Shown here one piece after another: positions 1-64,000 of a stretch of DNA of 64,000 bases; position 1 is the stretch's first letter, and each line of letters begins with the position of its first letter. Position numbers and translations under genes: made by a program. Below the pieces are notes generated by a model, which was not told the DNA's origin, searched no databases, and saw nothing but the letters and a program-made list of their open reading frames with translations. Origin of the DNA: Synechococcus sp. UW69 (GTDB lineage: Bacteria > Cyanobacteriota > Cyanobacteriia > PCC-6307 > Cyanobiaceae). The stretch lies in the NCBI RefSeq assembly GCF_900474185.1, contig NZ_UCNW01000009.1:372001-436000 (forward strand), in the 5' to 3' direction.

Positions 1-1177
1 GATAATCATTTGCCCAGCGGAGAAGTACGGCTTCATCCTTTTCCTCGACCCGCCGAAGTTTAATAGCTGATTGCGGGCCGAGCACCGATAGGGCTAGACG
101 AGATGCACCATTGCCATCGGTGAGGTTGCTGCCAGCGTCATGGAAACTTTCAACGCTATTGGTGATTTGAGATAGCAGTTCGGCCCTAATTTGCTCAACA
201 CTCACTGTTGTCGCATCGCCAAGGAGTTTGCAATGACCAGCCTGATCGAGGGCTTTGGCGATAGGCCTTTGATTTGCAGCTATAGTTATCATTAGAGTAG
301 GTAATTTGAGGCAAGCACGCTCCCAGGTAGTGGCACCTCCGGCGCCGATCGCTATATCCGCTCGTGCGATCAGTCCCGCCAGACTTGGCAGAGGGCCATG
401 AAGAGTGGTTTTTGCTCGTTGAGCTATCAGATTAGTAACTTTTTTTCGGTGTAGCGTCTGGCGCCCGAGAACCACATCCACCGCAACGTGGGCTAAATCA
501 GCATCCATTAGTGCTTCTAGGGCCCGACCGGAGAGATTGTCAGAATCCACTCCTCCGAAAAATATAAGCACCCTGCTCAACTGCTTACGAAGCGGCACTA
601 ACGGCTGAAGCTGGCTGTATTCCGGCCCCAGTAGGGCATAGTGCGGACCTATTAATTGGCGGCAATCGGTTGGCACTAGCCCCTGGTATCGCTGTTCGCT
701 AGCTGCACCTAAGAAATTTTGATCCAATAACAGGTCTGCCAAGTGAGGTCGATTTGCCAGGTCATCTATTACCAGCAACTTTGTGTAAGCATCTTCACCA
801 AGTCCGATCTTGACTTCTGATTGCCACTTGGCGTCAAGTCCATAGTGATCCACTACAAGCCAATCACTCTTGCCGGTCTTTGCTAACGAAAGAGCCTTCA
901 GACAGTCGTGAGCATCCTGCGCTTGGCTGCAACCGAGCCAGGATTCATAGAGCTTTCGACCCTCCAATCCATCGCATAACGCAAGCTCTTGTTCCGGTAA
1001 CGCCAGCACTCGAAATTCTTTCTCCAGAAGGGCGATGAGATCACCAGGTTGGCGACGACAGATAAATACAACTTCTGCGCCTTGCTGCAGCAACATGCGG
1101 GCCAACGTTCGGCAGCGAATGACATGGCCACTGCCAATTGAGAAAGATGCGTCGCAGCGAATGAGAATCCGAGTCAC
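1..1177 (-). CDS. pseG: PseG-type UDP-sugar hydrolase with C-terminal GNAT domain (PseG-PseH fusion), partial
   Basis: Read on the minus strand from a GTG at 1177; the frame stays open to the window edge (392 codons, C-terminus missing). The N-terminus has the PseG signature GSGHVIRC at residues 15-22, where His18 matches the catalytic His of PseG, and the UDP-binding part has an IGAGGATTWERA stretch. PseG removes UDP from the 2,4-diacetamido-trideoxy-altrose intermediate of pseudaminic acid synthesis. From about residue 372 a second domain begins, ending in view with LLRWANDY, the usual opening of PseH-like GNAT acetyltransferases, so one chain probably carries both activities. The start overlaps the stop of the upstream deacetylase gene by GTGA, so the two are translationally coupled. 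The fusion is inferred from only about 20 residues of the second domain. Confidence 0.8.
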   Translation of the reverse strand, partial: MTRILIRCDASFSIGSGHVIRCRTLARMLLQQGAEVVFICRRQPGDLIALLEKEFRVLALPEQELALCDGLEGRKLYESWLGCSQAQDAHDCLKALSLAKTGKSDWLVVDHYGLDAKWQSEVKIGLGEDAYTKLLVIDDLANRPHLADLLLDQNFLGAASEQRYQGLVPTDCRQLIGPHYALLGPEYSQLQPLVPLRKQLSRVLIFFGGVDSDNLSGRALEALMDADLAHVAVDVVLGRQTLHRKKVTNLIAQRAKTTLHGPLPSLAGLIARADIAIGAGGATTWERACLKLPTLMITIAANQRPIAKALDQAGHCKLLGDATTVSVEQIRAELLSQITNSVESFHDAGSNLTDGNGASRLALSVLGPQSAIKLRRVEEKDEAVLLRWANDY

Positions 1178-1875
1178 ACCACCTGCCGTAGTAAGAAGAA
1201 CGCCTCCGCTGCCTCCACACCGACCTGGGCTCCACGCCAGCGGGCCAGGCTTTCCAGAGCTTCTAAAGAGCGAGCATGAGGCCAAGGGCGCATCTCACTT
1301 GCATAAGCCAATAAAGCCTCGCGCTTGCGTTGCCACTGATTGGAAATGTCAACAAACCAGTTGGGTAGGAATGCCGGCGCTGATCCGGGTGGTTGCCATT
1401 CGCTGCTACTGGCCACTTCGAAGCTGAGCATTCGTCGAACAGGTTGTCCAGGTGAGGGCCTACAGGCTGTGACAACGGCCTCGTGTAGTCGCCGATGATC
1501 TACATTCACATCACCGGAATGGTGCACGTAGACCATTTGAGGCCGATGGTGCTCAATGCGTTCTTCAATTTGCTTGACGAGGTCTAGACGATCAAGTGAA
1601 TCCAGACGATTGTCCGGAAAATCTAGAAGTTCGACTCCTGCTGCTCCAAGAATCGATCCAGCTGCCTGTGCAGCTTTGCCCAGTTCAGATAGTTCTTCTT
1701 TGGCATGCAGACGATCACGCTGTGGCTGCCGGGAGGTTGCTCCCTCGGCCATGATCAGCACCTGCACGTGATCACCTGCATCGGAATGCTTAGCGATTGT
1801 GCCGCCACAACCGAGCACTTCATCGTCTGGGTGAGCGGCGATCACTAACACTTTTTGGTCTTCAGAAGGTGGCAT
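1174..1875 (-). CDS. PIG-L/LmbE family deacetylase
   Basis: A 233-residue protein with the zinc-binding AHPDDE motif of the LmbE/PIG-L family at residues 14-19, a downstream HHSGDVNVDH segment supplying further metal and catalytic residues, and a normal family length. The family removes N-acetyl groups from amino sugars; the substrate here cannot be read from the sequence. Its stop overlaps the GTG start of the PseG-PseH fusion by four bases, which suggests the two are made together and that this enzyme acts on the same amino-sugar pathway or its product. A role in N-deacetylating a nonulosonate or its precursor is an inference. Confidence 0.85.
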   Translation of the reverse strand: MPPSEDQKVLVIAAHPDDEVLGCGGTIAKHSDAGDHVQVLIMAEGATSRQPQRDRLHAKEELSELGKAAQAAGSILGAAGVELLDFPDNRLDSLDRLDLVKQIEERIEHHRPQMVYVHHSGDVNVDHRRLHEAVVTACRPSPGQPVRRMLSFEVASSSEWQPPGSAPAFLPNWFVDISNQWQRKREALLAYASEMRPWPHARSLEALESLARWRGAQVGVEAAEAFFLLRQVV

Positions 1876-2027
1876 TGTTTTGGGAACCTGCTTGAAAAAT
1901 TAAGAGTTTTGCTTTCTGGTGGCGAACGTCTGCCTTTTCGCAATTCCTCTTGGGGATTTGTAGCCGTTGTGCGTTGGCCTGTTGCAGAATGCTTTTTGAT
2001 CCAAATCATCCATCTTTTGCGATCTGC

Positions 2028-2483
2028 TCAGCGTCGCAGCACCATCAACTGTTGGGGATCGGCATCCTTGAAGCCCAGTTGCCGATAGAAGCCAGCGCTT
2101 TTAGTTGTCATTAGATATACCCTTTCAACGCCCACTACGGGCGGGGCATGCAGCAGTTCTTCGATCACCCTGCGGCCCAATCCATGGCCCTGCAGATCGC
2201 CGGCTACAACGATGTCCCAGAGCACGGCCCGGCTGAAGCCATCGGAGATGGCTCGGCCGAAGCCCACCAGCCGCTTGCCGCGCCAGAGGCTCACCACGGC
2301 GTCGCTTCCGGCCAGCAGGCGACGAAGTTGGTTAAAGCTGCGGCCGCGGGCCCAGAAGGCGTGTCGGTCGAATAGCCGTTGCAGCTTGATCAGCGCTCTG
2401 CTGGGGAGCAGACCTGGCCCGAGACCGAGCCACCGTAGGCCGGGGGCACCTGGAGCATGGTGGACCAGCTGGATCGGGGTCAC
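2028..2483 (-). CDS. GNAT family N-acetyltransferase
   Basis: A 151-residue single-domain acetyltransferase. The acetyl-CoA binding motif A is visible as [16 protein letters not shown] around residues 95-110, followed by the [10 protein letters not shown] motif B typical of the fold. It stands alone: 152 bases of apparently empty sequence separate it from the PIG-L gene downstream, and it is divergent from uvrB with about 70 bases between the starts. The base composition is GC-rich like the core genome. The acceptor is unknown. Confidence 0.8.
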
Positions 2484-2554
2484 ATGTTTGGAAGCCGCAG
2501 CATTTCATCTTGCTCCCCGGCGATAATTGCTCTGCGCCGTTTGGCACCTCACCC

Positions 2555-4594
2555 ATGCTCGCCTACGACCTCACGGCTCCTTATTCCCCCAAGGGCGACC
2601 AGCCCACGGCGATCGACCAGCTCGTGAGAGGGGTTAACGGCGGTGAGCGCTATCAGACCCTATTGGGGGCTACCGGAACGGGTAAGACATTCACGATGGC
2701 CAACGTCATCGCCCAGACCGGTCGGCCAGCGCTGGTGTTGGCCCATAACAAGACCCTGGCAGCGCAGCTCTGCAATGAGCTGCGGGAGTTTTTCCCTGAG
2801 AACGCCGTTGAGTACTTCATCTCCTATTACGACTACTACCAGCCGGAGGCTTACGTTCCGGTCAGCGACACCTACATCGCAAAGACGGCGTCGATCAACG
2901 AAGAGATCGACATGCTGCGCCACTCAGCGACGCGGTCGTTGTTCGAGCGTCGTGATGTGATCGTTGTGGCCTCGATCAGCTGCATTTACGGCCTGGGCAT
3001 TCCGAGTGAATACCTCAAGGCGGCGGTGAAGTTCGAGGTGGGGGAGACTCTCAACATTCGTGGTCAGCTCAGGGAGTTGGTGAATAACCAGTACAGCCGC
3101 AATGACACCGAAATTGCCCGTGGTCGATTTCGGATGAAGGGGGATGTGCTGGAGATCGGTCCCGCCTATGAAGATCGGCTGGTGCGGGTCGAGCTGTTCG
3201 GAGACGAGGTGGAGGCGATCCGCTACGTCGACCCCACCACCGGCGAGATTCTGAAGAGCATGGATGCTGTGAACATCTACCCGGCCAAGCACTTCGTCAC
3301 TCCCAAAGACCGGCTGGACACTGCCATTCGTGAGATCCGTCAGGAATTGCGGGATCGCCTGGATGTGCTCAACGGTGAAGGCAAGTTGCTGGAGGCCCAG
3401 CGGCTTGAGCAGCGCACTAAATATGACTTGGAGATGTTGGACCAGGTGGGCTACTGCAACGGGGTGGAGAACTATGCCCGCCATCTCGCTGGTCGTGAGG
3501 AGGGCACGCCGCCGGAGTGCCTGATCGATTACTTCCCCGACGATTGGCTGTTGATCGTGGACGAGAGCCACGTCACTTGCTCGCAGCTGCAAGCGATGTA
3601 CAACGGCGACCAGGCCCGCAAGAAGGTCTTGATCGAGCACGGCTTCCGCCTGCCCAGTGCTGCCGATAACCGGCCCCTCAAGGCCGATGAGTTTTGGGAG
3701 AAAGCGCGGCAAACGGTGTTTGTCTCGGCCACGCCGGGCAATTGGGAGATGGAGGTAAGCGGCGGGGAGGTGGCCGAGCAGGTGATCCGCCCGACGGGGG
3801 TGCTGGATCCAGTGGTGGAAGTGCGGCCCACCACCGGGCAAGTGGACGACCTACTCGGCGAGATCCGCGATCGGGCTAGCAAAAATCAGAGGGTGCTGGT
3901 CACCACGTTGACCAAGCGCATGGCCGAAGATCTCACCGACTATCTGGCTGATAACGAGGTGCGGGTGCGCTACCTGCATTCGGAGATTCACTCGATCGAG
4001 CGCATTGAGATCATCCAGGATCTGCGTCTGGGGGAATACGACGTGCTGGTGGGGGTGAATCTGCTGCGGGAGGGTCTGGATTTACCTGAGGTGAGCCTAG
4101 TGGCGATTCTCGATGCAGATAAGGAGGGTTTCTTGCGGGCTGAACGATCCCTGATTCAGACCATCGGCCGTGCTGCTCGTCATGTGGAGGGGGTAGCACT
4201 GCTCTATGCCGATAATATGACCGACTCGATGGCCAAGGCTATTTCTGAAACCGAGCGGCGTCGGGTAATCCAACATGCTTACAACGAGAAGAACGGTGTG
4301 GTGCCCACTGCTGCGGGCAAGAAAGCCAGCAATTCGATCCTTAGCTTTTTGGAGCTCTCTCGAAAGCTCAAGCAGGATGGTCCCGATGCAGATCTTGTGC
4401 AAGTGGTTAGTAAGGCAGCCAAGGCTCTGGAAAATGATTCCGATGTTGGACTTGCACTAGAGGCCCTGCCAGAATTGATAGATCAATTGGAGGCGAAAAT
4501 GAAAGATGCAGCTAAAAAGTTAGATTTTGAGGAAGCAGCCACCCTGCGTGATCGCGTAAATAAACTTCGCCTTAAACTTACTGGGGCGATTTAA
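2555..4594 (+). CDS. uvrB: Excinuclease ABC subunit B
   Basis: The damage-verifying helicase of nucleotide excision repair, 679 residues. From the chosen ATG (protein begins [17 protein letters not shown]) Walker A GATGTGKT is at 38-45, the DNA-clamping beta-hairpin [10 protein letters not shown] at 91-100, the DESH box in the middle, helicase motifs through the QTIGRAAR segment, and a C-terminal UVR domain ([16 protein letters not shown]) that contacts UvrC. An in-frame ATG at 2510 would add 15 residues unlike the family, so 2555 is preferred. The last few hundred bases drift towards AT-rich codons, where the gene meets the AT-rich island. Confidence 0.97.
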
Positions 4595-4834
4595 TTGATC
4601 CCCGATAGTACTCCACTATAATATATATTTTGGTGAGATTCGCTAGACAAGTGTTAACTAAAAATATTTCCGAATTTGTTAATAATCAATCGTTTTTAGC
4701 TGCTCGTCTCCTGATGTGCTCTTGATATGGGATTTAATTAATTCATAGATATGATATATAAGCCATATTACAAAAAATATCACAATAATTTCGATTGACA
4801 GTATATTGTATAATGGATAATTGTATTTCCTGAT

Positions 4835-5470
4835 TTGAAGCCGCAATCCAATCACAAGCATCTTCCAGAAAATTACATTCATCATCAGCCGTCTAGCCTT
4901 TTCCTTGTACAAAAAGTCAAAGAAAAGTGTGAATTGAATGATCAAATCTTTGATATAGGCTGTTCATCAGGAAGGGTCTTAAATAGTCTTTATAAAATAG
5001 GATTTAATAATCTGGGTGGTTGTGATATTAATGAAGTAAGGGATGCAATGAAGGAAAATTTTCCGGATCTGTATGAATATTTTCTGAAAAATAGTTCCAG
5101 ACTAGTAGATGGAAAAAAGGGTGATATGAAAGGTATTGATAGAATTATTGGCTCAATGTCCGTTGATTATTTTATATCTCATGGACGGACATTCGATGTC
5201 ATACTTCAGTACCATGGTCTTGATTGCTATCTCTTCGTATTAGACAATATATTTAAGAATTGCAAAAAGGGTGTGATAATTGTTCAGAATCAATGGTCAA
5301 GTATTTATCTAGATTATGCAAATAAATATTGTTTTAGTGGCTGTGAATTATCAATTGGAGAGCATTTATATGCTCTTTACAAGGAAAAAAGGCAATTCCA
5401 TTGCATTTCAGAAGAAAAAGACAAGAAATCCTTAGATCATAATCTTTTTTATGGTTGTTTTTTGAAGTAA
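4835..5470 (+). CDS. Class I SAM-dependent methyltransferase
   Basis: A protein of about 211 residues with the SAM-binding motif I DIGCSSGRV at residues 40-48 and a plausible acidic motif II (GGCDIN) about 15 residues later, as in class I methyltransferases. The start is uncertain: a TTG at 4835 is the only usual start before motif I, and the frame is open only from 4814, so the N-terminus may have been shortened. It is the first of three plus-strand island genes and is AT-rich. The target is unknown; from the neighbours a sugar O- or N-methyl transfer is likely. Confidence 0.7.
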   Translation: MKPQSNHKHLPENYIHHQPSSLFLVQKVKEKCELNDQIFDIGCSSGRVLNSLYKIGFNNLGGCDINEVRDAMKENFPDLYEYFLKNSSRLVDGKKGDMKGIDRIIGSMSVDYFISHGRTFDVILQYHGLDCYLFVLDNIFKNCKKGVIIVQNQWSSIYLDYANKYCFSGCELSIGEHLYALYKEKRQFHCISEEKDKKSLDHNLFYGCFLK

Positions 5471-5532
5471 TGAAATGACTAACGCCCATTTCCCGATTAT
5501 GCTAAAATAATTCATATTTTGCTTTAAATACT

Positions 5533-6807
5533 ATGGTAGTTTGCCTTCCTTGCGAAATGTCGCTTCGAGAACTTGATGCTAAATTACTTCTGGGCGTTAG
5601 GCTCAGTTCGGAATACTCAAATGATGTTATAATTGGATATGATAAATACTTCACCCATGTACTAAATACCGTTGGGCCTGTATGTCTTCTAGAAAAAAGT
5701 GTTAGCTCAATTATGTATAACGGAAGAATTTCTCCAGTAAAGAAACTTGGCGGTAAAGTTATTGTTTCTGATGAAGAAGGCTTTAATAATTTAGGCGTAC
5801 GAGATACTGAAACATGGTTAGCAAGAGTAGATCCGCGTGCAGTAAAAGATATAGATGTCTACGCATGTTGGGGCAAAAGAGATAAGAATTTTTTCGGGAA
5901 AATTCCAGAATTGAGCAAAAAGATGGAAATCTTAGGTAATTGTAGATCAGATTTGCTCAATCATATTGGAAGACGATATTATCGCAGTGAAATTGAAGGT
6001 TTAAAGTCGAATTTTGGAGATTTTATTTTTATAAGTGACAACTTTGGAATTGAACTGTACGGCTTGAATAAATTACCAAATTATAATATATCTAAAGAAA
6101 AAAATCATGTTATTCAGAAGGAATATAAGCAATGGATGGAGCATGAGGGAATTGAAAAGAGAGAGTATTTTAAAGAAATTCTAGTAAAAACTATTGAGCA
6201 ACTAAAGTCTGTCCAATTCATTATACGTCCTCACCCTGCGACGGATCCCAGTTTTTGGTATGAAAATTTTGGAAAATATCCAAATTGTCATATTATTAGA
6301 AAAGGGCCTGTTGAGCCTTGGATTCATGCTTCAAGATGTGTTGTGACGATGGGATGTACTGTTGGAACACAATCTTTGCTGGCTGGCACACCATTAATTG
6401 AAATCATTTCTCCAGATGGTAAGCAACATGGAACAGCAAGTCATCTAATCAATGAAAAAGCACTAAATTCTAGCGAACTTTCTAACTATATAAAGTTATT
6501 TTTAAAGGATGGTCTCAGACAAAAACATGACAAACAGATGCTCGAAGAAAGTTGGCAAAATACTCAAATTAGTAGTACCGAATGCTTCTCTAAAATAATC
6601 AATCGTCTTTCGTCATCTATACCAAAACCTAAAGCTAAATTTACACCTGGCCCTTTCTTGTTTGATAATGCTAAGTGGAACTATGTACCTACTTTGCAAG
6701 AAATCAAGTCTAAGGCTGATCAGGCCTCAATGGCAATGGGATTGCCTTTTATCAATGTTAATAAAGTTAGTACAGGCGTTTGGCACCTAACTCCACTCCC
6801 AACCTAA
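5533..6807 (+). CDS. Surface-carbohydrate biosynthesis protein, HP-motif glycosyltransferase-like
   Basis: 424 residues, cytoplasmic, with no signal peptide or membrane segment. The C-terminal half carries RPHPA at 232-236 followed by HASRCVVTMGCTVGTQSLLAG, a pattern shared with capsule polysaccharide and polysialyltransferase-like GT-B enzymes, where the His-Pro pair binds the CMP phosphate and the following Ser/Thr line the nucleotide pocket. It lies in an island that makes a CMP-activated nonulosonate, so a pseudaminic acid transferase is a reasonable guess but not shown. It is similar in motif layout to the protein at 18363-19310. The N-terminal 200 residues resemble nothing I can name. 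Confidence 0.65.
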   Translation: MVVCLPCEMSLRELDAKLLLGVRLSSEYSNDVIIGYDKYFTHVLNTVGPVCLLEKSVSSIMYNGRISPVKKLGGKVIVSDEEGFNNLGVRDTETWLARVDPRAVKDIDVYACWGKRDKNFFGKIPELSKKMEILGNCRSDLLNHIGRRYYRSEIEGLKSNFGDFIFISDNFGIELYGLNKLPNYNISKEKNHVIQKEYKQWMEHEGIEKREYFKEILVKTIEQLKSVQFIIRPHPATDPSFWYENFGKYPNCHIIRKGPVEPWIHASRCVVTMGCTVGTQSLLAGTPLIEIISPDGKQHGTASHLINEKALNSSELSNYIKLFLKDGLRQKHDKQMLEESWQNTQISSTECFSKIINRLSSSIPKPKAKFTPGPFLFDNAKWNYVPTLQEIKSKADQASMAMGLPFINVNKVSTGVWHLTPLPT

Positions 6808-6825
6808 CAACTATTTAATTAATTA

Positions 6826-8325
6826 ATGTCTTACCCTCTCCAACAAAGATTATTTGGTTTTTCAGATGATCGTAATTCATTAGATAGTGATTCTCTCAGC
6901 AATAAGTATTCATGTAAATTAAATCCATATGATAATTACCTATCTTATTCATCTGCAACAGCTACGAATGTACAACTTGGTCAGTTTAATTACCTTAACA
7001 CTCTTTTGCAGCAACTTGAAGACTGTGGTGGTTCAACTATTGATATGTGGCAACATCTACGAGATAGAATAAGATCTATTTTTGATTTAGATGATGATGT
7101 TGATATAATCTTTGGCTCATCTGGAACAGACATTGAAATGATTGCAACACTCTATGGCATCTCAACAAATAAAAAATGTGCAAATATAGTATCTCTGCCA
7201 GAAGAAATAGGATCTGGCTCAAGGCATGCCTCTAAATTGTCTCACTTTTGTAATTATGATAATCATGGAACTTCTGTTGCTAAAGGGGCAAGACTTTCCG
7301 GTTTCGAATCAGTAGACCTTTTCTCGTATACATCTGGAACAAAGATAAACTCTTTGAATAGTCAAATTTGTAATGAAAATGAACTCTTGTCGTTAGTATC
7401 GGAATTAATTCAAGATGACTATCATGTACAAATTCACCTAATTTATGGTAGCAAATTGGGTAGAGTTTACCCTTCACTCTCAGTAGTCAACCTTTTAGAG
7501 CAACGATATCCTGGTAAAATTGATGTAATTGTAGATGCATGTCAATTTAGACTTAATCATCAATGCATCAATGAATGGTTATCTATGGGTAGAATAATAC
7601 TACTTTCAGGGTCAAAGTTTTTTGAAGGTGTAACATTTTCTGGAATAATGCTTTTGCCTGCAATTATGCGAGATAGAATAAATGATTATAAATCGGCGCT
7701 ACCAGATTCCTTAAACCAGTACTTTTCGAGGGTCTGTTTTCCTACACGGTTGACAAAATTTGACTCAATTCATCATTCTCCGAATCATGATAGTTTGTTT
7801 TTACGGCTTGAGTCTTTTATGTACAACGCTGAGAGGTTTGCAGGTATTAAACAGCATAGGTTAACAGAAGTCATAAACCTCTTCTGTAAAAGATGTGATT
7901 CACTTTTTAAAAATAATTCCCAACTAATATGCAAGAAAGTCAATATGCAGTTTAGCCATTCCTATGAAAATGACATCCTTCTCAGCACCATTTTTCCTTT
8001 TATTTTATTTTATAAGGGAAGACCTTTGAGTCAAGAAGAGTGTCGTAAAATTTACAGCCTACTAATGACTGACATTTCCCCCCATTTAGATAATAATGAC
8101 TCAGAATTTAAGCAAATTCTGAGTCTTAATATTCATCTTTGTCAGCCAGTAACATTTGAATATAATAATAGCAGTCAAACCGCAATGAGAATTGCTTTGG
8201 GTGCTAATAGCCTAATAGATTTATCTGGCTGCATCTCAAGTAAAATTCAAGATAAGTTAAACTCAGATATTTCAAAAATTGAAATGAAAATGCTATTTAT
8301 TATAGACAAGATATTAAAAATTTGA
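6826..8325 (+). CDS. PLP-dependent (fold type I) enzyme of unknown substrate
   Basis: 499 residues. The fold-type-I PLP signature is visible: GSSGTDIE at 98-105 in the phosphate-binding position, DAC at 237-239 for the aspartate that pairs with the pyridine nitrogen, and SGSKFFEGVTFSG at 261-273, whose Lys264 would form the Schiff base. The ordering is closest to class V aminotransferases and cysteine-desulfurase-like enzymes, but the chain is longer and differs from the DegT-type sugar aminotransferases in the same island. The final stop codon directly abuts the stop of hisF on the other strand (TGATCA). The reaction is not assignable from sequence. Confidence 0.7.
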   Translation: MSYPLQQRLFGFSDDRNSLDSDSLSNKYSCKLNPYDNYLSYSSATATNVQLGQFNYLNTLLQQLEDCGGSTIDMWQHLRDRIRSIFDLDDDVDIIFGSSGTDIEMIATLYGISTNKKCANIVSLPEEIGSGSRHASKLSHFCNYDNHGTSVAKGARLSGFESVDLFSYTSGTKINSLNSQICNENELLSLVSELIQDDYHVQIHLIYGSKLGRVYPSLSVVNLLEQRYPGKIDVIVDACQFRLNHQCINEWLSMGRIILLSGSKFFEGVTFSGIMLLPAIMRDRINDYKSALPDSLNQYFSRVCFPTRLTKFDSIHHSPNHDSLFLRLESFMYNAERFAGIKQHRLTEVINLFCKRCDSLFKNNSQLICKKVNMQFSHSYENDILLSTIFPFILFYKGRPLSQEECRKIYSLLMTDISPHLDNNDSEFKQILSLNIHLCQPVTFEYNNSSQTAMRIALGANSLIDLSGCISSKIQDKLNSDISKIEMKMLFIIDKILKI

Positions 8326-9084
8326 TCATCTTCTTACATTGTACCCATTAGAATTTAAGGTTTGCTTGATTGTACATGGTGTATGTTCTGTATAGCAAAA
8401 AATTGAGCTAGCTGCTATTCCTGAAATTAGATTAGCTTTTGCAGCATCTAAAAAATCGATAGGACTGCCAGCACCACAGCTTAGGACTATAGGGGTATCT
8501 AGACCTAAAAAATGCTGAATTAGTGAAAAATTAATTCCTTTCATAGAGCCATCCTTATCTACATCTGTAAGAACTAGCTCGCCAACTGGATTTTTTTCTA
8601 AGTATCTGACAACTTCATCAATACTCATAGATGAATAAGATTTAGATCTATAGTCCCATAAACGTAGGGAGGAAGAAGCCTCATCGTATTTAAAATCTAA
8701 CTTAAGAGCAACACTTTGGAATCCAATTGAATTAGAAATTTCTTGGACACGTTCTGGATCATCTAAAAATATACCTGTTAAAATAATTTTATCAGCACCT
8801 CGTTGTATGTATTGTTCTGCATGTTTAACATTCTTAATTCCTCCACCTACTGCTACAGGAATATCGCATTGCTTATGAATCAATTGGAATATTCTTTGAG
8901 ATATTAATTCATTTTTTACTGTTGAATTAATATCTATTATATATATTTCATCGGCTTGACGAGAAACTTGAAGCTTTAAATGTTGAGAAAGACTTCCAAT
9001 TGTCCTCCATGGACTAAAATGTTGACTAGTTACAACGTTAGAGCCATTCGATAAAAGGGCTAAAGGAATAACACGAAATTTCAT
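8326..9084 (-). CDS. hisF: HisF-like ammonia-channel synthase subunit, probably for sugar amidination
   Basis: 252 residues with the (beta/alpha)8 HisF pattern: AVGGGIKN phosphate-binding loop, Asp in VALKLDFK (equivalent of Asp130) and in LTDVDKDGSMKG (equivalent of Asp176), and a C-terminal NVRR. At the N-terminus, where histidine-pathway HisF has CLDVKDG with catalytic Asp11, this protein has LALLSNG, so that Asp is replaced by Leu. It overlaps hisH by four bases, and hisH overlaps the amidotransferase gene. The same trio occurs in Pseudomonas O-antigen (WbpG-HisH2-HisF2) and the Campylobacter flagellar glycan locus (PseA with HisH/HisF). It most likely helps deliver ammonia to the sugar enzyme rather than making histidine. 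Confidence 0.88.
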   Translation of the reverse strand: MKFRVIPLALLSNGSNVVTSQHFSPWRTIGSLSQHLKLQVSRQADEIYIIDINSTVKNELISQRIFQLIHKQCDIPVAVGGGIKNVKHAEQYIQRGADKIILTGIFLDDPERVQEISNSIGFQSVALKLDFKYDEASSSLRLWDYRSKSYSSMSIDEVVRYLEKNPVGELVLTDVDKDGSMKGINFSLIQHFLGLDTPIVLSCGAGSPIDFLDAAKANLISGIAASSIFCYTEHTPCTIKQTLNSNGYNVRR

Positions 9085-9701
9085 GAGTTGTTAATTATGG
9101 AGTGCAAGAGTTTGAAGCCGGCAGGCCCACTTTTCTCTGGATGAAACTGTAAACCAAAAGTCATTCTTGATTTTACAATCGCAGTTATTTCATGGTGATT
9201 TTCAGCTAATACACTAGCTATAATTAGATTTTTATTGGAAGGACAACACTCATAACTATGAACAAAATAAAAGTCTTTTGCCTTCACCAAATCATCAAAT
9301 ATCTGATCACCAGAACTGGTATTTAAGCTCATTTCATTCCAACCTAGATGGGGAATTCTTGAAATCGAATCTTTTTTTAATTTAGTCACGGATCCTTCAA
9401 TAATTGATAAACCTTCGATATTTGGCGATTCTTCACTATGCTGAAAGAACAGTTGCATGCCTAGACAAATTCCAATAATTTTATTTCCTCTCAGAAAATG
9501 ATTTACGATTTTCTTAGTAAATTCCTGCTGCTGAAGGAATTTCATTCCTTCAGCAAATGTTCCAACACCAGGTATTATAATCACGTCTTCATCTTGCAAA
9601 GATACATCACTTGTAAATGGCAAATAGTCGTGATTTGATTTGTGCATATATGCATATATACTTTGAAGGTTGCAGAAATTAAAGGGAACTATGTAAATCA
9701 T
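9081..9701 (-). CDS. hisH: HisH-like glutamine amidotransferase (glutaminase subunit)
   Basis: 206-residue class I glutaminase. The catalytic triad is intact: Cys79 in GICLGMQLF, and His187 and Glu189 in GLQFHPEKSG. It hydrolyses glutamine and passes ammonia through its HisF partner. Both flanking genes overlap it by exactly four bases (9081-9084 and 9698-9701), so the three proteins are probably made in fixed proportion. In this setting the ammonia is expected to serve the PseA/WbpG-type enzyme encoded immediately upstream, not imidazole-glycerol phosphate formation. Confidence 0.9.
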   Translation of the reverse strand: MIYIVPFNFCNLQSIYAYMHKSNHDYLPFTSDVSLQDEDVIIIPGVGTFAEGMKFLQQQEFTKKIVNHFLRGNKIIGICLGMQLFFQHSEESPNIEGLSIIEGSVTKLKKDSISRIPHLGWNEMSLNTSSGDQIFDDLVKAKDFYFVHSYECCPSNKNLIIASVLAENHHEITAIVKSRMTFGLQFHPEKSGPAGFKLLHSIINNS

Positions 9702-10849
9702 AGAGAAATAGGATGCTTTAGTACTGGAGATTTGTGCTTAAGAACAAGATTTGAGTTAGCATCAGTTTCAAACAGTGAATAATTAGTAAAGTCATCACAA
9801 ATTTTGTCGAACTCTTTAACAGACATGTCAATTGTAGAAAGTATATCTTCTAAATCCTTGTCAAGATACTTAAATGGATATATTCCGTCGTTTCCTTCAA
9901 TAAGTTTTATTGCCTCTTCTCGAGTTAATAAACCTCGTCTAATCCAATTACAGGCCATGTCTGTCGAACGGCTAAATCCATATTTAAGAAATTTAAGGTA
10001 ATCATGAATTCCATGAAAGTAATTATCTAGATTTTCAGAGTTACTTAATGTACCTAGTATGTTATTTGAGCTTACAGTAAAACCTTGAGCTTGTGCTATA
10101 AACTGATTAGTCATCCCATTCCATGGGAAATAATCATCGAGAAAAATCCCTTTGGTATTAATATTCTCAACTTTTGTTGATTCTGGATATTCGTATAGAG
10201 CTAAGTGGCACGGATTAAGATCAAGACAATCAATTAAATCAGTAACTCTCAGACCATTAAACCCACAGTTTTCTTCCAAATATTGTCTGTCAAATGTTAC
10301 ACCAAAATTTTCATCTTCAATACGCCCCGCACCATATTCTCTCACAGAATTTTCACCCCAAATAATAATTGGTATTTCAAACATTACAGAGGCATGAATT
10401 GGTATTGTAAATATAAGAACATGCTCAGGCCACTGAATGTCTCCAACAGTTTCCAATGCATAACGATTTATTTTTTTTCTAACATCCTTATTCACCGTAA
10501 ACTCAATGTGATCAACACCCATATTCTTACAGTTTTCTAAATTTTGTCTACCTAAATCTGTCAGTAAATCTGTCGGAGCTGTTACACATAGTGGATTAAG
10601 CCCTAATTGCTTGATTTTCCATACTTGATAAGTGCTATCTTTCCCACCAGAAACAGGGATAATACAATCATAATTAGGATTTACTTTGTTAGATTTGATT
10701 AAATCGATTAAATCGGATTGTTTGTTTTGAGTATAAAAGTTATTAGATTGTTTTCTTTCATACCATTGGCAAGCTGAACAGATACCTTCAGAGTTAAATC
10801 TGAGACTTGGCTTTGTTTCAGGATACAAACACCTTGTACAATATTTCAT
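9698..10849 (-). CDS. pseA: N-acetyl sugar amidotransferase (PseA/WbpG family)
   Basis: 383 residues with the family's opening MKYCTRCLYPETKP and paired cysteines (Cys4/Cys7 and Cys24/Cys27), presumably a zinc site, then the PP-loop SGGKDS at 67-72 that binds ATP. The family activates an N-acetyl group with ATP and attacks it with ammonia to give an acetamidino group, as in acetamidino-pseudaminic acid in Campylobacter and the ManNAc3NAmA of Pseudomonas O-antigen. It has no glutaminase domain, which fits the hisH and hisF genes directly downstream. It overlaps both neighbours by four bases. The substrate here is inferred to be pseudaminic acid or its CMP form. Confidence 0.9.
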   Translation of the reverse strand: MKYCTRCLYPETKPSLRFNSEGICSACQWYERKQSNNFYTQNKQSDLIDLIKSNKVNPNYDCIIPVSGGKDSTYQVWKIKQLGLNPLCVTAPTDLLTDLGRQNLENCKNMGVDHIEFTVNKDVRKKINRYALETVGDIQWPEHVLIFTIPIHASVMFEIPIIIWGENSVREYGAGRIEDENFGVTFDRQYLEENCGFNGLRVTDLIDCLDLNPCHLALYEYPESTKVENINTKGIFLDDYFPWNGMTNQFIAQAQGFTVSSNNILGTLSNSENLDNYFHGIHDYLKFLKYGFSRSTDMACNWIRRGLLTREEAIKLIEGNDGIYPFKYLDKDLEDILSTIDMSVKEFDKICDDFTNYSLFETDANSNLVLKHKSPVLKHPISL

Positions 10850-11802
10850 TTTACTCTTGATACAACTTGGATTTTATAGCCTAGATTGTTTTCTAAAATT
10901 ATATCGGATGAGAATAAATCATTTATCTTCGAGTGTGAGGTGTATTGTGGATTATAAGGATTGTCATAGTTCATATAATTAGTGATTGCAAAGCTGTCAT
11001 CTATAACAGTTCGAATTTTTAGAATTTCGAAACCACAAAATTCAAGCGTCTCCTGAATACCACGTATTCCAAATAAAGTTAGATGTTCAATGCCATCAAA
11101 CATATTACAATGTTCTCGGAGAACTCTCGCTGATAGAGAGTCACAAGTCGGAATTTGTATAAACAAAAGACCTCCAGGCTTTAAATTAGCTTTAATATTT
11201 TTAATATATGCGATTGGGTCTGGAATGTGTTCTAGTACATCCCATAAAGTAATTACATCAAAACTCCTATTCACTTCACCTATTGATGAGCCAATAATAT
11301 TTATTCCTTGCGATAACGCAAAATTACTTTCTTTAATATTTGGCTCAATACCAAATGTTTTGGCTCTAATAGTTGAAACATCGGAAAATACTTTTAAAAA
11401 TAATCCAGTGCTACAACCTATATCAAGCACGTCTATTTGAGACTGATTACAAAATTCTTCTATCATAGTAGAGCCGGCAGTAAATATGTTCTTATAAAAA
11501 TCTATCTCTTTTTCATGCCAGCTCTGGGTATTTGATGGGTAATTAATGTAAAATTTGTTGAGTATATCTGAGACAAAGTAATTGTTTAAATATACTATAT
11601 TGCAGTCATTGCAATGAGAGTATTGACCACCATTTTTTGAAAAAAGTGTGTTATTTTTCTTTCCACATTTCGGACATCCAATATCAACTCTATCTACCTC
11701 ACAATTAATTGAGGATAAAAATTCAGAAAAATATTTTTCGAATTCATCGACTTCTCTTTGCCTTGAAGCATGCAATGCTTTTTGATCTTGTGTGCTTTTC
11801 AA
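10846..11802 (-). CDS. SAM-dependent methyltransferase with N-terminal zinc ribbon
   Basis: 318 residues. A zinc ribbon formed by CPKC at 43-46 and CNDC at 64-67 precedes a class I methyltransferase domain with motif I DIGCSTGLF at 127-135, and LWDVLEHIPDP and LKPGGLLFIQIP further on. This layout is common in sugar C- and O-methyltransferases of deoxysugar pathways. It is embedded in the pse operon, 58 bases after the asparagine-synthetase-like gene and overlapping the amidotransferase gene by four bases. Known methylated nonulosonates make sugar methylation likely, but the acceptor position is not predictable. Confidence 0.8.
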   Translation of the reverse strand: MKSTQDQKALHASRQREVDEFEKYFSEFLSSINCEVDRVDIGCPKCGKKNNTLFSKNGGQYSHCNDCNIVYLNNYFVSDILNKFYINYPSNTQSWHEKEIDFYKNIFTAGSTMIEEFCNQSQIDVLDIGCSTGLFLKVFSDVSTIRAKTFGIEPNIKESNFALSQGINIIGSSIGEVNRSFDVITLWDVLEHIPDPIAYIKNIKANLKPGGLLFIQIPTCDSLSARVLREHCNMFDGIEHLTLFGIRGIQETLEFCGFEILKIRTVIDDSFAITNYMNYDNPYNPQYTSHSKINDLFSSDIILENNLGYKIQVVSRVK

Positions 11803-11860
11803 CAGATTACTTATAGCCTAATTACTATAGCACATTTCATCAAGATTTATTGCTCGCTGT

Positions 11861-13696
11861 TTAAATTTCTTTGTGTGCTGGAAGGATTGACAAGGTGCTA
11901 ATAATTTTATCTATATATCGGACCAGTTTTAGCCCCCTTGTTGTTGCCAGAACCTCTTTAAATTTATCTTTTTCAATTAGGCCACTTCGAAATCCTGCAC
12001 TGATGAGAGGGTTGTATTTTTCTAGAATAAAGTTGATAATATCTTCGTTCAACATCGGATGTTTTCTCCCCAGCTCTGAATCAATTCGTCTGCGCATACT
12101 TGAATTTTTTGCCTCTTCTTTTAATATTTCAGACTGTTTGTATAGTTGCTCAAAACTCACTCCGCTTAAATTTTTGAATGCATCGAAGAGTAGTTTTTTT
12201 GAGTCACTAGTTAAGGTATCGTCAATCCGTATGCTCAAGAATAGTTTTGCAATTGCCGAAGTTAGCAAAGGCTCGCATGGACTTTTCTGTCTAGCGATCG
12301 AATAATTTCTAAAACCAGTTTGTGTTCTTGTGTGGTGCAACATAAAAGTAAATATTTTGAGAATCTTTTGAGCTATAGTCGAATTATAGTTTCTTTTGTC
12401 TAGAGATTGAATCATTTTTGAGCTAGAAATTTTATATAATATAAAATTGAGATTGGCATAGTGCAAAAAATCATCTCTCATGATTAACAAATTTGACGAT
12501 TTTTGTTTATTTCCAATAAAGCGTTCGTTGCACACTCTTGTTGCCAGATATGAGTAGCAGCCAAGTAAGTCATTTACCTTATCTGCAAGGTAGCTGTTTT
12601 CAATTTTCAACGTATACTGAATTTTGCATTGAAAAGTTTCTCTCAAATTTTTTAAATATTCAAAATTGTTTAAGTAATCTCTCTTATGTAATGAGCTGTA
12701 CTTATTGTAATCTAAGTGATGAAAAATCTGAAGATTGGTTGGGCCAGTTGTTCCTCCAATTGAAGTATGAAATCCAAAGAATGGGACTGCGGCTTGATCC
12801 ATATTTAATACCGATTGCGACATATGTGTTCTTCCTCTCAAAGCATCCCAATTCTTTTTCGACACATTTAGAGAATAGTTGCCATTACTCGTAATAGAAG
12901 CCAATCCATACTCTGGTACTCCACAAAAATTAAGGTCTAATTGTTTTGCCATAAATTCCGACTGAATTGCTTCATGTACATATGGATTATGTCTAAAGTT
13001 GACACAACAAATGGAATCCTTTTTATTGCTATCTAAATTACTTATTGCCGCTGCTACCACAGAAGAGTCAATTCCGGAAGAAAGCATAAGTGTTTGCGGT
13101 AATGAATACTTGTTATCAATAACCTCATTTAATGATCCAATTAATCTCTCACAAAAAGCATTCATATGCTTTTTTTCGTTATACGAATCCTCGGCAAAGT
13201 TACTAATCTCAAGGTGCCAGAACTCACTTAAGCAAGTTTGCCCCTTGTAAATATGAATCATTCCAGGGCATAGTATATTCTGGAAGTATTTATCTTCTTG
13301 GAAGCTACTCATACTGTACAAAGATCGATTAGAAGGTTTGATTGCATCTTTGATCACTTTTTGATTCATACTATTGGTATACTCTGTAAGACTTTTTTCT
13401 GATTTTGATAGATTGACTGAGTTATTTTTTGGCATAACATAAGTTATGCTTCCGCCAACACTAGATCCAATTACTACTTTTTTGTCTACAAGCATTATGG
13501 CTATTGTATCCCATTCGAGTAGTTCACATAGTTTTGTAAATGAGCTTAGGTCGTCATCATTCCATTCATCCTGAAGGTAGTCTATTGCCTTTTTTTCTTT
13601 GCATTCAATTTGATATGTTTGCAGGATGATATTATTTTTATGATAGAGAGTAATGCTGCTTTCTTTGTCTTGAATGACAACTTTTTGATTCTGCAT
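11861..13696 (-). CDS. Asparagine-synthetase-like amide ligase lacking the glutaminase nucleophile
   Basis: 611 residues. The C-terminal two thirds carry the AsnB-type synthetase domain, with PP-loop LSSGIDSS near 205-212. The first 165 residues retain a vague outline of the Ntn glutaminase domain (WDTIAIMLVDKKVVIGSS, then a GMIHIYKG turn) but begin MQNQ with no Cys at position 2, so this domain cannot hydrolyse glutamine in the usual way. Related proteins in polysaccharide clusters (WbpS-like) amidate uronic or nonulosonic acid carboxyls. The gene is two bases downstream of pseF. Its ammonia could come from HisH/HisF of the same operon or from free ammonium; this is inference. Confidence 0.75.
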   Translation of the reverse strand: MQNQKVVIQDKESSITLYHKNNIILQTYQIECKEKKAIDYLQDEWNDDDLSSFTKLCELLEWDTIAIMLVDKKVVIGSSVGGSITYVMPKNNSVNLSKSEKSLTEYTNSMNQKVIKDAIKPSNRSLYSMSSFQEDKYFQNILCPGMIHIYKGQTCLSEFWHLEISNFAEDSYNEKKHMNAFCERLIGSLNEVIDNKYSLPQTLMLSSGIDSSVVAAAISNLDSNKKDSICCVNFRHNPYVHEAIQSEFMAKQLDLNFCGVPEYGLASITSNGNYSLNVSKKNWDALRGRTHMSQSVLNMDQAAVPFFGFHTSIGGTTGPTNLQIFHHLDYNKYSSLHKRDYLNNFEYLKNLRETFQCKIQYTLKIENSYLADKVNDLLGCYSYLATRVCNERFIGNKQKSSNLLIMRDDFLHYANLNFILYKISSSKMIQSLDKRNYNSTIAQKILKIFTFMLHHTRTQTGFRNYSIARQKSPCEPLLTSAIAKLFLSIRIDDTLTSDSKKLLFDAFKNLSGVSFEQLYKQSEILKEEAKNSSMRRRIDSELGRKHPMLNEDIINFILEKYNPLISAGFRSGLIEKDKFKEVLATTRGLKLVRYIDKIISTLSILPAHKEI

Positions 13697-13698
13697 CT

Positions 13699-14427
13699 TT
13701 ATTTGTGAAGTGAAAAATGTTTAAATGATTCATTTGTTTGACCGAGGCTTTTGGCCATTATCTCTGCTCTTATCCAATCCTCTTCATTATCAATGTCTTG
13801 CACTCTATAATTAGGAATAATTAATGGTGTAGAACCATCAAATAGATTTTCTTTCTTTAACCACGTATCTTTTTCTGCCCAGTAAAATTGACCCGCATCA
13901 TGGTAACAGCTCTGTAGATCTTGGCTTCTAGTATTAAAATACTCTGGAAACATCATCTCAGCTTCTTTGTTGTTATTGATTCTAAACGATCTTTCGACAG
14001 GATATGAAAAATTTGTAGCCGGAAAAACCACATTATTAAATTGATTTTGTTGCAGCATCTCCTTGGCAATCCTTATATCCTCCGGTATTGCCAGGGCTGC
14101 AGTTGGATAGATACAACAAATCAAATTGTAATCTTTATTTGTAGAATCAAGATAATCTATCGCATGGTTTATCACTTCTCGTGTAGTTGAATGATCGTCA
14201 GAGAAATGCTTTGGTCTGACGAATGGCACATTAATACCTAATGATTTTGAATATTCAGAAATTTCTTCGCAATCAGTACTTACGATTATTTCATCAAAAC
14301 ACATTGATTCAAAAGCTGCCTTCACTGACCAATAGATTATTGGCATTCCACAAAATTCTTTAATATTTTTCTTGGGAATTCTTTTACTTCCTCCTCTGGC
14401 AGGTAGTATTGCAATACTTTGTTTCAT
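13699..14427 (-). CDS. pseF: Pseudaminic acid cytidylyltransferase
   Basis: 242 residues of the CMP-sugar synthetase family: nucleotide-binding ILPARGGSKRIPKKNIK near the start, the VSTDCEEI segment, and CYHDAGQFYWAE in the second half, a stretch characteristic of PseF rather than NeuA or KdsB. It activates pseudaminic acid with CTP. An upstream in-frame ATG at 14439 exists, but the ATG at 14427 gives an ATGA overlap with the preceding stop and removes four atypical residues, so it is preferred. Third gene after pseC in the operon. Confidence 0.9.
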   Translation of the reverse strand: MKQSIAILPARGGSKRIPKKNIKEFCGMPIIYWSVKAAFESMCFDEIIVSTDCEEISEYSKSLGINVPFVRPKHFSDDHSTTREVINHAIDYLDSTNKDYNLICCIYPTAALAIPEDIRIAKEMLQQNQFNNVVFPATNFSYPVERSFRINNNKEAEMMFPEYFNTRSQDLQSCYHDAGQFYWAEKDTWLKKENLFDGSTPLIIPNYRVQDIDNEEDWIRAEIMAKSLGQTNESFKHFSLHK

Positions 14428-15692
14428 AGGAATGCCCATACCTTTTGGAATGCCTCAATCAGCTGATTAATTTCACTATTCTCAAACTCATACATACATA
14501 GCTGAAGCCCTAGAAATTCTTCGTCATGATATCTTTCAGCTACTGGACATATACCCTTCTTGTAATCAATATCACTCTCGTTCCATGGAAATCCATTAGT
14601 ACCATAAGCAATTTTATTTTGAAAGATTGGTAAAAGATGAATATTGGCATACCCCTTCATTAATCCTTGTACACCTTCCGCTTCCAATGCTTTATAGATC
14701 CAATTCCTGTCTCTCTTTAATTTATCTAGTTCTAATAGTAATCCATATACATAGTAAACATGCGTTTGTTCCTTATCTATATACGGAAGCTTTAACCCTT
14801 TTAAGTTTGCTAGTCCTACATTCAGTTTTCCTGCTATCTCTTGTCTTCTAATTACTATTGATGAAAGTTTTTTTAACTGCTCTCTAGCAATTGCTGCTTC
14901 AATTTCACCAAGACGAAAATTATAACCTATGATATTTTTCAGCTCATGTGGATTGTTCGACTCAATAACTGCCTCACCATGATTTCTGATTAACCTTGTT
15001 CTTTCTGCTAATTTATCGTCATTTGTTATGATTAATCCACCTTCTCCACAATGGATATGTTTGTGATAATTTAAACTAAATCCTCCAATATCTGAATTTG
15101 TCCCTGCATAAGAGTCACCACTGATCGCACCTGGTGATTGGGCAGTATCTGTGATCAGGGTTATGTTGTTTTTATCGGTTATCTCCCTAATCCTTTTTAT
15201 GTTGCAACTCTGCCCAAAAATATCTACAGCTATTACAGCTTTTGTACGTTTAGTTATTTTTTCTTCAATTGATCTTGGATCAATATTAAATGTTTGAGGA
15301 TCTATATCTGCGAATACCGGGATTGCATTCCAATGTAATACGCATGTCGCTGTAGCGGCCATAGTCCAAGTAGGCACTATTATTTCATCCCCAGGCTCAA
15401 TACCAATTGCTCCGACACAAGCGATTAATCCCGATGTCCATGAATTTACTGCGATCACATTCCTTACTCTAAAATAATCTTTTGCGTCTTCTTCAAGTTG
15501 AATAATTTCTTCGCCACCCAAGAAATATTGACCTTTACCGCCAACAAAAGCTGACAAACATCCAGAATTTAAGACTCTGTTTGCTGCTTGTACCTCTTCA
15601 CTCCCAATTGAGTTGTACTTTTTAAAGGGCGCCTCAATTAATTTTGAACCTCCCTCGCATGCCAGAGGGTTGGCTGTTCGGTGCACTTGTTT
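14424..15692 (-). CDS. DegT/DnrJ/EryC1/StrS family sugar aminotransferase
   Basis: 422 residues. The family fold is clear: VNSWTSGLIACVGAIGIEPGDEIIVPTWT in the cofactor region, DTAQSPGA with the pyridine-binding Asp, and SLNYHKHIHCGEGG whose Lys forms the internal aldimine. It is a second sugar aminotransferase beside PseC, so the island probably makes an additional amino sugar or an alternative one. The open frame extends to 15770, but the ATG at 15692 places the expected N-terminus (GGSKLIEAPFKKYNSIG) correctly. Even so it overlaps the preceding oxidoreductase gene by 59 bases. Its neighbour's dehydrogenase activity would supply a keto-sugar substrate. Confidence 0.85.
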   Translation of the reverse strand, partial: KQVHRTANPLACEGGSKLIEAPFKKYNSIGSEEVQAANRVLNSGCLSAFVGGKGQYFLGGEEIIQLEEDAKDYFRVRNVIAVNSWTSGLIACVGAIGIEPGDEIIVPTWTMAATATCVLHWNAIPVFADIDPQTFNIDPRSIEEKITKRTKAVIAVDIFGQSCNIKRIREITDKNNITLITDTAQSPGAISGDSYAGTNSDIGGFSLNYHKHIHCGEGGLIITNDDKLAERTRLIRNHGEAVIESNNPHELKNIIGYNFRLGEIEAAIAREQLKKLSSIVIRRQEIAGKLNVGLANLKGLKLPYIDKEQTHVYYVYGLLLELDKLKRDRNWIYKALEAEGVQGLMKGYANIHLLPIFQNKIAYGTNGFPWNESDIDYKKGICPVAERYHDEEFLGLQLCMYEFENSEINQLIEAFQKVWAFL

Positions 15693-16686
15693 CATCAATA
15701 AGGTGCATTGTCGACATAGCTTCTTCAAGTGTACACGATATACCTTGCGAAGTCTTCTCAAGAATTTCATTTATAATTGTATCCAGTACATAATATTGAT
15801 AGTGAGATATATCAGTCTCAATTATTTTGGGTTTGAGTTTCAGCGCGTAGTACCCATCTTCTTTTAATTCATAGTCCCAAATTGTGATGGTCTCTCCACC
15901 CTCTTCCCACACGATTCTCCCATTTTCAAACCATAAATCAACTATCCCAGCTTTTATTGGCAACGATCCAAAGCTTTGTACTAGTATATGTCCCATTGGA
16001 TTATCTATGGGCATCAATAATAGCGTTCTTTCTTCATCATAATCTATTAGGCAGTTATCGTTCTTGATTTTAATCATGCATTTTAATGAGCCTACCCAAT
16101 ATTCCGCAAGATTCACAAAATGTGAGCCGTTGGTTCTTATCCCTTTCCCGTACTTGATTGTCCCATTTATAAACTTTCCCAACTTCATTTTGCTTATAAA
16201 TTCTTTTGTTTGTATCACGGCTGGTAAGTATCTCCGTATGTAATTTACCCCTACATGTTTAACGTTGCTTTTATTAATTATATTGGATATTCTTCTCGAT
16301 TCTGCGAACGATATGCCAATTGGTTTCTCCAGCAGTAAGCCCTTCGGTTCAAATCTATCTAGTATCTCTTTTATTGTCTTAAGCTGATATTCAGTAGGTA
16401 CGCATATTATTATTAAATCAAAATCTTTTTGCCCGAATGCTTTGGCACATTCCTCAATATGACAATATGCTTTCAATAGATATTTTTTTTCAAAGTCACT
16501 TCTTGCTTCCACTGATGGGTCTACTGCAGCCTTTAATTCTGTGTTTCTGTGCGTAAATACCGCACTAGCATGTGTTCTGATTGAAGAAGTGATCTCGTGG
16601 TTATTTTCAATCAATGACTCATGTAAATCATACTTGCAGCCTATATTTCCAAGCCCAACAAGTAGTACACTTAATTTTCCGTTCAT
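15634..16686 (-). CDS. Gfo/Idh/MocA family oxidoreductase
   Basis: 350 residues with an N-terminal Rossmann domain (VLLVGLGNIGCKYD at 7-20) and the family's catalytic EKP motif in GLLLEKPIGISF. The C-terminal half has the open-sheet substrate domain pattern. Members oxidise or reduce sugar hydroxyls using NAD(P). It is sandwiched between pseC (four-base overlap) and the DegT aminotransferase gene (59-base overlap). Dehydrogenase plus aminotransferase is the standard way to place an amino group on a sugar ring, for example at C3 of a UDP-uronic acid. The exact substrate is unknown. Confidence 0.85.
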   Translation of the reverse strand: MNGKLSVLLVGLGNIGCKYDLHESLIENNHEITSSIRTHASAVFTHRNTELKAAVDPSVEARSDFEKKYLLKAYCHIEECAKAFGQKDFDLIIICVPTEYQLKTIKEILDRFEPKGLLLEKPIGISFAESRRISNIINKSNVKHVGVNYIRRYLPAVIQTKEFISKMKLGKFINGTIKYGKGIRTNGSHFVNLAEYWVGSLKCMIKIKNDNCLIDYDEERTLLLMPIDNPMGHILVQSFGSLPIKAGIVDLWFENGRIVWEEGGETITIWDYELKEDGYYALKLKPKIIETDISHYQYYVLDTIINEILEKTSQGISCTLEEAMSTMHLIDETSAPNSQPSGMRGRFKIN

Positions 16687-17849
16687 ATAGTTCCTAGACC
16701 TGTTCCAAGTACTTGCACTACTTTTTTTTGGGAATCTCCAGTTAAGCCTGGATATAATGGAATACTAAAACTGGTTGTTGAATATGTTTCTGCATTAGGA
16801 AAATCTCCTTCTTGGAACCCAAGTTTTCTGTAAAAGGGTTGTAGATGAATTGGCCAATAGTGAAGTTGTACTCCAATTCCATTTTCTCTCATGTATTTAA
16901 ATAGCTTTGAATGATTTCTCTTTGTGATATTCATTATCTGAATAATTGCAAGGTGGTAACAGCTTTTGCTGTATATTGGTTCCGTGATTATTCTTATCTC
17001 CTTGATGTCTGTTATTAGATCTTTGTAAACTTGGATCTGTCTCCTTCGTTCTCGTATTATCTTTTGAAGCCTTTCTAATTGGCTCAAGCCTAAAGAAGCT
17101 TGTAAATCATTCATTCTATAGTTGAAACCAACTGACTGCATTTCATAGTACCAATCACCTGGACTTTCGAATTCAAAATTACTTCTTTTTATACCATGTG
17201 ATCTTATTGTTGATAATTTGTTTTTAATGTCTACGTTGTTTGTGACAGCACACCCGCCTTCTCCAGATGTTATTATCTTTACGGGATGAAAACTAAATAC
17301 TGTTATATCGCTATATCTGCAATTCCCAACAGGTTCACCATCATATGTACTACCAATCGCATGGCTTGCATCTTCGATTATGTGAAATCCATATATCTCT
17401 GACAATTCTGACATCTCACGCATGTCGCAGGATGAGCCACCCAAATGCACTGGTATTATGACTTTTGGAAGTTTATTAATTTTACTAGCATTTTCTAACT
17501 TAACACCTAGTTCTTTAAGTGAAATCAACCCAGTATTTATATCGCAATCTATAAAATCTACATCAGCTCCACAATAGATTGCACAATTTGCGCTTGCAAC
17601 AAAACTGATCGTACTTGTCCATACAATATCTCCTTTTTTTACCCCTAATGCTATATTTGCTGCGTGAAGTGCGCTTGTTGCACTATTAAATGTCACACCA
17701 TATTTGCTCCCACAAGTCTCTGCAATTCCTCTTTCAAACATTTCGGCTCGAGGCCCTTGAGTTATTGTTTCACTCTTTAAGGCTTGGACGACATATTCGA
17801 TATCTTGGTCAGTAATGGCATGCTTGCCATATGGAATCCACTCGTTCAT
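16683..17849 (-). CDS. pseC: UDP-4-amino-4,6-dideoxy-N-acetyl-beta-L-altrosamine transaminase
   Basis: 388 residues, second enzyme of the pseudaminic acid pathway. It is a DegT-family aminotransferase whose PLP lysine lies in FSFHPVKIITSGEGG, the form typical of PseC. The N-terminus IPYGKHAITDQDIEYV and the middle PVHLGGSSCDM also match that subfamily. It converts the 4-keto product of PseB into the 4-amino sugar. It is the first gene of a nine-gene minus-strand run ending at hisF. It has a good Shine-Dalgarno (AAAGGA, complement of 17858-17863) and a TATAAT box 21 bases upstream of the ATG. Confidence 0.93.
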   Translation of the reverse strand: MNEWIPYGKHAITDQDIEYVVQALKSETITQGPRAEMFERGIAETCGSKYGVTFNSATSALHAANIALGVKKGDIVWTSTISFVASANCAIYCGADVDFIDCDINTGLISLKELGVKLENASKINKLPKVIIPVHLGGSSCDMREMSELSEIYGFHIIEDASHAIGSTYDGEPVGNCRYSDITVFSFHPVKIITSGEGGCAVTNNVDIKNKLSTIRSHGIKRSNFEFESPGDWYYEMQSVGFNYRMNDLQASLGLSQLERLQKIIRERRRQIQVYKDLITDIKEIRIITEPIYSKSCYHLAIIQIMNITKRNHSKLFKYMRENGIGVQLHYWPIHLQPFYRKLGFQEGDFPNAETYSTTSFSIPLYPGLTGDSQKKVVQVLGTGLGTI

Positions 17850-17877
17850 AATTAGAATCCTTTCAGCTTATTATAAT
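17850..17877 (-). promoter_or_regulatory. Compact divergent promoter region of the pse operon
   Basis: Only 26 bases separate the start codons of pseC (minus) and the GNAT gene (plus). Positions 17870-17877 read ATTATAAT, a palindrome that gives a perfect TATAAT on both strands. On the minus strand the box is followed by 20 bases including the Shine-Dalgarno AAAGGA before the ATG, a convincing arrangement. I see no good -35. On the plus strand the box overlaps the ATG, so it cannot serve the start at 17876 and that gene's promoter must lie inside pseC. Confidence 0.5.
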
Positions 17878-18406
17878 GTCTTTCAGCCTCGAAACGCCAC
17901 GGCTGTTAATCCGCTCTTTTTCTTGTGCTGATATTTCAGAAACATATCTTTCTTGGCTTAATGACCGACAACTTATGAGGTATAGTAATCAGAGGTTTTA
18001 TACACATACTCGCGAGTCAGCAATTAACTATATTCGTTCCTTCTCAAATTCTCCTAATTTATTTCTTGCTATTACTTTGAAATCAAGTGAGCAATTGATA
18101 GGATCTCTCACTATTTATAAGCAACCAAATCATGGCACTGTTAATGTTGGTTTATTAATAGGTATTGACTCTACTTATGGTACCGGATATGGCTCTGAAG
18201 CTTGGGCCTCAGTTATTTCATTTCTTAAATCAGATCCACATATACGAAAAATTTGCGGCGGAACTCTTCGTCCAAATCTTGCCATGGTTAGAATTATGGA
18301 AAAATCAGGTATGTCACTTGAGTCCGTCCGCAAGCATCATGAATTAGTTGATAGTATTCCCTATGACCTCCTCCATTACTCCCTTTTCACTAGCAACAAA
18401 CAATAA
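17876..18406 (+). CDS. GNAT acetyltransferase, PseH-like candidate
   Basis: 176 residues of the RimJ/RimL type GNAT group: ETPRLLIRSF at 6-15, GLLIGIDSTYGTGYGSEAWASVI with the acetyl-CoA loop in the middle, and TLRPNLAMVRIMEKSGM near the end. It is divergent from pseC and could supply the PseH step (4-N-acetylation of the UDP-altrosamine), although the fusion at 1-1177 also carries a GNAT domain, so one of the two may act at another position. Its 3' end overlaps the next gene by about 44 bases in another frame. Confidence 0.75.
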   Translation: MSFSLETPRLLIRSFSCADISETYLSWLNDRQLMRYSNQRFYTHTRESAINYIRSFSNSPNLFLAITLKSSEQLIGSLTIYKQPNHGTVNVGLLIGIDSTYGTGYGSEAWASVISFLKSDPHIRKICGGTLRPNLAMVRIMEKSGMSLESVRKHHELVDSIPYDLLHYSLFTSNKQ

Positions 18407-19310
18407 TTATAATCGTATTCTTGTTTGTGCACATGATGCTGGTTCCGCCCATCTGATTTTACATTGGATTAAACACTTTCGTCAGAAGTGCCTTTTTGTT
18501 CTCTCAGGCCCAGCTTTCGATATTTTTAGTGATTATTTTGGTTCGATACTTAATCATCAGTTTGATACCATACTTGAAACTTGTGACTGTGTTATTTCCG
18601 GTACTAGTTGGTCTTCAGATATTGAAGACATTGTAAGGCGTTTTGCAAAGAAGCACAACATATTTTCTATTGCAGTAGTTGATCATTGGGTTAATTATGT
18701 TGAACGTTTTACCTTCTCAGGTTCTATTGTATTGCCCGATCTGTTGTGGGTCTCAGATAATTACGCTTTCGAGATTTCTACTAGGTTGTTTCCAAATCTT
18801 GCAATCATATTAGTTGAAAATTCATGGCTTGTGCATACACAAAATCATGTTTTATGTGAACGTATTAAACGTTTTTCTCAACCTTTTGTTGATAAGTTTC
18901 GAATTATTTATCTGCTAGAACCGATTCGCTCTAATTGGAATTTGTTAGATGTTTGTCCGGAATTCTATACTTTAGATTACTTCACTTCAAAAATCCAACC
19001 TCTTATTAGTCTAGGTTATATTCCGTCTAACACTGAAATTGAAATTATATTTAGACCTCATCCGGCCCAAAATATTGACTTCTACAATCCATTTTTTGCT
19101 TCAATGTCTAGTGATTTTTTAATCACTATTGATTCTAATTCTAATTTATATCAATCGCTTGTTATCGCAGATCTTGTCTGTGGTCTTAATTCACAAGCAT
19201 TAGTTGTTGCAATGGCTTGCAATATTCAATCCATGTCTGTTCTTCCACCGGTCGCACCCACTTGCATTCTCCCTCATTCTCAATTACTACACCTTAAATC
19301 CTTAGTTTAA
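18363..19310 (+). CDS. HP-motif protein, candidate nonulosonate transferase
   Basis: 315 residues from the ATG at 18363 (a second ATG at 18348 would add five). I do not recognise a named family. Visible: a Rossmann-like opening RILVCAHDAGSAH, FRPHPA around 230-235, and then NLYQSLVIADLVCGLNSQALVVAMA, the same order (His-Pro motif, then a nucleotide-pocket segment) as the protein at 5533-6807 and as GT-B enzymes using CMP-sugars. This and the location beside pseB and pseC make it a candidate pseudaminic acid transferase; it could also be a non-catalytic carrier or kinase. Its stop abuts the stop of pseB with no base between. Confidence 0.6.
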   Translation: MTSSITPFSLATNNNYNRILVCAHDAGSAHLILHWIKHFRQKCLFVLSGPAFDIFSDYFGSILNHQFDTILETCDCVISGTSWSSDIEDIVRRFAKKHNIFSIAVVDHWVNYVERFTFSGSIVLPDLLWVSDNYAFEISTRLFPNLAIILVENSWLVHTQNHVLCERIKRFSQPFVDKFRIIYLLEPIRSNWNLLDVCPEFYTLDYFTSKIQPLISLGYIPSNTEIEIIFRPHPAQNIDFYNPFFASMSSDFLITIDSNSNLYQSLVIADLVCGLNSQALVVAMACNIQSMSVLPPVAPTCILPHSQLLHLKSLV

Positions 19311-20312
19311 TTAGATATCTATGTTTTTACATTCATTCTTTATCAGTTCCTTAAGGCTTTCTACACTAAGAAATTCGGAGTTTGTGCCTGAGTTGTATGA
19401 TCCATTCTCTAGGCTAAATTTTTTGAAGGTTATGCCTGCATCAATATATTTCTGCTCATATGTTTTGTCTGATGGCAGGATTGCATAATATTTACCAATA
19501 TCAATAGTGTTTGGTGCGTCAGATTCAGTTATCATTTCTTCGTGCAGTTTTTCTCCTGGTCGAATTCCAATTATATCTTTTTCGCAAGTCTCATCTATAG
19601 CATCTGCTACGTCTATTACCCTGTAACTTGGTATTTTAGGTACGAATATCTCACCACCTAGTGCATTGTTCATCGCCCATTCGACCATTTTTACTCCGTC
19701 CGCAAGAGTGATGTTGAATCTTGTCATCTTTATATCAGTTATTGGTAATTTACCCGATTTTTTCATATTCAAAAAGTATGGAATTACGGAACCCCTTGAG
19801 CCCATGACATTTCCGTATCTTACAACGCTAAATAAGATTTCTTTATTGCCTTTGATATTATTAGCCGCTACAAACAACTTGTCTGAACACAATTTTGTCG
19901 CTCCGTACAGATTTATTGGTGCTGCTGCTTTATCAGTGCTTAGTGCAATTACTTTTTTGACAGATGTTGCTAGGCAGGCTTCTATTAGGTTGTTCGCGCC
20001 TAGTACATTTGTCTTGATGAATTCCATTGGATTGTATTCAGCAGCAGGTACTTGCTTAAGTGCTGCTGCATGAACTACTACATCAATATTTTCCAGAGCC
20101 TCTCTCAGTCTTGACTTATCTCTTATATCCCCTAAAAAGTATCTTAGTGATGGATATTTTTGGATTGAGAATGTTTGCTGTAATTCCCACTGCTTTAATT
20201 CATCCCTGCTGTAAATTACTATCCTTTCGTATAGTTTAGATTCCAATATTTTTTTTAGAAATGCTTTCCCAAAACTTCCCGTCCCACCTGTGATTAATAT
20301 ACTCTTGGCCAT
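19311..20312 (-). CDS. pseB: UDP-N-acetylglucosamine 4,6-dehydratase (inverting)
   Basis: 333 residues, first enzyme of pseudaminic acid synthesis. It is a short-chain dehydrogenase fold with NAD(P)-binding ITGGTGSFGKAF at 6-17 and the active-site stretch STDKAAAPINLYGATK, containing the Asp-Lys pair and Tyr of the PseB subfamily. PGEKLHEEMI near the C-terminus is also typical. It dehydrates and epimerises UDP-GlcNAc. It is transcribed from the AT-rich spacer next to tRNA-Gly and lies apart from the pseC operon, with two plus-strand genes between. AT-rich like the island. Confidence 0.95.
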   Translation of the reverse strand: MAKSILITGGTGSFGKAFLKKILESKLYERIVIYSRDELKQWELQQTFSIQKYPSLRYFLGDIRDKSRLREALENIDVVVHAAALKQVPAAEYNPMEFIKTNVLGANNLIEACLATSVKKVIALSTDKAAAPINLYGATKLCSDKLFVAANNIKGNKEILFSVVRYGNVMGSRGSVIPYFLNMKKSGKLPITDIKMTRFNITLADGVKMVEWAMNNALGGEIFVPKIPSYRVIDVADAIDETCEKDIIGIRPGEKLHEEMITESDAPNTIDIGKYYAILPSDKTYEQKYIDAGITFKKFSLENGSYNSGTNSEFLSVESLKELIKNECKNIDI

Positions 20313-20837
20313 GTTTGTTATTCAAAATTGTACTCTATCATCTCGCCCCCCTAATCCGCTTTATGTCACTAATTAATCTGTACATTTTCTTTTTATGTGG
20401 TTGAATATACATTAAGCCATTTTGTCGACCTGCAAGTAGGTTTTCTTGGATAAATCCTTTGCGCAACTTCCTTTCTTTACCGAAATTCTCGATCTTCTTT
20501 CATAATTCTTTTATTTGTTTAATCTCTCTGTTTCTGGTTTTTGTATGATCTTATTTTTACCATTCTTTTGCTTCTTCCTGTCTCCTTTTTTTGATTCAAC
20601 CCTTTTTGTTAGAGATTTACCTATTCTCTTTTTGTTTTTAATTGATCGTTTAGTTTTTTTATGCTTTTGTATGTTTTATTTGTCTTGTTTGAAAAGATTT
20701 GTTTCTACCGATTTTTTCAGATTGACCTCCTTTGTTTCCATCGTTCTGTAGATCCATCTCACCCTCCTAGCTTGCTTGTTGACTGATCGGCACGTGATGG
20801 TGCATGATTAGGTCACTGAAGGGCTTGTTCCTTCTGT
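20313..20837. other. T-rich spacer between pseB and tRNA-Gly
   Basis: 525 bases without a credible gene. The plus strand is strikingly T-rich and A-poor: 20581-20640 has 35 T and 9 A. Open frames here translate into almost pure Phe/Leu/Ser/Cys strings, as expected from T-rich DNA, and are not supported as genes. The part nearest pseB (about 20313-20400) must hold its promoter. A promoter for tRNA-Gly lies at the right end. Confidence 0.6.
20779..20808 (+). promoter_or_regulatory. Putative promoter of tRNA-Gly
   Basis: TTGACT at 20779-20784 and CATGAT at 20803-20808 are separated by 18 bases, a sigma-70-like pair with five and four matches to consensus. Transcription would begin near 20815, about 23 bases before the tRNA. 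Judged by eye only. Confidence 0.4.
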
Positions 20838-20909
20838 GCGGATGTAGCTCAGTGGTAGAGCATCTCCTTGCCAAGGAGAGGGTCGAGAGTTCGAATCTCT
20901 TCATCCGCT
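20838..20909 (+). tRNA. tRNA-Gly (GCC)
   Basis: 72 bases folding as a complete cloverleaf: acceptor GCGGATG pairs with CATCCGC; D arm GCTC/GAGC; anticodon stem TCTCC/GGAGA around loop TTGCCAA, giving anticodon GCC; T arm with TTCGAAT loop. No CCA is encoded. It lies at the right edge of the AT-rich island, flanked on both sides by T-rich spacer, so it may have been the insertion point; no second copy of its 3' end was noticed in the window. Confidence 0.95.
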
Positions 20910-21423
20910 TGCCTAGATTCTTCACCTCAGTTCATTTTACTCTTTCTTTGCAATAGCATACAATCCCTAATTTTGCTTAATATTTTTCTTTTCTTTGAAT
21001 AGTTATTCATAGAACTTTTTTTGATATTGTTCTTTCTTGTTCTTTGCGTTTTTCCATATAGATAATGTTTTTTGTTTGTCAATTGTTTATATTTTAAATT
21101 CTTTCTTTATCTTCTTGTGGCTGTTCACTTTCTTGGCGGTTTATATTTTTGCTCATAATTTCTTGGTGGTTTTCTCGGTTGGTTCTTCTGTTTTCTTGTC
21201 TCGATTATTTTGTTTTTGTTGTTAGTCTCTCTGCTTTGTCTTGATATATTAATGATTAAAATAACTTTGTTAGTCTGTCAAGTGCGTGTGTTCTTGTTTA
21301 ATTTTTGCCGTAATCTGCGTCTTTTCTCACTTATTTGTTGTCGATATTTGCTTTTAATGTTGTAATTTGACCTTTGTCCTCTGTTTTCCTAATTTGCTTC
21401 AATTTCTGGACCGAATAACTCTT
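20910..21423. other. T-rich spacer between tRNA-Gly and cca
   Basis: 514 bases with the same plus-strand T excess as the other side of the tRNA and no credible gene. A 62-codon plus-strand frame at 21037-21225 is Phe/Leu/Val-rich simply because of the composition. The 3' end of cca is at 21424. I see no clear hairpin terminator or repeat. Confidence 0.6.
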
Positions 21424-22635
21424 TCAACGGCTTAGGTCCTGTGCTGCTTTGCGCTGTTTGCGCAATTCCTCCCCGATCCCTGGGCCAGGCTGCCAACCTT
21501 CGGCGATTAGCTCCCGCGCCGTCTGTGGTGCCTGAATTCTTCTCCAGCGGCCCCACCAACGCAGTAGCGGCTTCCATTTCACTGGCCTGAGGGACACAGC
21601 CAAGGCCACCGCCTCCGGTTCCCAGCCCTGTTGTTCAATAGCCGTTGACCAGATGGATGGATTGGCTTCCGAGGACGGGGCGGTATTCACCAGCCAGTCT
21701 CGAATAGCCCCACACTGCTGCACCCATTTTTGTTGCTTGCCATGTATTTGTAGCCGTTGTGCAATTGCTACTGGGTCCGTTGCTGCCACAAGTAGAGCTG
21801 GCATCAATGGGAGGTCCAGGCGTTGGGCCCAGCGCAGCCGCTCCGTACGTCGTTGATCGGTCTGAAGCTGCGGATCCAATAGTGTCAGCGCCCCCCACTC
21901 CTCCAGCAAATCAAAGGCTTTTGCCCAGGGTTCCCGTTCCAGGAGCCGCCCTAGCTCCATCCTCATTCGACTGGCCAGGGCTGGTGGGGCGGAAAATGCT
22001 TCATCTCCCTGACTCCAGTTCCAGGGCCATTTCTCGATGGTGATACGGATTTGCTCACGGCTCTCCCCAGCTAGTTCGAAACCCAGCCTTGCGGCGTAGC
22101 GGGCGGCCCGGATGACCCGGGTTGGGTCGTCCTGCACGCTGCCTGAGTGCAGAAACTTCAGCTGACCAGCGACGAGATCCTTTTGTCCATCATGTAGATC
22201 TATCAGCTCATTGTTCACCACGTCTAGTGCCATGGCATTGATGGTGAAGTCCCGACGCGCAAGGTCAGCTTGGAGGGTTCCTAGGCGGACGATGGGATTC
22301 TCAGCCGGGGCGGGGTAGTGCTCCCGTCGAGCCGTAGCCAGATCCACCGAAATACCATCCAGCTGAAATGTCACTGTTCCAAATGCTCCATGCTCTTCAA
22401 CACCGTTGATGCGTTCGGAGCCAAGTTGGTGGATCAGTTCCGCCACGAGCGCAGCGGCATCGCCCTCTACTACCCAATCAAGATCAGGTATATCAGACCA
22501 GGTGTGGGCGCATCTTTGAAGCAGAAGCTGATCACGTACGACCCCACCAACTAGTGCTAGACGCGGGATACCAAGCGACCGCGCAGCACTCTTTAGTGCC
22601 TCCAGAACAGAAGACGGCACACCTGGAAGATCCAT
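21424..22635 (-). CDS. cca: CCA tRNA nucleotidyltransferase family protein
   Basis: 403 residues of the class II nucleotidyltransferase family: LALVGGVVRDQLL near residue 26-38, the catalytic DLDWVVEGD acidic pair, and RRDFTINAMALD with the downstream DDPTRVIRAARYAARLGF of the neck domain. It adds or repairs the tRNA CCA end; neither tRNA in this window encodes CCA, so such an enzyme is needed. In cyanobacteria two related genes can divide A-adding and CC-adding, which sequence reading alone cannot decide. The gene is GC-rich core DNA and divergent from kdsD with 45 bases between the starts. Confidence 0.9.
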   Translation of the reverse strand: MDLPGVPSSVLEALKSAARSLGIPRLALVGGVVRDQLLLQRCAHTWSDIPDLDWVVEGDAAALVAELIHQLGSERINGVEEHGAFGTVTFQLDGISVDLATARREHYPAPAENPIVRLGTLQADLARRDFTINAMALDVVNNELIDLHDGQKDLVAGQLKFLHSGSVQDDPTRVIRAARYAARLGFELAGESREQIRITIEKWPWNWSQGDEAFSAPPALASRMRMELGRLLEREPWAKAFDLLEEWGALTLLDPQLQTDQRRTERLRWAQRLDLPLMPALLVAATDPVAIAQRLQIHGKQQKWVQQCGAIRDWLVNTAPSSEANPSIWSTAIEQQGWEPEAVALAVSLRPVKWKPLLRWWGRWRRIQAPQTARELIAEGWQPGPGIGEELRKQRKAAQDLSR

Positions 22636-22680
22636 TGCGTGGCGTGCAGGACAATGGGATGATCATCACGGATCAGGTCC

Positions 22681-23667
22681 TTGTCCGCTCTCACCCGCTG
22701 CCTTGAGGAGGAATCCTCAGCGATCGCCACTGCTGCCGAACGTTTAAGCAGCGACCAGGTGGAGGCCGCCCTGGCCCTGTTGGAGCACTGTGCAGACCGC
22801 AAGGCCAAGCTTGTAATCACCGGTGTAGGCAAGAGCGGAATCGTGGCTCGCAAGATCGCTGCCACGTTCTCTTCGATCGGTCTCATGGCCCTGTTCCTCA
22901 ATCCCACCGACGCACTCCATGGCGATCTGGGTGTGGTGGCGGCCGAGGACGTCTGCCTGCTCCTGTCCAACAGCGGCGAGACCACGGAACTCTTGGAGGT
23001 GCTACCCCATCTCACCCGACGCGGAACGGGTCGGATCGCCATCGTTGGGCGTGCTGACTCCACCTTGGCCCGCGGCAGTGACGTGGTGCTGGAAGCGGGC
23101 GTGGACCGTGAAGTATGTCCTCTGAATCTGGCTCCTACCGCCAGCACAGCCGTGGCTATGGCCATCGGCGATGCCTTGGCTGCGGTTTGGATGGAACGGC
23201 GCGGTATCTCACCAGCAGATTTCGCACTGAATCACCCCGCCGGATCCTTGGGCAAACAGCTGACCCTCACGGCAGCCGACCTGATGGTGCCCGCCAGTCA
23301 GCTCCACCCCCTGCAGCCCCACACCCCATTACCGGAGGTGATCGGCGGTCTGACACGCGACGGCATCGGCAGTGGTTGGGTCGAAAATCCAGACAACCCG
23401 GGGGGCCTTCTTGGCATCCTCACGGATGGAGATCTTCGCCGTGCCCTGCAGGATAACGGCGCTGAAACCTGGAGCCATCTGACAGCCAAGGATTTGATGA
23501 CCGCCGATCCGATCACGGTGAAAGCCGATGTTTTGGTGGTGAAGGCTCTGGAGCAGATGGAGCACAACCGACGGAAACCCATCTCTGTGCTGCCCGTGGT
23601 GAATCAAGAGCATCAACTAATGGGTCTGCTGCGCCTACATGATCTGGTTCAGGCCGGGCTCGCATGA
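22681..23667 (+). CDS. kdsD: Arabinose-5-phosphate isomerase (KdsD/KpsF)
   Basis: 328 residues: an N-terminal SIS sugar-isomerase domain (VITGVGKSGIVARKIAATFSSIG, LSNSGET, and DFALNHPAGSLGK at its end) followed by two CBS domains from about residue 200. It makes D-arabinose 5-phosphate from ribulose 5-phosphate for Kdo synthesis. The start is a TTG at 22681: the frame has a stop at 22660-22662 and no ATG or GTG before the conserved region. Its last four bases overlap kdsC (ATGA), giving a coupled pair. Confidence 0.93.
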   Translation: MSALTRCLEEESSAIATAAERLSSDQVEAALALLEHCADRKAKLVITGVGKSGIVARKIAATFSSIGLMALFLNPTDALHGDLGVVAAEDVCLLLSNSGETTELLEVLPHLTRRGTGRIAIVGRADSTLARGSDVVLEAGVDREVCPLNLAPTASTAVAMAIGDALAAVWMERRGISPADFALNHPAGSLGKQLTLTAADLMVPASQLHPLQPHTPLPEVIGGLTRDGIGSGWVENPDNPGGLLGILTDGDLRRALQDNGAETWSHLTAKDLMTADPITVKADVLVVKALEQMEHNRRKPISVLPVVNQEHQLMGLLRLHDLVQAGLA

Positions 23668-24215
23668 ACGAATTGCGCTGGTGGTTGCTTCGGCGTCGCC
23701 TCAGATCGATTCAGCTGCTTGTGCTGGACGTGGACGGTGTTCTTACCGATGGGGGCCTTTGGTTTGATGCCGAAGGGCATCTGAGCAAGCGCTTCGACGT
23801 ACGCGATGGTCTTGGGATCCGCTTGCTGCAACAGGCAGGTCTTCATGTCGCCTTTCTCAGTGGTGGCCAGGGAGGAGCGACAGAAGTGCGTGCCCGGCAA
23901 CTGGGCATCAGCCATTGCCTTGTCGGGATCAAGGACAAGCCGGCGGCCCTCACAGCCCTTCAAAACGAACTGGGAATTAGCGCCGAGCAAACGGCCTTTG
24001 TGGGCGATGACCTCAACGATCTGGCAGTCAGGCCGGTGGTGGCACTGTTGTTCGCACCCGCCGACGCCTGTTGGCCCGTCCGGCGCGGTGCCGATGCGGT
24101 GGTCCGCCGTCAGGGCGGCCATGGGGCCGTCCGTGAGCTGGCGGAGCGCATCCTTCAGGGGCGTGGACGCTGGGGCCACTTGAGCCGCGACGGCTGGAAA
24201 GACCGCAACGATTGA
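23664..24215 (+). CDS. kdsC: 3-deoxy-D-manno-octulosonate 8-phosphate phosphatase
   Basis: 183-residue HAD phosphatase without a large cap domain, as expected for tetrameric KdsC. The nucleophile motif LDVDGVLTDG has Asp22 and Asp24; LSGG is the second motif, and FVGDDLNDL supplies the magnesium-binding acids. It removes phosphate from Kdo-8-P. Overlaps kdsD by four bases and converges with kdsB with about ten bases between the stops. Confidence 0.93.
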   Translation: MNELRWWLLRRRLRSIQLLVLDVDGVLTDGGLWFDAEGHLSKRFDVRDGLGIRLLQQAGLHVAFLSGGQGGATEVRARQLGISHCLVGIKDKPAALTALQNELGISAEQTAFVGDDLNDLAVRPVVALLFAPADACWPVRRGADAVVRRQGGHGAVRELAERILQGRGRWGHLSRDGWKDRND

Positions 24216-24225
24216 GGTGTAGAGG

Positions 24226-25005
24226 TCAGACCATCGCCCGGGCCTGTTCGAGCTGCTCGGCGGTGTCCACCGACAGCGACGTGCCCTGAACCCGGAAGGT
24301 GGCGATGGTGAGGCCAGCCTCAATCAGCCTCAGCTGCTCGAGCCGTTCGAGATCCTCCAGTGGTGATGCCGGCAGCTGATCCCATGCGGCCAACACATCT
24401 CCCCGGAAGCCGTACATGCCCACATGCCCCCAGTAGGTGGTGTGCTGATGCCAATCCGCCTCGGCCACATCGCGCACATGGGGGATGGCGGAGCGAGAGA
24501 AATACAGGGCGCGGCCGTCGTGGGCCAGCAACGTTTTCACTACATTGGGGTTGTGCACCGATTCAGGCTTCAGCCCGTAAACGGGAGTAACTACTGCTGG
24601 CACAGGATCCTGACTCCGAAATTCCTCAGCCATGGCATCGATCACGGCAGGATCGATGAACGGTTGATCGCCCTGAACGTTGATCACGGCGGTCTCTTCG
24701 GCCACGGGGACCGCATCTCCCCAACCCAAGGCCATCAATGGATGGGCCACTGAAGCGATGCGCTCACTACCGGAGTTGCAGGATTCCGCGGTCATCAGCA
24801 CCGGAAACCCCCATCCCTCAGCCAAGGTCTGAAGCTTGGCGCTGTCGGTGCACAGCACCACCGCTTCAACGCCGCTGGCCTCACGGCAGCGATCCAGAAC
24901 ACGCTGGATCATTGGTTTGCCACCAATGTCAGCCAACACCTTGTTGGGCAGTCGAGATGACTGAAGCCGGGCCGGAACGGCCACCACACACTTACGAATC
25001 GCCAT
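24226..25005 (-). CDS. kdsB: CMP-Kdo synthetase (3-deoxy-manno-octulosonate cytidylyltransferase)
   Basis: 259 residues: VAVPARLQSSRLPNKVL nucleotide-binding loop, INVQGDQPFI, and HVGMYGFRGDVL characteristic of KdsB. It activates Kdo with CTP, the last step before transfer. The open frame reaches 25047, but the ATG at 25005 shares its A with the TGA of the upstream glycosyltransferase gene and begins the conserved MAIRKCVVAVPAR, so that start is chosen. Confidence 0.95.
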   Translation of the reverse strand: MAIRKCVVAVPARLQSSRLPNKVLADIGGKPMIQRVLDRCREASGVEAVVLCTDSAKLQTLAEGWGFPVLMTAESCNSGSERIASVAHPLMALGWGDAVPVAEETAVINVQGDQPFIDPAVIDAMAEEFRSQDPVPAVVTPVYGLKPESVHNPNVVKTLLAHDGRALYFSRSAIPHVRDVAEADWHQHTTYWGHVGMYGFRGDVLAAWDQLPASPLEDLERLEQLRLIEAGLTIATFRVQGTSLSVDTAEQLEQARAMV

Positions 25006-25715
25006 CAATCCCAGAGTTTCATTGCATCGTCGCGGGCACTGAACCATTCAGCGGCCAGGGGGCCTCCCATGGTGCGCTGTTCGCGGAACCAGGGGCCTCC
25101 CAGGGTCCAGTGCAGCATCGGGGCAGCCTGCTCGGACTCCGGCGGAGCCTGCACATCCACTAGATGATTCCAGCCCCCCTGAATGGCGCCGATCTCATGG
25201 TCACCCTCGAGCCAGTGGAAGCGGTGCAGCTCAAGCCCCGTAGCCGTGTTCACGTAATCAGGCGTGAGCTTGGTGCAGCGGCTGCAGTTGAGCAGCATCA
25301 GGGAACTCCAGTTCTTTTTGGGGTAGGGGCTCTGCACCTCGCCAAGAAATTTCACGGTCTCCCCAGGCACATGCTCGTGCTGCACGCACATGGCGCCGTA
25401 GGCATCATCGCGCTGATCCCAAAGCGCCTTGATGTCGGCCCGACAAAGCATGTCGCAATCCATGAACAGAGCCCAACCCTCGTACCCCATCAAATGAGGC
25501 ACCAAAAAACGGGTGAAGGAAAACGCTGTGCTCTGCTTGGGATCCCGTTCGCGGCGGAACAAGCCCTGGGCCTCTAACTGAGGGGTCACAAGCGGCGTGA
25601 TCGCCAGAGGAACAGTGCTGTTTTGGTAAAGGCTATCGATCAGAACGTTGGTCGCTGCCCGCTCTCTCGGGTCGTAGCCGATGAAAATGGGAATCGGCTG
25701 GCTGGGAGTCGACAC
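25005..25715 (-). CDS. Glycosyltransferase (GT8-like) coupled to kdsB
   Basis: 236 residues with IPIFIGYDPRERAATNVLIDSL at the N-terminus, FMDCDMLC at 84-91 providing a DxD metal site, and HWTLGGPWF near the end, the general pattern of GT8-type retaining transferases. No membrane segments. Its stop and the kdsB start share one base (TGATG), so it probably works in the same Kdo-containing glycan pathway. Donor and acceptor are unknown. Confidence 0.75.
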   Translation of the reverse strand: MSTPSQPIPIFIGYDPRERAATNVLIDSLYQNSTVPLAITPLVTPQLEAQGLFRRERDPKQSTAFSFTRFLVPHLMGYEGWALFMDCDMLCRADIKALWDQRDDAYGAMCVQHEHVPGETVKFLGEVQSPYPKKNWSSLMLLNCSRCTKLTPDYVNTATGLELHRFHWLEGDHEIGAIQGGWNHLVDVQAPPESEQAAPMLHWTLGGPWFREQRTMGGPLAAEWFSARDDAMKLWD

Positions 25716-25740
25716 AGGTCGTCGATGACTGTTGATGAGA

Positions 25741-28131
25741 TTAAGCGGTGGTCACGGGTTCGATCGGCGCCAAGCGCGGATCCAGGATCTTGGGGCCCAT
25801 CCCCGCAAACTTGACCGCGATCGACACCTTCTCACCGCTGCCGAAGGTGTGGGTGATTTCACCAACGCCGAAGCTGGCGTGGATGACCTGATCGCCGACC
25901 TGCCAACTGCGACCAGGGGCAGGCCCGGCCTGACGGCGACGCACGGCATTGGCGGGGGGCGATGAGGGCTTGTCACGGTCGACGCGGGTGAGCCGGTCGA
26001 GACGACGTTCGCGCCGGAGCGCCGCACCACCGGTCTGCGGAAGGTCTCCCTGAATTAAAGCCTCCGGGAGCTCAGAGAGGAACACCGAGGGCACGGCCGC
26101 TTCACGCATGCCACCCCAGAGACGTCGTTCACTCGCATGGGAGAGGAACAGGCGTTCCTTAGCGCGGGTGATGCCGACATAACAAAGCCGCCGCTCCTCC
26201 TCCAGCGAAGCCGGGTCATCCAGAGAGCGATAACTGGGGAACAGACCCTGTTCAAGACCCACCAGACACACCACAGGGAACTCGAGCCCTTTGCTGCTGT
26301 GCAGCGTCATCAAGGTGACGCGATCGGCAGCGGTGTCTTTGCTATCGGCATCACTGGACAAGGCCGCCGTGGCCAGGAATCCCTCCAGGTCGCCCTCATC
26401 GTTTTCCTCCTGGTATTGCAAAGCGGCATTCACGAGTTCCTGAAGATTGCGGCGCCGCTCATCAGCCTCATCGGTGCCATCGGCAATCAACTCGCTGACG
26501 TAGCCGCTCTTCTCCATCACTTGCTGAATCAGTTCTGACGGCGCCACATCACGGCTGCGGCCCTTCAGATCATTGACCAGGTCACAGAACTGCAGAAGCC
26601 CCTTGGACGAACGGCCGCCAAGGGAGCGCACCGCTTCGGGATCACTCACCACATCCCAGAGCGGGATCCCCAGTTGATTGGCAGCATCGGTGAGGCGCTG
26701 AATCGTGGTCTTGCCGATGCCCCGTTTCGGCACATTGATCACCCGAAGCAGGCTGACGGTGTCGGCCGGATTCACCAACAGCCGCAGATAGGCCAGCAGA
26801 TCCTTGATTTCGCGCCGGTCGTAGAAGCGCAGTCCCCCCACCACGATATAGGGAATGCCCCAACGCACCAGCGATTCCTCGATTGAACGAGACTGCGCAT
26901 TGGTGCGGTACAGCACCGCCATGTCGCCCCAACTCAGCTCTGGGTTGGCGGCTTCCATGGTGCGCAGGCGATGCACCACGGCTTCCGCCTCAGCAATCTC
27001 ATCGTCACACCGAGTCAGCGTGATCAGCTCACCTTCCCCACGGGTGGGACGAAGCACCTTGTCGATCCGTTCGCTGTTGTTGGCAATCAGGGCATTCGCT
27101 GCCTCGAGGATCGTGGCAGTGGAGCGATAGTTCTCCTCCAGCTTCACCATCGTTTGGGTGCTGTCATCCGGCGCCTGATCACCGAAATCGTCCTGAAACC
27201 CCATCAGGATCGTGAAGTCAGCCGCACGGAAGCTGTAAATGCTCTGGTCGGCGTCACCGACCACGAAGACAGAACGACCTGACCAGTCCTCAACATCCTG
27301 AGGCTCCTTGCCATCGGTGACCAACAGCTTGATCAGGTCGTACTGGGTGCGGTTGGTGTCCTGGTATTCATCCACGAGTACGTGGCGAAAGCGACCATGC
27401 CAGTAACTGCGCACCTGCTCGTTCTGCTGGAGCAACTGAACCGGCAGCAACAACAAATCGTCGAAATCAAGAGCGTTGTTAGCCGCCAAGGCTTTGCGGT
27501 AACGCCGATACACATCGGCGGTGAGCTTGCCCCGCTGGCCTTCCGCATTCGCCTCGAGCTGGTCAGGCAGCCAACCCTGATTCTTGGCATTGCTGATGGC
27601 CCAGCGGGTCTTTTTCGGCTCGAACCGCTTGGGATCCAACTGCAGTTCCTGGGTGACGATCTCCTTGACCAGGCTCTGGGCATCAGCTTCGTCGTAGATC
27701 GAAAACTGCTTGGTCCAGGTCAGTCCCTCCGCGTCCTTGAACTTATCGATGTCGTAGCGGAGCATCCGCGCAAACAAGGCATGGAAAGTGCCGATCCACA
27801 GCTCCTTGGTCACCTCCCGATAAATGCGTGAGCGCAGCTGGCGCTGCTCAACCGGGGGCAGGGTGCTCCAGGGCTGGCCGTACTGGCTCTGGGCCAGACG
27901 CTGCGCCAGGAGAAGCTCAAGACGCTCCTTCATCTCGCGAGCAGCTTTGTTGGTGAAGGTCACCGCCAGGATTTGGGCTGGATCGGCACCGTGCTCACCA
28001 ATTAGATGGGCGATCCGATGGGTGAGGGCGCGCGTCTTGCCACTGCCAGCACCTGCAACCACCAAAAGGGGCCCCTCGTGATGGTCCACTGCCCGTCGTT
28101 GGGCGTCGTTAAGGCCGGCCAAAAAGCTCAT
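25741..28131 (-). CDS. pcrA: ATP-dependent DNA helicase, UvrD/PcrA family
   Basis: 796 residues of superfamily 1A helicase: Walker A AGAGSGKT at 26-33, VDEYQDTN in motif II, GDADQSIYSFRAAD in motif III, LEENYRS in motif IV, and VTLMTLHSSKGLEFPVV and ITRAKERLFLSHA in motifs V-VI. The C-terminus has the short Tudor-like tail (VGDQVIHASFGVGEIT) of the PcrA/UvrD group. It unwinds DNA in repair and removes RecA or polymerases. It sits between kdsB and kdsA genes without functional relation. Its start lies nine bases from the beginning of a kdsA relic. Confidence 0.95.
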   Translation of the reverse strand: MSFLAGLNDAQRRAVDHHEGPLLVVAGAGSGKTRALTHRIAHLIGEHGADPAQILAVTFTNKAAREMKERLELLLAQRLAQSQYGQPWSTLPPVEQRQLRSRIYREVTKELWIGTFHALFARMLRYDIDKFKDAEGLTWTKQFSIYDEADAQSLVKEIVTQELQLDPKRFEPKKTRWAISNAKNQGWLPDQLEANAEGQRGKLTADVYRRYRKALAANNALDFDDLLLLPVQLLQQNEQVRSYWHGRFRHVLVDEYQDTNRTQYDLIKLLVTDGKEPQDVEDWSGRSVFVVGDADQSIYSFRAADFTILMGFQDDFGDQAPDDSTQTMVKLEENYRSTATILEAANALIANNSERIDKVLRPTRGEGELITLTRCDDEIAEAEAVVHRLRTMEAANPELSWGDMAVLYRTNAQSRSIEESLVRWGIPYIVVGGLRFYDRREIKDLLAYLRLLVNPADTVSLLRVINVPKRGIGKTTIQRLTDAANQLGIPLWDVVSDPEAVRSLGGRSSKGLLQFCDLVNDLKGRSRDVAPSELIQQVMEKSGYVSELIADGTDEADERRRNLQELVNAALQYQEENDEGDLEGFLATAALSSDADSKDTAADRVTLMTLHSSKGLEFPVVCLVGLEQGLFPSYRSLDDPASLEEERRLCYVGITRAKERLFLSHASERRLWGGMREAAVPSVFLSELPEALIQGDLPQTGGAALRRERRLDRLTRVDRDKPSSPPANAVRRRQAGPAPGRSWQVGDQVIHASFGVGEITHTFGSGEKVSIAVKFAGMGPKILDPRLAPIEPVTTA

Positions 28132-28140
28132 GGGTGGAGA

Positions 28141-28266
28141 TTAGTGGTGCTTAGATGCCTCCAACGCGGCTGCGATGCCCTTCCTCTGAGCTTCGACTTG
28201 ACCCACGCTCTGCAGGCCAAGGTCGTCGACCTGGTCAAGTCCATACCCGACAAAGACATTCGCTAA
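28141..28266 (+). pseudogene. Relic of a second kdsA (3' end only)
   Basis: The plus-strand frame reads LVV-LRCLQRGCDALPLSFDLTHALQ and then AKVVDLVKSIPDKDIR before a TAA. It matches the intact kdsA of this window around [29 protein letters not shown]. Over the 15 codons from Cys-Asp to His-Ala-Leu-Gln, 12 residues and 34 of 45 bases agree. The segment after HALQ lacks the CRDPGG loop and joins either to the QVVDLARS region or to the C-terminal IDDLVKGMP region. No start or N-terminal two thirds remain. Most differences are silent, so the copy diverged while functional and was then deleted. Confidence 0.75.
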
Positions 28267-28269
28267 GCC

Positions 28270-30078
28270 ATGCCAAAGACGACAACGGTCTTTGAACAAC
28301 GCTGGAGCTTCTGGCTGTCAACGCTGTCTGGCACCTCACTACTCGTCAGCGCGGGCATGGCCCTCTGGCTTCAGTCCGGCGCAGGCGGATTCAGCGCTCT
28401 TCCAGAGACGGCAAGGGAGTCCCTGCTGAGCCAGTACAACGCAATCGCCCATGGTGGATTTTTCGCTGCTTTAACTGTTCTCGCTGGCCTGCTGATTCGT
28501 TCGATTGTCAGAGCAGGCACCCAAGAAACGAAACCAAGACCGCAAAAATCATGGCCACTCGCCGTTGCTGATTTCATCAAACAACATCCAGCCGTCGCGA
28601 TCGTCCTCACGACGTACGTGGTGCTGATGGTGCAAGAAAGCAGTTGGTTCTACAAGGAGATTCTCACCTGGTTTGACGACATCTACAGCGATCAGCTCCT
28701 GAACAATTTCAGCCTCAGGGAAAGGTTGATCAATGAAACGATGGGAAGAAATGACTTTCGCTTTTTCCCCCTCTCCCATCAAGACCTACATCTCCTTAGT
28801 TGGGTGACGCCCTACACCAAGGTCTGGTCACTGGTGAGCGCCCTTGAACTCATCGCCACCATCGTCCTTGGCTGCAAGCTGATTGAACGCGTCAAGAAGA
28901 ACGGAACAAGTGCATCACTCATCCTGATGGGAACGCTTCTTTTCCTCTTCACAAGCGCATCCGCGTACAACTATTTCCAATTCATTTACAGCGAGAGATT
29001 TCTCACATTTCTGCTCGCGTTATACGCCTATCACTACTGCGTTTACCTGGACTCAGGCCAGCTTCGAAACGGCCGACTCGCACTGCTCTTTGCCCTGTTC
29101 ATCCCTTTTTTCAAAGACACGGCGGTGCTTCTGGCCGTGATCCCTGCAGCCACAACGATCGTCGCCGGCAGCCTCGGAGCCATGCCCAGCCGCCCAGCAT
29201 GGGGATCGATCACGCCCTCCCAATGGAGAAAGGCTTATGCCCTGGAGATCGCCATCCTCAGCCTTGCGCTGTTCTTCCTGGCTGCGTTTGGGACGCTCAG
29301 CGCGCTTCCCAGCCTTGCCGCAGATGTGCCGCGCTACGACGCCCATCTGGGCTTTTCAGTGCTGGCACTGGACATTCGCCTGATCATCTTCCTGGGCTTC
29401 ATCGCATCACGCCTGTGGCAGATCGGCCGCAGACAAACCAACGTCACCGCACTCGACGGACTCAACCTTGCGGCACTGGCCTATGGATTTGCCCTGTACG
29501 CGTTGGTGGGCCTGGAAGGCAGCAACTACATGAGCCTGCCGATTCAGTTTGTCGCCGTTCTCGACATCTTGATGATTTGGGAAAGCCTTGTGGCACCGAA
29601 GTTCAACCACCGAATCAATGGTCGCCAGGCTCAGGCTGTGGCCCTCGGCACCACGCTGTTGCTGTTGAACATTGAAGATCGACAAGCCGCCACATTTCGA
29701 CAACGCACAGAAGTGATCAGCTGGAAACAACGTTCATGGCGCACAACCCTGAACGAAGTCAGAGCTATTACACAACGCGCCAAAGAGAATGGAGAAACCG
29801 TGAACCTCATCTACTCCAAAGGATGGTTCAAACATTCCGATCAGATGAAGGCCCTCACCTACGACCGCCTGGTGTATTACGACATCGACACCCGGCGCTA
29901 CATCATCAAAGCCGGAATCGGCAAAGGCGATTTCTACACACCACAACCGGGCGATTATTTGGTTGACATTGACACGGGCAAGAAACTAACCCAATTCGGC
30001 ATTGACCTCTCCAACTACGACGTGCTGTACCAAGAGGATCCAAGCCGTCAGTACGCACGGATCTTCCGCCACCGCTGA
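28270..30078 (+). CDS. Multi-pass membrane protein, possible GT-C-type glycosyltransferase
   Basis: 602 residues. An N-terminal hydrophobic segment (FWLSTLSGTSLLVSAGMALWL) and at least seven further membrane segments occupy the first 450 residues, with a soluble C-terminal 130. A conserved-looking NDFRFFPLSHQDLHLL lies in the first large loop, as in membrane glycosyltransferases that use polyprenyl-phosphate donors, but no defining GT-C motif can be proven. It sits just after the kdsA relic and 46 bases before intact kdsA, so it arrived or was retained with that gene. A lipid-linked sugar transferase is the most economical guess; function otherwise unknown. Confidence 0.7.
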   Translation: MPKTTTVFEQRWSFWLSTLSGTSLLVSAGMALWLQSGAGGFSALPETARESLLSQYNAIAHGGFFAALTVLAGLLIRSIVRAGTQETKPRPQKSWPLAVADFIKQHPAVAIVLTTYVVLMVQESSWFYKEILTWFDDIYSDQLLNNFSLRERLINETMGRNDFRFFPLSHQDLHLLSWVTPYTKVWSLVSALELIATIVLGCKLIERVKKNGTSASLILMGTLLFLFTSASAYNYFQFIYSERFLTFLLALYAYHYCVYLDSGQLRNGRLALLFALFIPFFKDTAVLLAVIPAATTIVAGSLGAMPSRPAWGSITPSQWRKAYALEIAILSLALFFLAAFGTLSALPSLAADVPRYDAHLGFSVLALDIRLIIFLGFIASRLWQIGRRQTNVTALDGLNLAALAYGFALYALVGLEGSNYMSLPIQFVAVLDILMIWESLVAPKFNHRINGRQAQAVALGTTLLLLNIEDRQAATFRQRTEVISWKQRSWRTTLNEVRAITQRAKENGETVNLIYSKGWFKHSDQMKALTYDRLVYYDIDTRRYIIKAGIGKGDFYTPQPGDYLVDIDTGKKLTQFGIDLSNYDVLYQEDPSRQYARIFRHR

Positions 30079-30112
30079 TCGACCGAGAAGCGAATCGATT
30101 GAAGGCGGGTAG

Positions 30113-30991
<879 letters not shown>

Positions 30992-30997
30992 TGCAAG

Positions 30998-31846
30998 TTG
31001 TATCGGCAGAACGTCTTGGCCTCTGACGCAACCTTCTTGCTCGGCGTTGGTGCCCAGAAAGCAGGAACCTCCTGGCTGCACGATCAACTGCAACGTCGAG
31101 GCGACGCCGATTTCGGCTTTCTGAAGGAGTACCACGTTTTCGATGCTCTCGAGCTGGAACGCTTTGCCTGCTTCCGGCCCAAGCACCCCACACCGCTGAA
31201 GTGGCGCACCTGGCGTCGGTCACGGTTCATCGAACGTCCCGAGCGCTACTTCGACTACTTCGCATCACTGCTCAAGCCACCCCAGATCCGCCTGACGGGA
31301 GACATCACCCCCTCCTATGCCGGGTTGAAAGCGGATAGCTATCAGCGCATCCAGCAGGCCTTCGCGCAACGCGGCGTGCAAACGCGGGCGGTGTTCATCA
31401 TGCGCGACCCAGTGGAACGGTTTTTGTCGCAGCAGCGCATGCAACTGCGCAAGCGTGGCTTGCTCACACCCGCGCATGAAATCGAGCACCTGGATAAGGC
31501 CAGCATCAAGCTGCTCAAGCGTGAATCTCCTCGGAACGATTACCCCGCCACCCTCGATGCACTGCGGGGCGGACTCGCTGAATCGGAGGTCTTCATCGGC
31601 TTGTACGAAACCCTGTTCACGCCAGCAGCACATCAGGATTTATGCCGGTATCTCGGCATCCCAGAGCAGATCCCCGATTTGAGCCACCGGGTGAACGCCA
31701 GCCAAGCCACCATCTCGGTTCCACCGGAGCTGTTGCAGCGCCTGGGCCGGCACTTCGCCCCTTTGGTGACGGCTGTGCAGGAACGCTGTCCGGATCTAGC
31801 AGTTGAGCAGCATTGGGCCACCGCCATGACCTGGCGGGGGGGCTGA
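30998..31846 (+). CDS. Sulfotransferase family protein
   Basis: 282 residues. The 5'-phosphosulfate loop of PAPS-dependent sulfotransferases is GAQKAGTSWL at 18-27, and the 3'-phosphate segment is FIMRDPVERFLSQQRMQL in the middle. GDITPSYAG between them is typical of the heparan-sulfotransferase-like bacterial group. It starts six bases after kdsA with a TTG at 30998; a TTG at 31016 is an equal alternative, and no ATG is available in frame. It probably sulfates a surface glycan. Converges with the next sulfotransferase gene with only five bases between the stops. Confidence 0.82.
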   Translation: MYRQNVLASDATFLLGVGAQKAGTSWLHDQLQRRGDADFGFLKEYHVFDALELERFACFRPKHPTPLKWRTWRRSRFIERPERYFDYFASLLKPPQIRLTGDITPSYAGLKADSYQRIQQAFAQRGVQTRAVFIMRDPVERFLSQQRMQLRKRGLLTPAHEIEHLDKASIKLLKRESPRNDYPATLDALRGGLAESEVFIGLYETLFTPAAHQDLCRYLGIPEQIPDLSHRVNASQATISVPPELLQRLGRHFAPLVTAVQERCPDLAVEQHWATAMTWRGG

Positions 31847-31851
31847 GGCCA

Positions 31852-32712
31852 TCAGCGGCAAAGCACGTTGTTGGAATAGACCAGGCGGCGGTTCATCCGG
31901 GCAACGCCAGGCAGGAGCAAGCCGAGATGCGCAGCCGTTGGTTCTTGCGCCCCCAACCAGACACCGTCGTAAGCAATCGTTCGGCTGCGATCCGCATCGA
32001 AACGCACCCGGTTCCCCGCGAGGATATGGCTGCTGCTGTTGAGACCAGGAGCCAGCATCGTCTCCTGGAAATCGATCGACAACCAGGCGCAGAGCAACTG
32101 CAAACTGCGCTGGGGCTGAAGCGCAAATTCCTCATAACCCAGACGAAAAACCGGGTATGGAGACTGGCGAAAAGCCCTTTCAAACTTGGAATTGACACGC
32201 CACCAGCGCGCCAGCTGACGCGCTGCCGGCAAGCGTTGGCCTGCCTTACGACCGGCCTGAGCCCGGGAATGAACCCAGGAGCGCACATCACGCACGAGAT
32301 GAATGATCCGGATGTCAAACATCGCCTCGGGCAGCCGCGTCATCTCCAGATCGTCCTGATACGAGTCCACATGCCACACCGCCTCACCGGCGTGGGGTGA
32401 ACCCGTCAGCAGCCGCTGCACTTTCTCCTGCATCGACGTTTGGTCATGCAGGCGCAGCCACTCGAGCTGAGGTCCCCAGAGTGGGCACTCCGCCGCAATG
32501 GCACCACAGGTGCAACGCCGCTCAAACCGATGGGCACCGCGAAGTTGACTGGGCCCGCGATGTTCATCACCAGGCTGTGGCGTCGCCAGAATTCTCGCCG
32601 CCTCACCGAGGCCAATGATCTGCGGATGCGCCCCCAGGGCCAAATCCAGCATCGTCGTGCCGCTGTGGCCGAGGCCACGGATCAGCAGCAACTTCAATCG
32701 CTTGCTGCTCAT
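31852..32712 (-). CDS. Sulfotransferase family protein
   Basis: 286 residues from the ATG at 32712, which overlaps the preceding stop as ATGA; the open frame runs to 32814 but that extension is unconserved-looking. The PAPS 5' loop is RGLGHSGTTMLDLAL near 12-26 and the 3' segment HLVRDVRSWVHSRAQ. CTCGAIAAECPLW in the N-terminal half is a cysteine cluster seen in this sulfotransferase subgroup. Last gene of the coupled glycosyltransferase cluster, so it likely sulfates the polysaccharide that cluster makes. Confidence 0.82.
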   Translation of the reverse strand: MSSKRLKLLLIRGLGHSGTTMLDLALGAHPQIIGLGEAARILATPQPGDEHRGPSQLRGAHRFERRCTCGAIAAECPLWGPQLEWLRLHDQTSMQEKVQRLLTGSPHAGEAVWHVDSYQDDLEMTRLPEAMFDIRIIHLVRDVRSWVHSRAQAGRKAGQRLPAARQLARWWRVNSKFERAFRQSPYPVFRLGYEEFALQPQRSLQLLCAWLSIDFQETMLAPGLNSSSHILAGNRVRFDADRSRTIAYDGVWLGAQEPTAAHLGLLLPGVARMNRRLVYSNNVLCR

Positions 32713-33833
32713 CGGCTGTGGCCCATCAAATCGTTGAGGAGCATTGTGATCTGATCCACGTGATGCGCCACGGTGAATTGAGCCTGAGCCCGACGGTGCC
32801 CCGCAGCACCCCAAGCAGCCGCTAGATCCGGGCGATCCACCAGCAAGGCCATGGCCTCCGCCATGGCCAGGCGATCGCCTTCCTCCACCAGCCGACCGGT
32901 CTGCTGATCCACAACCACGTCAGGAATCCCACCATGGCGGGTTGCCACAACGGGCAGGCCACAAAGTTGAGCTTCCATCACGGAGACCGGGCATCCCTCC
33001 TCATCACCATCCTCCGCTGTGCGGGAATGCTGCACAAACGCCCGCGCGCGCCGCATCTCCTCCACCACCGCATCGGGTGGAAGCACGCCAGGGAACTGAA
33101 CCAGCTGCTCAAGGCCGAGCTGGCGCACCCGTTCCTGCACGACAGGAAGCAACGGTCCATCACCCACCATCACCAGGCGGCACGCATCGGCCTGGTCAGT
33201 CAGGCCGCGCAAGAGGGCAAAGGCTTCCAATGTGTCCATCGGACCTTTTTTGGATACAAAGCGGCCGACCGCCAGAAACCGCGGTGGCATGGAGGCAGGA
33301 GTGGCCCCCTGAAACCGCTGCTCATCGGCACCGGATGGACTGATCACGAGCTGTGCCGGCGGAGCGCCAAGGGCGATCAAACGGCTCCGCATGATTTGGT
33401 TCTTGACGATCACAGCAGAGGTGAGCTGAAACAAACGGCGATAGCGCTGCTCGAGACGCTTCAGATAGCGCTCAGCTGAGGCATCGGCACCGCGGAAATG
33501 AACCGCCAGGGGGACTCCCGTGCGAGCCAGCTCCATCACCCGAACGGCATGAAAGCCGAACTCCACCATCACCACATCCGGCCGGTGACGTCGCACCAAA
33601 AGCACAGCCACGATGGAAGCGGGCAGCGTGGCCAGTCGCAGCCAGCCCAACCGGGTGCAGACCTTGCTGATCAGTACCGCCAGCCCATAGAGCGCTTTAA
33701 GGGGCTCGCGGCAAGGAATCTCATCCCCGAAACAAGCCTCCACTGCAAACGGCAAGCGGGCCAGATTCGCGCGCACGAAGGTTTCCGTCCTCGCGCGCCG
33801 GGTCGGCGCCAACACCAGAACACGAGCGGTCAT
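32709..33833 (-). CDS. Glycosyltransferase family 4
   Basis: 374 residues, GT-B fold. It begins MTARVLVLAPTRRARTETFVRANL, with FLAVGRFVSKKGPMDTLEAFALL opening the C-terminal domain and EDGDEEGCPVSVMEAQLCGLPVVATRHGGIPDVV as the E-x7-E nucleotide-sugar site. The ATG at 33833 gives an ATGA overlap with the preceding gene; the frame upstream of it is non-conserved. Closest in pattern to colanic-acid type transferases (WcaL-like). Confidence 0.85.
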   Translation of the reverse strand: MTARVLVLAPTRRARTETFVRANLARLPFAVEACFGDEIPCREPLKALYGLAVLISKVCTRLGWLRLATLPASIVAVLLVRRHRPDVVMVEFGFHAVRVMELARTGVPLAVHFRGADASAERYLKRLEQRYRRLFQLTSAVIVKNQIMRSRLIALGAPPAQLVISPSGADEQRFQGATPASMPPRFLAVGRFVSKKGPMDTLEAFALLRGLTDQADACRLVMVGDGPLLPVVQERVRQLGLEQLVQFPGVLPPDAVVEEMRRARAFVQHSRTAEDGDEEGCPVSVMEAQLCGLPVVATRHGGIPDVVVDQQTGRLVEEGDRLAMAEAMALLVDRPDLAAAWGAAGHRRAQAQFTVAHHVDQITMLLNDLMGHSR

Positions 33834-35095
33834 GACAACGCCAGGATCGACCGCCAAAGCGGTTCCAACTGGGGCCAATCCAACGAAGCGATGCGTTCCC
33901 TGGCCGCCGCACCCATCCGCCGACAGCGCACTGGATCCGAGGCCAGCTTCACCATCGCGGCGGCGAGGGCAATCGGATCATCACTCGGCACGACCAAACC
34001 GCTCACACCCGGCTCAACCACCTCCAAGGGGCCAGGGGAAGCATCCGTCACGATCACCGCCAGACCGGCAGCCATGGCCTCCAGGAGTGCATTGGGCATG
34101 CCTTCAAAACGGGAGGGCAACACGAACACGGCAGCCTCCTCCAGGAACCGCTCCGGATCAGGGCGGAACCCCATGCATCGCAACCGACCCGAGACCCCGA
34201 GCTCCTGCGCCTGCTGCTGCAACATCTCGCGCTCCGGCCCATCACCCACCAAGGTGACGGGCCATTCCGCTGCGGCTCCGCTCAGCCTTGGCAAGGCATT
34301 GATCAACACGTCCAGTCCCTTCTGCGGCACCAACCTGGCAACACTGATAAAGCCAACGGCACTCGCCTGATCTCCACGTGCACCAACCCTGGGGGCACCC
34401 GGCAAAGGATTGGGCAGCAGGGCCAGCCGCTCCCAGGGCCCCATGGATTCCAGAGCCGAAAGAACCCCGGCTGTGTTGGCTGTCACCACATCGGCGCGGC
34501 GATAGGCAAAGGGGCGCAAGCGCTGCCACACCTCCGGGAGCAGCTGAAGCGAGGGATCGTTGCGCTCTGAGACCACGAGGTGGATCGGAAGGTCCCAGGC
34601 AGCACAACAGCACGTGATGTTGGTGCGGGTGAGCAGGGCCAGGACCCGATGGGGCAGCTGACTGCGGAACTGCCGGCGCAGCTGCCGGAGACGAAAACCA
34701 GCCGTCGCCTCTGATCCCACACGAAAAAGCTGCATGGCAAGGCCCCGACCCCCTGGACAGACACTGGCTTGGAACCAGCGTTCGAACCAGCGCAGCTGCA
34801 GTTGAAACAACCAGCGGATCAGCTTGTCGAGCTGCGCCAGGGTGAAACGACCAGCGCGAGCCCACCAGGAGCGATGGGTTGGTGCCCCCAGTTCAAGCAG
34901 AGGAATGCCGTCAGGAAGGGCATGGGCCACAGGATGCCCTGGGATGAGCGTGACCAGCTTCACCTTCAAACCCTGCGCAGCGAAATGGCGGGCGGCTATC
35001 AAGGCAACTTTTTGAGCGCCCCCCGCTCCGAGATGCGGCAGCACCAGCCACAGATCATCACGACCTGAATCCGCCAGCAGAGGCTTTTGCATCAA
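33830..35095 (-). CDS. Glycosyltransferase family 4
   Basis: 421 residues. LPHLGAGGAQKVALIAARHFA near the N-terminus is the glycine-rich acceptor loop; FISVARLVPQKGLDVLINALPRL and VFVLPSRFEGMPNALLEAMAAGLAVIV carry the donor-binding domain with the family's paired glutamates. The chain is longer than its neighbours because of an Arg/Trp-rich insertion around 90-140. Overlaps both neighbours by four bases. Confidence 0.85.
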   Translation of the reverse strand: MMQKPLLADSGRDDLWLVLPHLGAGGAQKVALIAARHFAAQGLKVKLVTLIPGHPVAHALPDGIPLLELGAPTHRSWWARAGRFTLAQLDKLIRWLFQLQLRWFERWFQASVCPGGRGLAMQLFRVGSEATAGFRLRQLRRQFRSQLPHRVLALLTRTNITCCCAAWDLPIHLVVSERNDPSLQLLPEVWQRLRPFAYRRADVVTANTAGVLSALESMGPWERLALLPNPLPGAPRVGARGDQASAVGFISVARLVPQKGLDVLINALPRLSGAAAEWPVTLVGDGPEREMLQQQAQELGVSGRLRCMGFRPDPERFLEEAAVFVLPSRFEGMPNALLEAMAAGLAVIVTDASPGPLEVVEPGVSGLVVPSDDPIALAAAMVKLASDPVRCRRMGAAARERIASLDWPQLEPLWRSILALS

Positions 35096-36231
35096 AGAGA
35101 CCCCATCAAATCGAGAAACACAGGTCGCAAGCTCTCAGGTGCATTGCGCTGGCGGACCGCTTGAGCCTTGGACGCAAAGGCCACGCGCGCAGCTGTGTCC
35201 TCCAAGGCCTGGCGCAAGGGTTGTTCCATGTCGGTTGAGGCGACTTGCTCGGACACAAGCCAACCGTTCAATCCTGGATCAATCAGGTCCGAAGGGCCGG
35301 TGGGACAGTCCACCGCCAGACAAGGAAGACCGGAGGCCATCGCCTCGAGCAACACATTGGGATACCCCTCAAAACGAGATGAGAGAACAAACAAGGCACT
35401 GGCCTTGTACCAATCCCCAACATTGCCGACGTTCCCCGGAAGGATCAAACGTGAGGACTCAGTGCCCATGAGCTGGCGCAACCGGGCCGCCTGATTGACG
35501 CCGCGATATGGAGCGTCGTCGATGCCAAGAATCACCAGCGACCAATCGGGGAAGTCAGCCTGCAAGCGAGCGAACGCGGCCACCAAGCGATCAAAGCCTT
35601 TCTGATGGAGCTTGGTTCCAACCGCCAGGATCACCTTCTGGCCCGGCGGAACGGAACGCTCCGGATTCAGCCAGGGAGCCAGACGCGGTATCGGCCAAAC
35701 AATCGCGTTGGCCAAAACCGCTGTGCGGCGGGCCAAGCCGCGTTGATGGAGCCACTGAGCAATGCCCTGCGTTTGCACCAAATGCAAATGAGCTCTGGGA
35801 TAGGCCAAACGACGCAACAGGCGCCAACGCCAAGCCAGCGGCCGAGCCGGAGGGTAGTTGCGCTCTGAAAGCACCAGACGCGACGACAGACCGATCGATG
35901 CCAGCGCCAACTTGATCGATGGCAGCGTCGTCATCCCGATCAAAAGAGCTGGCTGTTCTCGCTGAAGCAACTTGCGCAAGCGCAAGAGCTTCAACGGCCA
36001 AAACAAGGCACGATTCAACAAACCTGGCAGGGCAGGCTCCTGCACGCGGCGGAGACCAGCGGGGACGGGATAGAAGTCGTGGCTGGCGGACTTTGAGGTC
36101 AACAACGTGACGCTCCAACCTCCCTTCGACAGCCATTCGGCCCATTGAAGGGTGACGCGCTCTGCACCACCGATTTTGAGCGAATCAATGAAAAGAAGTG
36201 CCGACCTGCGCGGATGTGCTGCAGCCGTCAT
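35092..36231 (-). CDS. Glycosyltransferase family 4
   Basis: 379 residues: LFIDSLKIGGAERVTLQWAEWL in the acceptor domain, VILAVGTKLHQKGFDRLVAAFARL, then LFVLSSRFEGYPNVLLEAMASGLPCLAVD with the catalytic glutamates. It resembles the preceding gene's product and may be an old paralogue. Four-base overlaps on both sides place it inside a single transcript. Linkage specificity unknown. Confidence 0.85.
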   Translation of the reverse strand: MTAAAHPRRSALLFIDSLKIGGAERVTLQWAEWLSKGGWSVTLLTSKSASHDFYPVPAGLRRVQEPALPGLLNRALFWPLKLLRLRKLLQREQPALLIGMTTLPSIKLALASIGLSSRLVLSERNYPPARPLAWRWRLLRRLAYPRAHLHLVQTQGIAQWLHQRGLARRTAVLANAIVWPIPRLAPWLNPERSVPPGQKVILAVGTKLHQKGFDRLVAAFARLQADFPDWSLVILGIDDAPYRGVNQAARLRQLMGTESSRLILPGNVGNVGDWYKASALFVLSSRFEGYPNVLLEAMASGLPCLAVDCPTGPSDLIDPGLNGWLVSEQVASTDMEQPLRQALEDTAARVAFASKAQAVRQRNAPESLRPVFLDLMGSL

Positions 36232-37400
36232 GGCTCGGGCTCGGTGAGTTGCCTCTGCACCAACGCCGCGATCCTGTCGTTCAAACTTCCTTCAGAGGAG
36301 TGATTCAGCAGACGCGCCCACTGACGGCACGCCTGTGGGGTAACGGAACCACCCGCCCGGTGAAGCTCCACACAACTCTGCTGCAAAGCCTCAAGGAACA
36401 GGAGATGGTTTTCCTGAGGCGTCCTTCCCCTGACACGTCGCCTCGGGGCGAGCCCTGCAGCGTTGGCGGTCGTCCAAGCGTTCAACAAGTTCAACGCATC
36501 ACTGCGTACCTTTCCGTATTCACGCGGGTCGAGCAGAAAGCCAAGGGCAAGACCGCGCCCGAGGTTGCTGGACATGCGGAACAACGCATCAGCATTCATC
36601 TGATCCCTGTCGATCGCACGACTGAATTCAGCCAAGCGTTGCCAACACCGCGCCAGCAAAGGCATGTCCCCCTGAAGAAGAGCGAGGTGATAGAGAGCAC
36701 TGCTGATCGACACATACAGCTTCCCAAGATTCTGCCGATTGGACTGCGGACAACAGGTCGTTGCATCGTCGCTGCGCAGCTTCTCTGCCATGCCCTCCAA
36801 AGCGGCTACCAACTCCTGAGCGCGCGCTGAATTCTCTAGGCGAAGAATCAGATAAGCCTCAGCGACGAGCGCATAGGAGCGCCGGGTGAGGTCAAGGTCG
36901 TCACGATGCGAAAGCCAACGAAAAACCTCATCGCTTTGGTGGAGATCGCGGGGGCGAGATCCGGTGCGAAAAAGAACCCGATCCACAGCCCGATAGTCCG
37001 ACGCAATCAGGGATCGCTCCATCAGAGCAAAGGCCTCAGGCAATGAACCAGCCCTTAACGCCAGGGTGCACTGCATCGAGACAACATCAATCGCATTCGG
37101 CCACCGGCGCCACGCCGCATCAGCAATCCAAGAAGCCTGTTGATACTGATGAAGGCGAAGGCTGCCATCGAACATGAGATAGCTCGTTGAAGCTGACGTC
37201 AGCCTCCCTTGCGTGAGCCGAAACACAGCAACGCTTAACGCGTGACCCAAGCGGCTGTTTCGACAGACATACGCCAACGGACTGGTCCAAAGCTGTTCAC
37301 GCCGCTGGTTGAAAGATTTCAGCAACGCAAAAATCGGCGGGGCAACGCGTTTAAGCCATCCCTTGACAGCAACCAGCTGGAGCGAGAGCTGCTCCTTCAT
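36228..37400 (-). CDS. Alpha-helical protein of unknown function in glycan operon
   Basis: 390 residues from the ATG at 37400, which overlaps the preceding stop as ATGA (an ATG three codons upstream is less likely). I do not recognise a family. The sequence is strongly helical and Ala/Leu/Arg-rich, with helix pairs such as QASWIADAAWRRWPNAIDVVSMQCTL and SLPEAFALMERSL that look like degenerate TPR repeats. No signal peptide or clear membrane span. Its position between glycosyltransferase genes and its coupling to both suggest a scaffold or chain-length role. Confidence 0.6.
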   Translation of the reverse strand: MKEQLSLQLVAVKGWLKRVAPPIFALLKSFNQRREQLWTSPLAYVCRNSRLGHALSVAVFRLTQGRLTSASTSYLMFDGSLRLHQYQQASWIADAAWRRWPNAIDVVSMQCTLALRAGSLPEAFALMERSLIASDYRAVDRVLFRTGSRPRDLHQSDEVFRWLSHRDDLDLTRRSYALVAEAYLILRLENSARAQELVAALEGMAEKLRSDDATTCCPQSNRQNLGKLYVSISSALYHLALLQGDMPLLARCWQRLAEFSRAIDRDQMNADALFRMSSNLGRGLALGFLLDPREYGKVRSDALNLLNAWTTANAAGLAPRRRVRGRTPQENHLLFLEALQQSCVELHRAGGSVTPQACRQWARLLNHSSEGSLNDRIAALVQRQLTEPEP

Positions 37401-38587
37401 CCAACGCATTCCCCTTGAGAACGCAGCAGCTTCAGCATGCGGCGGGTTCGACTTTGATAGGTGTAACCTTCAATTCCGCTCAATCGCTCATCGAGACGTG
37501 GACCCTCTCCTGCCAAAACACGTTGGAGCTGCTCGCTGAACTCCAACGGATCCGGTGGGCAGAGGCAACAAATGGCCTCAAAGGCATGAAGGGCATGAAT
37601 CCGCGTGGAGACCACAGGCAACCCAGCGAAGAGATACTCAAAAAATTTCATCGGAAACATCGCGCGGGTGTAGGGATTGCACTGCAATGGCAACCAGGCG
37701 CACTGAAAGGCAGCCAAAAACTGTGGGAGTTGGCTGTAGGGCTTCGGGCCAAGCCAATGCACATTGCTGAGACCACACAACTGCGAGAGATCCGTGCTGG
37801 GCTCACCCTCTGACTGTGGCCCGATGAAAACGAATTGCCACTCAGGGCGACGAACGGCGACCGCACGAATCAGCGCAAAATCAAGTTTGTAGCTGCTGAT
37901 CGCACCAACGAAACCAATTTTGGGCTCTGGAATTCCTACCAACTCCGGCGGACAGACGAACGTGGGGTCATCACGAAGTTCAAGTGAGGCGGAAAAATGA
38001 TCCCGGTCAGCAACATTGGGCTCGTAACAGATTCGTTCTGTATACGTTGCCAGCCGTTCAGCAAGATACGGCGACGTTGTGAAAACCTGGTCGACGGAGC
38101 GACATAAGCGGGCTTCTTCAGATTCAATCAAACTCCTGGGCATACAGGGCTGCTCCTGAACCGCATCAACCGCGTGATAGATCGACAGTTCGAACCCTTT
38201 CAACGGCAAATAGAGCAACGTCAGCGGGTTGTAGGTCCAAAGCCAAGGGGAACGGAAGCGCAACAACCAACAAGCCAGTGACACGCTGAAACGAACCATC
38301 AAGCGGTTCAGGCGTAGCGCAATCCCACGGGATCCACCGGGCACAACCAAGGGAGACAACACCCAGATCCCCGGTCGCACCGCCCGAAGGAAACGCAGCC
38401 CCAGAAACAGCCTCCGTAGGATCCTTCTGAAATCCTGAGTTTTGGTTTGAACCGAGCGAAGACCAAGAGATTCAACGTACAAAACTCGCTCACCTTCAGC
38501 GGCGAGTGCACAAGCAACGTGCTGCTTGTTCGTCCACAGGGGATGATCCCAGTCAGCGGTGGATAGCAGAACGATATCTGCCATCAA
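37397..38587 (-). CDS. Glycosyltransferase (GT-B, family 4-like)
   Basis: 396 residues. It opens DIVLLSTADWDHPLWTNKQHVACALA and continues VLYVESLGLRS, a pattern of bacterial GT-B transferases such as TuaH-like enzymes. KIGFVGAISSYKLDFALI starts the donor domain, and FPMKFFEYLFAGLPVVSTR holds the donor-site glutamate. The start ATGATG overlaps the ABC transporter stop. Part of the coupled cluster. Confidence 0.8.
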   Translation of the reverse strand: MMADIVLLSTADWDHPLWTNKQHVACALAAEGERVLYVESLGLRSVQTKTQDFRRILRRLFLGLRFLRAVRPGIWVLSPLVVPGGSRGIALRLNRLMVRFSVSLACWLLRFRSPWLWTYNPLTLLYLPLKGFELSIYHAVDAVQEQPCMPRSLIESEEARLCRSVDQVFTTSPYLAERLATYTERICYEPNVADRDHFSASLELRDDPTFVCPPELVGIPEPKIGFVGAISSYKLDFALIRAVAVRRPEWQFVFIGPQSEGEPSTDLSQLCGLSNVHWLGPKPYSQLPQFLAAFQCAWLPLQCNPYTRAMFPMKFFEYLFAGLPVVSTRIHALHAFEAICCLCPPDPLEFSEQLQRVLAGEGPRLDERLSGIEGYTYQSRTRRMLKLLRSQGECVG

Positions 38588-40431
38588 GTGTTTTCAATGC
38601 GATACATATCCCTGAACGTTTCCGAATTCTCGCAGAGAGAGACAAAATCGCCCTGAGCGTGGATCTTGCCATTTTCAATCTCGACAATTCGATCGCACTT
38701 TTTGACTGTTGACAGCCGATGGGCGATCACGATGGTTGTGCAGCGACGCCCCACCAGATCCAAGGCCTGAAGAAGATCATGCTCTGTTCTATTGTCAAGA
38801 GCACTTGTCGCTTCATCCAAGACAAGAACCTTGGCACCACGATAAAAGGCTCGTGCCAGCGCGAGACGCTGACGTTGCCCCCCAGACAACTTGACGCCAT
38901 TTTCTCCAATCATGGTGTAGAGGCCATAGGGCATTTGAGCCACAACATCATCAAACTGAGCCGTCTTCAACGCAGCCCAAATATCCTCATCGTCGATCGA
39001 ATCATTGTCCAATCCGAACGCCACATTGTCGCGAATACTTCCATCAAAAAGACGAATATCTTGAGGCACCAAGGCGCAATTGGCCTGCCAAGCAGGCAAG
39101 TCTTGCGCACTCACAGGAATGCCGTCCAACATGAGCTGACCCGATGATGGCTGGAGCAAACCCAGCAACAGATGGGCAATTGTGGTTTTTCCGCTTCCCG
39201 TGCGCCCAACCAAGGCAAAACGGGAGCCAATCGGAATCGAGAGATTGACTGCATCAACAATTAATTTTTCGCTGCGCCGATACAAAAAACTGACATCCTT
39301 CAACTGAATCAGCCGGCGGGGCATTAACCCTTCTGGGGTTGGTACACCAGGAGAAGACAAAAGAAGTCGCTCAGGCTTCAGATCCAACAAGTCCAGCGCA
39401 TCTTTTATTTCAGGGAGGCCACCACGCAAACGGTTCAGACTACGGAATGTGTTCTGCAGCGGCCCAGAAATCTTCAACAACGTGAACATGATTGCGAACA
39501 AATCGGGAATCGCATTACGCACATCACTGGAATCCCCATTCAAAACAGCTGGGGCCAAACCGACCAAGAAAAGAATCGAAACACCAGCAGGCTCGATCAA
39601 AAAGCGCGGAACATCAGGCAGTAAGCGCGTCAGTCGATCGTACCTTTTTGCAATGACTCCATCCGAAGAAAAGCGAGTCACAAAATATTTATCAGCCGAG
39701 TACAGATGAACATCACGTATGGATCGCAACGACTCCATCAGCAAAAGATTGATCCGTCTGCCGTAACGAACACGCTGCTTGGTCGCCAACCTTAAATAAG
39801 GAGTAATAAGCACCGAAGCCACTGCGTAGGCAATCAACATCAGTAAGAAGATGGCCAAGGCCTGATAGCCAAGGACAAAAACAACACCAACCAATAGAGA
39901 TGTGACCGACAAAGCATTGCCGGCAATCGCAATCAAAGGAATCACAACCTTGGTTGAAACACTATTGAGAATTCGATTGAATTTTTCGGAGAGATTGGCC
40001 GTACGGTTTTCAATAAAAAATTCATATCGCTGCTGAAGCACATTTTGGTACACCTGATTGACGAGGTCATTCCATATCTCCGCACTCAGGAGACTTTGCA
40101 TCAAAGACACAAGAAAACGCACGAAAGATGTAAGCCAGAATGAAGCAATCAATAAGGCCAAAAGCCAGCCCGTTTGATCTAAAATTCCGCCACCAAAAAC
40201 CCAAATTCCTGGCAAGCGATCTGCAAGCTTTGCACCTGAGAACAGGCCAACAAATCGGGCCAAAAATGCAATCAGAAGAAGATCAAGGATGCCCTGAAAA
40301 AACGACGCAAGAAGGACAAAACCGACCAACCGTTTCCGCCTTGCCGGCAACTTGTCCAGCAACGCCGAAATATCTTTCCAAGTCTGACTCTGCAGGGAAA
40401 ATCCCGGAAACTGACGGCTCATCTTTCCCAA
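38584..40431 (-). CDS. ABC transporter, fused permease-ATPase (lipid/oligosaccharide exporter type)
   Basis: 615 residues: about six membrane helices in the first 330 residues, then an ATPase with Walker A GRTGSGKTT, signature LSGGQRQRLALARA, Walker B VLVLDEATS and switch His in VIAHRLS. This ABCB layout matches flippases for lipid-linked sugars (PglK, MsbA). Lying among glycosyltransferases, it probably flips the lipid-linked oligosaccharide they assemble across the inner membrane. An ATG three codons downstream is an alternative start. The stop overlaps the next transferase start. Confidence 0.88.
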   Translation of the reverse strand: MGKMSRQFPGFSLQSQTWKDISALLDKLPARRKRLVGFVLLASFFQGILDLLLIAFLARFVGLFSGAKLADRLPGIWVFGGGILDQTGWLLALLIASFWLTSFVRFLVSLMQSLLSAEIWNDLVNQVYQNVLQQRYEFFIENRTANLSEKFNRILNSVSTKVVIPLIAIAGNALSVTSLLVGVVFVLGYQALAIFLLMLIAYAVASVLITPYLRLATKQRVRYGRRINLLLMESLRSIRDVHLYSADKYFVTRFSSDGVIAKRYDRLTRLLPDVPRFLIEPAGVSILFLVGLAPAVLNGDSSDVRNAIPDLFAIMFTLLKISGPLQNTFRSLNRLRGGLPEIKDALDLLDLKPERLLLSSPGVPTPEGLMPRRLIQLKDVSFLYRRSEKLIVDAVNLSIPIGSRFALVGRTGSGKTTIAHLLLGLLQPSSGQLMLDGIPVSAQDLPAWQANCALVPQDIRLFDGSIRDNVAFGLDNDSIDDEDIWAALKTAQFDDVVAQMPYGLYTMIGENGVKLSGGQRQRLALARAFYRGAKVLVLDEATSALDNRTEHDLLQALDLVGRRCTTIVIAHRLSTVKKCDRIVEIENGKIHAQGDFVSLCENSETFRDMYRIENT

Positions 40432-40488
40432 GCCAGAACCGACGCATCAACCTCTTCAGTGACCGTACGCGCCAAGGATCATGCTGCC

Positions 40489-41526
40489 CTAACGGGAAGG
40501 CCAGACGGGCAACCGATTGACCACTCGCTGAAGCCGTGAGAGCAGCTGCTGCAGCTGCAACCGCCACGTGGGGGCACTACTCAGATCTGGCCCGGATGCA
40601 GCTTCCAGGGCATCCAGAAGAGTAAAGGCGTCTCGCCAGCGCTTCAGCAGCTCAGCTTCTGAACATTCCTGCAGCAAAGCCTCCAAACGGTCGACTGAAG
40701 GGCGCCAGCTCTGGGGAGCAGCAACAGCGCCCTTGATTCGCTCGAGATCGAAACTCAGACGTCCACAACCGACCTGATGCACGGTGTGACTGGGATCGCC
40801 ATAGTCGGCCAGGGCATGATTCAGGCTGCTGAACACAACGCAGCCGCAAGCCAGCGCTTCCAGAGGCGGCAACCCGAAACCCTCGGTCACGCCGCGGCCG
40901 CGCCAGTACTCCGCTGAGTCGTAGAGGTACACCGTGGAGCGATTGAACAGTTCGACCAAGTCATCCACCCAGCCGGCCTGCACCTCCACCACAAGACCGG
41001 CCTGCCGCAACGCCGGCACCAACTGATTCAGTACATAGGGGCTGCTCTTGCGGGCTTGCACCAGCACATCGATGGATCGACTTTGGCGTGCCGAACGGTC
41101 GCCACGGTCAAGCCAAGCCTGGCCCAGGGCATTCGGAACCAAGAACAAGGGATTGCGGGGAGCCTTGTCACCCCAATAGCCCAGGGTGTTGCGGCTGACG
41201 GCCAATACCGGGACTCCAGGCGGCAATCCAAAGCCGTATTGGCTGCTGTGGGCGTGATAAACAACCCGACGGCCGTTCAACCGACGGATCAAACCAGGAA
41301 CGTCAAAGCCCCAGCTGACCACCCAGACAACTTGAGCATCAGGGGGCTCATGACGAAGACAATCATCCAGGTACGGATGATCGGGTGAACGCTCGCGGTA
41401 AGTGACCAATTCGGTCGGGCACAGATTCTCTACCAGTCGGGCGGTCTGCTGTTCGACGCTGAGCCCACCACAACGAAAGCGGCGACCGGTCCCGGGGACC
41501 AGAAAACGAATCAGTTCGGTGGGCAC
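40489..41526 (-). CDS. Glycosyltransferase, GT4-like
   Basis: 345 residues: IRFLVPGTGRRFRCGGLSVEQQTARLV as a GT-B acceptor domain opening with the glycine-rich loop, VVYHAHSSQYGF and VPVLAVSRNTLGYWG mid-chain, and GRGVTEGFGLPPLEALACGCVVFSS as the donor-binding E-x7-E motif. First gene of the minus-strand glycan cluster, 57 bases upstream of the ABC transporter. GC-rich. Product linkage unknown. Confidence 0.82.
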   Translation of the reverse strand: MPTELIRFLVPGTGRRFRCGGLSVEQQTARLVENLCPTELVTYRERSPDHPYLDDCLRHEPPDAQVVWVVSWGFDVPGLIRRLNGRRVVYHAHSSQYGFGLPPGVPVLAVSRNTLGYWGDKAPRNPLFLVPNALGQAWLDRGDRSARQSRSIDVLVQARKSSPYVLNQLVPALRQAGLVVEVQAGWVDDLVELFNRSTVYLYDSAEYWRGRGVTEGFGLPPLEALACGCVVFSSLNHALADYGDPSHTVHQVGCGRLSFDLERIKGAVAAPQSWRPSVDRLEALLQECSEAELLKRWRDAFTLLDALEAASGPDLSSAPTWRLQLQQLLSRLQRVVNRLPVWPSR

Positions 41527-41536
41527 CAGCGAAAAC

Positions 41537-42250
41537 TCAAGCGGCGGCGGCCTCGGTGCTGCCAGCCCGCTGACGTCGAGTCAGGAAACCGAACAGAACC
41601 TTGCCAATGGCGGCAACGAGATTGCCCTCAAGCTCCTTGAACATGTTCATGTTCAGGTGGAAGGCATGGTTGGCTTCCTCAACAATGCGATCAGCCGTGG
41701 CCTGATCGATCGGGAGACTATCCATGGCAGCCCGGTACTGGGTCTTGAACGCCTTCTCGTCGGCAATGTCATCAAAGACATAGAAACGAAGACCATCGTC
41801 TCCATCCATATTCATTGCCTTCTGAGCGATGTTCTTGAGGATCTGACCACCGGAGAGATCACCGAGGTAACGGGTGTAGTGGTGACCCACCAAGAGCTCA
41901 GGGGACTCCTTCGCAACAGCATGAATCCGTTCGACATAAGCCACTGCCGACGGAGACGGCTGAATCTGCTCTTTCCAACCCTCACCGAAGTAGTAGGTGA
42001 GGTCTTGCTCGAGAGATTCACGACGATTGAGCTCTTTCTTGCCAATCGGTCCAACAACAGGATGATCACCCAGCTTGTCGATCTCCTCTTCCATCGCCTC
42101 GTAGACGAAGTAGAGGTCTGCAACAAGCTTGCGATAGCTTGATTTGTCGACGACGCCTTTTAAGAAGCAACTCACAAAGCCGGTGTTTTCGGCCATGGTG
42201 TGAGACTTTTTCGTGCCTTCACGGATCTGGGCAGCCAGTGCAACGGACAT
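41537..42250 (-). CDS. ho1: Heme oxygenase (biliverdin-producing)
   Basis: 237 residues; cleaves heme to biliverdin IX-alpha, the first step towards phycobilins. The proximal heme ligand is His17 in EGTKKSHTMAEN, and the distal helix is YTRYLGDLSGGQILKNIA with its glycine-rich kink. It reads as cyanobacterial Ho1 throughout. It lies ten bases upstream of the glycosyltransferase gene, but the functions are unrelated, so a promoter or terminator boundary may be hidden. Supports a phycobilisome-containing host. Confidence 0.95.
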   Translation of the reverse strand: MSVALAAQIREGTKKSHTMAENTGFVSCFLKGVVDKSSYRKLVADLYFVYEAMEEEIDKLGDHPVVGPIGKKELNRRESLEQDLTYYFGEGWKEQIQPSPSAVAYVERIHAVAKESPELLVGHHYTRYLGDLSGGQILKNIAQKAMNMDGDDGLRFYVFDDIADEKAFKTQYRAAMDSLPIDQATADRIVEEANHAFHLNMNMFKELEGNLVAAIGKVLFGFLTRRQRAGSTEAAAA

Positions 42251-42325
42251 GAATGCTTGTGATTGGACCGATAGAAGGACCCTATAAGCAGTCCACGTAA
42301 GGGTGGCCTTGAGCGTTGCGAAGGG

Positions 42326-42742
42326 TTACGCCGCTGTATCAGATACAGCATGTCCCTCGAACAGTTCAAACAACTGGCGACAGATCTGCTGAAGCTGCTT
42401 CACCTGCTGCTGCTGGGGCAAATGGCGGCCTTCCGGCAGCCACTCACCGACCGTGGCCAGGCGCCAGCGTTCGCCGTCGTAGGTCATGCCCCGCATCAAC
42501 ACCCCCAGCAGACGCAGCTGTTCATCGTCTCTCTCTTCGCTGATGCGCAATTGCATCAGCAAACTGCGGCATTCCAGCCGTGGACTCCAACCAGGAAAGT
42601 GGAATGAAAGATCCAACGATTCCTCCTCACTCCACTGCCGGGTCTGCGGGTCATCCCGCCAGGGGCTGAGGTTGGCCTGTGCAGCAGGAAACTGTTGACG
42701 CACCAGCGTGATCGTGGAGGCCAGTGCTCGCATCCGGGCCAT
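42326..42742 (-). CDS. Conserved-looking hypothetical protein
   Basis: 138 residues from the ATG at 42742 (the frame reaches 42790; the first 16 residues look non-conserved). No family recognised. It is acidic in the middle (SEEESLDLSFHFPGWSPRLECR), soluble, and ends with a glutamine-rich helix (QQQQVKQLQQICRQLF). It is upstream of ho1 in the same direction with 75 bases between. Reading the full length without stops and with GC-rich codon use supports a real gene. Confidence 0.6.
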   Translation of the reverse strand: MARMRALASTITLVRQQFPAAQANLSPWRDDPQTRQWSEEESLDLSFHFPGWSPRLECRSLLMQLRISEERDDEQLRLLGVLMRGMTYDGERWRLATVGEWLPEGRHLPQQQQVKQLQQICRQLFELFEGHAVSDTAA

Positions 42743-42846
42743 GCTGTGTACTGACTCACCCGCGTTCACTGGACCCTCCGACTTCCGCACAGTGTGCAGG
42801 GAGATGCAAGAGGTCGCCGTTACGGTTGCCCGAGGTTTAAGAAACC

Positions 42847-43602
42847 ATGACGCAACCGCTGCACATTGCCCTGCTTGGCGCGATGCCGGAGGAGATCGGC
42901 TCCGATCTCAGCCACCTCAAGGACCTGAGCTGCAGCGAACACGGAGATCTCAAAATCCATCGGGGATCCTGGGGTGACAACGTGAGCCTCAGCCTGGCCT
43001 GGAGCGGCTGGGGCAAGGTGAGCGCTGCGCGGGCCGCCACACGTCTGCTCGCCAGCGATCCCAGCATCGATCTGCTGTTGTTCACCGGTGTCGCCGGCGC
43101 TGCGGATCCAGCCCTGCGTCAATGGGATGTGGTGTTGGCCGATGCCGTGGTGCAGCACGACATGGATGCCCGCCCCCTGTTCCCACGGTTCACGCTGCCA
43201 GCGCTCAATCAGGACCAGCTCCGACCACAGCCGACCTGGTTTCACTGGGCCAAGACCGCTCTTCAGGAGGCTCACGGCGCCAGCGAACTGGACGGATTCG
43301 CACGTCCACGCAGCGGTCTGATCGCCACGGGGGATCGCTTCATCGGCGATCCCGTGGTGCTGCAAACACTGCGGGACGCCCTTCCCAATCTGCTGGCCGT
43401 TGAGATGGAAGGCGCCGCCGTCGCGCAGGTGGCCGAACAGGAGGGCGTCCCCTGGCTTGTGCTTCGGGTGATTTCCGATGGTGCCGATGAGGCGGCAGCC
43501 CAGAGCTTCGAAGACTTCGTCAAACGCTACGAGGAGAAGGCATGGCGGCTGATTGAGGCCCTGCTGCAACGCTGCAACGACACGCCCCAACGATGCGCAT
43601 GA
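42847..43602 (+). CDS. mtnN: 5'-methylthioadenosine/S-adenosylhomocysteine nucleosidase family protein
   Basis: 251 residues of the phosphorylase/nucleosidase superfamily: LLGAMPEEI at 9-17, LLFTGVAGAADP, AVEMEGAAVAQVAEQEGVPWLVLRVISDGAD with the substrate-binding Met-Glu pair and catalytic Asp. It cleaves adenine from methylthioadenosine and SAH, recycling by-products of polyamine synthesis and methylation. The next gene overlaps its end by up to ten bases, so the two share a transcript. Confidence 0.88.
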   Translation: MTQPLHIALLGAMPEEIGSDLSHLKDLSCSEHGDLKIHRGSWGDNVSLSLAWSGWGKVSAARAATRLLASDPSIDLLLFTGVAGAADPALRQWDVVLADAVVQHDMDARPLFPRFTLPALNQDQLRPQPTWFHWAKTALQEAHGASELDGFARPRSGLIATGDRFIGDPVVLQTLRDALPNLLAVEMEGAAVAQVAEQEGVPWLVLRVISDGADEAAAQSFEDFVKRYEEKAWRLIEALLQRCNDTPQRCA

Positions 43603-44807
43603 TGCCTCTGCTGAACCGCTTGCTGCGGTACGGCGTCGTGGGGGGCACGGCCGCCGCGGTTCACATTGGCGTGCTTCTGCTGCTGGGCCAGTGGATGACC
43701 CTGAGCCTGGCCAACCCCATCGCCTTCCTGGCCGCCTCAGTAGCGGGGTATCTCGGCCACGCCTTACTGACCTTCCGGGAAGAGACTGGTGGTCGCCAGT
43801 TCGCCCGTCGCTGGCTGCTGCTGCAGTACGTCGTCAACATCAGCGTCTGCGCTCTGCTGCCGCTGCTCAAAGCCCCGATCTTGGTGCTGGTGTTCACACC
43901 CACGGTGCTGAATGCACTGATCTGGAGTCGAGCGGCCCGCTTCAGTGCCAAGTCCCGCCACCAACAAAACGGCCAACCACCGCTGCTCCATGCCGACGAC
44001 CTCGGGTTGGCTGAGGGGGTTGATGCGGCGATCATCGATCTCGCCCGAAGGGGACAGATCCAGGGAGCCAGTCTTCTGGTGAATGGTCCAAGTGCAACTG
44101 CCGCTGTCGAAGCCTGGCGCGACCTTGCTGATCCACCACCACTCACGCTTCACCTCTGCCTGACCGAAGGGCATCGCCTGCCCAACGCTCCGGATCTGCC
44201 AACCGGATTCGGCACCTTGCTGCTGGCCTCGATCCTGCCGTGGCAACGCCAACGCATCGCACCCCAGCTGCGCACGGTTCTGCTGCAGCAGATCAGCCGC
44301 TACCGCCAACTCACCGGGCTGCAGCGGATCCGACTCGATGGCCACCAGCACATCCATATCGTGCCCCTAGTGCTGGATGCCGTGCTGGATCTGGCCCGTT
44401 CCGAATCGATCACCTGGGTGCGCACGACGCGGGAACCCCTGCCGGAAGGCTTGTCCCTGAAACTCTGGTGGCGCAGCCTGCAAACAGGAGGGCTGATCAA
44501 GTGGCTGGTCCTGCAGCTGCTGAGCGGGCTGGCCATCCCCCGGCTACGCCGGGCCGGGATTCCAACCAACCAGCGCTTCGCCGGTGTGTTGTTCAGTGGA
44601 TCGATGTTCGGCAATGCGTTGCGTCGCAGCTGGATCACGGCCCACAGCCCCAGCACGATCCCTCGCGAATCAAGGCCCGTTGTGCTCATCCACCCGGCCC
44701 GCCGCCATGCCGCATCGGGCATGGATCAGGAGACCTTTCAGCAGTCCGTGGCCTTTTTCAACTCCTCCCACCGCCAAAAAGAGTGGACTTCAGCGCAACA
44801 GCTCTGA
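43593..44807 (+). CDS. GtrA-like membrane domain fused to a ChbG/YdjC deacetylase domain
   Basis: 404 residues. Residues 1-118 are a GtrA-type four-helix membrane domain (LLRYGVVGGTAAAVHIGVLL, then VAGYLGHALLTFR). From about 131 a ChbG/YdjC carbohydrate deacetylase follows, with metal site LHADDLGL (133-136 HADD), LHLCLTEGH, and LDGHQHIHIVP at 248-258. GtrA proteins flip undecaprenyl-phosphate sugars; YdjC enzymes remove N-acetyl groups. The chain would therefore deacetylate and flip one lipid-linked amino sugar. Starts at 43593 or, with an ATGA overlap, 43599. Its 3' end overlaps the GtrB gene on the other strand by 18 bases. Confidence 0.85.
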   Translation: MRMMPLLNRLLRYGVVGGTAAAVHIGVLLLLGQWMTLSLANPIAFLAASVAGYLGHALLTFREETGGRQFARRWLLLQYVVNISVCALLPLLKAPILVLVFTPTVLNALIWSRAARFSAKSRHQQNGQPPLLHADDLGLAEGVDAAIIDLARRGQIQGASLLVNGPSATAAVEAWRDLADPPPLTLHLCLTEGHRLPNAPDLPTGFGTLLLASILPWQRQRIAPQLRTVLLQQISRYRQLTGLQRIRLDGHQHIHIVPLVLDAVLDLARSESITWVRTTREPLPEGLSLKLWWRSLQTGGLIKWLVLQLLSGLAIPRLRRAGIPTNQRFAGVLFSGSMFGNALRRSWITAHSPSTIPRESRPVVLIHPARRHAASGMDQETFQQSVAFFNSSHRQKEWTSAQQL

Positions 44808-45740
44808 ACCCTGATGCACGGCTCTGACGAAATAGTGCGGCCGCCGTTTGACATCGATGTAGATCCGGCCGATGTATTCGCCCAGCACACCGATGCCAAC
44901 TAACTGAATCCCCCCGAGGAACAGAACAGCCACGATCAGTGAGGCATAGCCCGGCAGATCCACACCAAAGACCAGGGTGCGCAGAACGATCAGTGCGGCA
45001 TAGATGAAGCTCAGGAACGAAATCAGAACACCGATCACGCCCCAAACCTTCAACGGCTTCACCGTGAACGAAAAGATGCCGTCCAGGGCATAGCGCCAGA
45101 GCTTGAAAGAGCTCCAGGATGTGGCACCAGCGACGCGAGCCACACGGCTGTAGGCGATCTCCTCGCTGCGATAACCGGTCCAGGGCATTAACCCCTTGGA
45201 AAAACGCGTGGCCTCACGCAACTGGGTCACCGCCTCAACCACGGGTGCACTCAGCAGACGGAAATCACCGGCCCCCTCCTGAAGCTGGATCGAATCCACC
45301 AGGCGGTTGAACACCCGGTAAAACCAGGATGCCGTGGCGACCTTCACCAGCCCTTCGGCATCGCGGTCATCCCGCACGGCGGTGACCACCTCGGCGCCAT
45401 TGCGCCAGGCCTCCACCATCGCCGGAATCCGTTCGGGAGGGTGCTGAAGATCGGAATCGATCAACACCGCCGCGGCACAGCGTCCGTTGGCGTAGTCCAG
45501 CCCCGCCAGCATCGCCGCCTCCTTGCCGAAGTTACGGGTGAGCTCGAGCAGCGTGACGCCCTGGTCGGCATGCCTCTGCTGCCAGGCTTGGATCACCGCC
45601 ACCGTGGCATCGGACGATCCGTCGTCAATGAGCAGAAGACGGTCAACATCCGGCAAGGCCATAACCCTCTCGATAAAGGCGCTGATCACCTCGGCTTCGT
45701 TGAAGCAGGCCGCCACCACCCACACCTGCTCACTGGCCAT
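44790..45740 (-). CDS. GtrB-type polyprenyl-phosphate glycosyltransferase (GT2)
   Basis: 316 residues: FNEAEVI and LIDDGSSDAT in the nucleotide-binding half, LIDSDLQHPPERI as the DxD region, GDFRLLS, and two C-terminal membrane helices (VWGVIGVLISFLSFIYAALIVL, and LIVAVLFLGGIQLVGIGVLGEYIGRIY) typical of GtrB/ArnC. It transfers a sugar from a nucleotide to undecaprenyl phosphate. It converges with the GtrA-ChbG fusion gene, so the two probably form one pathway in which the fusion then deacetylates and flips the product. Confidence 0.9.
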   Translation of the reverse strand: MASEQVWVVAACFNEAEVISAFIERVMALPDVDRLLLIDDGSSDATVAVIQAWQQRHADQGVTLLELTRNFGKEAAMLAGLDYANGRCAAAVLIDSDLQHPPERIPAMVEAWRNGAEVVTAVRDDRDAEGLVKVATASWFYRVFNRLVDSIQLQEGAGDFRLLSAPVVEAVTQLREATRFSKGLMPWTGYRSEEIAYSRVARVAGATSWSSFKLWRYALDGIFSFTVKPLKVWGVIGVLISFLSFIYAALIVLRTLVFGVDLPGYASLIVAVLFLGGIQLVGIGVLGEYIGRIYIDVKRRPHYFVRAVHQGSELLR

Positions 45741-45822
45741 GAATGCGCGGTTTGCACTATCAGGAACCGTAGGGCTACCGGCTCAGTCATAGGCTCGGCC
45801 TGCTGACGCCCGACCAACCGCC

Positions 45823-47247
<1,425 letters not shown>

Positions 47248-47268
47248 ACAATCAACTGCTAGAGATCC

Positions 47269-47283
47269 GTGATTATCAATCAC
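47269..47283 (+). promoter_or_regulatory. Hairpin enclosing a GTG start codon
   Basis: GTGATT ATC AATCAC forms a six-base-pair stem with a three-base loop, exactly at the GTG start of the following gene. It could mask the start codon or be the remains of an icd terminator (the sequence after it is AT-rich but without an immediate T run). Confidence 0.35.
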
Positions 47284-47994
47284 TCAAATAAATTTATATT
47301 TTTTGCCAACCGGAAGACAGCATCGACATCAACAGCGATTGCACTGTCCAGCAGCTGCAATCGCAAAGACGTCATTACGCCCTTAGGTCGAGACGAAAAG
47401 ATTCGCCGGGAGCTTGGCTACCAGGGACCCACGAATTATATTCCCTGGTGGAACAAAATTAACTACTTTGCAATTAAAGCAAAATGCAAATTACAGAAAA
47501 AAGGCGTCAGCCGCTATCTCAAATCGATTGGATTGCACACACACATTGAGGCAACAACTGCCCTTAGCAAAAATTACATCAGTGCATCGACATTCGAGAG
47601 CTATTACAGCTTCTGCTTCATTCGAAACCCATGGGACCATGCCCTTTCCCAGTTTTTTGAACTCAAAAAAGACCAGAAAAGCCACAAAGACCTCGATCTA
47701 GACACTTTTATCAACGGCGGTCTTCTGGAAAATTTCGCAACTTCTTGCCGATCAATTTATAGCCACAAAGGAACAATCCTCGTGAACCACTTATATCACT
47801 ATGAACAACTTCAGGAAGCCATTGAAAATCTATTTGACGATTTCAATCTAGCCGGAAATCCACAACTTCCCAAAGCCAAATCCACCTTACGCACCGACAA
47901 AAGGCCCTACAAAGAAATACTCAATTCAAATCAAAAAGACGCAATTGAGCGCATCTTTTACCAAGAAGTGGAATGGGGAAAATATCAGTTTTAA
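47269..47994 (+). CDS. Sulfotransferase-like protein, AT-rich insertion
   Basis: 241 residues beginning, from GTG, MIINHSNKFIFFANRKTASTSTAIAL, where RKTASTS at 15-21 is the PAPS 5'-phosphosulfate loop; FCFIRNPWDHALSQFFEL gives the 3'-phosphate segment. Closest in layout to the bacterial sulfotransferase family-2-like group. Its base composition is clearly lower in GC than icd before it and glcF after it, and it has many Lys/Asn codons ending in A or T, so it was probably acquired separately. Substrate likely a surface glycan. The start lies in a short hairpin. Confidence 0.75.
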   Translation: MIINHSNKFIFFANRKTASTSTAIALSSSCNRKDVITPLGRDEKIRRELGYQGPTNYIPWWNKINYFAIKAKCKLQKKGVSRYLKSIGLHTHIEATTALSKNYISASTFESYYSFCFIRNPWDHALSQFFELKKDQKSHKDLDLDTFINGGLLENFATSCRSIYSHKGTILVNHLYHYEQLQEAIENLFDDFNLAGNPQLPKAKSTLRTDKRPYKEILNSNQKDAIERIFYQEVEWGKYQF

Positions 47995-48037
47995 AGCCTT
48001 CCAGGCAATGAAATCGTCAAGCAGTCAGACTTGATTG

Positions 48038-49414
48038 ATGGGACTCGAATCCGGCTCTTCATCTCGCACCCAACTCCCCGGCCTTCCCGCCGGCGCCGCT
48101 GACCCCTGCGTGCACTGCGGCTTCTGCTTGCCCACCTGTGCAAGCTATCGGGTGCTGGCAAGCGAGATGGACTCCCCCCGCGGCCGCATCCATGCACTGC
48201 GGGCAATTGAAGCCGGCGAGCTGGAACTGGATGCCACGGTCGCCAGCCATTTCGACACCTGCCTTGGCTGCTTCGCCTGCGTGAGCGCCTGTCCTTCGGG
48301 GGTGCGCTACGACCAGCTGATCGAAGCCACCCGGCCCAAGCTGATCGATGCGGGCCAGCGAAGCCCATGGCAGGTGGCCTTCCGCCAGCTGTTGCTGCAG
48401 GTGCTGCCCTACCCCAAGCGCCTGCGGGCCCTGCTGCAACCGCTGCGGGCCTATGCCGGCACACCACTGCAACACCTGGCCCGCCGCTCCGGGCTCACCC
48501 GTCTGTTCGGGCCGGAGATCGAAGCGATGGAGCAACTACTGCCCCCCCTAGTGCCGGAAAGCTTCAGCGACCAACTGCTTCAGATCAATCCCGCCACCGA
48601 CGAACGCCGCGGCCGCGTGGCGCTGTTGCTGGGCTGCGTGCAGCGCTGCTTCGATCCCAGCGTCAGCACCGCAACGGTGAAGGTGCTGCAGGCCAACGGT
48701 TTTGAGGTGGTGATTCCGCCTGACCAAGGCTGCTGCGGTGCCGTGAGTGATCACCAGGGTGAGCTGGAGCTCACCCGCCAACTCGCGACGACTCTCATTC
48801 AGAGCATGAATGCCATCGAAGGGGAGTTGGATGCGGTGATCGTGGCCGCCTCCGGCTGCGGCCACACGATGAAGGCCTACGGCGAGCTGCTGAACGGCGA
48901 CATCCAATTCCGTGCTCCGGTGCTGGATGTGCAGGAGTTCCTGGCGGATCGCGGCCTCCTGGAGACGTTCCGCACGCAACTGCAACCTCTCCCAGCGGTT
49001 GTGGCCATGCATGACGCCTGCCACATGATTCACGGCCAGGGCATCCAGGCCCAACCTCGCCAACTCTTGCGAGCCATCCCCGGCATTCAGCTGAAGGAAG
49101 CGACCGAAGCGGGGGTGTGCTGCGGCAGTGCAGGCATCTACAACCTTGTGCAACCGGAAGAGGCCGCTGAACTGGGGCGGATCAAGGCCGATGACCTCAG
49201 CGGCACCGGAGCTGAACTGGTGGCCAGCGCCAACATCGGTTGCACCCTGCAATTGCGGCGGCATTTAGGCGATCGGGCCCAGGTACTGCACCCGATGGAA
49301 CTGCTGGCCGCTTCAGCCGGCCTCCATGCGCTGCCAGGCGTCCCGCAGGGTGTAGGCACCACCAAGATTGCCGGGGAAGGTGAGAATTGGCAGACCGCTA
49401 CAGGGTCCCCCTGA
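48038..49414 (+). CDS. glcF: Glycolate dehydrogenase iron-sulfur subunit
   Basis: 458 residues with two ferredoxin-like clusters, CVHCGFCLPTC at 24-34 and CLGCFACVSACPSG about 45 residues later, then two CCG-type domains (QGCCGAVSDHQGELE, GVCCGSAGIYN) that bind a further cofactor. This is GlcF, the electron-transfer subunit of glycolate oxidation in photorespiration. A TTG immediately precedes the ATG at 48038; the ATG is taken as the start. Its last 102 bases overlap the sugar-acid kinase gene on the other strand. Confidence 0.92.
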   Translation: MGLESGSSSRTQLPGLPAGAADPCVHCGFCLPTCASYRVLASEMDSPRGRIHALRAIEAGELELDATVASHFDTCLGCFACVSACPSGVRYDQLIEATRPKLIDAGQRSPWQVAFRQLLLQVLPYPKRLRALLQPLRAYAGTPLQHLARRSGLTRLFGPEIEAMEQLLPPLVPESFSDQLLQINPATDERRGRVALLLGCVQRCFDPSVSTATVKVLQANGFEVVIPPDQGCCGAVSDHQGELELTRQLATTLIQSMNAIEGELDAVIVAASGCGHTMKAYGELLNGDIQFRAPVLDVQEFLADRGLLETFRTQLQPLPAVVAMHDACHMIHGQGIQAQPRQLLRAIPGIQLKEATEAGVCCGSAGIYNLVQPEEAAELGRIKADDLSGTGAELVASANIGCTLQLRRHLGDRAQVLHPMELLAASAGLHALPGVPQGVGTTKIAGEGENWQTATGSP

Positions 49415-50659
49415 CGGGCGCACGAGCGATAGTCCCGGCAACAGCTGCCCTTCCAGCTGCACCGACTCAAGTGACAGACCACCGGCCAGCAGCGTCTGGG
49501 TGGTGATGCCCCCTTTGCTGATCAGATAGCCCAAATCAGGGGCGAAGGCGGCCGCAAGTCTCCCCATCAACGCAGCCAGTGCGCAGGACAAGCGCCGGCC
49601 CTCCTGCTCGGAGGCGCAGCGCAACTCACCACGACTGGTGAAGAGCACTGGTGTAGCGCCAGCGTCGAGCAGCGCTCGCAACTGCTGCAACCAGACCCGC
49701 TCCAGGTCTGCCAACAACAGATCGGGTGTTGGTCCCTCCAGCACCCTGGCGATGCGATGCACCGGCAGCTCCAGGCCAGCGCAACCGGGGTCAGCCAAGA
49801 GCCGGTCGAGTTGCTGATCCGCCAAGGGCACATGCGAGCCCACCATCACCAATCCCGGCAGAGCCGTTCCGTCGGCAGCCCGGCGCCGCAGCCCCACAAG
49901 GCCTTTTGCATCCAAAGGCGGTGGGCCGGGATCCGCCAGGGCCTTCACCATGCTGGCGGCAGAGCGGAACAGAAAACGTTTCTCTCCCTGAAGGGCACGC
50001 ACCGCTGCGGCTAAAGCAGTGAGCTGCTCCTGACGCTCGGCATCCACCACCACCGACACATTGGCCTGGAAACAGCGGAGGCGATCGATCAACTGCGGCA
50101 GGCCAGCACCACAGGCGGCATCGAGCTCACGGCCAGATATCCGCAGCACCGAAGCCGCGGCAATGGTTCCATCGCTTTTCTCCTCCAGCCAGCAGGCCAG
50201 ATCACTACTGCTGAAACCAAACAGCCGGTCTTGGGCAAACGGCGTGGTGTGCACCGGTTCGCCGTGGAGGAGATGTACGCCGTTCACGGTGGTACGGCCT
50301 CCTTCCAGAAAAGCCGGCACATGCAAGGTGGCATCAAAGGGGCCGAAGGACGCCTGCAAAACCTCAGGCTCCAGAACCCCATGGCCGCGCAGAGTCGAAT
50401 CCCCGCGACTCACCAACAGCACCTGATCGCGCGCCAAACCCTCCCGCAGCAACGCCTGATCCAGCGCAGCGGCAATGCTGCGGTTGCGTTCAGCCGCATC
50501 CGTTGGCGTCAGCGCCCGGGTGTCCGCCAGCAAAAACAACAACGACGAGGGCTGGCGCAACCCCCGGCGCAGGGTGTCGACATCCCAGCGCAACAGCAGA
50601 GGACAGCTGTGCACCGTCTGCGAGCCGGTGGGATCGTCGTCAATGACCACAACCTTCAT
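49313..50659 (-). CDS. Four-carbon acid sugar kinase family protein (DUF1537)
   Basis: 448 residues. IDDDPTGSQTVHSCPLLL at the N-terminus is the DUF1537 sugar-binding motif; SRGDSTLRGHG and HVPAFLEGGRTTVNG follow; YLISKGGITTQTLL near the C-terminus is the ATP-binding loop. The family phosphorylates threonate, erythronate and related acids. It lies between glcF and glcE on the opposite strand, overlapping glcF by 102 bases and starting 14 bases from glcE. A role in salvaging a sugar acid or a photorespiratory side product is possible but unproven. Confidence 0.85.
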   Translation of the reverse strand: MKVVVIDDDPTGSQTVHSCPLLLRWDVDTLRRGLRQPSSLLFLLADTRALTPTDAAERNRSIAAALDQALLREGLARDQVLLVSRGDSTLRGHGVLEPEVLQASFGPFDATLHVPAFLEGGRTTVNGVHLLHGEPVHTTPFAQDRLFGFSSSDLACWLEEKSDGTIAAASVLRISGRELDAACGAGLPQLIDRLRCFQANVSVVVDAERQEQLTALAAAVRALQGEKRFLFRSAASMVKALADPGPPPLDAKGLVGLRRRAADGTALPGLVMVGSHVPLADQQLDRLLADPGCAGLELPVHRIARVLEGPTPDLLLADLERVWLQQLRALLDAGATPVLFTSRGELRCASEQEGRRLSCALAALMGRLAAAFAPDLGYLISKGGITTQTLLAGGLSLESVQLEGQLLPGLSLVRPSGGPCSGLPILTFPGNLGGAYTLRDAWQRMEAG

Positions 50660-50673
50660 GGCACCATCGTGCC

Positions 50674-51825
50674 GTGAGCCATTCCCCCGCTAACCGCAGC
50701 GATCTGATCGACCTGGTTCGCCAGTGGCATCAGAGCGCCACACCCTGGACGCCCAGTGGCCTGGAAACACGCCTGGACTGGGGCCCGCCGCTCAATCCCA
50801 GCCACGAGGTGCTCTCGTGTCGTCAGCTCAATCGGGTGATCGACCATGCGGTGGACGATCTAACCATCACGGTGGAAGCCGGCCTGCCACTGCAAGACCT
50901 GCAGGATCTACTGGCGGAACAGGGGCAATGGCTACCGATTGACTGGCCCCGGGCCGGCGCGCCAGGAACCATTGGCGGACTGGTGGCCCGGGGGCTGGCG
51001 GGAGGACTACGTCAACGCCATCTGGGGGTGCGCGATCAGATCATCGGGATCGGCCTGTTGCGGGCTGATGGCATCGAAGCCCGGGCCGGTGGACGGGTGG
51101 TGAAGAACGTGGCGGGCTACGACCTGATGCGTCTGCTCTGCGGCAGCTGGGGCAGCCTGGCGCTGATCACGGAACTCACCCTGCGGCTCCAACCGCAGCG
51201 CCCCGCCCGCAGCAGCCTGCTCGTGGATGGCGACCTTGCAGCCCAAGACAACTTCCGGACTGAACTTCTGCGCTCCAGCCTGACGCCAGAACGCTGTGAC
51301 TGGATCAACAGCGGCGATGGCTCCTGGCAGCTCCGGCTGGTGGTGAGCAGCGTGTCGAACCAGGCGGTGGAAGACCAGCTGAACCGGCTGGAAAGCTTGG
51401 CGCTGCAACAACAGCTCAGTGCAGAACGCCAGCCTTGCACCGATCCGCTGACCACACCCCTCGATGCCAGCCAATCAGCCCAGCTGGTGCGGCTGGTGCT
51501 GCCGCCAGCCCAGTTGCAGCTGTTGCTGCGGGATGACGCCATGACAACCCTCAAGCCATGGTGCTGGGAACTGGCCGCCGGAGCCGGCTGTGGTGATGGC
51601 TGGTGCGACATCGCCACACCGGATCACCAGCTGGAGGCGCTGCGCCGCAGCGTGAGCCGCCTCGGCGGCGAAATGACGCTGTTGAAATGCACCGCCGGAT
51701 CAACCCTGCCAGCGTGGGTTGATCGTCCCTCCCGACCACTGATCGAAGCGGTGAAACGCCAATTCGATCCCAAGCTGCAACTCAGCCGCGGCCGTCTGCC
51801 CGGGGTGCATCAGGAGACGCTGTAG
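50674..51825 (+). CDS. glcE: FAD-binding glycolate dehydrogenase subunit GlcE-like
   Basis: 383 residues of the FAD-binding type 4 oxidoreductase group: PSGLETRLDWG, ITVEAGLPLQDLQDLL, PGTIGGLVARGLAGG and AGGRVVKNVAGYDLMRLLCGSWG, the sequence hallmarks of GlcE. With GlcF and GlcD (not in the window) it oxidises glycolate to glyoxylate. Starts at GTG 50674. The C-terminus overlaps the mutarotase gene by 16 bases on the other strand. Confidence 0.88.
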   Translation: MSHSPANRSDLIDLVRQWHQSATPWTPSGLETRLDWGPPLNPSHEVLSCRQLNRVIDHAVDDLTITVEAGLPLQDLQDLLAEQGQWLPIDWPRAGAPGTIGGLVARGLAGGLRQRHLGVRDQIIGIGLLRADGIEARAGGRVVKNVAGYDLMRLLCGSWGSLALITELTLRLQPQRPARSSLLVDGDLAAQDNFRTELLRSSLTPERCDWINSGDGSWQLRLVVSSVSNQAVEDQLNRLESLALQQQLSAERQPCTDPLTTPLDASQSAQLVRLVLPPAQLQLLLRDDAMTTLKPWCWELAAGAGCGDGWCDIATPDHQLEALRRSVSRLGGEMTLLKCTAGSTLPAWVDRPSRPLIEAVKRQFDPKLQLSRGRLPGVHQETL

Positions 51826-52664
51826 CGACAGGCGAGGGTCTGCTCAGCACCGGGCTCCAGCACCAGTTTTCGATCACCGCTGATCAGGGATTGGCGCGGC
51901 CCCGTCCAGGGTTCCAAGCAAACCATCGGGCGAGGCGGCTCGGTCCAGACCACGGTGAGATCCATCGGATCCTGGTGCTGGAGCTGCAGCTGGGCGCCGT
52001 TGGTGTCATCGATCAGCGTGACTGAACCGGCTGGGCGGCAGAGAAAATCCACCCCTTCCGGCAGACGGGTGAGCTGATCAGCCGTGGCGGCATCAGCCAT
52101 CTCCAGATGATTGAGGCAGCGCTCCGCCAAACCGGTGAGCCGGGTCTGAGCCAGGTCACTCACATTGAAATAGGGATGCAGCCCGAAGCTGAAGGGCATC
52201 GCCGCAGCGCTGCGGTTGTGGATGGTGGTGCTGATCTCCAGAGCACCATCAACCGGCCGCACGTCCATCTCCACCAGAAAGGCGAAGGGATAAGCCTTGA
52301 GGGTTTCATCGGTGCTGGAGAAGCTGAGACGAACCCCGCTCTGGTCGTCAAGCAGTTGCAATGCCCAGGGAAGATTCCGGGCAAAGCCGTGCTGCTGGAG
52401 CGTGTGGTCGACCCCATCGACCGTGAACACGTCGCCGGGAAGATTGCCGCAAATCGGAAACAACACCGGAATACCGCCGCGGATGCTGTTCGCAGGATCG
52501 GCATAACGCTCCTGATCGAAATAAAGCACCTCGCGCTCACCACAACGCCACTCGCTGACGATTCCTCCCCGCTCAGGGATGATCCGCAGCCGGTCACCGC
52601 TGGTGGGGTGCACATACTCCCAGTGGGCATAGGGAGCGGCTTGCTGGGTGAGGGTCATCGGCAT
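51810..52664 (-). CDS. Aldose 1-epimerase family protein (hexose mutarotase-like)
   Basis: 284 residues, galactose-mutarotase fold: RIIPERGGIVSEWRCG at the N-terminus, GGIPVLFPICGNLPGD, LQQHGFARNLPW with the catalytic His, and PFSFGLHPYFNVSD with the second His; the acidic residue is in VCLEPWTG. This pattern is closer to the YeaD-type glucose-6-phosphate 1-epimerases than to GalM. It would interconvert anomers of a hexose or hexose phosphate, consistent with glycogen turnover nearby. Confidence 0.85.
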   Translation of the reverse strand: MPMTLTQQAAPYAHWEYVHPTSGDRLRIIPERGGIVSEWRCGEREVLYFDQERYADPANSIRGGIPVLFPICGNLPGDVFTVDGVDHTLQQHGFARNLPWALQLLDDQSGVRLSFSSTDETLKAYPFAFLVEMDVRPVDGALEISTTIHNRSAAAMPFSFGLHPYFNVSDLAQTRLTGLAERCLNHLEMADAATADQLTRLPEGVDFLCRPAGSVTLIDDTNGAQLQLQHQDPMDLTVVWTEPPRPMVCLEPWTGPRQSLISGDRKLVLEPGAEQTLACRYSVS

Positions 52665-52692
52665 CCGCCAAGGTGCGGAAAGTCTGGCCTAA

Positions 52693-53601
52693 TCAAGTAG
52701 CGGAATGTTCCGGATATGTCGGTGCTGTGGCCGACGTCAAGCCCGCCAGCCACTCCAACAGAGCTGCATTCACCTGCTCAGGCACCTCATCGTGGGGGCA
52801 GTGACCCGCCTCCAACACCACCTCAGTGGTGGCAGCCGGCGCATGGCGCTGGAAGGTGGAACGCCGCCCAGGCGCATTGATCCAGGGATCACGAATCCCC
52901 CACAACAGCAGCAATGGCGCCGTGAGTTCTGCGAACAACTCATCGAGGGGCTGGCCGCGGGGAATGTCGAACACCGTGCGGAACACACCAAATGCACCGG
53001 GATCCAGTGACGGGCGGCGGATCGACTCCACCAGCCAGTCATCGACGTTGGTCTTGTCCACATACACCTGGTTAAGCGTGCGGCGGATCGTGGCCGGACG
53101 GCGAAGGTTCTCGAACATCAGCCGCTGCAGCACCGGGCTCTTCAGCAGCGCCGTGCCGATGCTCTGACGGGCGACCGCCCCCCAACCTTGCGGAGGTTTC
53201 TGCTCATCACTGAACGGACCGGCGGCATTGAGCAGCACGACCCCCGCACAATCCGATCCCAATGCGGCCCCAGCGGCGAGAGCGGCGAATCCCCCCAAGG
53301 AATTACCGGCAATCACGGTCGGCCTACCAATCCGCTCACGCACGTAGGCCACCAGCTGATCGCGCCACAGGGCGCCGCCATAGTTCAGCTCCGCCGGCTT
53401 GGCACTCCTGCCGAAGCCCAGCAGATCGATGGCGTGCACGGCATGGGTCTGAGCCAACACGGGAATGTTGTGCCGCCAGTGATCTGTGGAGGCCCCGAAC
53501 CCATGCACCAACAGAAGAGCCGGGCGATCTCCAGAGGCGTCAGGCTGTTGCTGCACCGCATGAACGGTGTGGCCGAGATGGTTCCAGGGCGTGGACTCCA
53601 C
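52693..53601 (-). CDS. Alpha/beta hydrolase
   Basis: 302 residues from GTG at 53601. LLLVHGFGASTDHWRHN carries the oxyanion His-Gly, VIAGNSLGGFAALA the nucleophile elbow with Ser, LLLWGIRDPWI the acid, and LEAGHCPHDEVPEQV the catalytic His. The frame extends to 53865, but that part is low-complexity and overlaps the divergent small membrane gene, so it is rejected. Homologues of this shape are widespread in cyanobacteria with no settled substrate. Confidence 0.82.
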   Translation of the reverse strand: MESTPWNHLGHTVHAVQQQPDASGDRPALLLVHGFGASTDHWRHNIPVLAQTHAVHAIDLLGFGRSAKPAELNYGGALWRDQLVAYVRERIGRPTVIAGNSLGGFAALAAGAALGSDCAGVVLLNAAGPFSDEQKPPQGWGAVARQSIGTALLKSPVLQRLMFENLRRPATIRRTLNQVYVDKTNVDDWLVESIRRPSLDPGAFGVFRTVFDIPRGQPLDELFAELTAPLLLLWGIRDPWINAPGRRSTFQRHAPAATTEVVLEAGHCPHDEVPEQVNAALLEWLAGLTSATAPTYPEHSAT

Positions 53602-53649
53602 AACGTCGCGCAAGAGCCGCGATGCTAGGCAGCAGTTTCGGGGAACTGG

Positions 53650-53967
53650 ATGCAGGAGACCGGTGTATTCATCAGCCCGCTCGCCGATGGGGGGGTCTGG
53701 CGGGGTGCGCTGCTCTGGGCCATTGCCCTTTACATCCCCTTGAGTGCACCTCTGGCAGCGTTCGAAACCAGCCTGGCGGATAGCCCCCTGCCGCAGCTGT
53801 GGCGCCAGATTGTGCTGGTGACCAGCAGTCTCCTGCTGGCGCTGGTGGTGGGATTGATCACCCAACTGGTTGCCAGCTGGGCTCTCGGACCAGGCTGGGC
53901 CTCCAGCCTGGCGGCCATCGCCATTGGCTGGAGCCTGCTGTTGGTTGCCGTCAATCGCCAGGATTAA
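53650..53967 (+). CDS. Small membrane protein of unknown function
   Basis: 105 residues with two or three hydrophobic spans: WRGALLWAIALYIPLSAPLAAF, LWRQIVLVTSSLLLALVVGLITQLVASWAL and LAAIAIGWSLLLVAVN. No family recognised. It is divergent from the hydrolase gene and its stop is four bases from the stop of the antiporter gene. The translation is free of stops and membrane-like throughout, which supports it over the antisense frame. Confidence 0.6.
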   Translation: MQETGVFISPLADGGVWRGALLWAIALYIPLSAPLAAFETSLADSPLPQLWRQIVLVTSSLLLALVVGLITQLVASWALGPGWASSLAAIAIGWSLLLVAVNRQD

Positions 53968-53970
53968 CGC

Positions 53971-55356
53971 TTAGTTGCCTGCCAGGGGATCCGCTGCAAA
54001 TTCGTCGGGCACCTGATTGCCGGCCTCGGGTGGCTTGTCTTTGAGGACGATACGCAGCAGCACCGGTGCGAGGAAGGTGGTGCCGATCACCATCAGCAGA
54101 ATCGCTGCTTCAAGGCCAGGGCTGAGCAAGCCTGAAGCCGTTCCCAGGCCCAGGAAAATCAGGCCAACTTCGCCTCGGGGCATCATGCCAAGACCCACCA
54201 CCAATTTATTGGTCTTCTCCTTGCCAAAGATGGCCCAGCCGGCGGCCACCTTGCCGATGATCGCCACCACAAACAGGAAGGCCGCCACCACCAGGGCGGA
54301 ACGGGCACCGGGTTCAGAGGGATTGATGACTGACAGATCCATGCCGGCACCCACCAGCACAAAGAAAACGGTGGCGAACAGGCCAACGATGGGGGTGACC
54401 GCCGCCTGAATCTCGTGGCGGTGCTTGGAGGTGCTTGCGATCAAACCAGCAGCAAAGGCCCCAAGGGCAGCCTCCAGACCAATCGCTGAAGCAACAAAAC
54501 AACTGACGGCCAAAAGCAGGTAGGAACCAATCAACTTGGCGCCGGGGGCCTTGAGTTGGTCAATCATCCAATCAAAAGCTGGTGCGGCCTTCTGGCTCAA
54601 CAACAGAGCAACCACCACGAACAGCACCGCCGCCACCACCAACTGGACGATGGGGCCAATCTCCAGACTTCCGCCGGCTCCCAAGGACACCACGATGGCC
54701 AAAATGACAATGCCCAAAATGTCGTCGAGCACGGCGGCGCCGATCACGATCTGGCCCTCCCGGGTGCGCAGATAACCGAGTTCACCGAAAACACTGGCGG
54801 TGATGCCGATGCTGGTGGCCGTCATCGAGGCACCCGCAAAGATCGCTGGGATTGCATCAACGTGGAAGATTGCCATCAGGCCAAGGGTGCCGAGGGCAAA
54901 GGGCAGCACCACACCCACCACGGCGACGCTGAAGGCCTGGGCACCCACCGCCATCAATTCTTCCAGCTCGCTCTCGAGACCTGTAAGGAAAAGCAGGGAG
55001 TAGAGCCCCAACGTGGCCACCGCCTGCAAAGCTCCGAAGCTCTCGTTGTAGAGAGTTGGGATTTCGTCCACCGGCACATGGGACAGGCCGGAGACCACCT
55101 CGGAAAAAGCGCCAGAGAGCTGCACCTGAGTCTCCGGCGGCACCAGGAGATGCAAACCCGAGGCACCGATCAGCACGCCAGCCAGGAGCTCCCCAAGGAT
55201 GGTGGGCAGCTCGAAACGCACCAGCACCTCGGCGAGGGTGCGGGCCGCCACGAAGATGAGCATGAAGCGAAGGACGCCGATCAGCGTTTCCGCCAATTCG
55301 AGGTCATGACTGCTGATTTCGCTCAGCAGGGTGGGCAGCAGCATCACGCCGGGCAT
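53971..55356 (-). CDS. Cation/proton antiporter, CPA2 family (NapA-like Na+/H+ antiporter)
   Basis: 461 residues with about 12-13 membrane helices. VIGAAVLDDILGIVILA holds the paired Asp (211-212) that binds Na+ and protons in NapA/NhaA-type electrogenic antiporters. LPTILGELLAGVLIG and TLGLYSLLFLTGLE are family motifs, and MMPRGEVGLIFLGLG is a conserved late helix. It exchanges Na+ or K+ for protons, useful for a marine organism. Start at the ATG 55356, with a second ATG (M5) close behind. Confidence 0.88.
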   Translation of the reverse strand: MPGVMLLPTLLSEISSHDLELAETLIGVLRFMLIFVAARTLAEVLVRFELPTILGELLAGVLIGASGLHLLVPPETQVQLSGAFSEVVSGLSHVPVDEIPTLYNESFGALQAVATLGLYSLLFLTGLESELEELMAVGAQAFSVAVVGVVLPFALGTLGLMAIFHVDAIPAIFAGASMTATSIGITASVFGELGYLRTREGQIVIGAAVLDDILGIVILAIVVSLGAGGSLEIGPIVQLVVAAVLFVVVALLLSQKAAPAFDWMIDQLKAPGAKLIGSYLLLAVSCFVASAIGLEAALGAFAAGLIASTSKHRHEIQAAVTPIVGLFATVFFVLVGAGMDLSVINPSEPGARSALVVAAFLFVVAIIGKVAAGWAIFGKEKTNKLVVGLGMMPRGEVGLIFLGLGTASGLLSPGLEAAILLMVIGTTFLAPVLLRIVLKDKPPEAGNQVPDEFAADPLAGN

Positions 55357-55556
55357 TTCTCACGCCGAACCTTAATGGTGATTCCGCCGCTGAACTGTTC
55401 GCTGGACGATCCCAATTGACCGGGAATGCTGTAGAAGCACGCTTTTTTGCAGGCAGCCCCAGTTGTGATCGCTACGGTCCGAGTAATTCATTGAGTTGGG
55501 CTCCGAGCACCCCTGGCCTGACGGTGATTCCACGCTCCTTGGCTCGCTGACCCCCC

Positions 55557-58079
55557 ATGACCACGTCCCAACCGTTCGATCTGCGTCTGCCGACCCCCGG
55601 CTGTCACAACGACCCCGAACGCGCCGGCCTCGATGCCAAGAGCGTGTTCGACGGCATGACGGAGCACCTGTTCTTCACCCTCGGCAAACTCGCCCCCACT
55701 GCCAGCCGCCATGACCTCTACATGGCCCTGAGTTACGCGGTGCGCGACCGCTTGATGATGCGATATCTGGCCACCACCGAAGCGATGCGGGCCCGCCCGC
55801 AGAAATCGGTGGCCTACCTGTCGGCGGAATTCCTGATCGGCCCGCAGCTCCACAGCAACCTGCTGAACCTGGGGATCCAAAAGGAGGCCGAAGAGGCACT
55901 AAAGAATTTCGGCATCGAGTCGTTGCAGCAAATCCTTGATGTAGAGGAGGAACCGGGTCTGGGCAACGGCGGTCTCGGTCGCCTGGCGGCTTGCTACATG
56001 GAGTCGCTGGCGAGCCTGAAGATCCCGGCCACCGGTTACGGCATCCGCTACGAATTCGGCATCTTCGACCAGCTGATCCGCGATGGCTGGCAGGTGGAGA
56101 TCACCGACAAATGGCTCAAGGGTGGCTGGCCCTGGGAACTGCCGCAGCCGGATGAGGCCTGCTTCGTCGGCTTCGGTGGCCGCACCGAGAGCTATATCGA
56201 TGACAAGGGCAACTACCGCTCGCGCTGGATCCCAGCGGAGCACGCGATTGGCATCCCCCATGACGTGCCGGTGCTGGGCTACCGGGTCAACATCTGCGAT
56301 CGGCTGCGACTCTGGCGTGCCGATGCCACCGAAAGCTTCGACTTCTATGCCTTCAACATCGGCGACTACTACGGCGCCGTTGAGGAAAAGGTGGGCAGCG
56401 AGACGCTCTCCAAGGTTCTGTATCCCAACGACGGCACCGACGAAGGGCGGCGGCTGCGCCTGAAGCAGCAGCACTTCTTCGTCAGCTGCTCACTGCAGGA
56501 CATGCTGCGCAGCCTCGATAACCGAGGACTGGCCGTCGAAGACTTCGCCAAATACTGGACGGTTCAGCTCAATGACACCCATCCGGCCATCGCCGTGGCA
56601 GAGCTCATGCGCCTGCTGATTGATGACCGGCATCTGGAGTGGGACAAAGCCTGGGATATCACCTCACGCTCCGTGGCCTACACCAACCACACCCTGCTGC
56701 CAGAAGCTCTGGAGAAGTGGGATCTCAACCTGTTCAGCAGCCTGCTGCCCCGCCACCTCGAGCTGATCTACGAGATCAACAGGCGCTTCCTGCAGCAGGT
56801 GCGACTGCGCTATCCCGGCAACGACGCGATCCAGCGCAAGCTCTCGATCATTGATGAGGAGGGCAGCAAAGCGGTACGCATGGCTCACCTGGCCACAATC
56901 GGAGCACACCACGTCAACGGTGTGGCAGCTCTCCACTCCGATCTAGTGAAAACCGACCTGCTGCCGGAGTTCGCAGCGCTATGGCCGGAGAAGTTCACCA
57001 ACGTCACCAATGGCGTCACCCCGCGGCGCTGGGTCGCCTTGGCCAACCCCGAGATGTCTGCCCTGCTGGATGAGCACGTGGGACCAGACTGGGTCTCCAA
57101 CATGGAGAACCTGCGCAAGCTGGAGGAGCGGCAGAACGACCACGGCTTCCTCGAGCTCTGGGGCAACACCAAGCTGTCGGTGAAGCGCAAGCTGGCCACT
57201 TACATCCACCGGAATACAGGTGTGCTCGTGGATCCCGCCAGCCTGTTCGACGTGCAGGTGAAGCGCATCCACGAATACAAGCGCCAGCACCTCAATGCCC
57301 TGCAGGTGATTACCCAGTACCTGCGGATCAAGAACGGCCAGACCGATGGCATGGCACCTCGCACTGTGATCTTCGGCGGCAAGGCCGCTCCCGGTTACTA
57401 CATGGCGAAGCTGATCATCCGCTTCATCAACGGCATTGCCGACACCATCAACGCCGACCCCGACATGGATGGCCTGCTGCGGGTGGTGTTCCTGCCGGAC
57501 TACAACGTGAAGCTGGGCGAGCAGGTCTACCCCGCCTCCGACCTGTCTGAACAAATTTCCACTGCCGGCAAGGAAGCCTCCGGCACCGGCAACATGAAGT
57601 TCGCCATGAATGGTGCCCTCACCATTGGCACCCTCGATGGCGCCAATGTGGAAATCCGAGACCTCGTCGGTGCCGAGAACTTCTTCCTGTTCGGCAAGAC
57701 CGTGGAGGAGATCACAGCTTTGAAGCAGAGCGGCTACCGCCCAAGCGACGTGGTCGCCGCGCTGCCTGAACTGCAAGAGGCCCTGCGGCTGATCGAGATG
57801 GGCCACTTCAGCAACGGCGACGGCGAGCTATTCCGCCCTCTGCTCGACAACCTCACCGGCAACGACCCCTTCTATGTCATGGCCGACTACGCCGACTACC
57901 TCCGGGCCCAGGAGGCAGTCAGCCATGCCTGGAGCGACCGGATGCACTGGAATCGAATGTCGCTGCTGAACACGGCTCGCACAGGGTTCTTCTCCTCCGA
58001 CCGATCCATCAGTGAGTACTGCAACAACATCTGGGCCGTGGATCCACTCAACGTGGAGATCACCTGCGACGTGCGCTGA
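55557..58079 (+). CDS. glgP: Glycogen phosphorylase
   Basis: 840 residues, full length for GT35. Early AYLSAEFLIGPQLHSNL; EEEPGLGNGGLGRLAACYMESLA; WTVQLNDTHPAIAVAELMRLL; VKRIHEYKRQHLNALQ; and near the end EASGTGNMKFAMNGALTIGTLDGANVEI, whose Lys carries PLP. It releases glucose-1-phosphate from glycogen in the dark. 200 bases upstream contain no gene. The next reading frame, a decayed acetate kinase, begins within its stop codon (TGATG). Confidence 0.97.
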   Translation: MTTSQPFDLRLPTPGCHNDPERAGLDAKSVFDGMTEHLFFTLGKLAPTASRHDLYMALSYAVRDRLMMRYLATTEAMRARPQKSVAYLSAEFLIGPQLHSNLLNLGIQKEAEEALKNFGIESLQQILDVEEEPGLGNGGLGRLAACYMESLASLKIPATGYGIRYEFGIFDQLIRDGWQVEITDKWLKGGWPWELPQPDEACFVGFGGRTESYIDDKGNYRSRWIPAEHAIGIPHDVPVLGYRVNICDRLRLWRADATESFDFYAFNIGDYYGAVEEKVGSETLSKVLYPNDGTDEGRRLRLKQQHFFVSCSLQDMLRSLDNRGLAVEDFAKYWTVQLNDTHPAIAVAELMRLLIDDRHLEWDKAWDITSRSVAYTNHTLLPEALEKWDLNLFSSLLPRHLELIYEINRRFLQQVRLRYPGNDAIQRKLSIIDEEGSKAVRMAHLATIGAHHVNGVAALHSDLVKTDLLPEFAALWPEKFTNVTNGVTPRRWVALANPEMSALLDEHVGPDWVSNMENLRKLEERQNDHGFLELWGNTKLSVKRKLATYIHRNTGVLVDPASLFDVQVKRIHEYKRQHLNALQVITQYLRIKNGQTDGMAPRTVIFGGKAAPGYYMAKLIIRFINGIADTINADPDMDGLLRVVFLPDYNVKLGEQVYPASDLSEQISTAGKEASGTGNMKFAMNGALTIGTLDGANVEIRDLVGAENFFLFGKTVEEITALKQSGYRPSDVVAALPELQEALRLIEMGHFSNGDGELFRPLLDNLTGNDPFYVMADYADYLRAQEAVSHAWSDRMHWNRMSLLNTARTGFFSSDRSISEYCNNIWAVDPLNVEITCDVR

Positions 58080-58336
58080 TGGGCGACCTCTGCCTGGTGA
58101 TCAATCTGGGCAGTTCAAGCCTCAAGGCGGCCCTGGTGAACTCCACCGGGGCTTTCGTCTGGAATGAGGGGCAGGATCAGAACACATGACCTGCAGCTTC
58201 AAGAGGAACTGGGACAGGCCTTGAGCTGGTGGGGAGACTTTGACGTGATTGTGGTTCCCGCCGATGAAGCAGGAATGATTGCTCGGTTATGCCGGCGCCA
58301 CAGCACCCCTAACAACTCCTCTAATGCACAGCTGGA
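58079..58336 (+). pseudogene. ackA: Acetate kinase remnant with large internal deletion
   Basis: From the ATG at 58079 the frame reads MGDLCLVINLGSSSLKAALVN and stops at 58187-58189 after 36 residues; NLGSSSLKAAL is the acetate-kinase N-terminal phosphate motif. In another frame from about 58190, LQEELGQALSWWGDFDVIVVPADEAGMIARLCRRH matches the acetate kinase C-terminus (usually VxVIPTxEExxIAR). About 330 of the roughly 400 residues between are missing and the two ends are out of frame, so the gene is dead. It was coupled to glgP. The exact right end is uncertain. Confidence 0.8.
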
Positions 58337-58801
58337 TCAGCTGCGATCGGGTAAGTCGGGCGTCTGATGCAACAGACGGTTGAGCCGGAGCCGATCCACA
58401 TTCAACGGGTCAGGAGCCAACTCACCGGCAAGTTCGCGGAACTTCTGTTCGATCTCCTCAGGGACGCGAACATCAAACACGCGTTCCATCAAGGCCTCGA
58501 TCGAGAACAGATGGGCGTTGATGTTCTCCAGATCAGCAATGGCCTGCTGAAGTGAATCTCCCGATTCCTCGGGCAGTGGGGAACTCGGTGCTGCCGGCTT
58601 GGCAGCTGCATCAGCGGTCTGGCGGGAGCTGTGCTGTCTCTGGAGATCTTCCAGAACACGACCAGAAAGGGTGCGAAACGATTGAAGGGCTGCCCAGTTG
58701 AGCTCCTGCTGCTGACGAAGCGTGGGCGATTCCCGGATCAGCCGGTCATGCTCTCGGTAAAACCGTTGGCAATCCGGGCACTGGCAGGGCTCTTCCGGCA
58801 A
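58337..58801 (-). CDS. Conserved-looking hypothetical protein with N-terminal Cys pair
   Basis: 154 residues, acidic and helical. It starts MPEEPCQCPDCQRFYREHDRL; Cys6, Cys8 and Cys11 could bind a metal. A Pro/Ala/Ser linker at about 66-81 precedes a helical C-terminal half (DSLQQAIADLENINAHLFSIEALMERVFDVRVPEEIEQKF). No family named. It is convergent with the acetate kinase relic. Confidence 0.6.
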   Translation of the reverse strand: MPEEPCQCPDCQRFYREHDRLIRESPTLRQQQELNWAALQSFRTLSGRVLEDLQRQHSSRQTADAAAKPAAPSSPLPEESGDSLQQAIADLENINAHLFSIEALMERVFDVRVPEEIEQKFRELAGELAPDPLNVDRLRLNRLLHQTPDLPDRS

Positions 58802-58838
58802 TGCAGTCCCTCGCGGTCATCTACCACTATGCCACCGA

Positions 58839-59165
58839 TCAAGCTGCCTGCTGTCCCAGATCCTCTTCAGACTGAGGTCCATCCTCTCCAGCCGTGTCGG
58901 GCAGCGGGATCTCAATGGAGGAGACCACACCGATCACATCCCGCAGCCGCATCGAATCGGCGAACCACCCCATGGCCTGTTCAGTGTCACCCCGACGTTC
59001 GGCATCACTGGCTTGATCTTCATGGGCTTCCGCCAACAGAGCCAGCCAGCAGAGGCAACGGGCCTGAACCACCGATAGATCCAGATCCGTGGGCTGGGAC
59101 TCCGCAATCCGCTCGCTTTCCTGCTGCACCAACAGCCGCAGACGTAGATCGTGAAGCTGGGTCAT
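58839..59165 (-). CDS. Hypothetical protein
   Basis: 108 residues from the ATG at 59165 (an ATG three codons upstream is possible). Soluble and mostly helical: TQLHDLRLRLLVQQESERIA, SVVQARCLCWLALLAEAHEDQASDAERRGDTEQAMGWFADSM, which could be a single TPR-like hairpin, then an acidic tail. No known family. Upstream of the previous hypothetical gene in the same direction with 37 bases between, and downstream of tRNA-Arg. Confidence 0.55.
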   Translation of the reverse strand: MTQLHDLRLRLLVQQESERIAESQPTDLDLSVVQARCLCWLALLAEAHEDQASDAERRGDTEQAMGWFADSMRLRDVIGVVSSIEIPLPDTAGEDGPQSEEDLGQQAA

Positions 59166-59256
59166 GGCACCCACACGGTTGAAGCAACCCTAGCGGTGGT
59201 GAGCGATCTGCCCACCCCACCAGATGTAGCGTTAACTACTTCTTCAGCGATTCTCA

Positions 59257-59330
<74 letters not shown>

Positions 59331-59340
59331 AGACCTCTGA

Positions 59341-59346
59341 ATTATG
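59341..59346 (-). promoter_or_regulatory. Putative -10 box of tRNA-Arg
   Basis: The complement reads CATAAT, one change from consensus, ten bases before the tRNA 5' end. A matching -35 would lie at the edge of rnpB and is weak. On the other strand CATGAT seven bases before rnpB could serve that gene, with its -35 inside the tRNA gene. Confidence 0.35.
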
Positions 59347-59368
59347 CCCACGAGGCATGATGAGATCT

Positions 59369-59755
59369 GAAAGCAGGCGAGGTGGTTGCGGCCGATCTCT
59401 TTGAGTGTCGGCTGAGGAAAGTCCGGGCTCCCTGATGGCCAGGCTTGCTGGGTAACGCCCAGTGCGGGTGACCGTGAGGAGAGTGCCACAGAAACACACC
59501 GCCGATGGCCGGTTCGCCGGCACAGGCAAGGGTGCAAAGGTGCGGTAAGAGCGCACCAGCAGCATCGAGAGGTGCTGGCTCGGTAAACCCCGGCTGGGAG
59601 CAAGGCCAAGGAACGACGGCTGGCCATTGGCCCCGTTCCGCTTGAACGCGCCGCTTGAGGCCGTCGGTAACGGCGGTCCCAGATAGATAGCCACCCACCC
59701 TCTGCAGACAACCTCTGTGGTGGCGTGAACAGAACCCGGCTTATGTCCTGCTTTC
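59369..59755 (+). ncRNA. rnpB: RNase P RNA (type A)
   Basis: About 387 bases. The ends pair: GAAAGCAGG at 59369-59377 with CCTGCTTTC at 59747-59755 (helix P1). The universally conserved 5' element GAGGAAAGTCCGGGCTCC and the 3' element ACAGAACCCGGCTTAT are both present in the correct order, forming P4. It is the catalytic RNA that trims tRNA 5' leaders. Located between tRNA-Arg and rnc, another RNA-processing gene. Confidence 0.96.
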
Positions 59756-59780
59756 AACCCCTTATCAGCGTTGCTCAGGA

Positions 59781-60512
59781 GTGCCTGTGGATTCATCCCG
59801 CGCCGCAGAGCTCGCCGGCCTGATCCAGCGCCTGCACGCTGAGATCCCGATCGAAGCGGAGTTGCTGGTCCAGGTGGATCAAGCTCTCACCCACGTGTCG
59901 ACCGGTCGCGCCCGCAACCTCGAACGGCTGGAGTTTCTCGGGGATGCGGTGCTGCGGCTTGCCGCTACCGAATTCATTGACCGCAACCACCCCCATCTCG
60001 CGGTAGGGGCCTGCTCCAACCTGCGGGCCCAGCTCGTCAGCGACCGCTGGCTAGCGGAGGTGGGTGCAACGCTTTCCATCGAGACACATCTGCTGCTGGG
60101 GCGACACGCCGAAGGGGATCGTTCCGCTCAGGCCAGGCTGCGGGCCGATGCCACCGAGGCGCTGATCGGAGCCTTGTACACCGCCCTTGGCGACCTGCAG
60201 GCGATTCACCGCTGGCTCACTCCCCACTGGCGTGTCACAGCCGAAGCGGTACTGGCCACCCCCCATCAATACAACGGCAAAACAGCCCTGCAGGAGTGGA
60301 GCCAGGGCCTGGGCCTGGGACTACCCCACTACATCACCGAGGAATGCAGCCTCCAGCACGGCGACCCCGAACGCTTCCTCTGCCGGGTGAGCGTCAGCAA
60401 CAAAGAGCTGGCCGAGGCCAAGGGCCGCTCCCGCAAGGAGGCCGAACAAAACGCAGCGGTAGCCGCCCTTCAGAGTCTGGAGGGCAGGGACGCACCACAG
60501 GCATCGCAATGA
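59781..60512 (+). CDS. rnc: Ribonuclease III
   Basis: 243 residues: the RNase III signature ERLEFLGDAVL at 48-58 with the metal-binding Glu and Asp, RADATEALIGALY with the second acidic pair, and a C-terminal double-stranded RNA-binding domain (TALQEWSQGLGLGLPHY ... SRKEAEQNAAVAALQSL). Starts at GTG 59781, 25 bases after rnpB. The last 43 bases overlap the channel gene on the other strand. Confidence 0.93.
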   Translation: MPVDSSRAAELAGLIQRLHAEIPIEAELLVQVDQALTHVSTGRARNLERLEFLGDAVLRLAATEFIDRNHPHLAVGACSNLRAQLVSDRWLAEVGATLSIETHLLLGRHAEGDRSAQARLRADATEALIGALYTALGDLQAIHRWLTPHWRVTAEAVLATPHQYNGKTALQEWSQGLGLGLPHYITEECSLQHGDPERFLCRVSVSNKELAEAKGRSRKEAEQNAAVAALQSLEGRDAPQASQ

Positions 60513-61297
60513 CGGGCATCCTTGCGGTGCCCCTGCCGTCCGCAATTGCCACAGGTCAGATCCACACCTCGCTGCTGGTGATGCCGCACCCCCGACACGG
60601 TCAAGATTCCAGTGGGGATGGCAATGATTCCGAAACCCAGCATCATCACCGCTGAGGCCAGCAGCCGCCCCAGCTCGGTCTGAGGGACCACGTCGCCGTA
60701 GCCCACGGTGGTCATGGTCACAATCGCCCAATAAACGCCGCTCGCCACTGTCTGGAACTGGGAATCCGGCCGGGCGCTCTCGATCACAAAGATGCTGTAG
60801 CCGAGCACCACTTGCAGCAGAAAGACAAAGAACAGGAAGACGCCAATGGTGCGGGCACTGCCCCGCAGCGCCTGGCCCAGCACGCGGGCCTCATCAATGA
60901 ACTTGAGCAGCTTGAACACCCGCAGGATGCGGCCGAACTTGAACACCCACAGCAAGAGCTCGCTGCGCACCTGTGGCACGAAGAAGAACAGCACCGCTGA
61001 GGCGTCAATCAATCCGGTGAAGCTGAACAAATAGCGCCGGGGCTTCTCCACCAAGGCCAGATGCAGCACGAAATCCGCCGCAAACACCGCAAGACAAACG
61101 TTTTGAACCAGATCGATCCAAAGCACATTCGTCTGGCGCAGGGCTGAGTTGCCCAAGGGGTCGGGCTCCAGCAGCAACGCCAGAACGCTCAACAGAATTG
61201 CCCCGAAAATGACGGCGTTGTAGGCCTTGCCCGCTGGGGTACTGGCTTCCAGCACCGTGGCCCGCAGGCGTTGTCGCAGGCTGCGGTCTGCGTTCAT
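60470..61297 (-). CDS. Voltage-gated-type ion channel (potassium) with C-terminal zinc ribbon
   Basis: 275 residues with six membrane helices: the S4-like FKFGRILRVFKLLKF carries spaced Arg/Lys, the pore helix and selectivity filter are MTTVGYGD at 195-202, and S6 follows. The K+-selective TVGYGD makes it a Kv-like potassium channel. Unusually, CGNC at 249-252 and CDAC at 264-267 form a zinc ribbon at the end. It starts four bases downstream of ndhS in the same direction and converges with rnc. Confidence 0.88.
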   Translation of the reverse strand: MNADRSLRQRLRATVLEASTPAGKAYNAVIFGAILLSVLALLLEPDPLGNSALRQTNVLWIDLVQNVCLAVFAADFVLHLALVEKPRRYLFSFTGLIDASAVLFFFVPQVRSELLLWVFKFGRILRVFKLLKFIDEARVLGQALRGSARTIGVFLFFVFLLQVVLGYSIFVIESARPDSQFQTVASGVYWAIVTMTTVGYGDVVPQTELGRLLASAVMMLGFGIIAIPTGILTVSGVRHHQQRGVDLTCGNCGRQGHRKDARHCDACGASLPSRL

Positions 61298-61301
61298 CGC
61301 C

Positions 61302-61487
61302 CTAGGCCGGCTGGAGGTCTTTCAAACGCAAGGTCACCAACTTGTCCCAGTTACCGCCCTCAAACAAAACGGCTGCACGGTCACCGCTGATCCGCTGCAC
61401 GAAGCCGGTGTAGCCGTTGTAAATCGAGGTGGCATCAGCCACGGTCACCGTGGAGCCAGGAAGGATCGGAGCAGGTGCAGACGCCAT
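61302..61487 (-). CDS. ndhS: NDH-1 subunit S (NdhS, DUF3252)
   Basis: 61 residues, [19 protein letters not shown] then [22 protein letters not shown], matching the SH3-like NdhS subunit that forms the ferredoxin-binding site of the cyanobacterial NDH-1 complex. The frame is open up to 61736, but that extension is the antisense of rimM and does not look like protein; the ATG at 61487 gives the usual size. Divergent from rimM with 55 bases between the starts. Confidence 0.85.
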
Positions 61488-61542
61488 GGCTCGGTCTCGG
61501 ACGGATCTGGCGCCATTATCGGCAGAGTGTGCTGCGGATGGA

Positions 61543-62076
61543 ATGGCAGAAAGCGACGACTGGCTGAGCGTCGGCAAAATCGTGGGGGTCCAGGGGCTGC
61601 AGGGGGAACTGCGGGTCAACCCCGCCAGTGATTTCCCAGAGCGCTTCACGGCACCGGGGCCCCGATGGCTGCGCAGCCGCCAAGGGGGGGAGCCCAAGGA
61701 AATCCAGCTCAAGAAAGGCAGGCAACTGCCGGGCAAGTCGCTATTCGTGGTGCGGTTGGAAGGAATCGATAATCGCAGCGCCGCCCAGGCCCTAGTGGGG
61801 CAGGAGCTGCTGGTGGCGGGAGACGATCGGCCTGAGCTGGCGGAGGGGGAATTTCACCTGCTCGATCTAGTCGGGCTGGAGGCACGGCTCACAGCTGATG
61901 GCCCAGCCATCGGCACGGTGACTGACCTGATCAGCGGCGGCAACGATCTGCTCGAAATCAAAACCGCCGATGGACGCAAGCTTCTGATTCCATTCGTGGA
62001 AGCGATCGTTCCGGAGGTGCAGCTCGAGGACGGCTGGCTGCTCATCACCCCGCCGCCGGGCCTGCTGGAGCTCTAA
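61543..62076 (+). CDS. rimM: Ribosome maturation factor RimM
   Basis: 177 residues: [31 protein letters not shown] at the N-terminus and a PRC-barrel C-terminal half ([11 protein letters not shown] ... [13 protein letters not shown]). It helps mature the 16S rRNA of the 30S head. The frame begins at 61429, but the ATG at 61543 immediately precedes the conserved part. It lies 76 bases before manC in the same direction. Confidence 0.92.
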
Positions 62077-62152
62077 CGCGAATCCATCACCTCCAGGGCA
62101 TCGACAGAAGCCCCTGAGGCAAGCGAATCTGGGTCACCGCCTTCAGGACGAG

Positions 62153-63613
62153 ATGGCCGCCACACCGCTGATTCCTGTGATCCTCTGCGGAGGAACCGGC
62201 ACGCGCCTGTGGCCGCTGTCGCGAGCGAGTTATCCCAAGCAGTACTGGCCGTTAAGTGGTGACGGCGAAGCGACGCTGCTGCAACAGACCCAGCAACGCC
62301 TCAATGGTCTGGAGGCCCTCGCGGCTCCGCTGTTGCTCTGCAACGAAGATCACCGCTTCATCGTGGCCGAACAAATGCGGCAGATCGGGGTCGAGCCGAA
62401 CGCGATCCTTCTGGAGCCGATGGGCCGCAACACCGCCCCCGCCGTGACGGTGGCTGCACTGCAGGCCACGGCCAACGGCGACGACCCCCTACTGCTGGTG
62501 CTGGCGGCCGATCACCTGATCCGCGATGCCGCCCAATTCCGCCGGGCCATCGACGCTGGACGCAAACCGGCCGAGGAGGGGCGCCTAGTGACCTTCGGCA
62601 TCGTGCCGACAGCACCAGAAACCGGCTATGGCTACATCGAGGCCAGCGAACCGTTCTCGCTCAATGGACCCGAGCATGTGCCGATCAAGCGGTTTGTGGA
62701 GAAGCCCGACCAAGCAACGGCAGAACAATTCCTGGCCACCGGCCGCTTCACCTGGAACAGCGGCATGTTCCTGTTCCGGGCCAGCGCCATGCTGGCGGAA
62801 CTGGAGCGGCTGGCCCCGGAAGTGGTGAGCTGCTGCCGGGCGGCTCTTGAGCAGGACACGGCTGACCTGGAATTCCATCGGCTGGAACGGGAGGCCTTTG
62901 CCAAGTGCCCCAACGTGGCCATTGATGTAGCCGTGATGGAAAAAACGGAACTGGGCAGTGTGCTGCCGCTGGATGCGGGCTGGAGCGATGTCGGCAGCTG
63001 GAGTGCCCTTTGGGAAACCTCAGAACAACGTGATTCCCAAGGGAATGTGCTGCAGGGCCACGTGATCTCCGAAGGCAGCCGGAACTGTTACTTGCGCAGC
63101 GAACACCGCCTAGTGGTGGGGCTAGGGATCGAGAACCTGGTGGTGGTGGAAACCGACGACGCCGTTTTGATTGCTGATCGTTCCAAGGCCCAAGAGATCA
63201 AGACCGTGGTGAAGCAGCTGGAGGCCGAGGGCAGCCCGGAGGGCAAGGCCCACCGCAAGATCTATCGCCCCTGGGGCCACTACACGGGCGTCACCGAAGG
63301 GACCCGTTGGCAGGTGAAACGGATCTCAGTGAAACCCGGCGCCAGCCTCTCGCTGCAGATGCACCACCACCGAGCCGAGCACTGGGTTGTGGTCAAAGGC
63401 ACGGCCCTGGTGGAGCGCGACGGCACCGAACAGCTGGTGGGAGAAAACCAGAGCACCTACATCCCCATGGGCTGCAAACACCGCCTGTCCAACCCTGGTC
63501 GGATCCCGGTGGAGCTGATTGAGGTGCAAAGCGGGGAGTATCTCGGTGAAGACGACATCGTGCGCTTCCAGGACCGCTATGGCCGTAGCGATCTCAGCAT
63601 CGCTACCAGCTGA
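62153..63613 (+). CDS. manC: Mannose-1-phosphate guanylyltransferase / mannose-6-phosphate isomerase
   Basis: 486 residues, bifunctional type II enzyme. The N-terminal nucleotidyltransferase has GGTGTRLWPLSR at 13-24 and FVEKPD, and the C-terminal cupin isomerase has RPWGHYTGV, LQMHHHRAEHWVVV and VELIEVQSGEYLGEDDIVRF. It makes GDP-mannose, precursor of mannose and fucose-type residues of surface polysaccharides, so it feeds the glycosyltransferase clusters in this window. Converges with glmS. Confidence 0.94.
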   Translation: MAATPLIPVILCGGTGTRLWPLSRASYPKQYWPLSGDGEATLLQQTQQRLNGLEALAAPLLLCNEDHRFIVAEQMRQIGVEPNAILLEPMGRNTAPAVTVAALQATANGDDPLLLVLAADHLIRDAAQFRRAIDAGRKPAEEGRLVTFGIVPTAPETGYGYIEASEPFSLNGPEHVPIKRFVEKPDQATAEQFLATGRFTWNSGMFLFRASAMLAELERLAPEVVSCCRAALEQDTADLEFHRLEREAFAKCPNVAIDVAVMEKTELGSVLPLDAGWSDVGSWSALWETSEQRDSQGNVLQGHVISEGSRNCYLRSEHRLVVGLGIENLVVVETDDAVLIADRSKAQEIKTVVKQLEAEGSPEGKAHRKIYRPWGHYTGVTEGTRWQVKRISVKPGASLSLQMHHHRAEHWVVVKGTALVERDGTEQLVGENQSTYIPMGCKHRLSNPGRIPVELIEVQSGEYLGEDDIVRFQDRYGRSDLSIATS

Positions 63614-63616
63614 GGC

Positions 63617-64000
63617 TTATTCCACCGTGACGCTCTTGGCCAAATTGCGGGGTTGATCCACATCCAGGCCGCGATGGGCGGCGATGTGATAACTCAGCAA
63701 CTGCATCGGCACCACCGTGAGCAAAGGGCTGAGCCACTCGCTTACCGAAGGCACCGGCAGCAGTTCATCAAACAAATCGGTATCGGGCCCTTGGGGCGCC
63801 ACACCGATCAGCTGTGCATCGCGGGCCTTGGCTTCCTGAGCGTTGCTGAGCACCTTTTCGAACACCACACCGGGCACGGCGATCGACACCACCGGAACCC
63901 GGGAATCCAAAAGGGCGATCGGCCCATGCTTCATCTCACCCGCTGGGTAACCCTCGGCATGGATGTAGCTGATTTCCTTCAGTTTCAACGCTCCTTCCAG
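63617..64000 (-). CDS. glmS: Glucosamine-fructose-6-phosphate aminotransferase, C-terminal part
   Basis: The minus-strand frame runs off the window; its visible 127 residues are the GlmS C-terminus: [28 protein letters not shown] with the isomerase-site Glu and His, and the final [11 protein letters not shown] ending typical of GlmS. It makes glucosamine-6-phosphate, the source of UDP-GlcNAc and hence of pseudaminic acid. The N-terminal glutaminase lies outside. Confidence 0.95.

Follow-up and report, generated by a model that had tools for sequence, protein, structure and literature searches.

The window analysed here, a stretch of 64,000 nucleotides (G000:C9:372001-436000), comes from a Cyanobiaceae genome of 2.37 Mb that is Synechococcus-like by content. 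Between about 4.8 and 21 kb of the window the GC content is 33-41%, compared with about 60% on both sides, and a tRNA-Gly gene (20838-20909) lies at the right edge of this stretch, which is a surface-polysaccharide island of the pseudaminic-acid (Pse) type. Within it we found PseB, the inverting UDP-GlcNAc 4,6-dehydratase (19311-20312, minus strand; TIGR03589, 495 bits), the PseC aminotransferase (16683-17849, minus strand; TIGR03588, 492 bits) and PseF, the CMP-pseudaminate synthetase (13699-14439, minus strand; TIGR03584, 281 bits, cutoff 206). Immediately to the left of the window lie a PseI-type NeuB, a PseG-PseH-like fusion and a formyltransferase-like gene, the last two named from their own sequence only. 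The NeuB and the PseG-PseH-like fusion, together with PseB, PseC and PseF, make the Pse pathway complete.

The island also carries a module (14424-19310) composed of a second copy of a DegT-type aminotransferase (14424-15770, minus strand; PF01041, 274 bits), which has a close relative in locus L066 (507 bits), a Gfo/Idh/MocA oxidoreductase (15634-16686, minus strand; PF01408, 42.7 bits), a GNAT acetyltransferase (17876-18406, plus strand; PF13302, 73 bits) and an unnamed protein of about 320 aa (18348-19310). The module is common to two relatives, G287 (L066, 13585-17333) and G175 (L058, 4142-8363), and may place an extra amino group on the sugar. Further left, a 499-aa protein (6826-8325, plus strand) ends at base 8325 and abuts the HisF stop codon at 8326 on the opposite strand; it has no NCBIfam match and no relative among the loci compared.

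The genes between this protein and PseF had been described as one operon encoding a PseA/WbpG amidotransferase, an AsnB-like enzyme, a HisH and a HisF. Positions and strand are right, but a methyltransferase gene sits between the AsnB-like gene and the amidotransferase gene. Start/stop overlaps join the genes for HisF (8326-9084), HisH (9081-9701), the amidotransferase WbuX (9698-10849) and the methyltransferase, all on the minus strand. WbuX scores 308 bits against TIGR03573 (cutoff 203) over residues 1-351 of 383, carries the PP-loop SGGKDST and lacks a glutaminase domain, and it belongs, as had been proposed, to the WbuX/PseA/WbpG-type N-acetyl sugar amidotransferases. The HisH-type glutaminase (TIGR01855, 177.6 bits, cutoff 105.4) is likewise intact, its alignment retaining the catalytic Cys (C79) in GICLG as well as FHPE. 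The HisF is present too, with a correction to its identity. TIGR03572 is its best match of all families (165.6 bits; NF038364, 147.9; hisF, 117.4), although these scores fall under the WbuZ/HisF2 equivalog cutoffs (299.7 for TIGR03572 and 310 for NF038364), which leaves it outside the equivalogs. In the alignment with canonical HisF, the cyclase Asp of PCLD is replaced by Leu (PLAL here), a residue also lost in many WbuZ-type proteins of the comparison. The protein is thus a divergent HisF-like protein of the WbuZ/HisF2 type, and its motifs mark it as WbuZ-like and not as a histidine-pathway enzyme. Elsewhere the genome has a further HisH (C11:270498) and, for histidine, its own His_biosynth genes with full scores (HisF/HisA family), so that the HisH and HisF of the window form a second, dedicated set.

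With these family assignments and the conserved HisH Cys, the trio is a WbuX-HisH-HisF relay of an ordinary, already-known kind, as the original prediction had it. It resembles the acetamidino systems built on PseA in C. jejuni and on WbpG-HisH2-HisF2 in P. aeruginosa (WbuX-WbuZ in NCBIfam) in a WbuX above its cutoff, in the adjacent HisH and WbuZ-like HisF, and in the full Pse pathway around it. It differs from them in a HisF below the equivalog cutoffs (166 vs 300; 148 vs 310) and in the AsnB-derived orphan and methyltransferase gene located upstream of WbuX. PseA is described as a CMP-Pse5Ac7Am acetamidino-synthase, PtmG as a CMP-Leg5Am7Ac acetamidino-synthase and PtmH as an N-methyltransferase (PMC13317340), and a WbuX-HisF2-HisH set is also part of an exopolysaccharide pathway in Sphingomonas (PMC11340318).

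The SAM methyltransferase (10846-11802, minus strand; PF13489, E 2.6e-24) begins with a four-Cys, Zn-ribbon-like stretch. Relatives are encoded two genes upstream of WbuX in L035 (6786-7766; 222 bits) and adjoining WbuX in L063 (6462-7457). This recurrence of a four-Cys-headed methyltransferase near WbuX would be in keeping with an N-methylated acetamidino group, and the enzyme may be an N-methylase of that or another group.

The remaining gene of the run, AsnX (11861-13696, minus strand), is unusual and unexplained. It encodes an orphan AsnB-like protein of 611 aa, apparently derived from the AsnB family, with no glutaminase Cys and an altered synthetase loop. Its start, MQNQ, lies two bases past the PseF stop. 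Upstream of it the frame continues for only 8 codons, which brings the open frame to 619 codons, and this short extension conceals no Cys start; a truncated PseF was rejected as well. Against Pfam Asn_synthase AsnX reaches 15.8 bits, short of the cutoff of 21, and it scores 19.9 bits against TIGR01536, whose cutoff is 267. With a profile of AsnBs (73 viral, about 30 cyanobacterial), hhalign gave 63.3, whereas 60 shuffles reached 24.7 at most, and HMMER gave 21.8 bits, whereas 1000 shuffles reached 10.9 at most. By these comparisons AsnX is a real but remote AsnB relative whose kinship is limited to residues ~111-258 (12923-13366, minus strand). The pieces 1-165 and 256-611 alone gave nothing significant. 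An hhalign comparison with a small AsnB set likewise matched the PP-loop block only, with the N- and C-terminal pieces in the shuffle range. The AsnB-like label therefore holds as distant kinship, and the earlier description had missed the changes in the synthetase half.

Compared with asparagine synthetase B and the AsnB amidotransferases of sugar islands, AsnX is collinear over the linker and PP-loop (111-258), but it lacks the N-terminal Cys half, has GDGGDE replaced and is unalignable in the rest. Its matching region begins at AsnB position ~168, an offset of ~57 residues from the AsnB N-terminus; AsnX thus begins ~57 residues downstream of the N-terminal Cys nucleophile of the glutamine-hydrolysing asparagine synthetases and cannot be a glutaminase. 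Its N-terminal part had been read as an Ntn domain starting with MQNQ in place of the Cys. The start and the missing Cys are correct, but sequence comparison detects no Ntn domain in residues 1-165. The SGGxDS PP-loop of asparagine synthetases is present as SSGIDSS at 206-212, with G changed to S at the second position. The invariant AsnB loop GDGGDE aligns to GTTGPT in a weak part of the alignment, and a search of the whole protein found no GDGxDE-like motif and no K-x-G-F motif. We consider the acidic synthetase loop probably lost, with only moderate confidence because the alignment is weak there: outside 111-258 it is uncertain, and the loop could be misplaced. With this loop missing by alignment, the carboxamide formation that had been attributed to AsnX is itself doubtful.

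These losses bring up the possibility that AsnX is an AsnB paralogue without catalytic activity, whether a pseudo-enzyme, a scaffold or a gene on its way out. Consistent with this, AsnX lacks the glutaminase start as well as the acidic loop, is an orphan, and has a GC content by codon position (0.38/0.32/0.32) with a third-position signature weaker than that of its neighbours. Yet the PP-loop is retained, and weak collinear AsnB matches recur at 421-435 and ~465-510, where Met428, Ser431, Arg435 and Lys500 land on conserved AsnB positions in the alignment. The frame also remains open across 611 codons alongside the other genes of the run, and this speaks against simple decay. We regard a dead paralogue as a real possibility, although not the likely one. 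The defence library gave no match.

The single-sequence AF2 prediction of AsnX (pLDDT 35) was useless. A model from 34 AsnB alignment rows reached a pTM of 0.64 and a mean pLDDT of 57.7 and resembles TsnB9, human ASNS, and the carbapenam and beta-lactam synthetases (Z 12.6-16.6, rmsd ~5 Å), but as its alignment is AsnB itself, the model is biased and these matches indicate compatibility, not proof. The Ntn domain in residues 1-165 is weakly visible in this same biased model. With beta-lactam synthetase, carbapenam synthetase and TsnB9, the model shares an AsnB-type fold (Z 13-17, and ~13 for the beta-lactam/carbapenam synthetase type, with the bias toward AsnB), while identity is about 10%. 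Beta-lactam and carbapenam synthetases operate without a functional glutaminase, and their type is defined by an AsnB fold lacking that activity, with the amine nucleophile coming from the substrate.

We found no AsnX relatives in genome contigs, viral contigs, phages, plasmids, 295 relatives and 400 family genomes, where the survey gave generic AsnB or PP-loop matches at most. The sole two loci from the genome-contig search (L134, L135) are GMP synthases. AsnX is also absent from all 37 stretches around WbuX taken from relatives, and the full-length AsnBs near WbuX (L037, L043, L044, L056, L060, L070) all start with MC, keeping their own Cys. HisF and WbuX are fused in a single reading frame of 679 and 681 aa in G023 and G071 (L036, 8454-10493; L047, 8509-10554), next to a HisH gene of its own, and these fusions suggest WbuX as the partner of HisF. 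HisH-HisF fusions are found in G039, G046, G049, G051, G070, G109 and G144. In L055, L057, L058 and L060, WbuX has no HisH or full-length HisF inside about 9 kb, and G226 and G175 have apparently a single HisH each, presumably of the histidine pathway.

The central proposal of the original prediction was that WbuX and AsnX both draw their ammonia from HisH and HisF, leading to an acetamidino and a carboxamide group on one sugar. AsnX has no glutaminase and stands in the same gene run, and WbuX copies outnumber dedicated HisH in several relatives; nevertheless, the collections searched hold no AsnX relative, the cases of sharing involve WbuX paralogues, and the acidic synthetase loop was not found in AsnX. 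Given as well the Cys-bearing AsnBs and the HisF-WbuX fusions, a dependence of AsnX on HisH/HisF is speculative, the evidence tending the other way, and we hold this proposal to be very unlikely. AsnX could instead be a second acetamidino- or amide-forming enzyme working on free ammonia. In Tannerella forsythia, a protein with an AsnB domain has been put forward as the maker of the Pse acetamidino group (PMC6120980), but that assignment is a prediction, and although several relatives have WbuX with no HisH/HisF nearby, we find this role unlikely.

We favour, with a probability of roughly 0.6, a relay dedicated to WbuX, with AsnX as either a ligase that uses an amine or a paralogue without activity. 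HisH would hydrolyse glutamine and HisF, its cyclase site lost, would pass the ammonia on to WbuX, which would use ATP to convert an N-acetyl of CMP-Pse to an acetamidino group, possibly N-methylated afterwards by the methyltransferase. AsnX would have diverged within the AsnB family, losing its glutaminase part along with the acidic loop of the synthetase. An active AsnX would most likely couple a carboxylate to an amine at the expense of ATP, the amine being something other than ammonia from HisH, by analogy with beta-lactam and carbapenam synthetases; otherwise it would be an inactive paralogue.

One HisH/HisF for two PP-loop enzymes is, however, a recurring layout among the relatives, in which the second enzyme is a WbuX paralogue. 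In G059, G087, G250 and G287, genes with overlapping ends and the same direction encode WbuX-A, HisH, HisF and WbuX-B (L045, 7448-11313; L049, 4154-8044; L063, 7547-11312; L066, 7646-11408), and looser layouts of two WbuX with one HisH/HisF occur in G243 and G109 (L061 and L052). The WbuX-A copies form one clade and the WbuX-B copies, including a short one in G027, another, both with a support of 1.0. Identity between A and B within a locus is 26-29%, compared with 53-55% for A-A and B-B pairs across genomes; the WbuX of the window lies outside both clades (28-32% identity). WbuX outnumbers dedicated HisH, counted genome-wide minus one set aside for histidine, in G109, G250, G287, G058 and G243, and one HisH/HisF can therefore evidently serve more than one PP-loop enzyme. 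The window likewise has one HisH/HisF and two PP-loop enzymes without a glutaminase domain, but its second enzyme is an AsnB relative, and the idea of one ammonia source for two PP-loop enzymes fits the two-WbuX loci better than the window. The broader view that HisH/HisF is an interchangeable ammonia supply, used by two WbuX paralogues in several cyanobacteria and by AsnX here to give two nitrogen modifications per nonulosonic acid, seems to us highly improbable.

The four overlapping operons make a cleaner test ground for shared ammonia than the window. Should HisH/HisF be able to supply two or more sugar amidotransferases, patterns of nonulosonic-acid amidation could evolve by the addition of PP-loop enzymes, with no need for new glutaminases.
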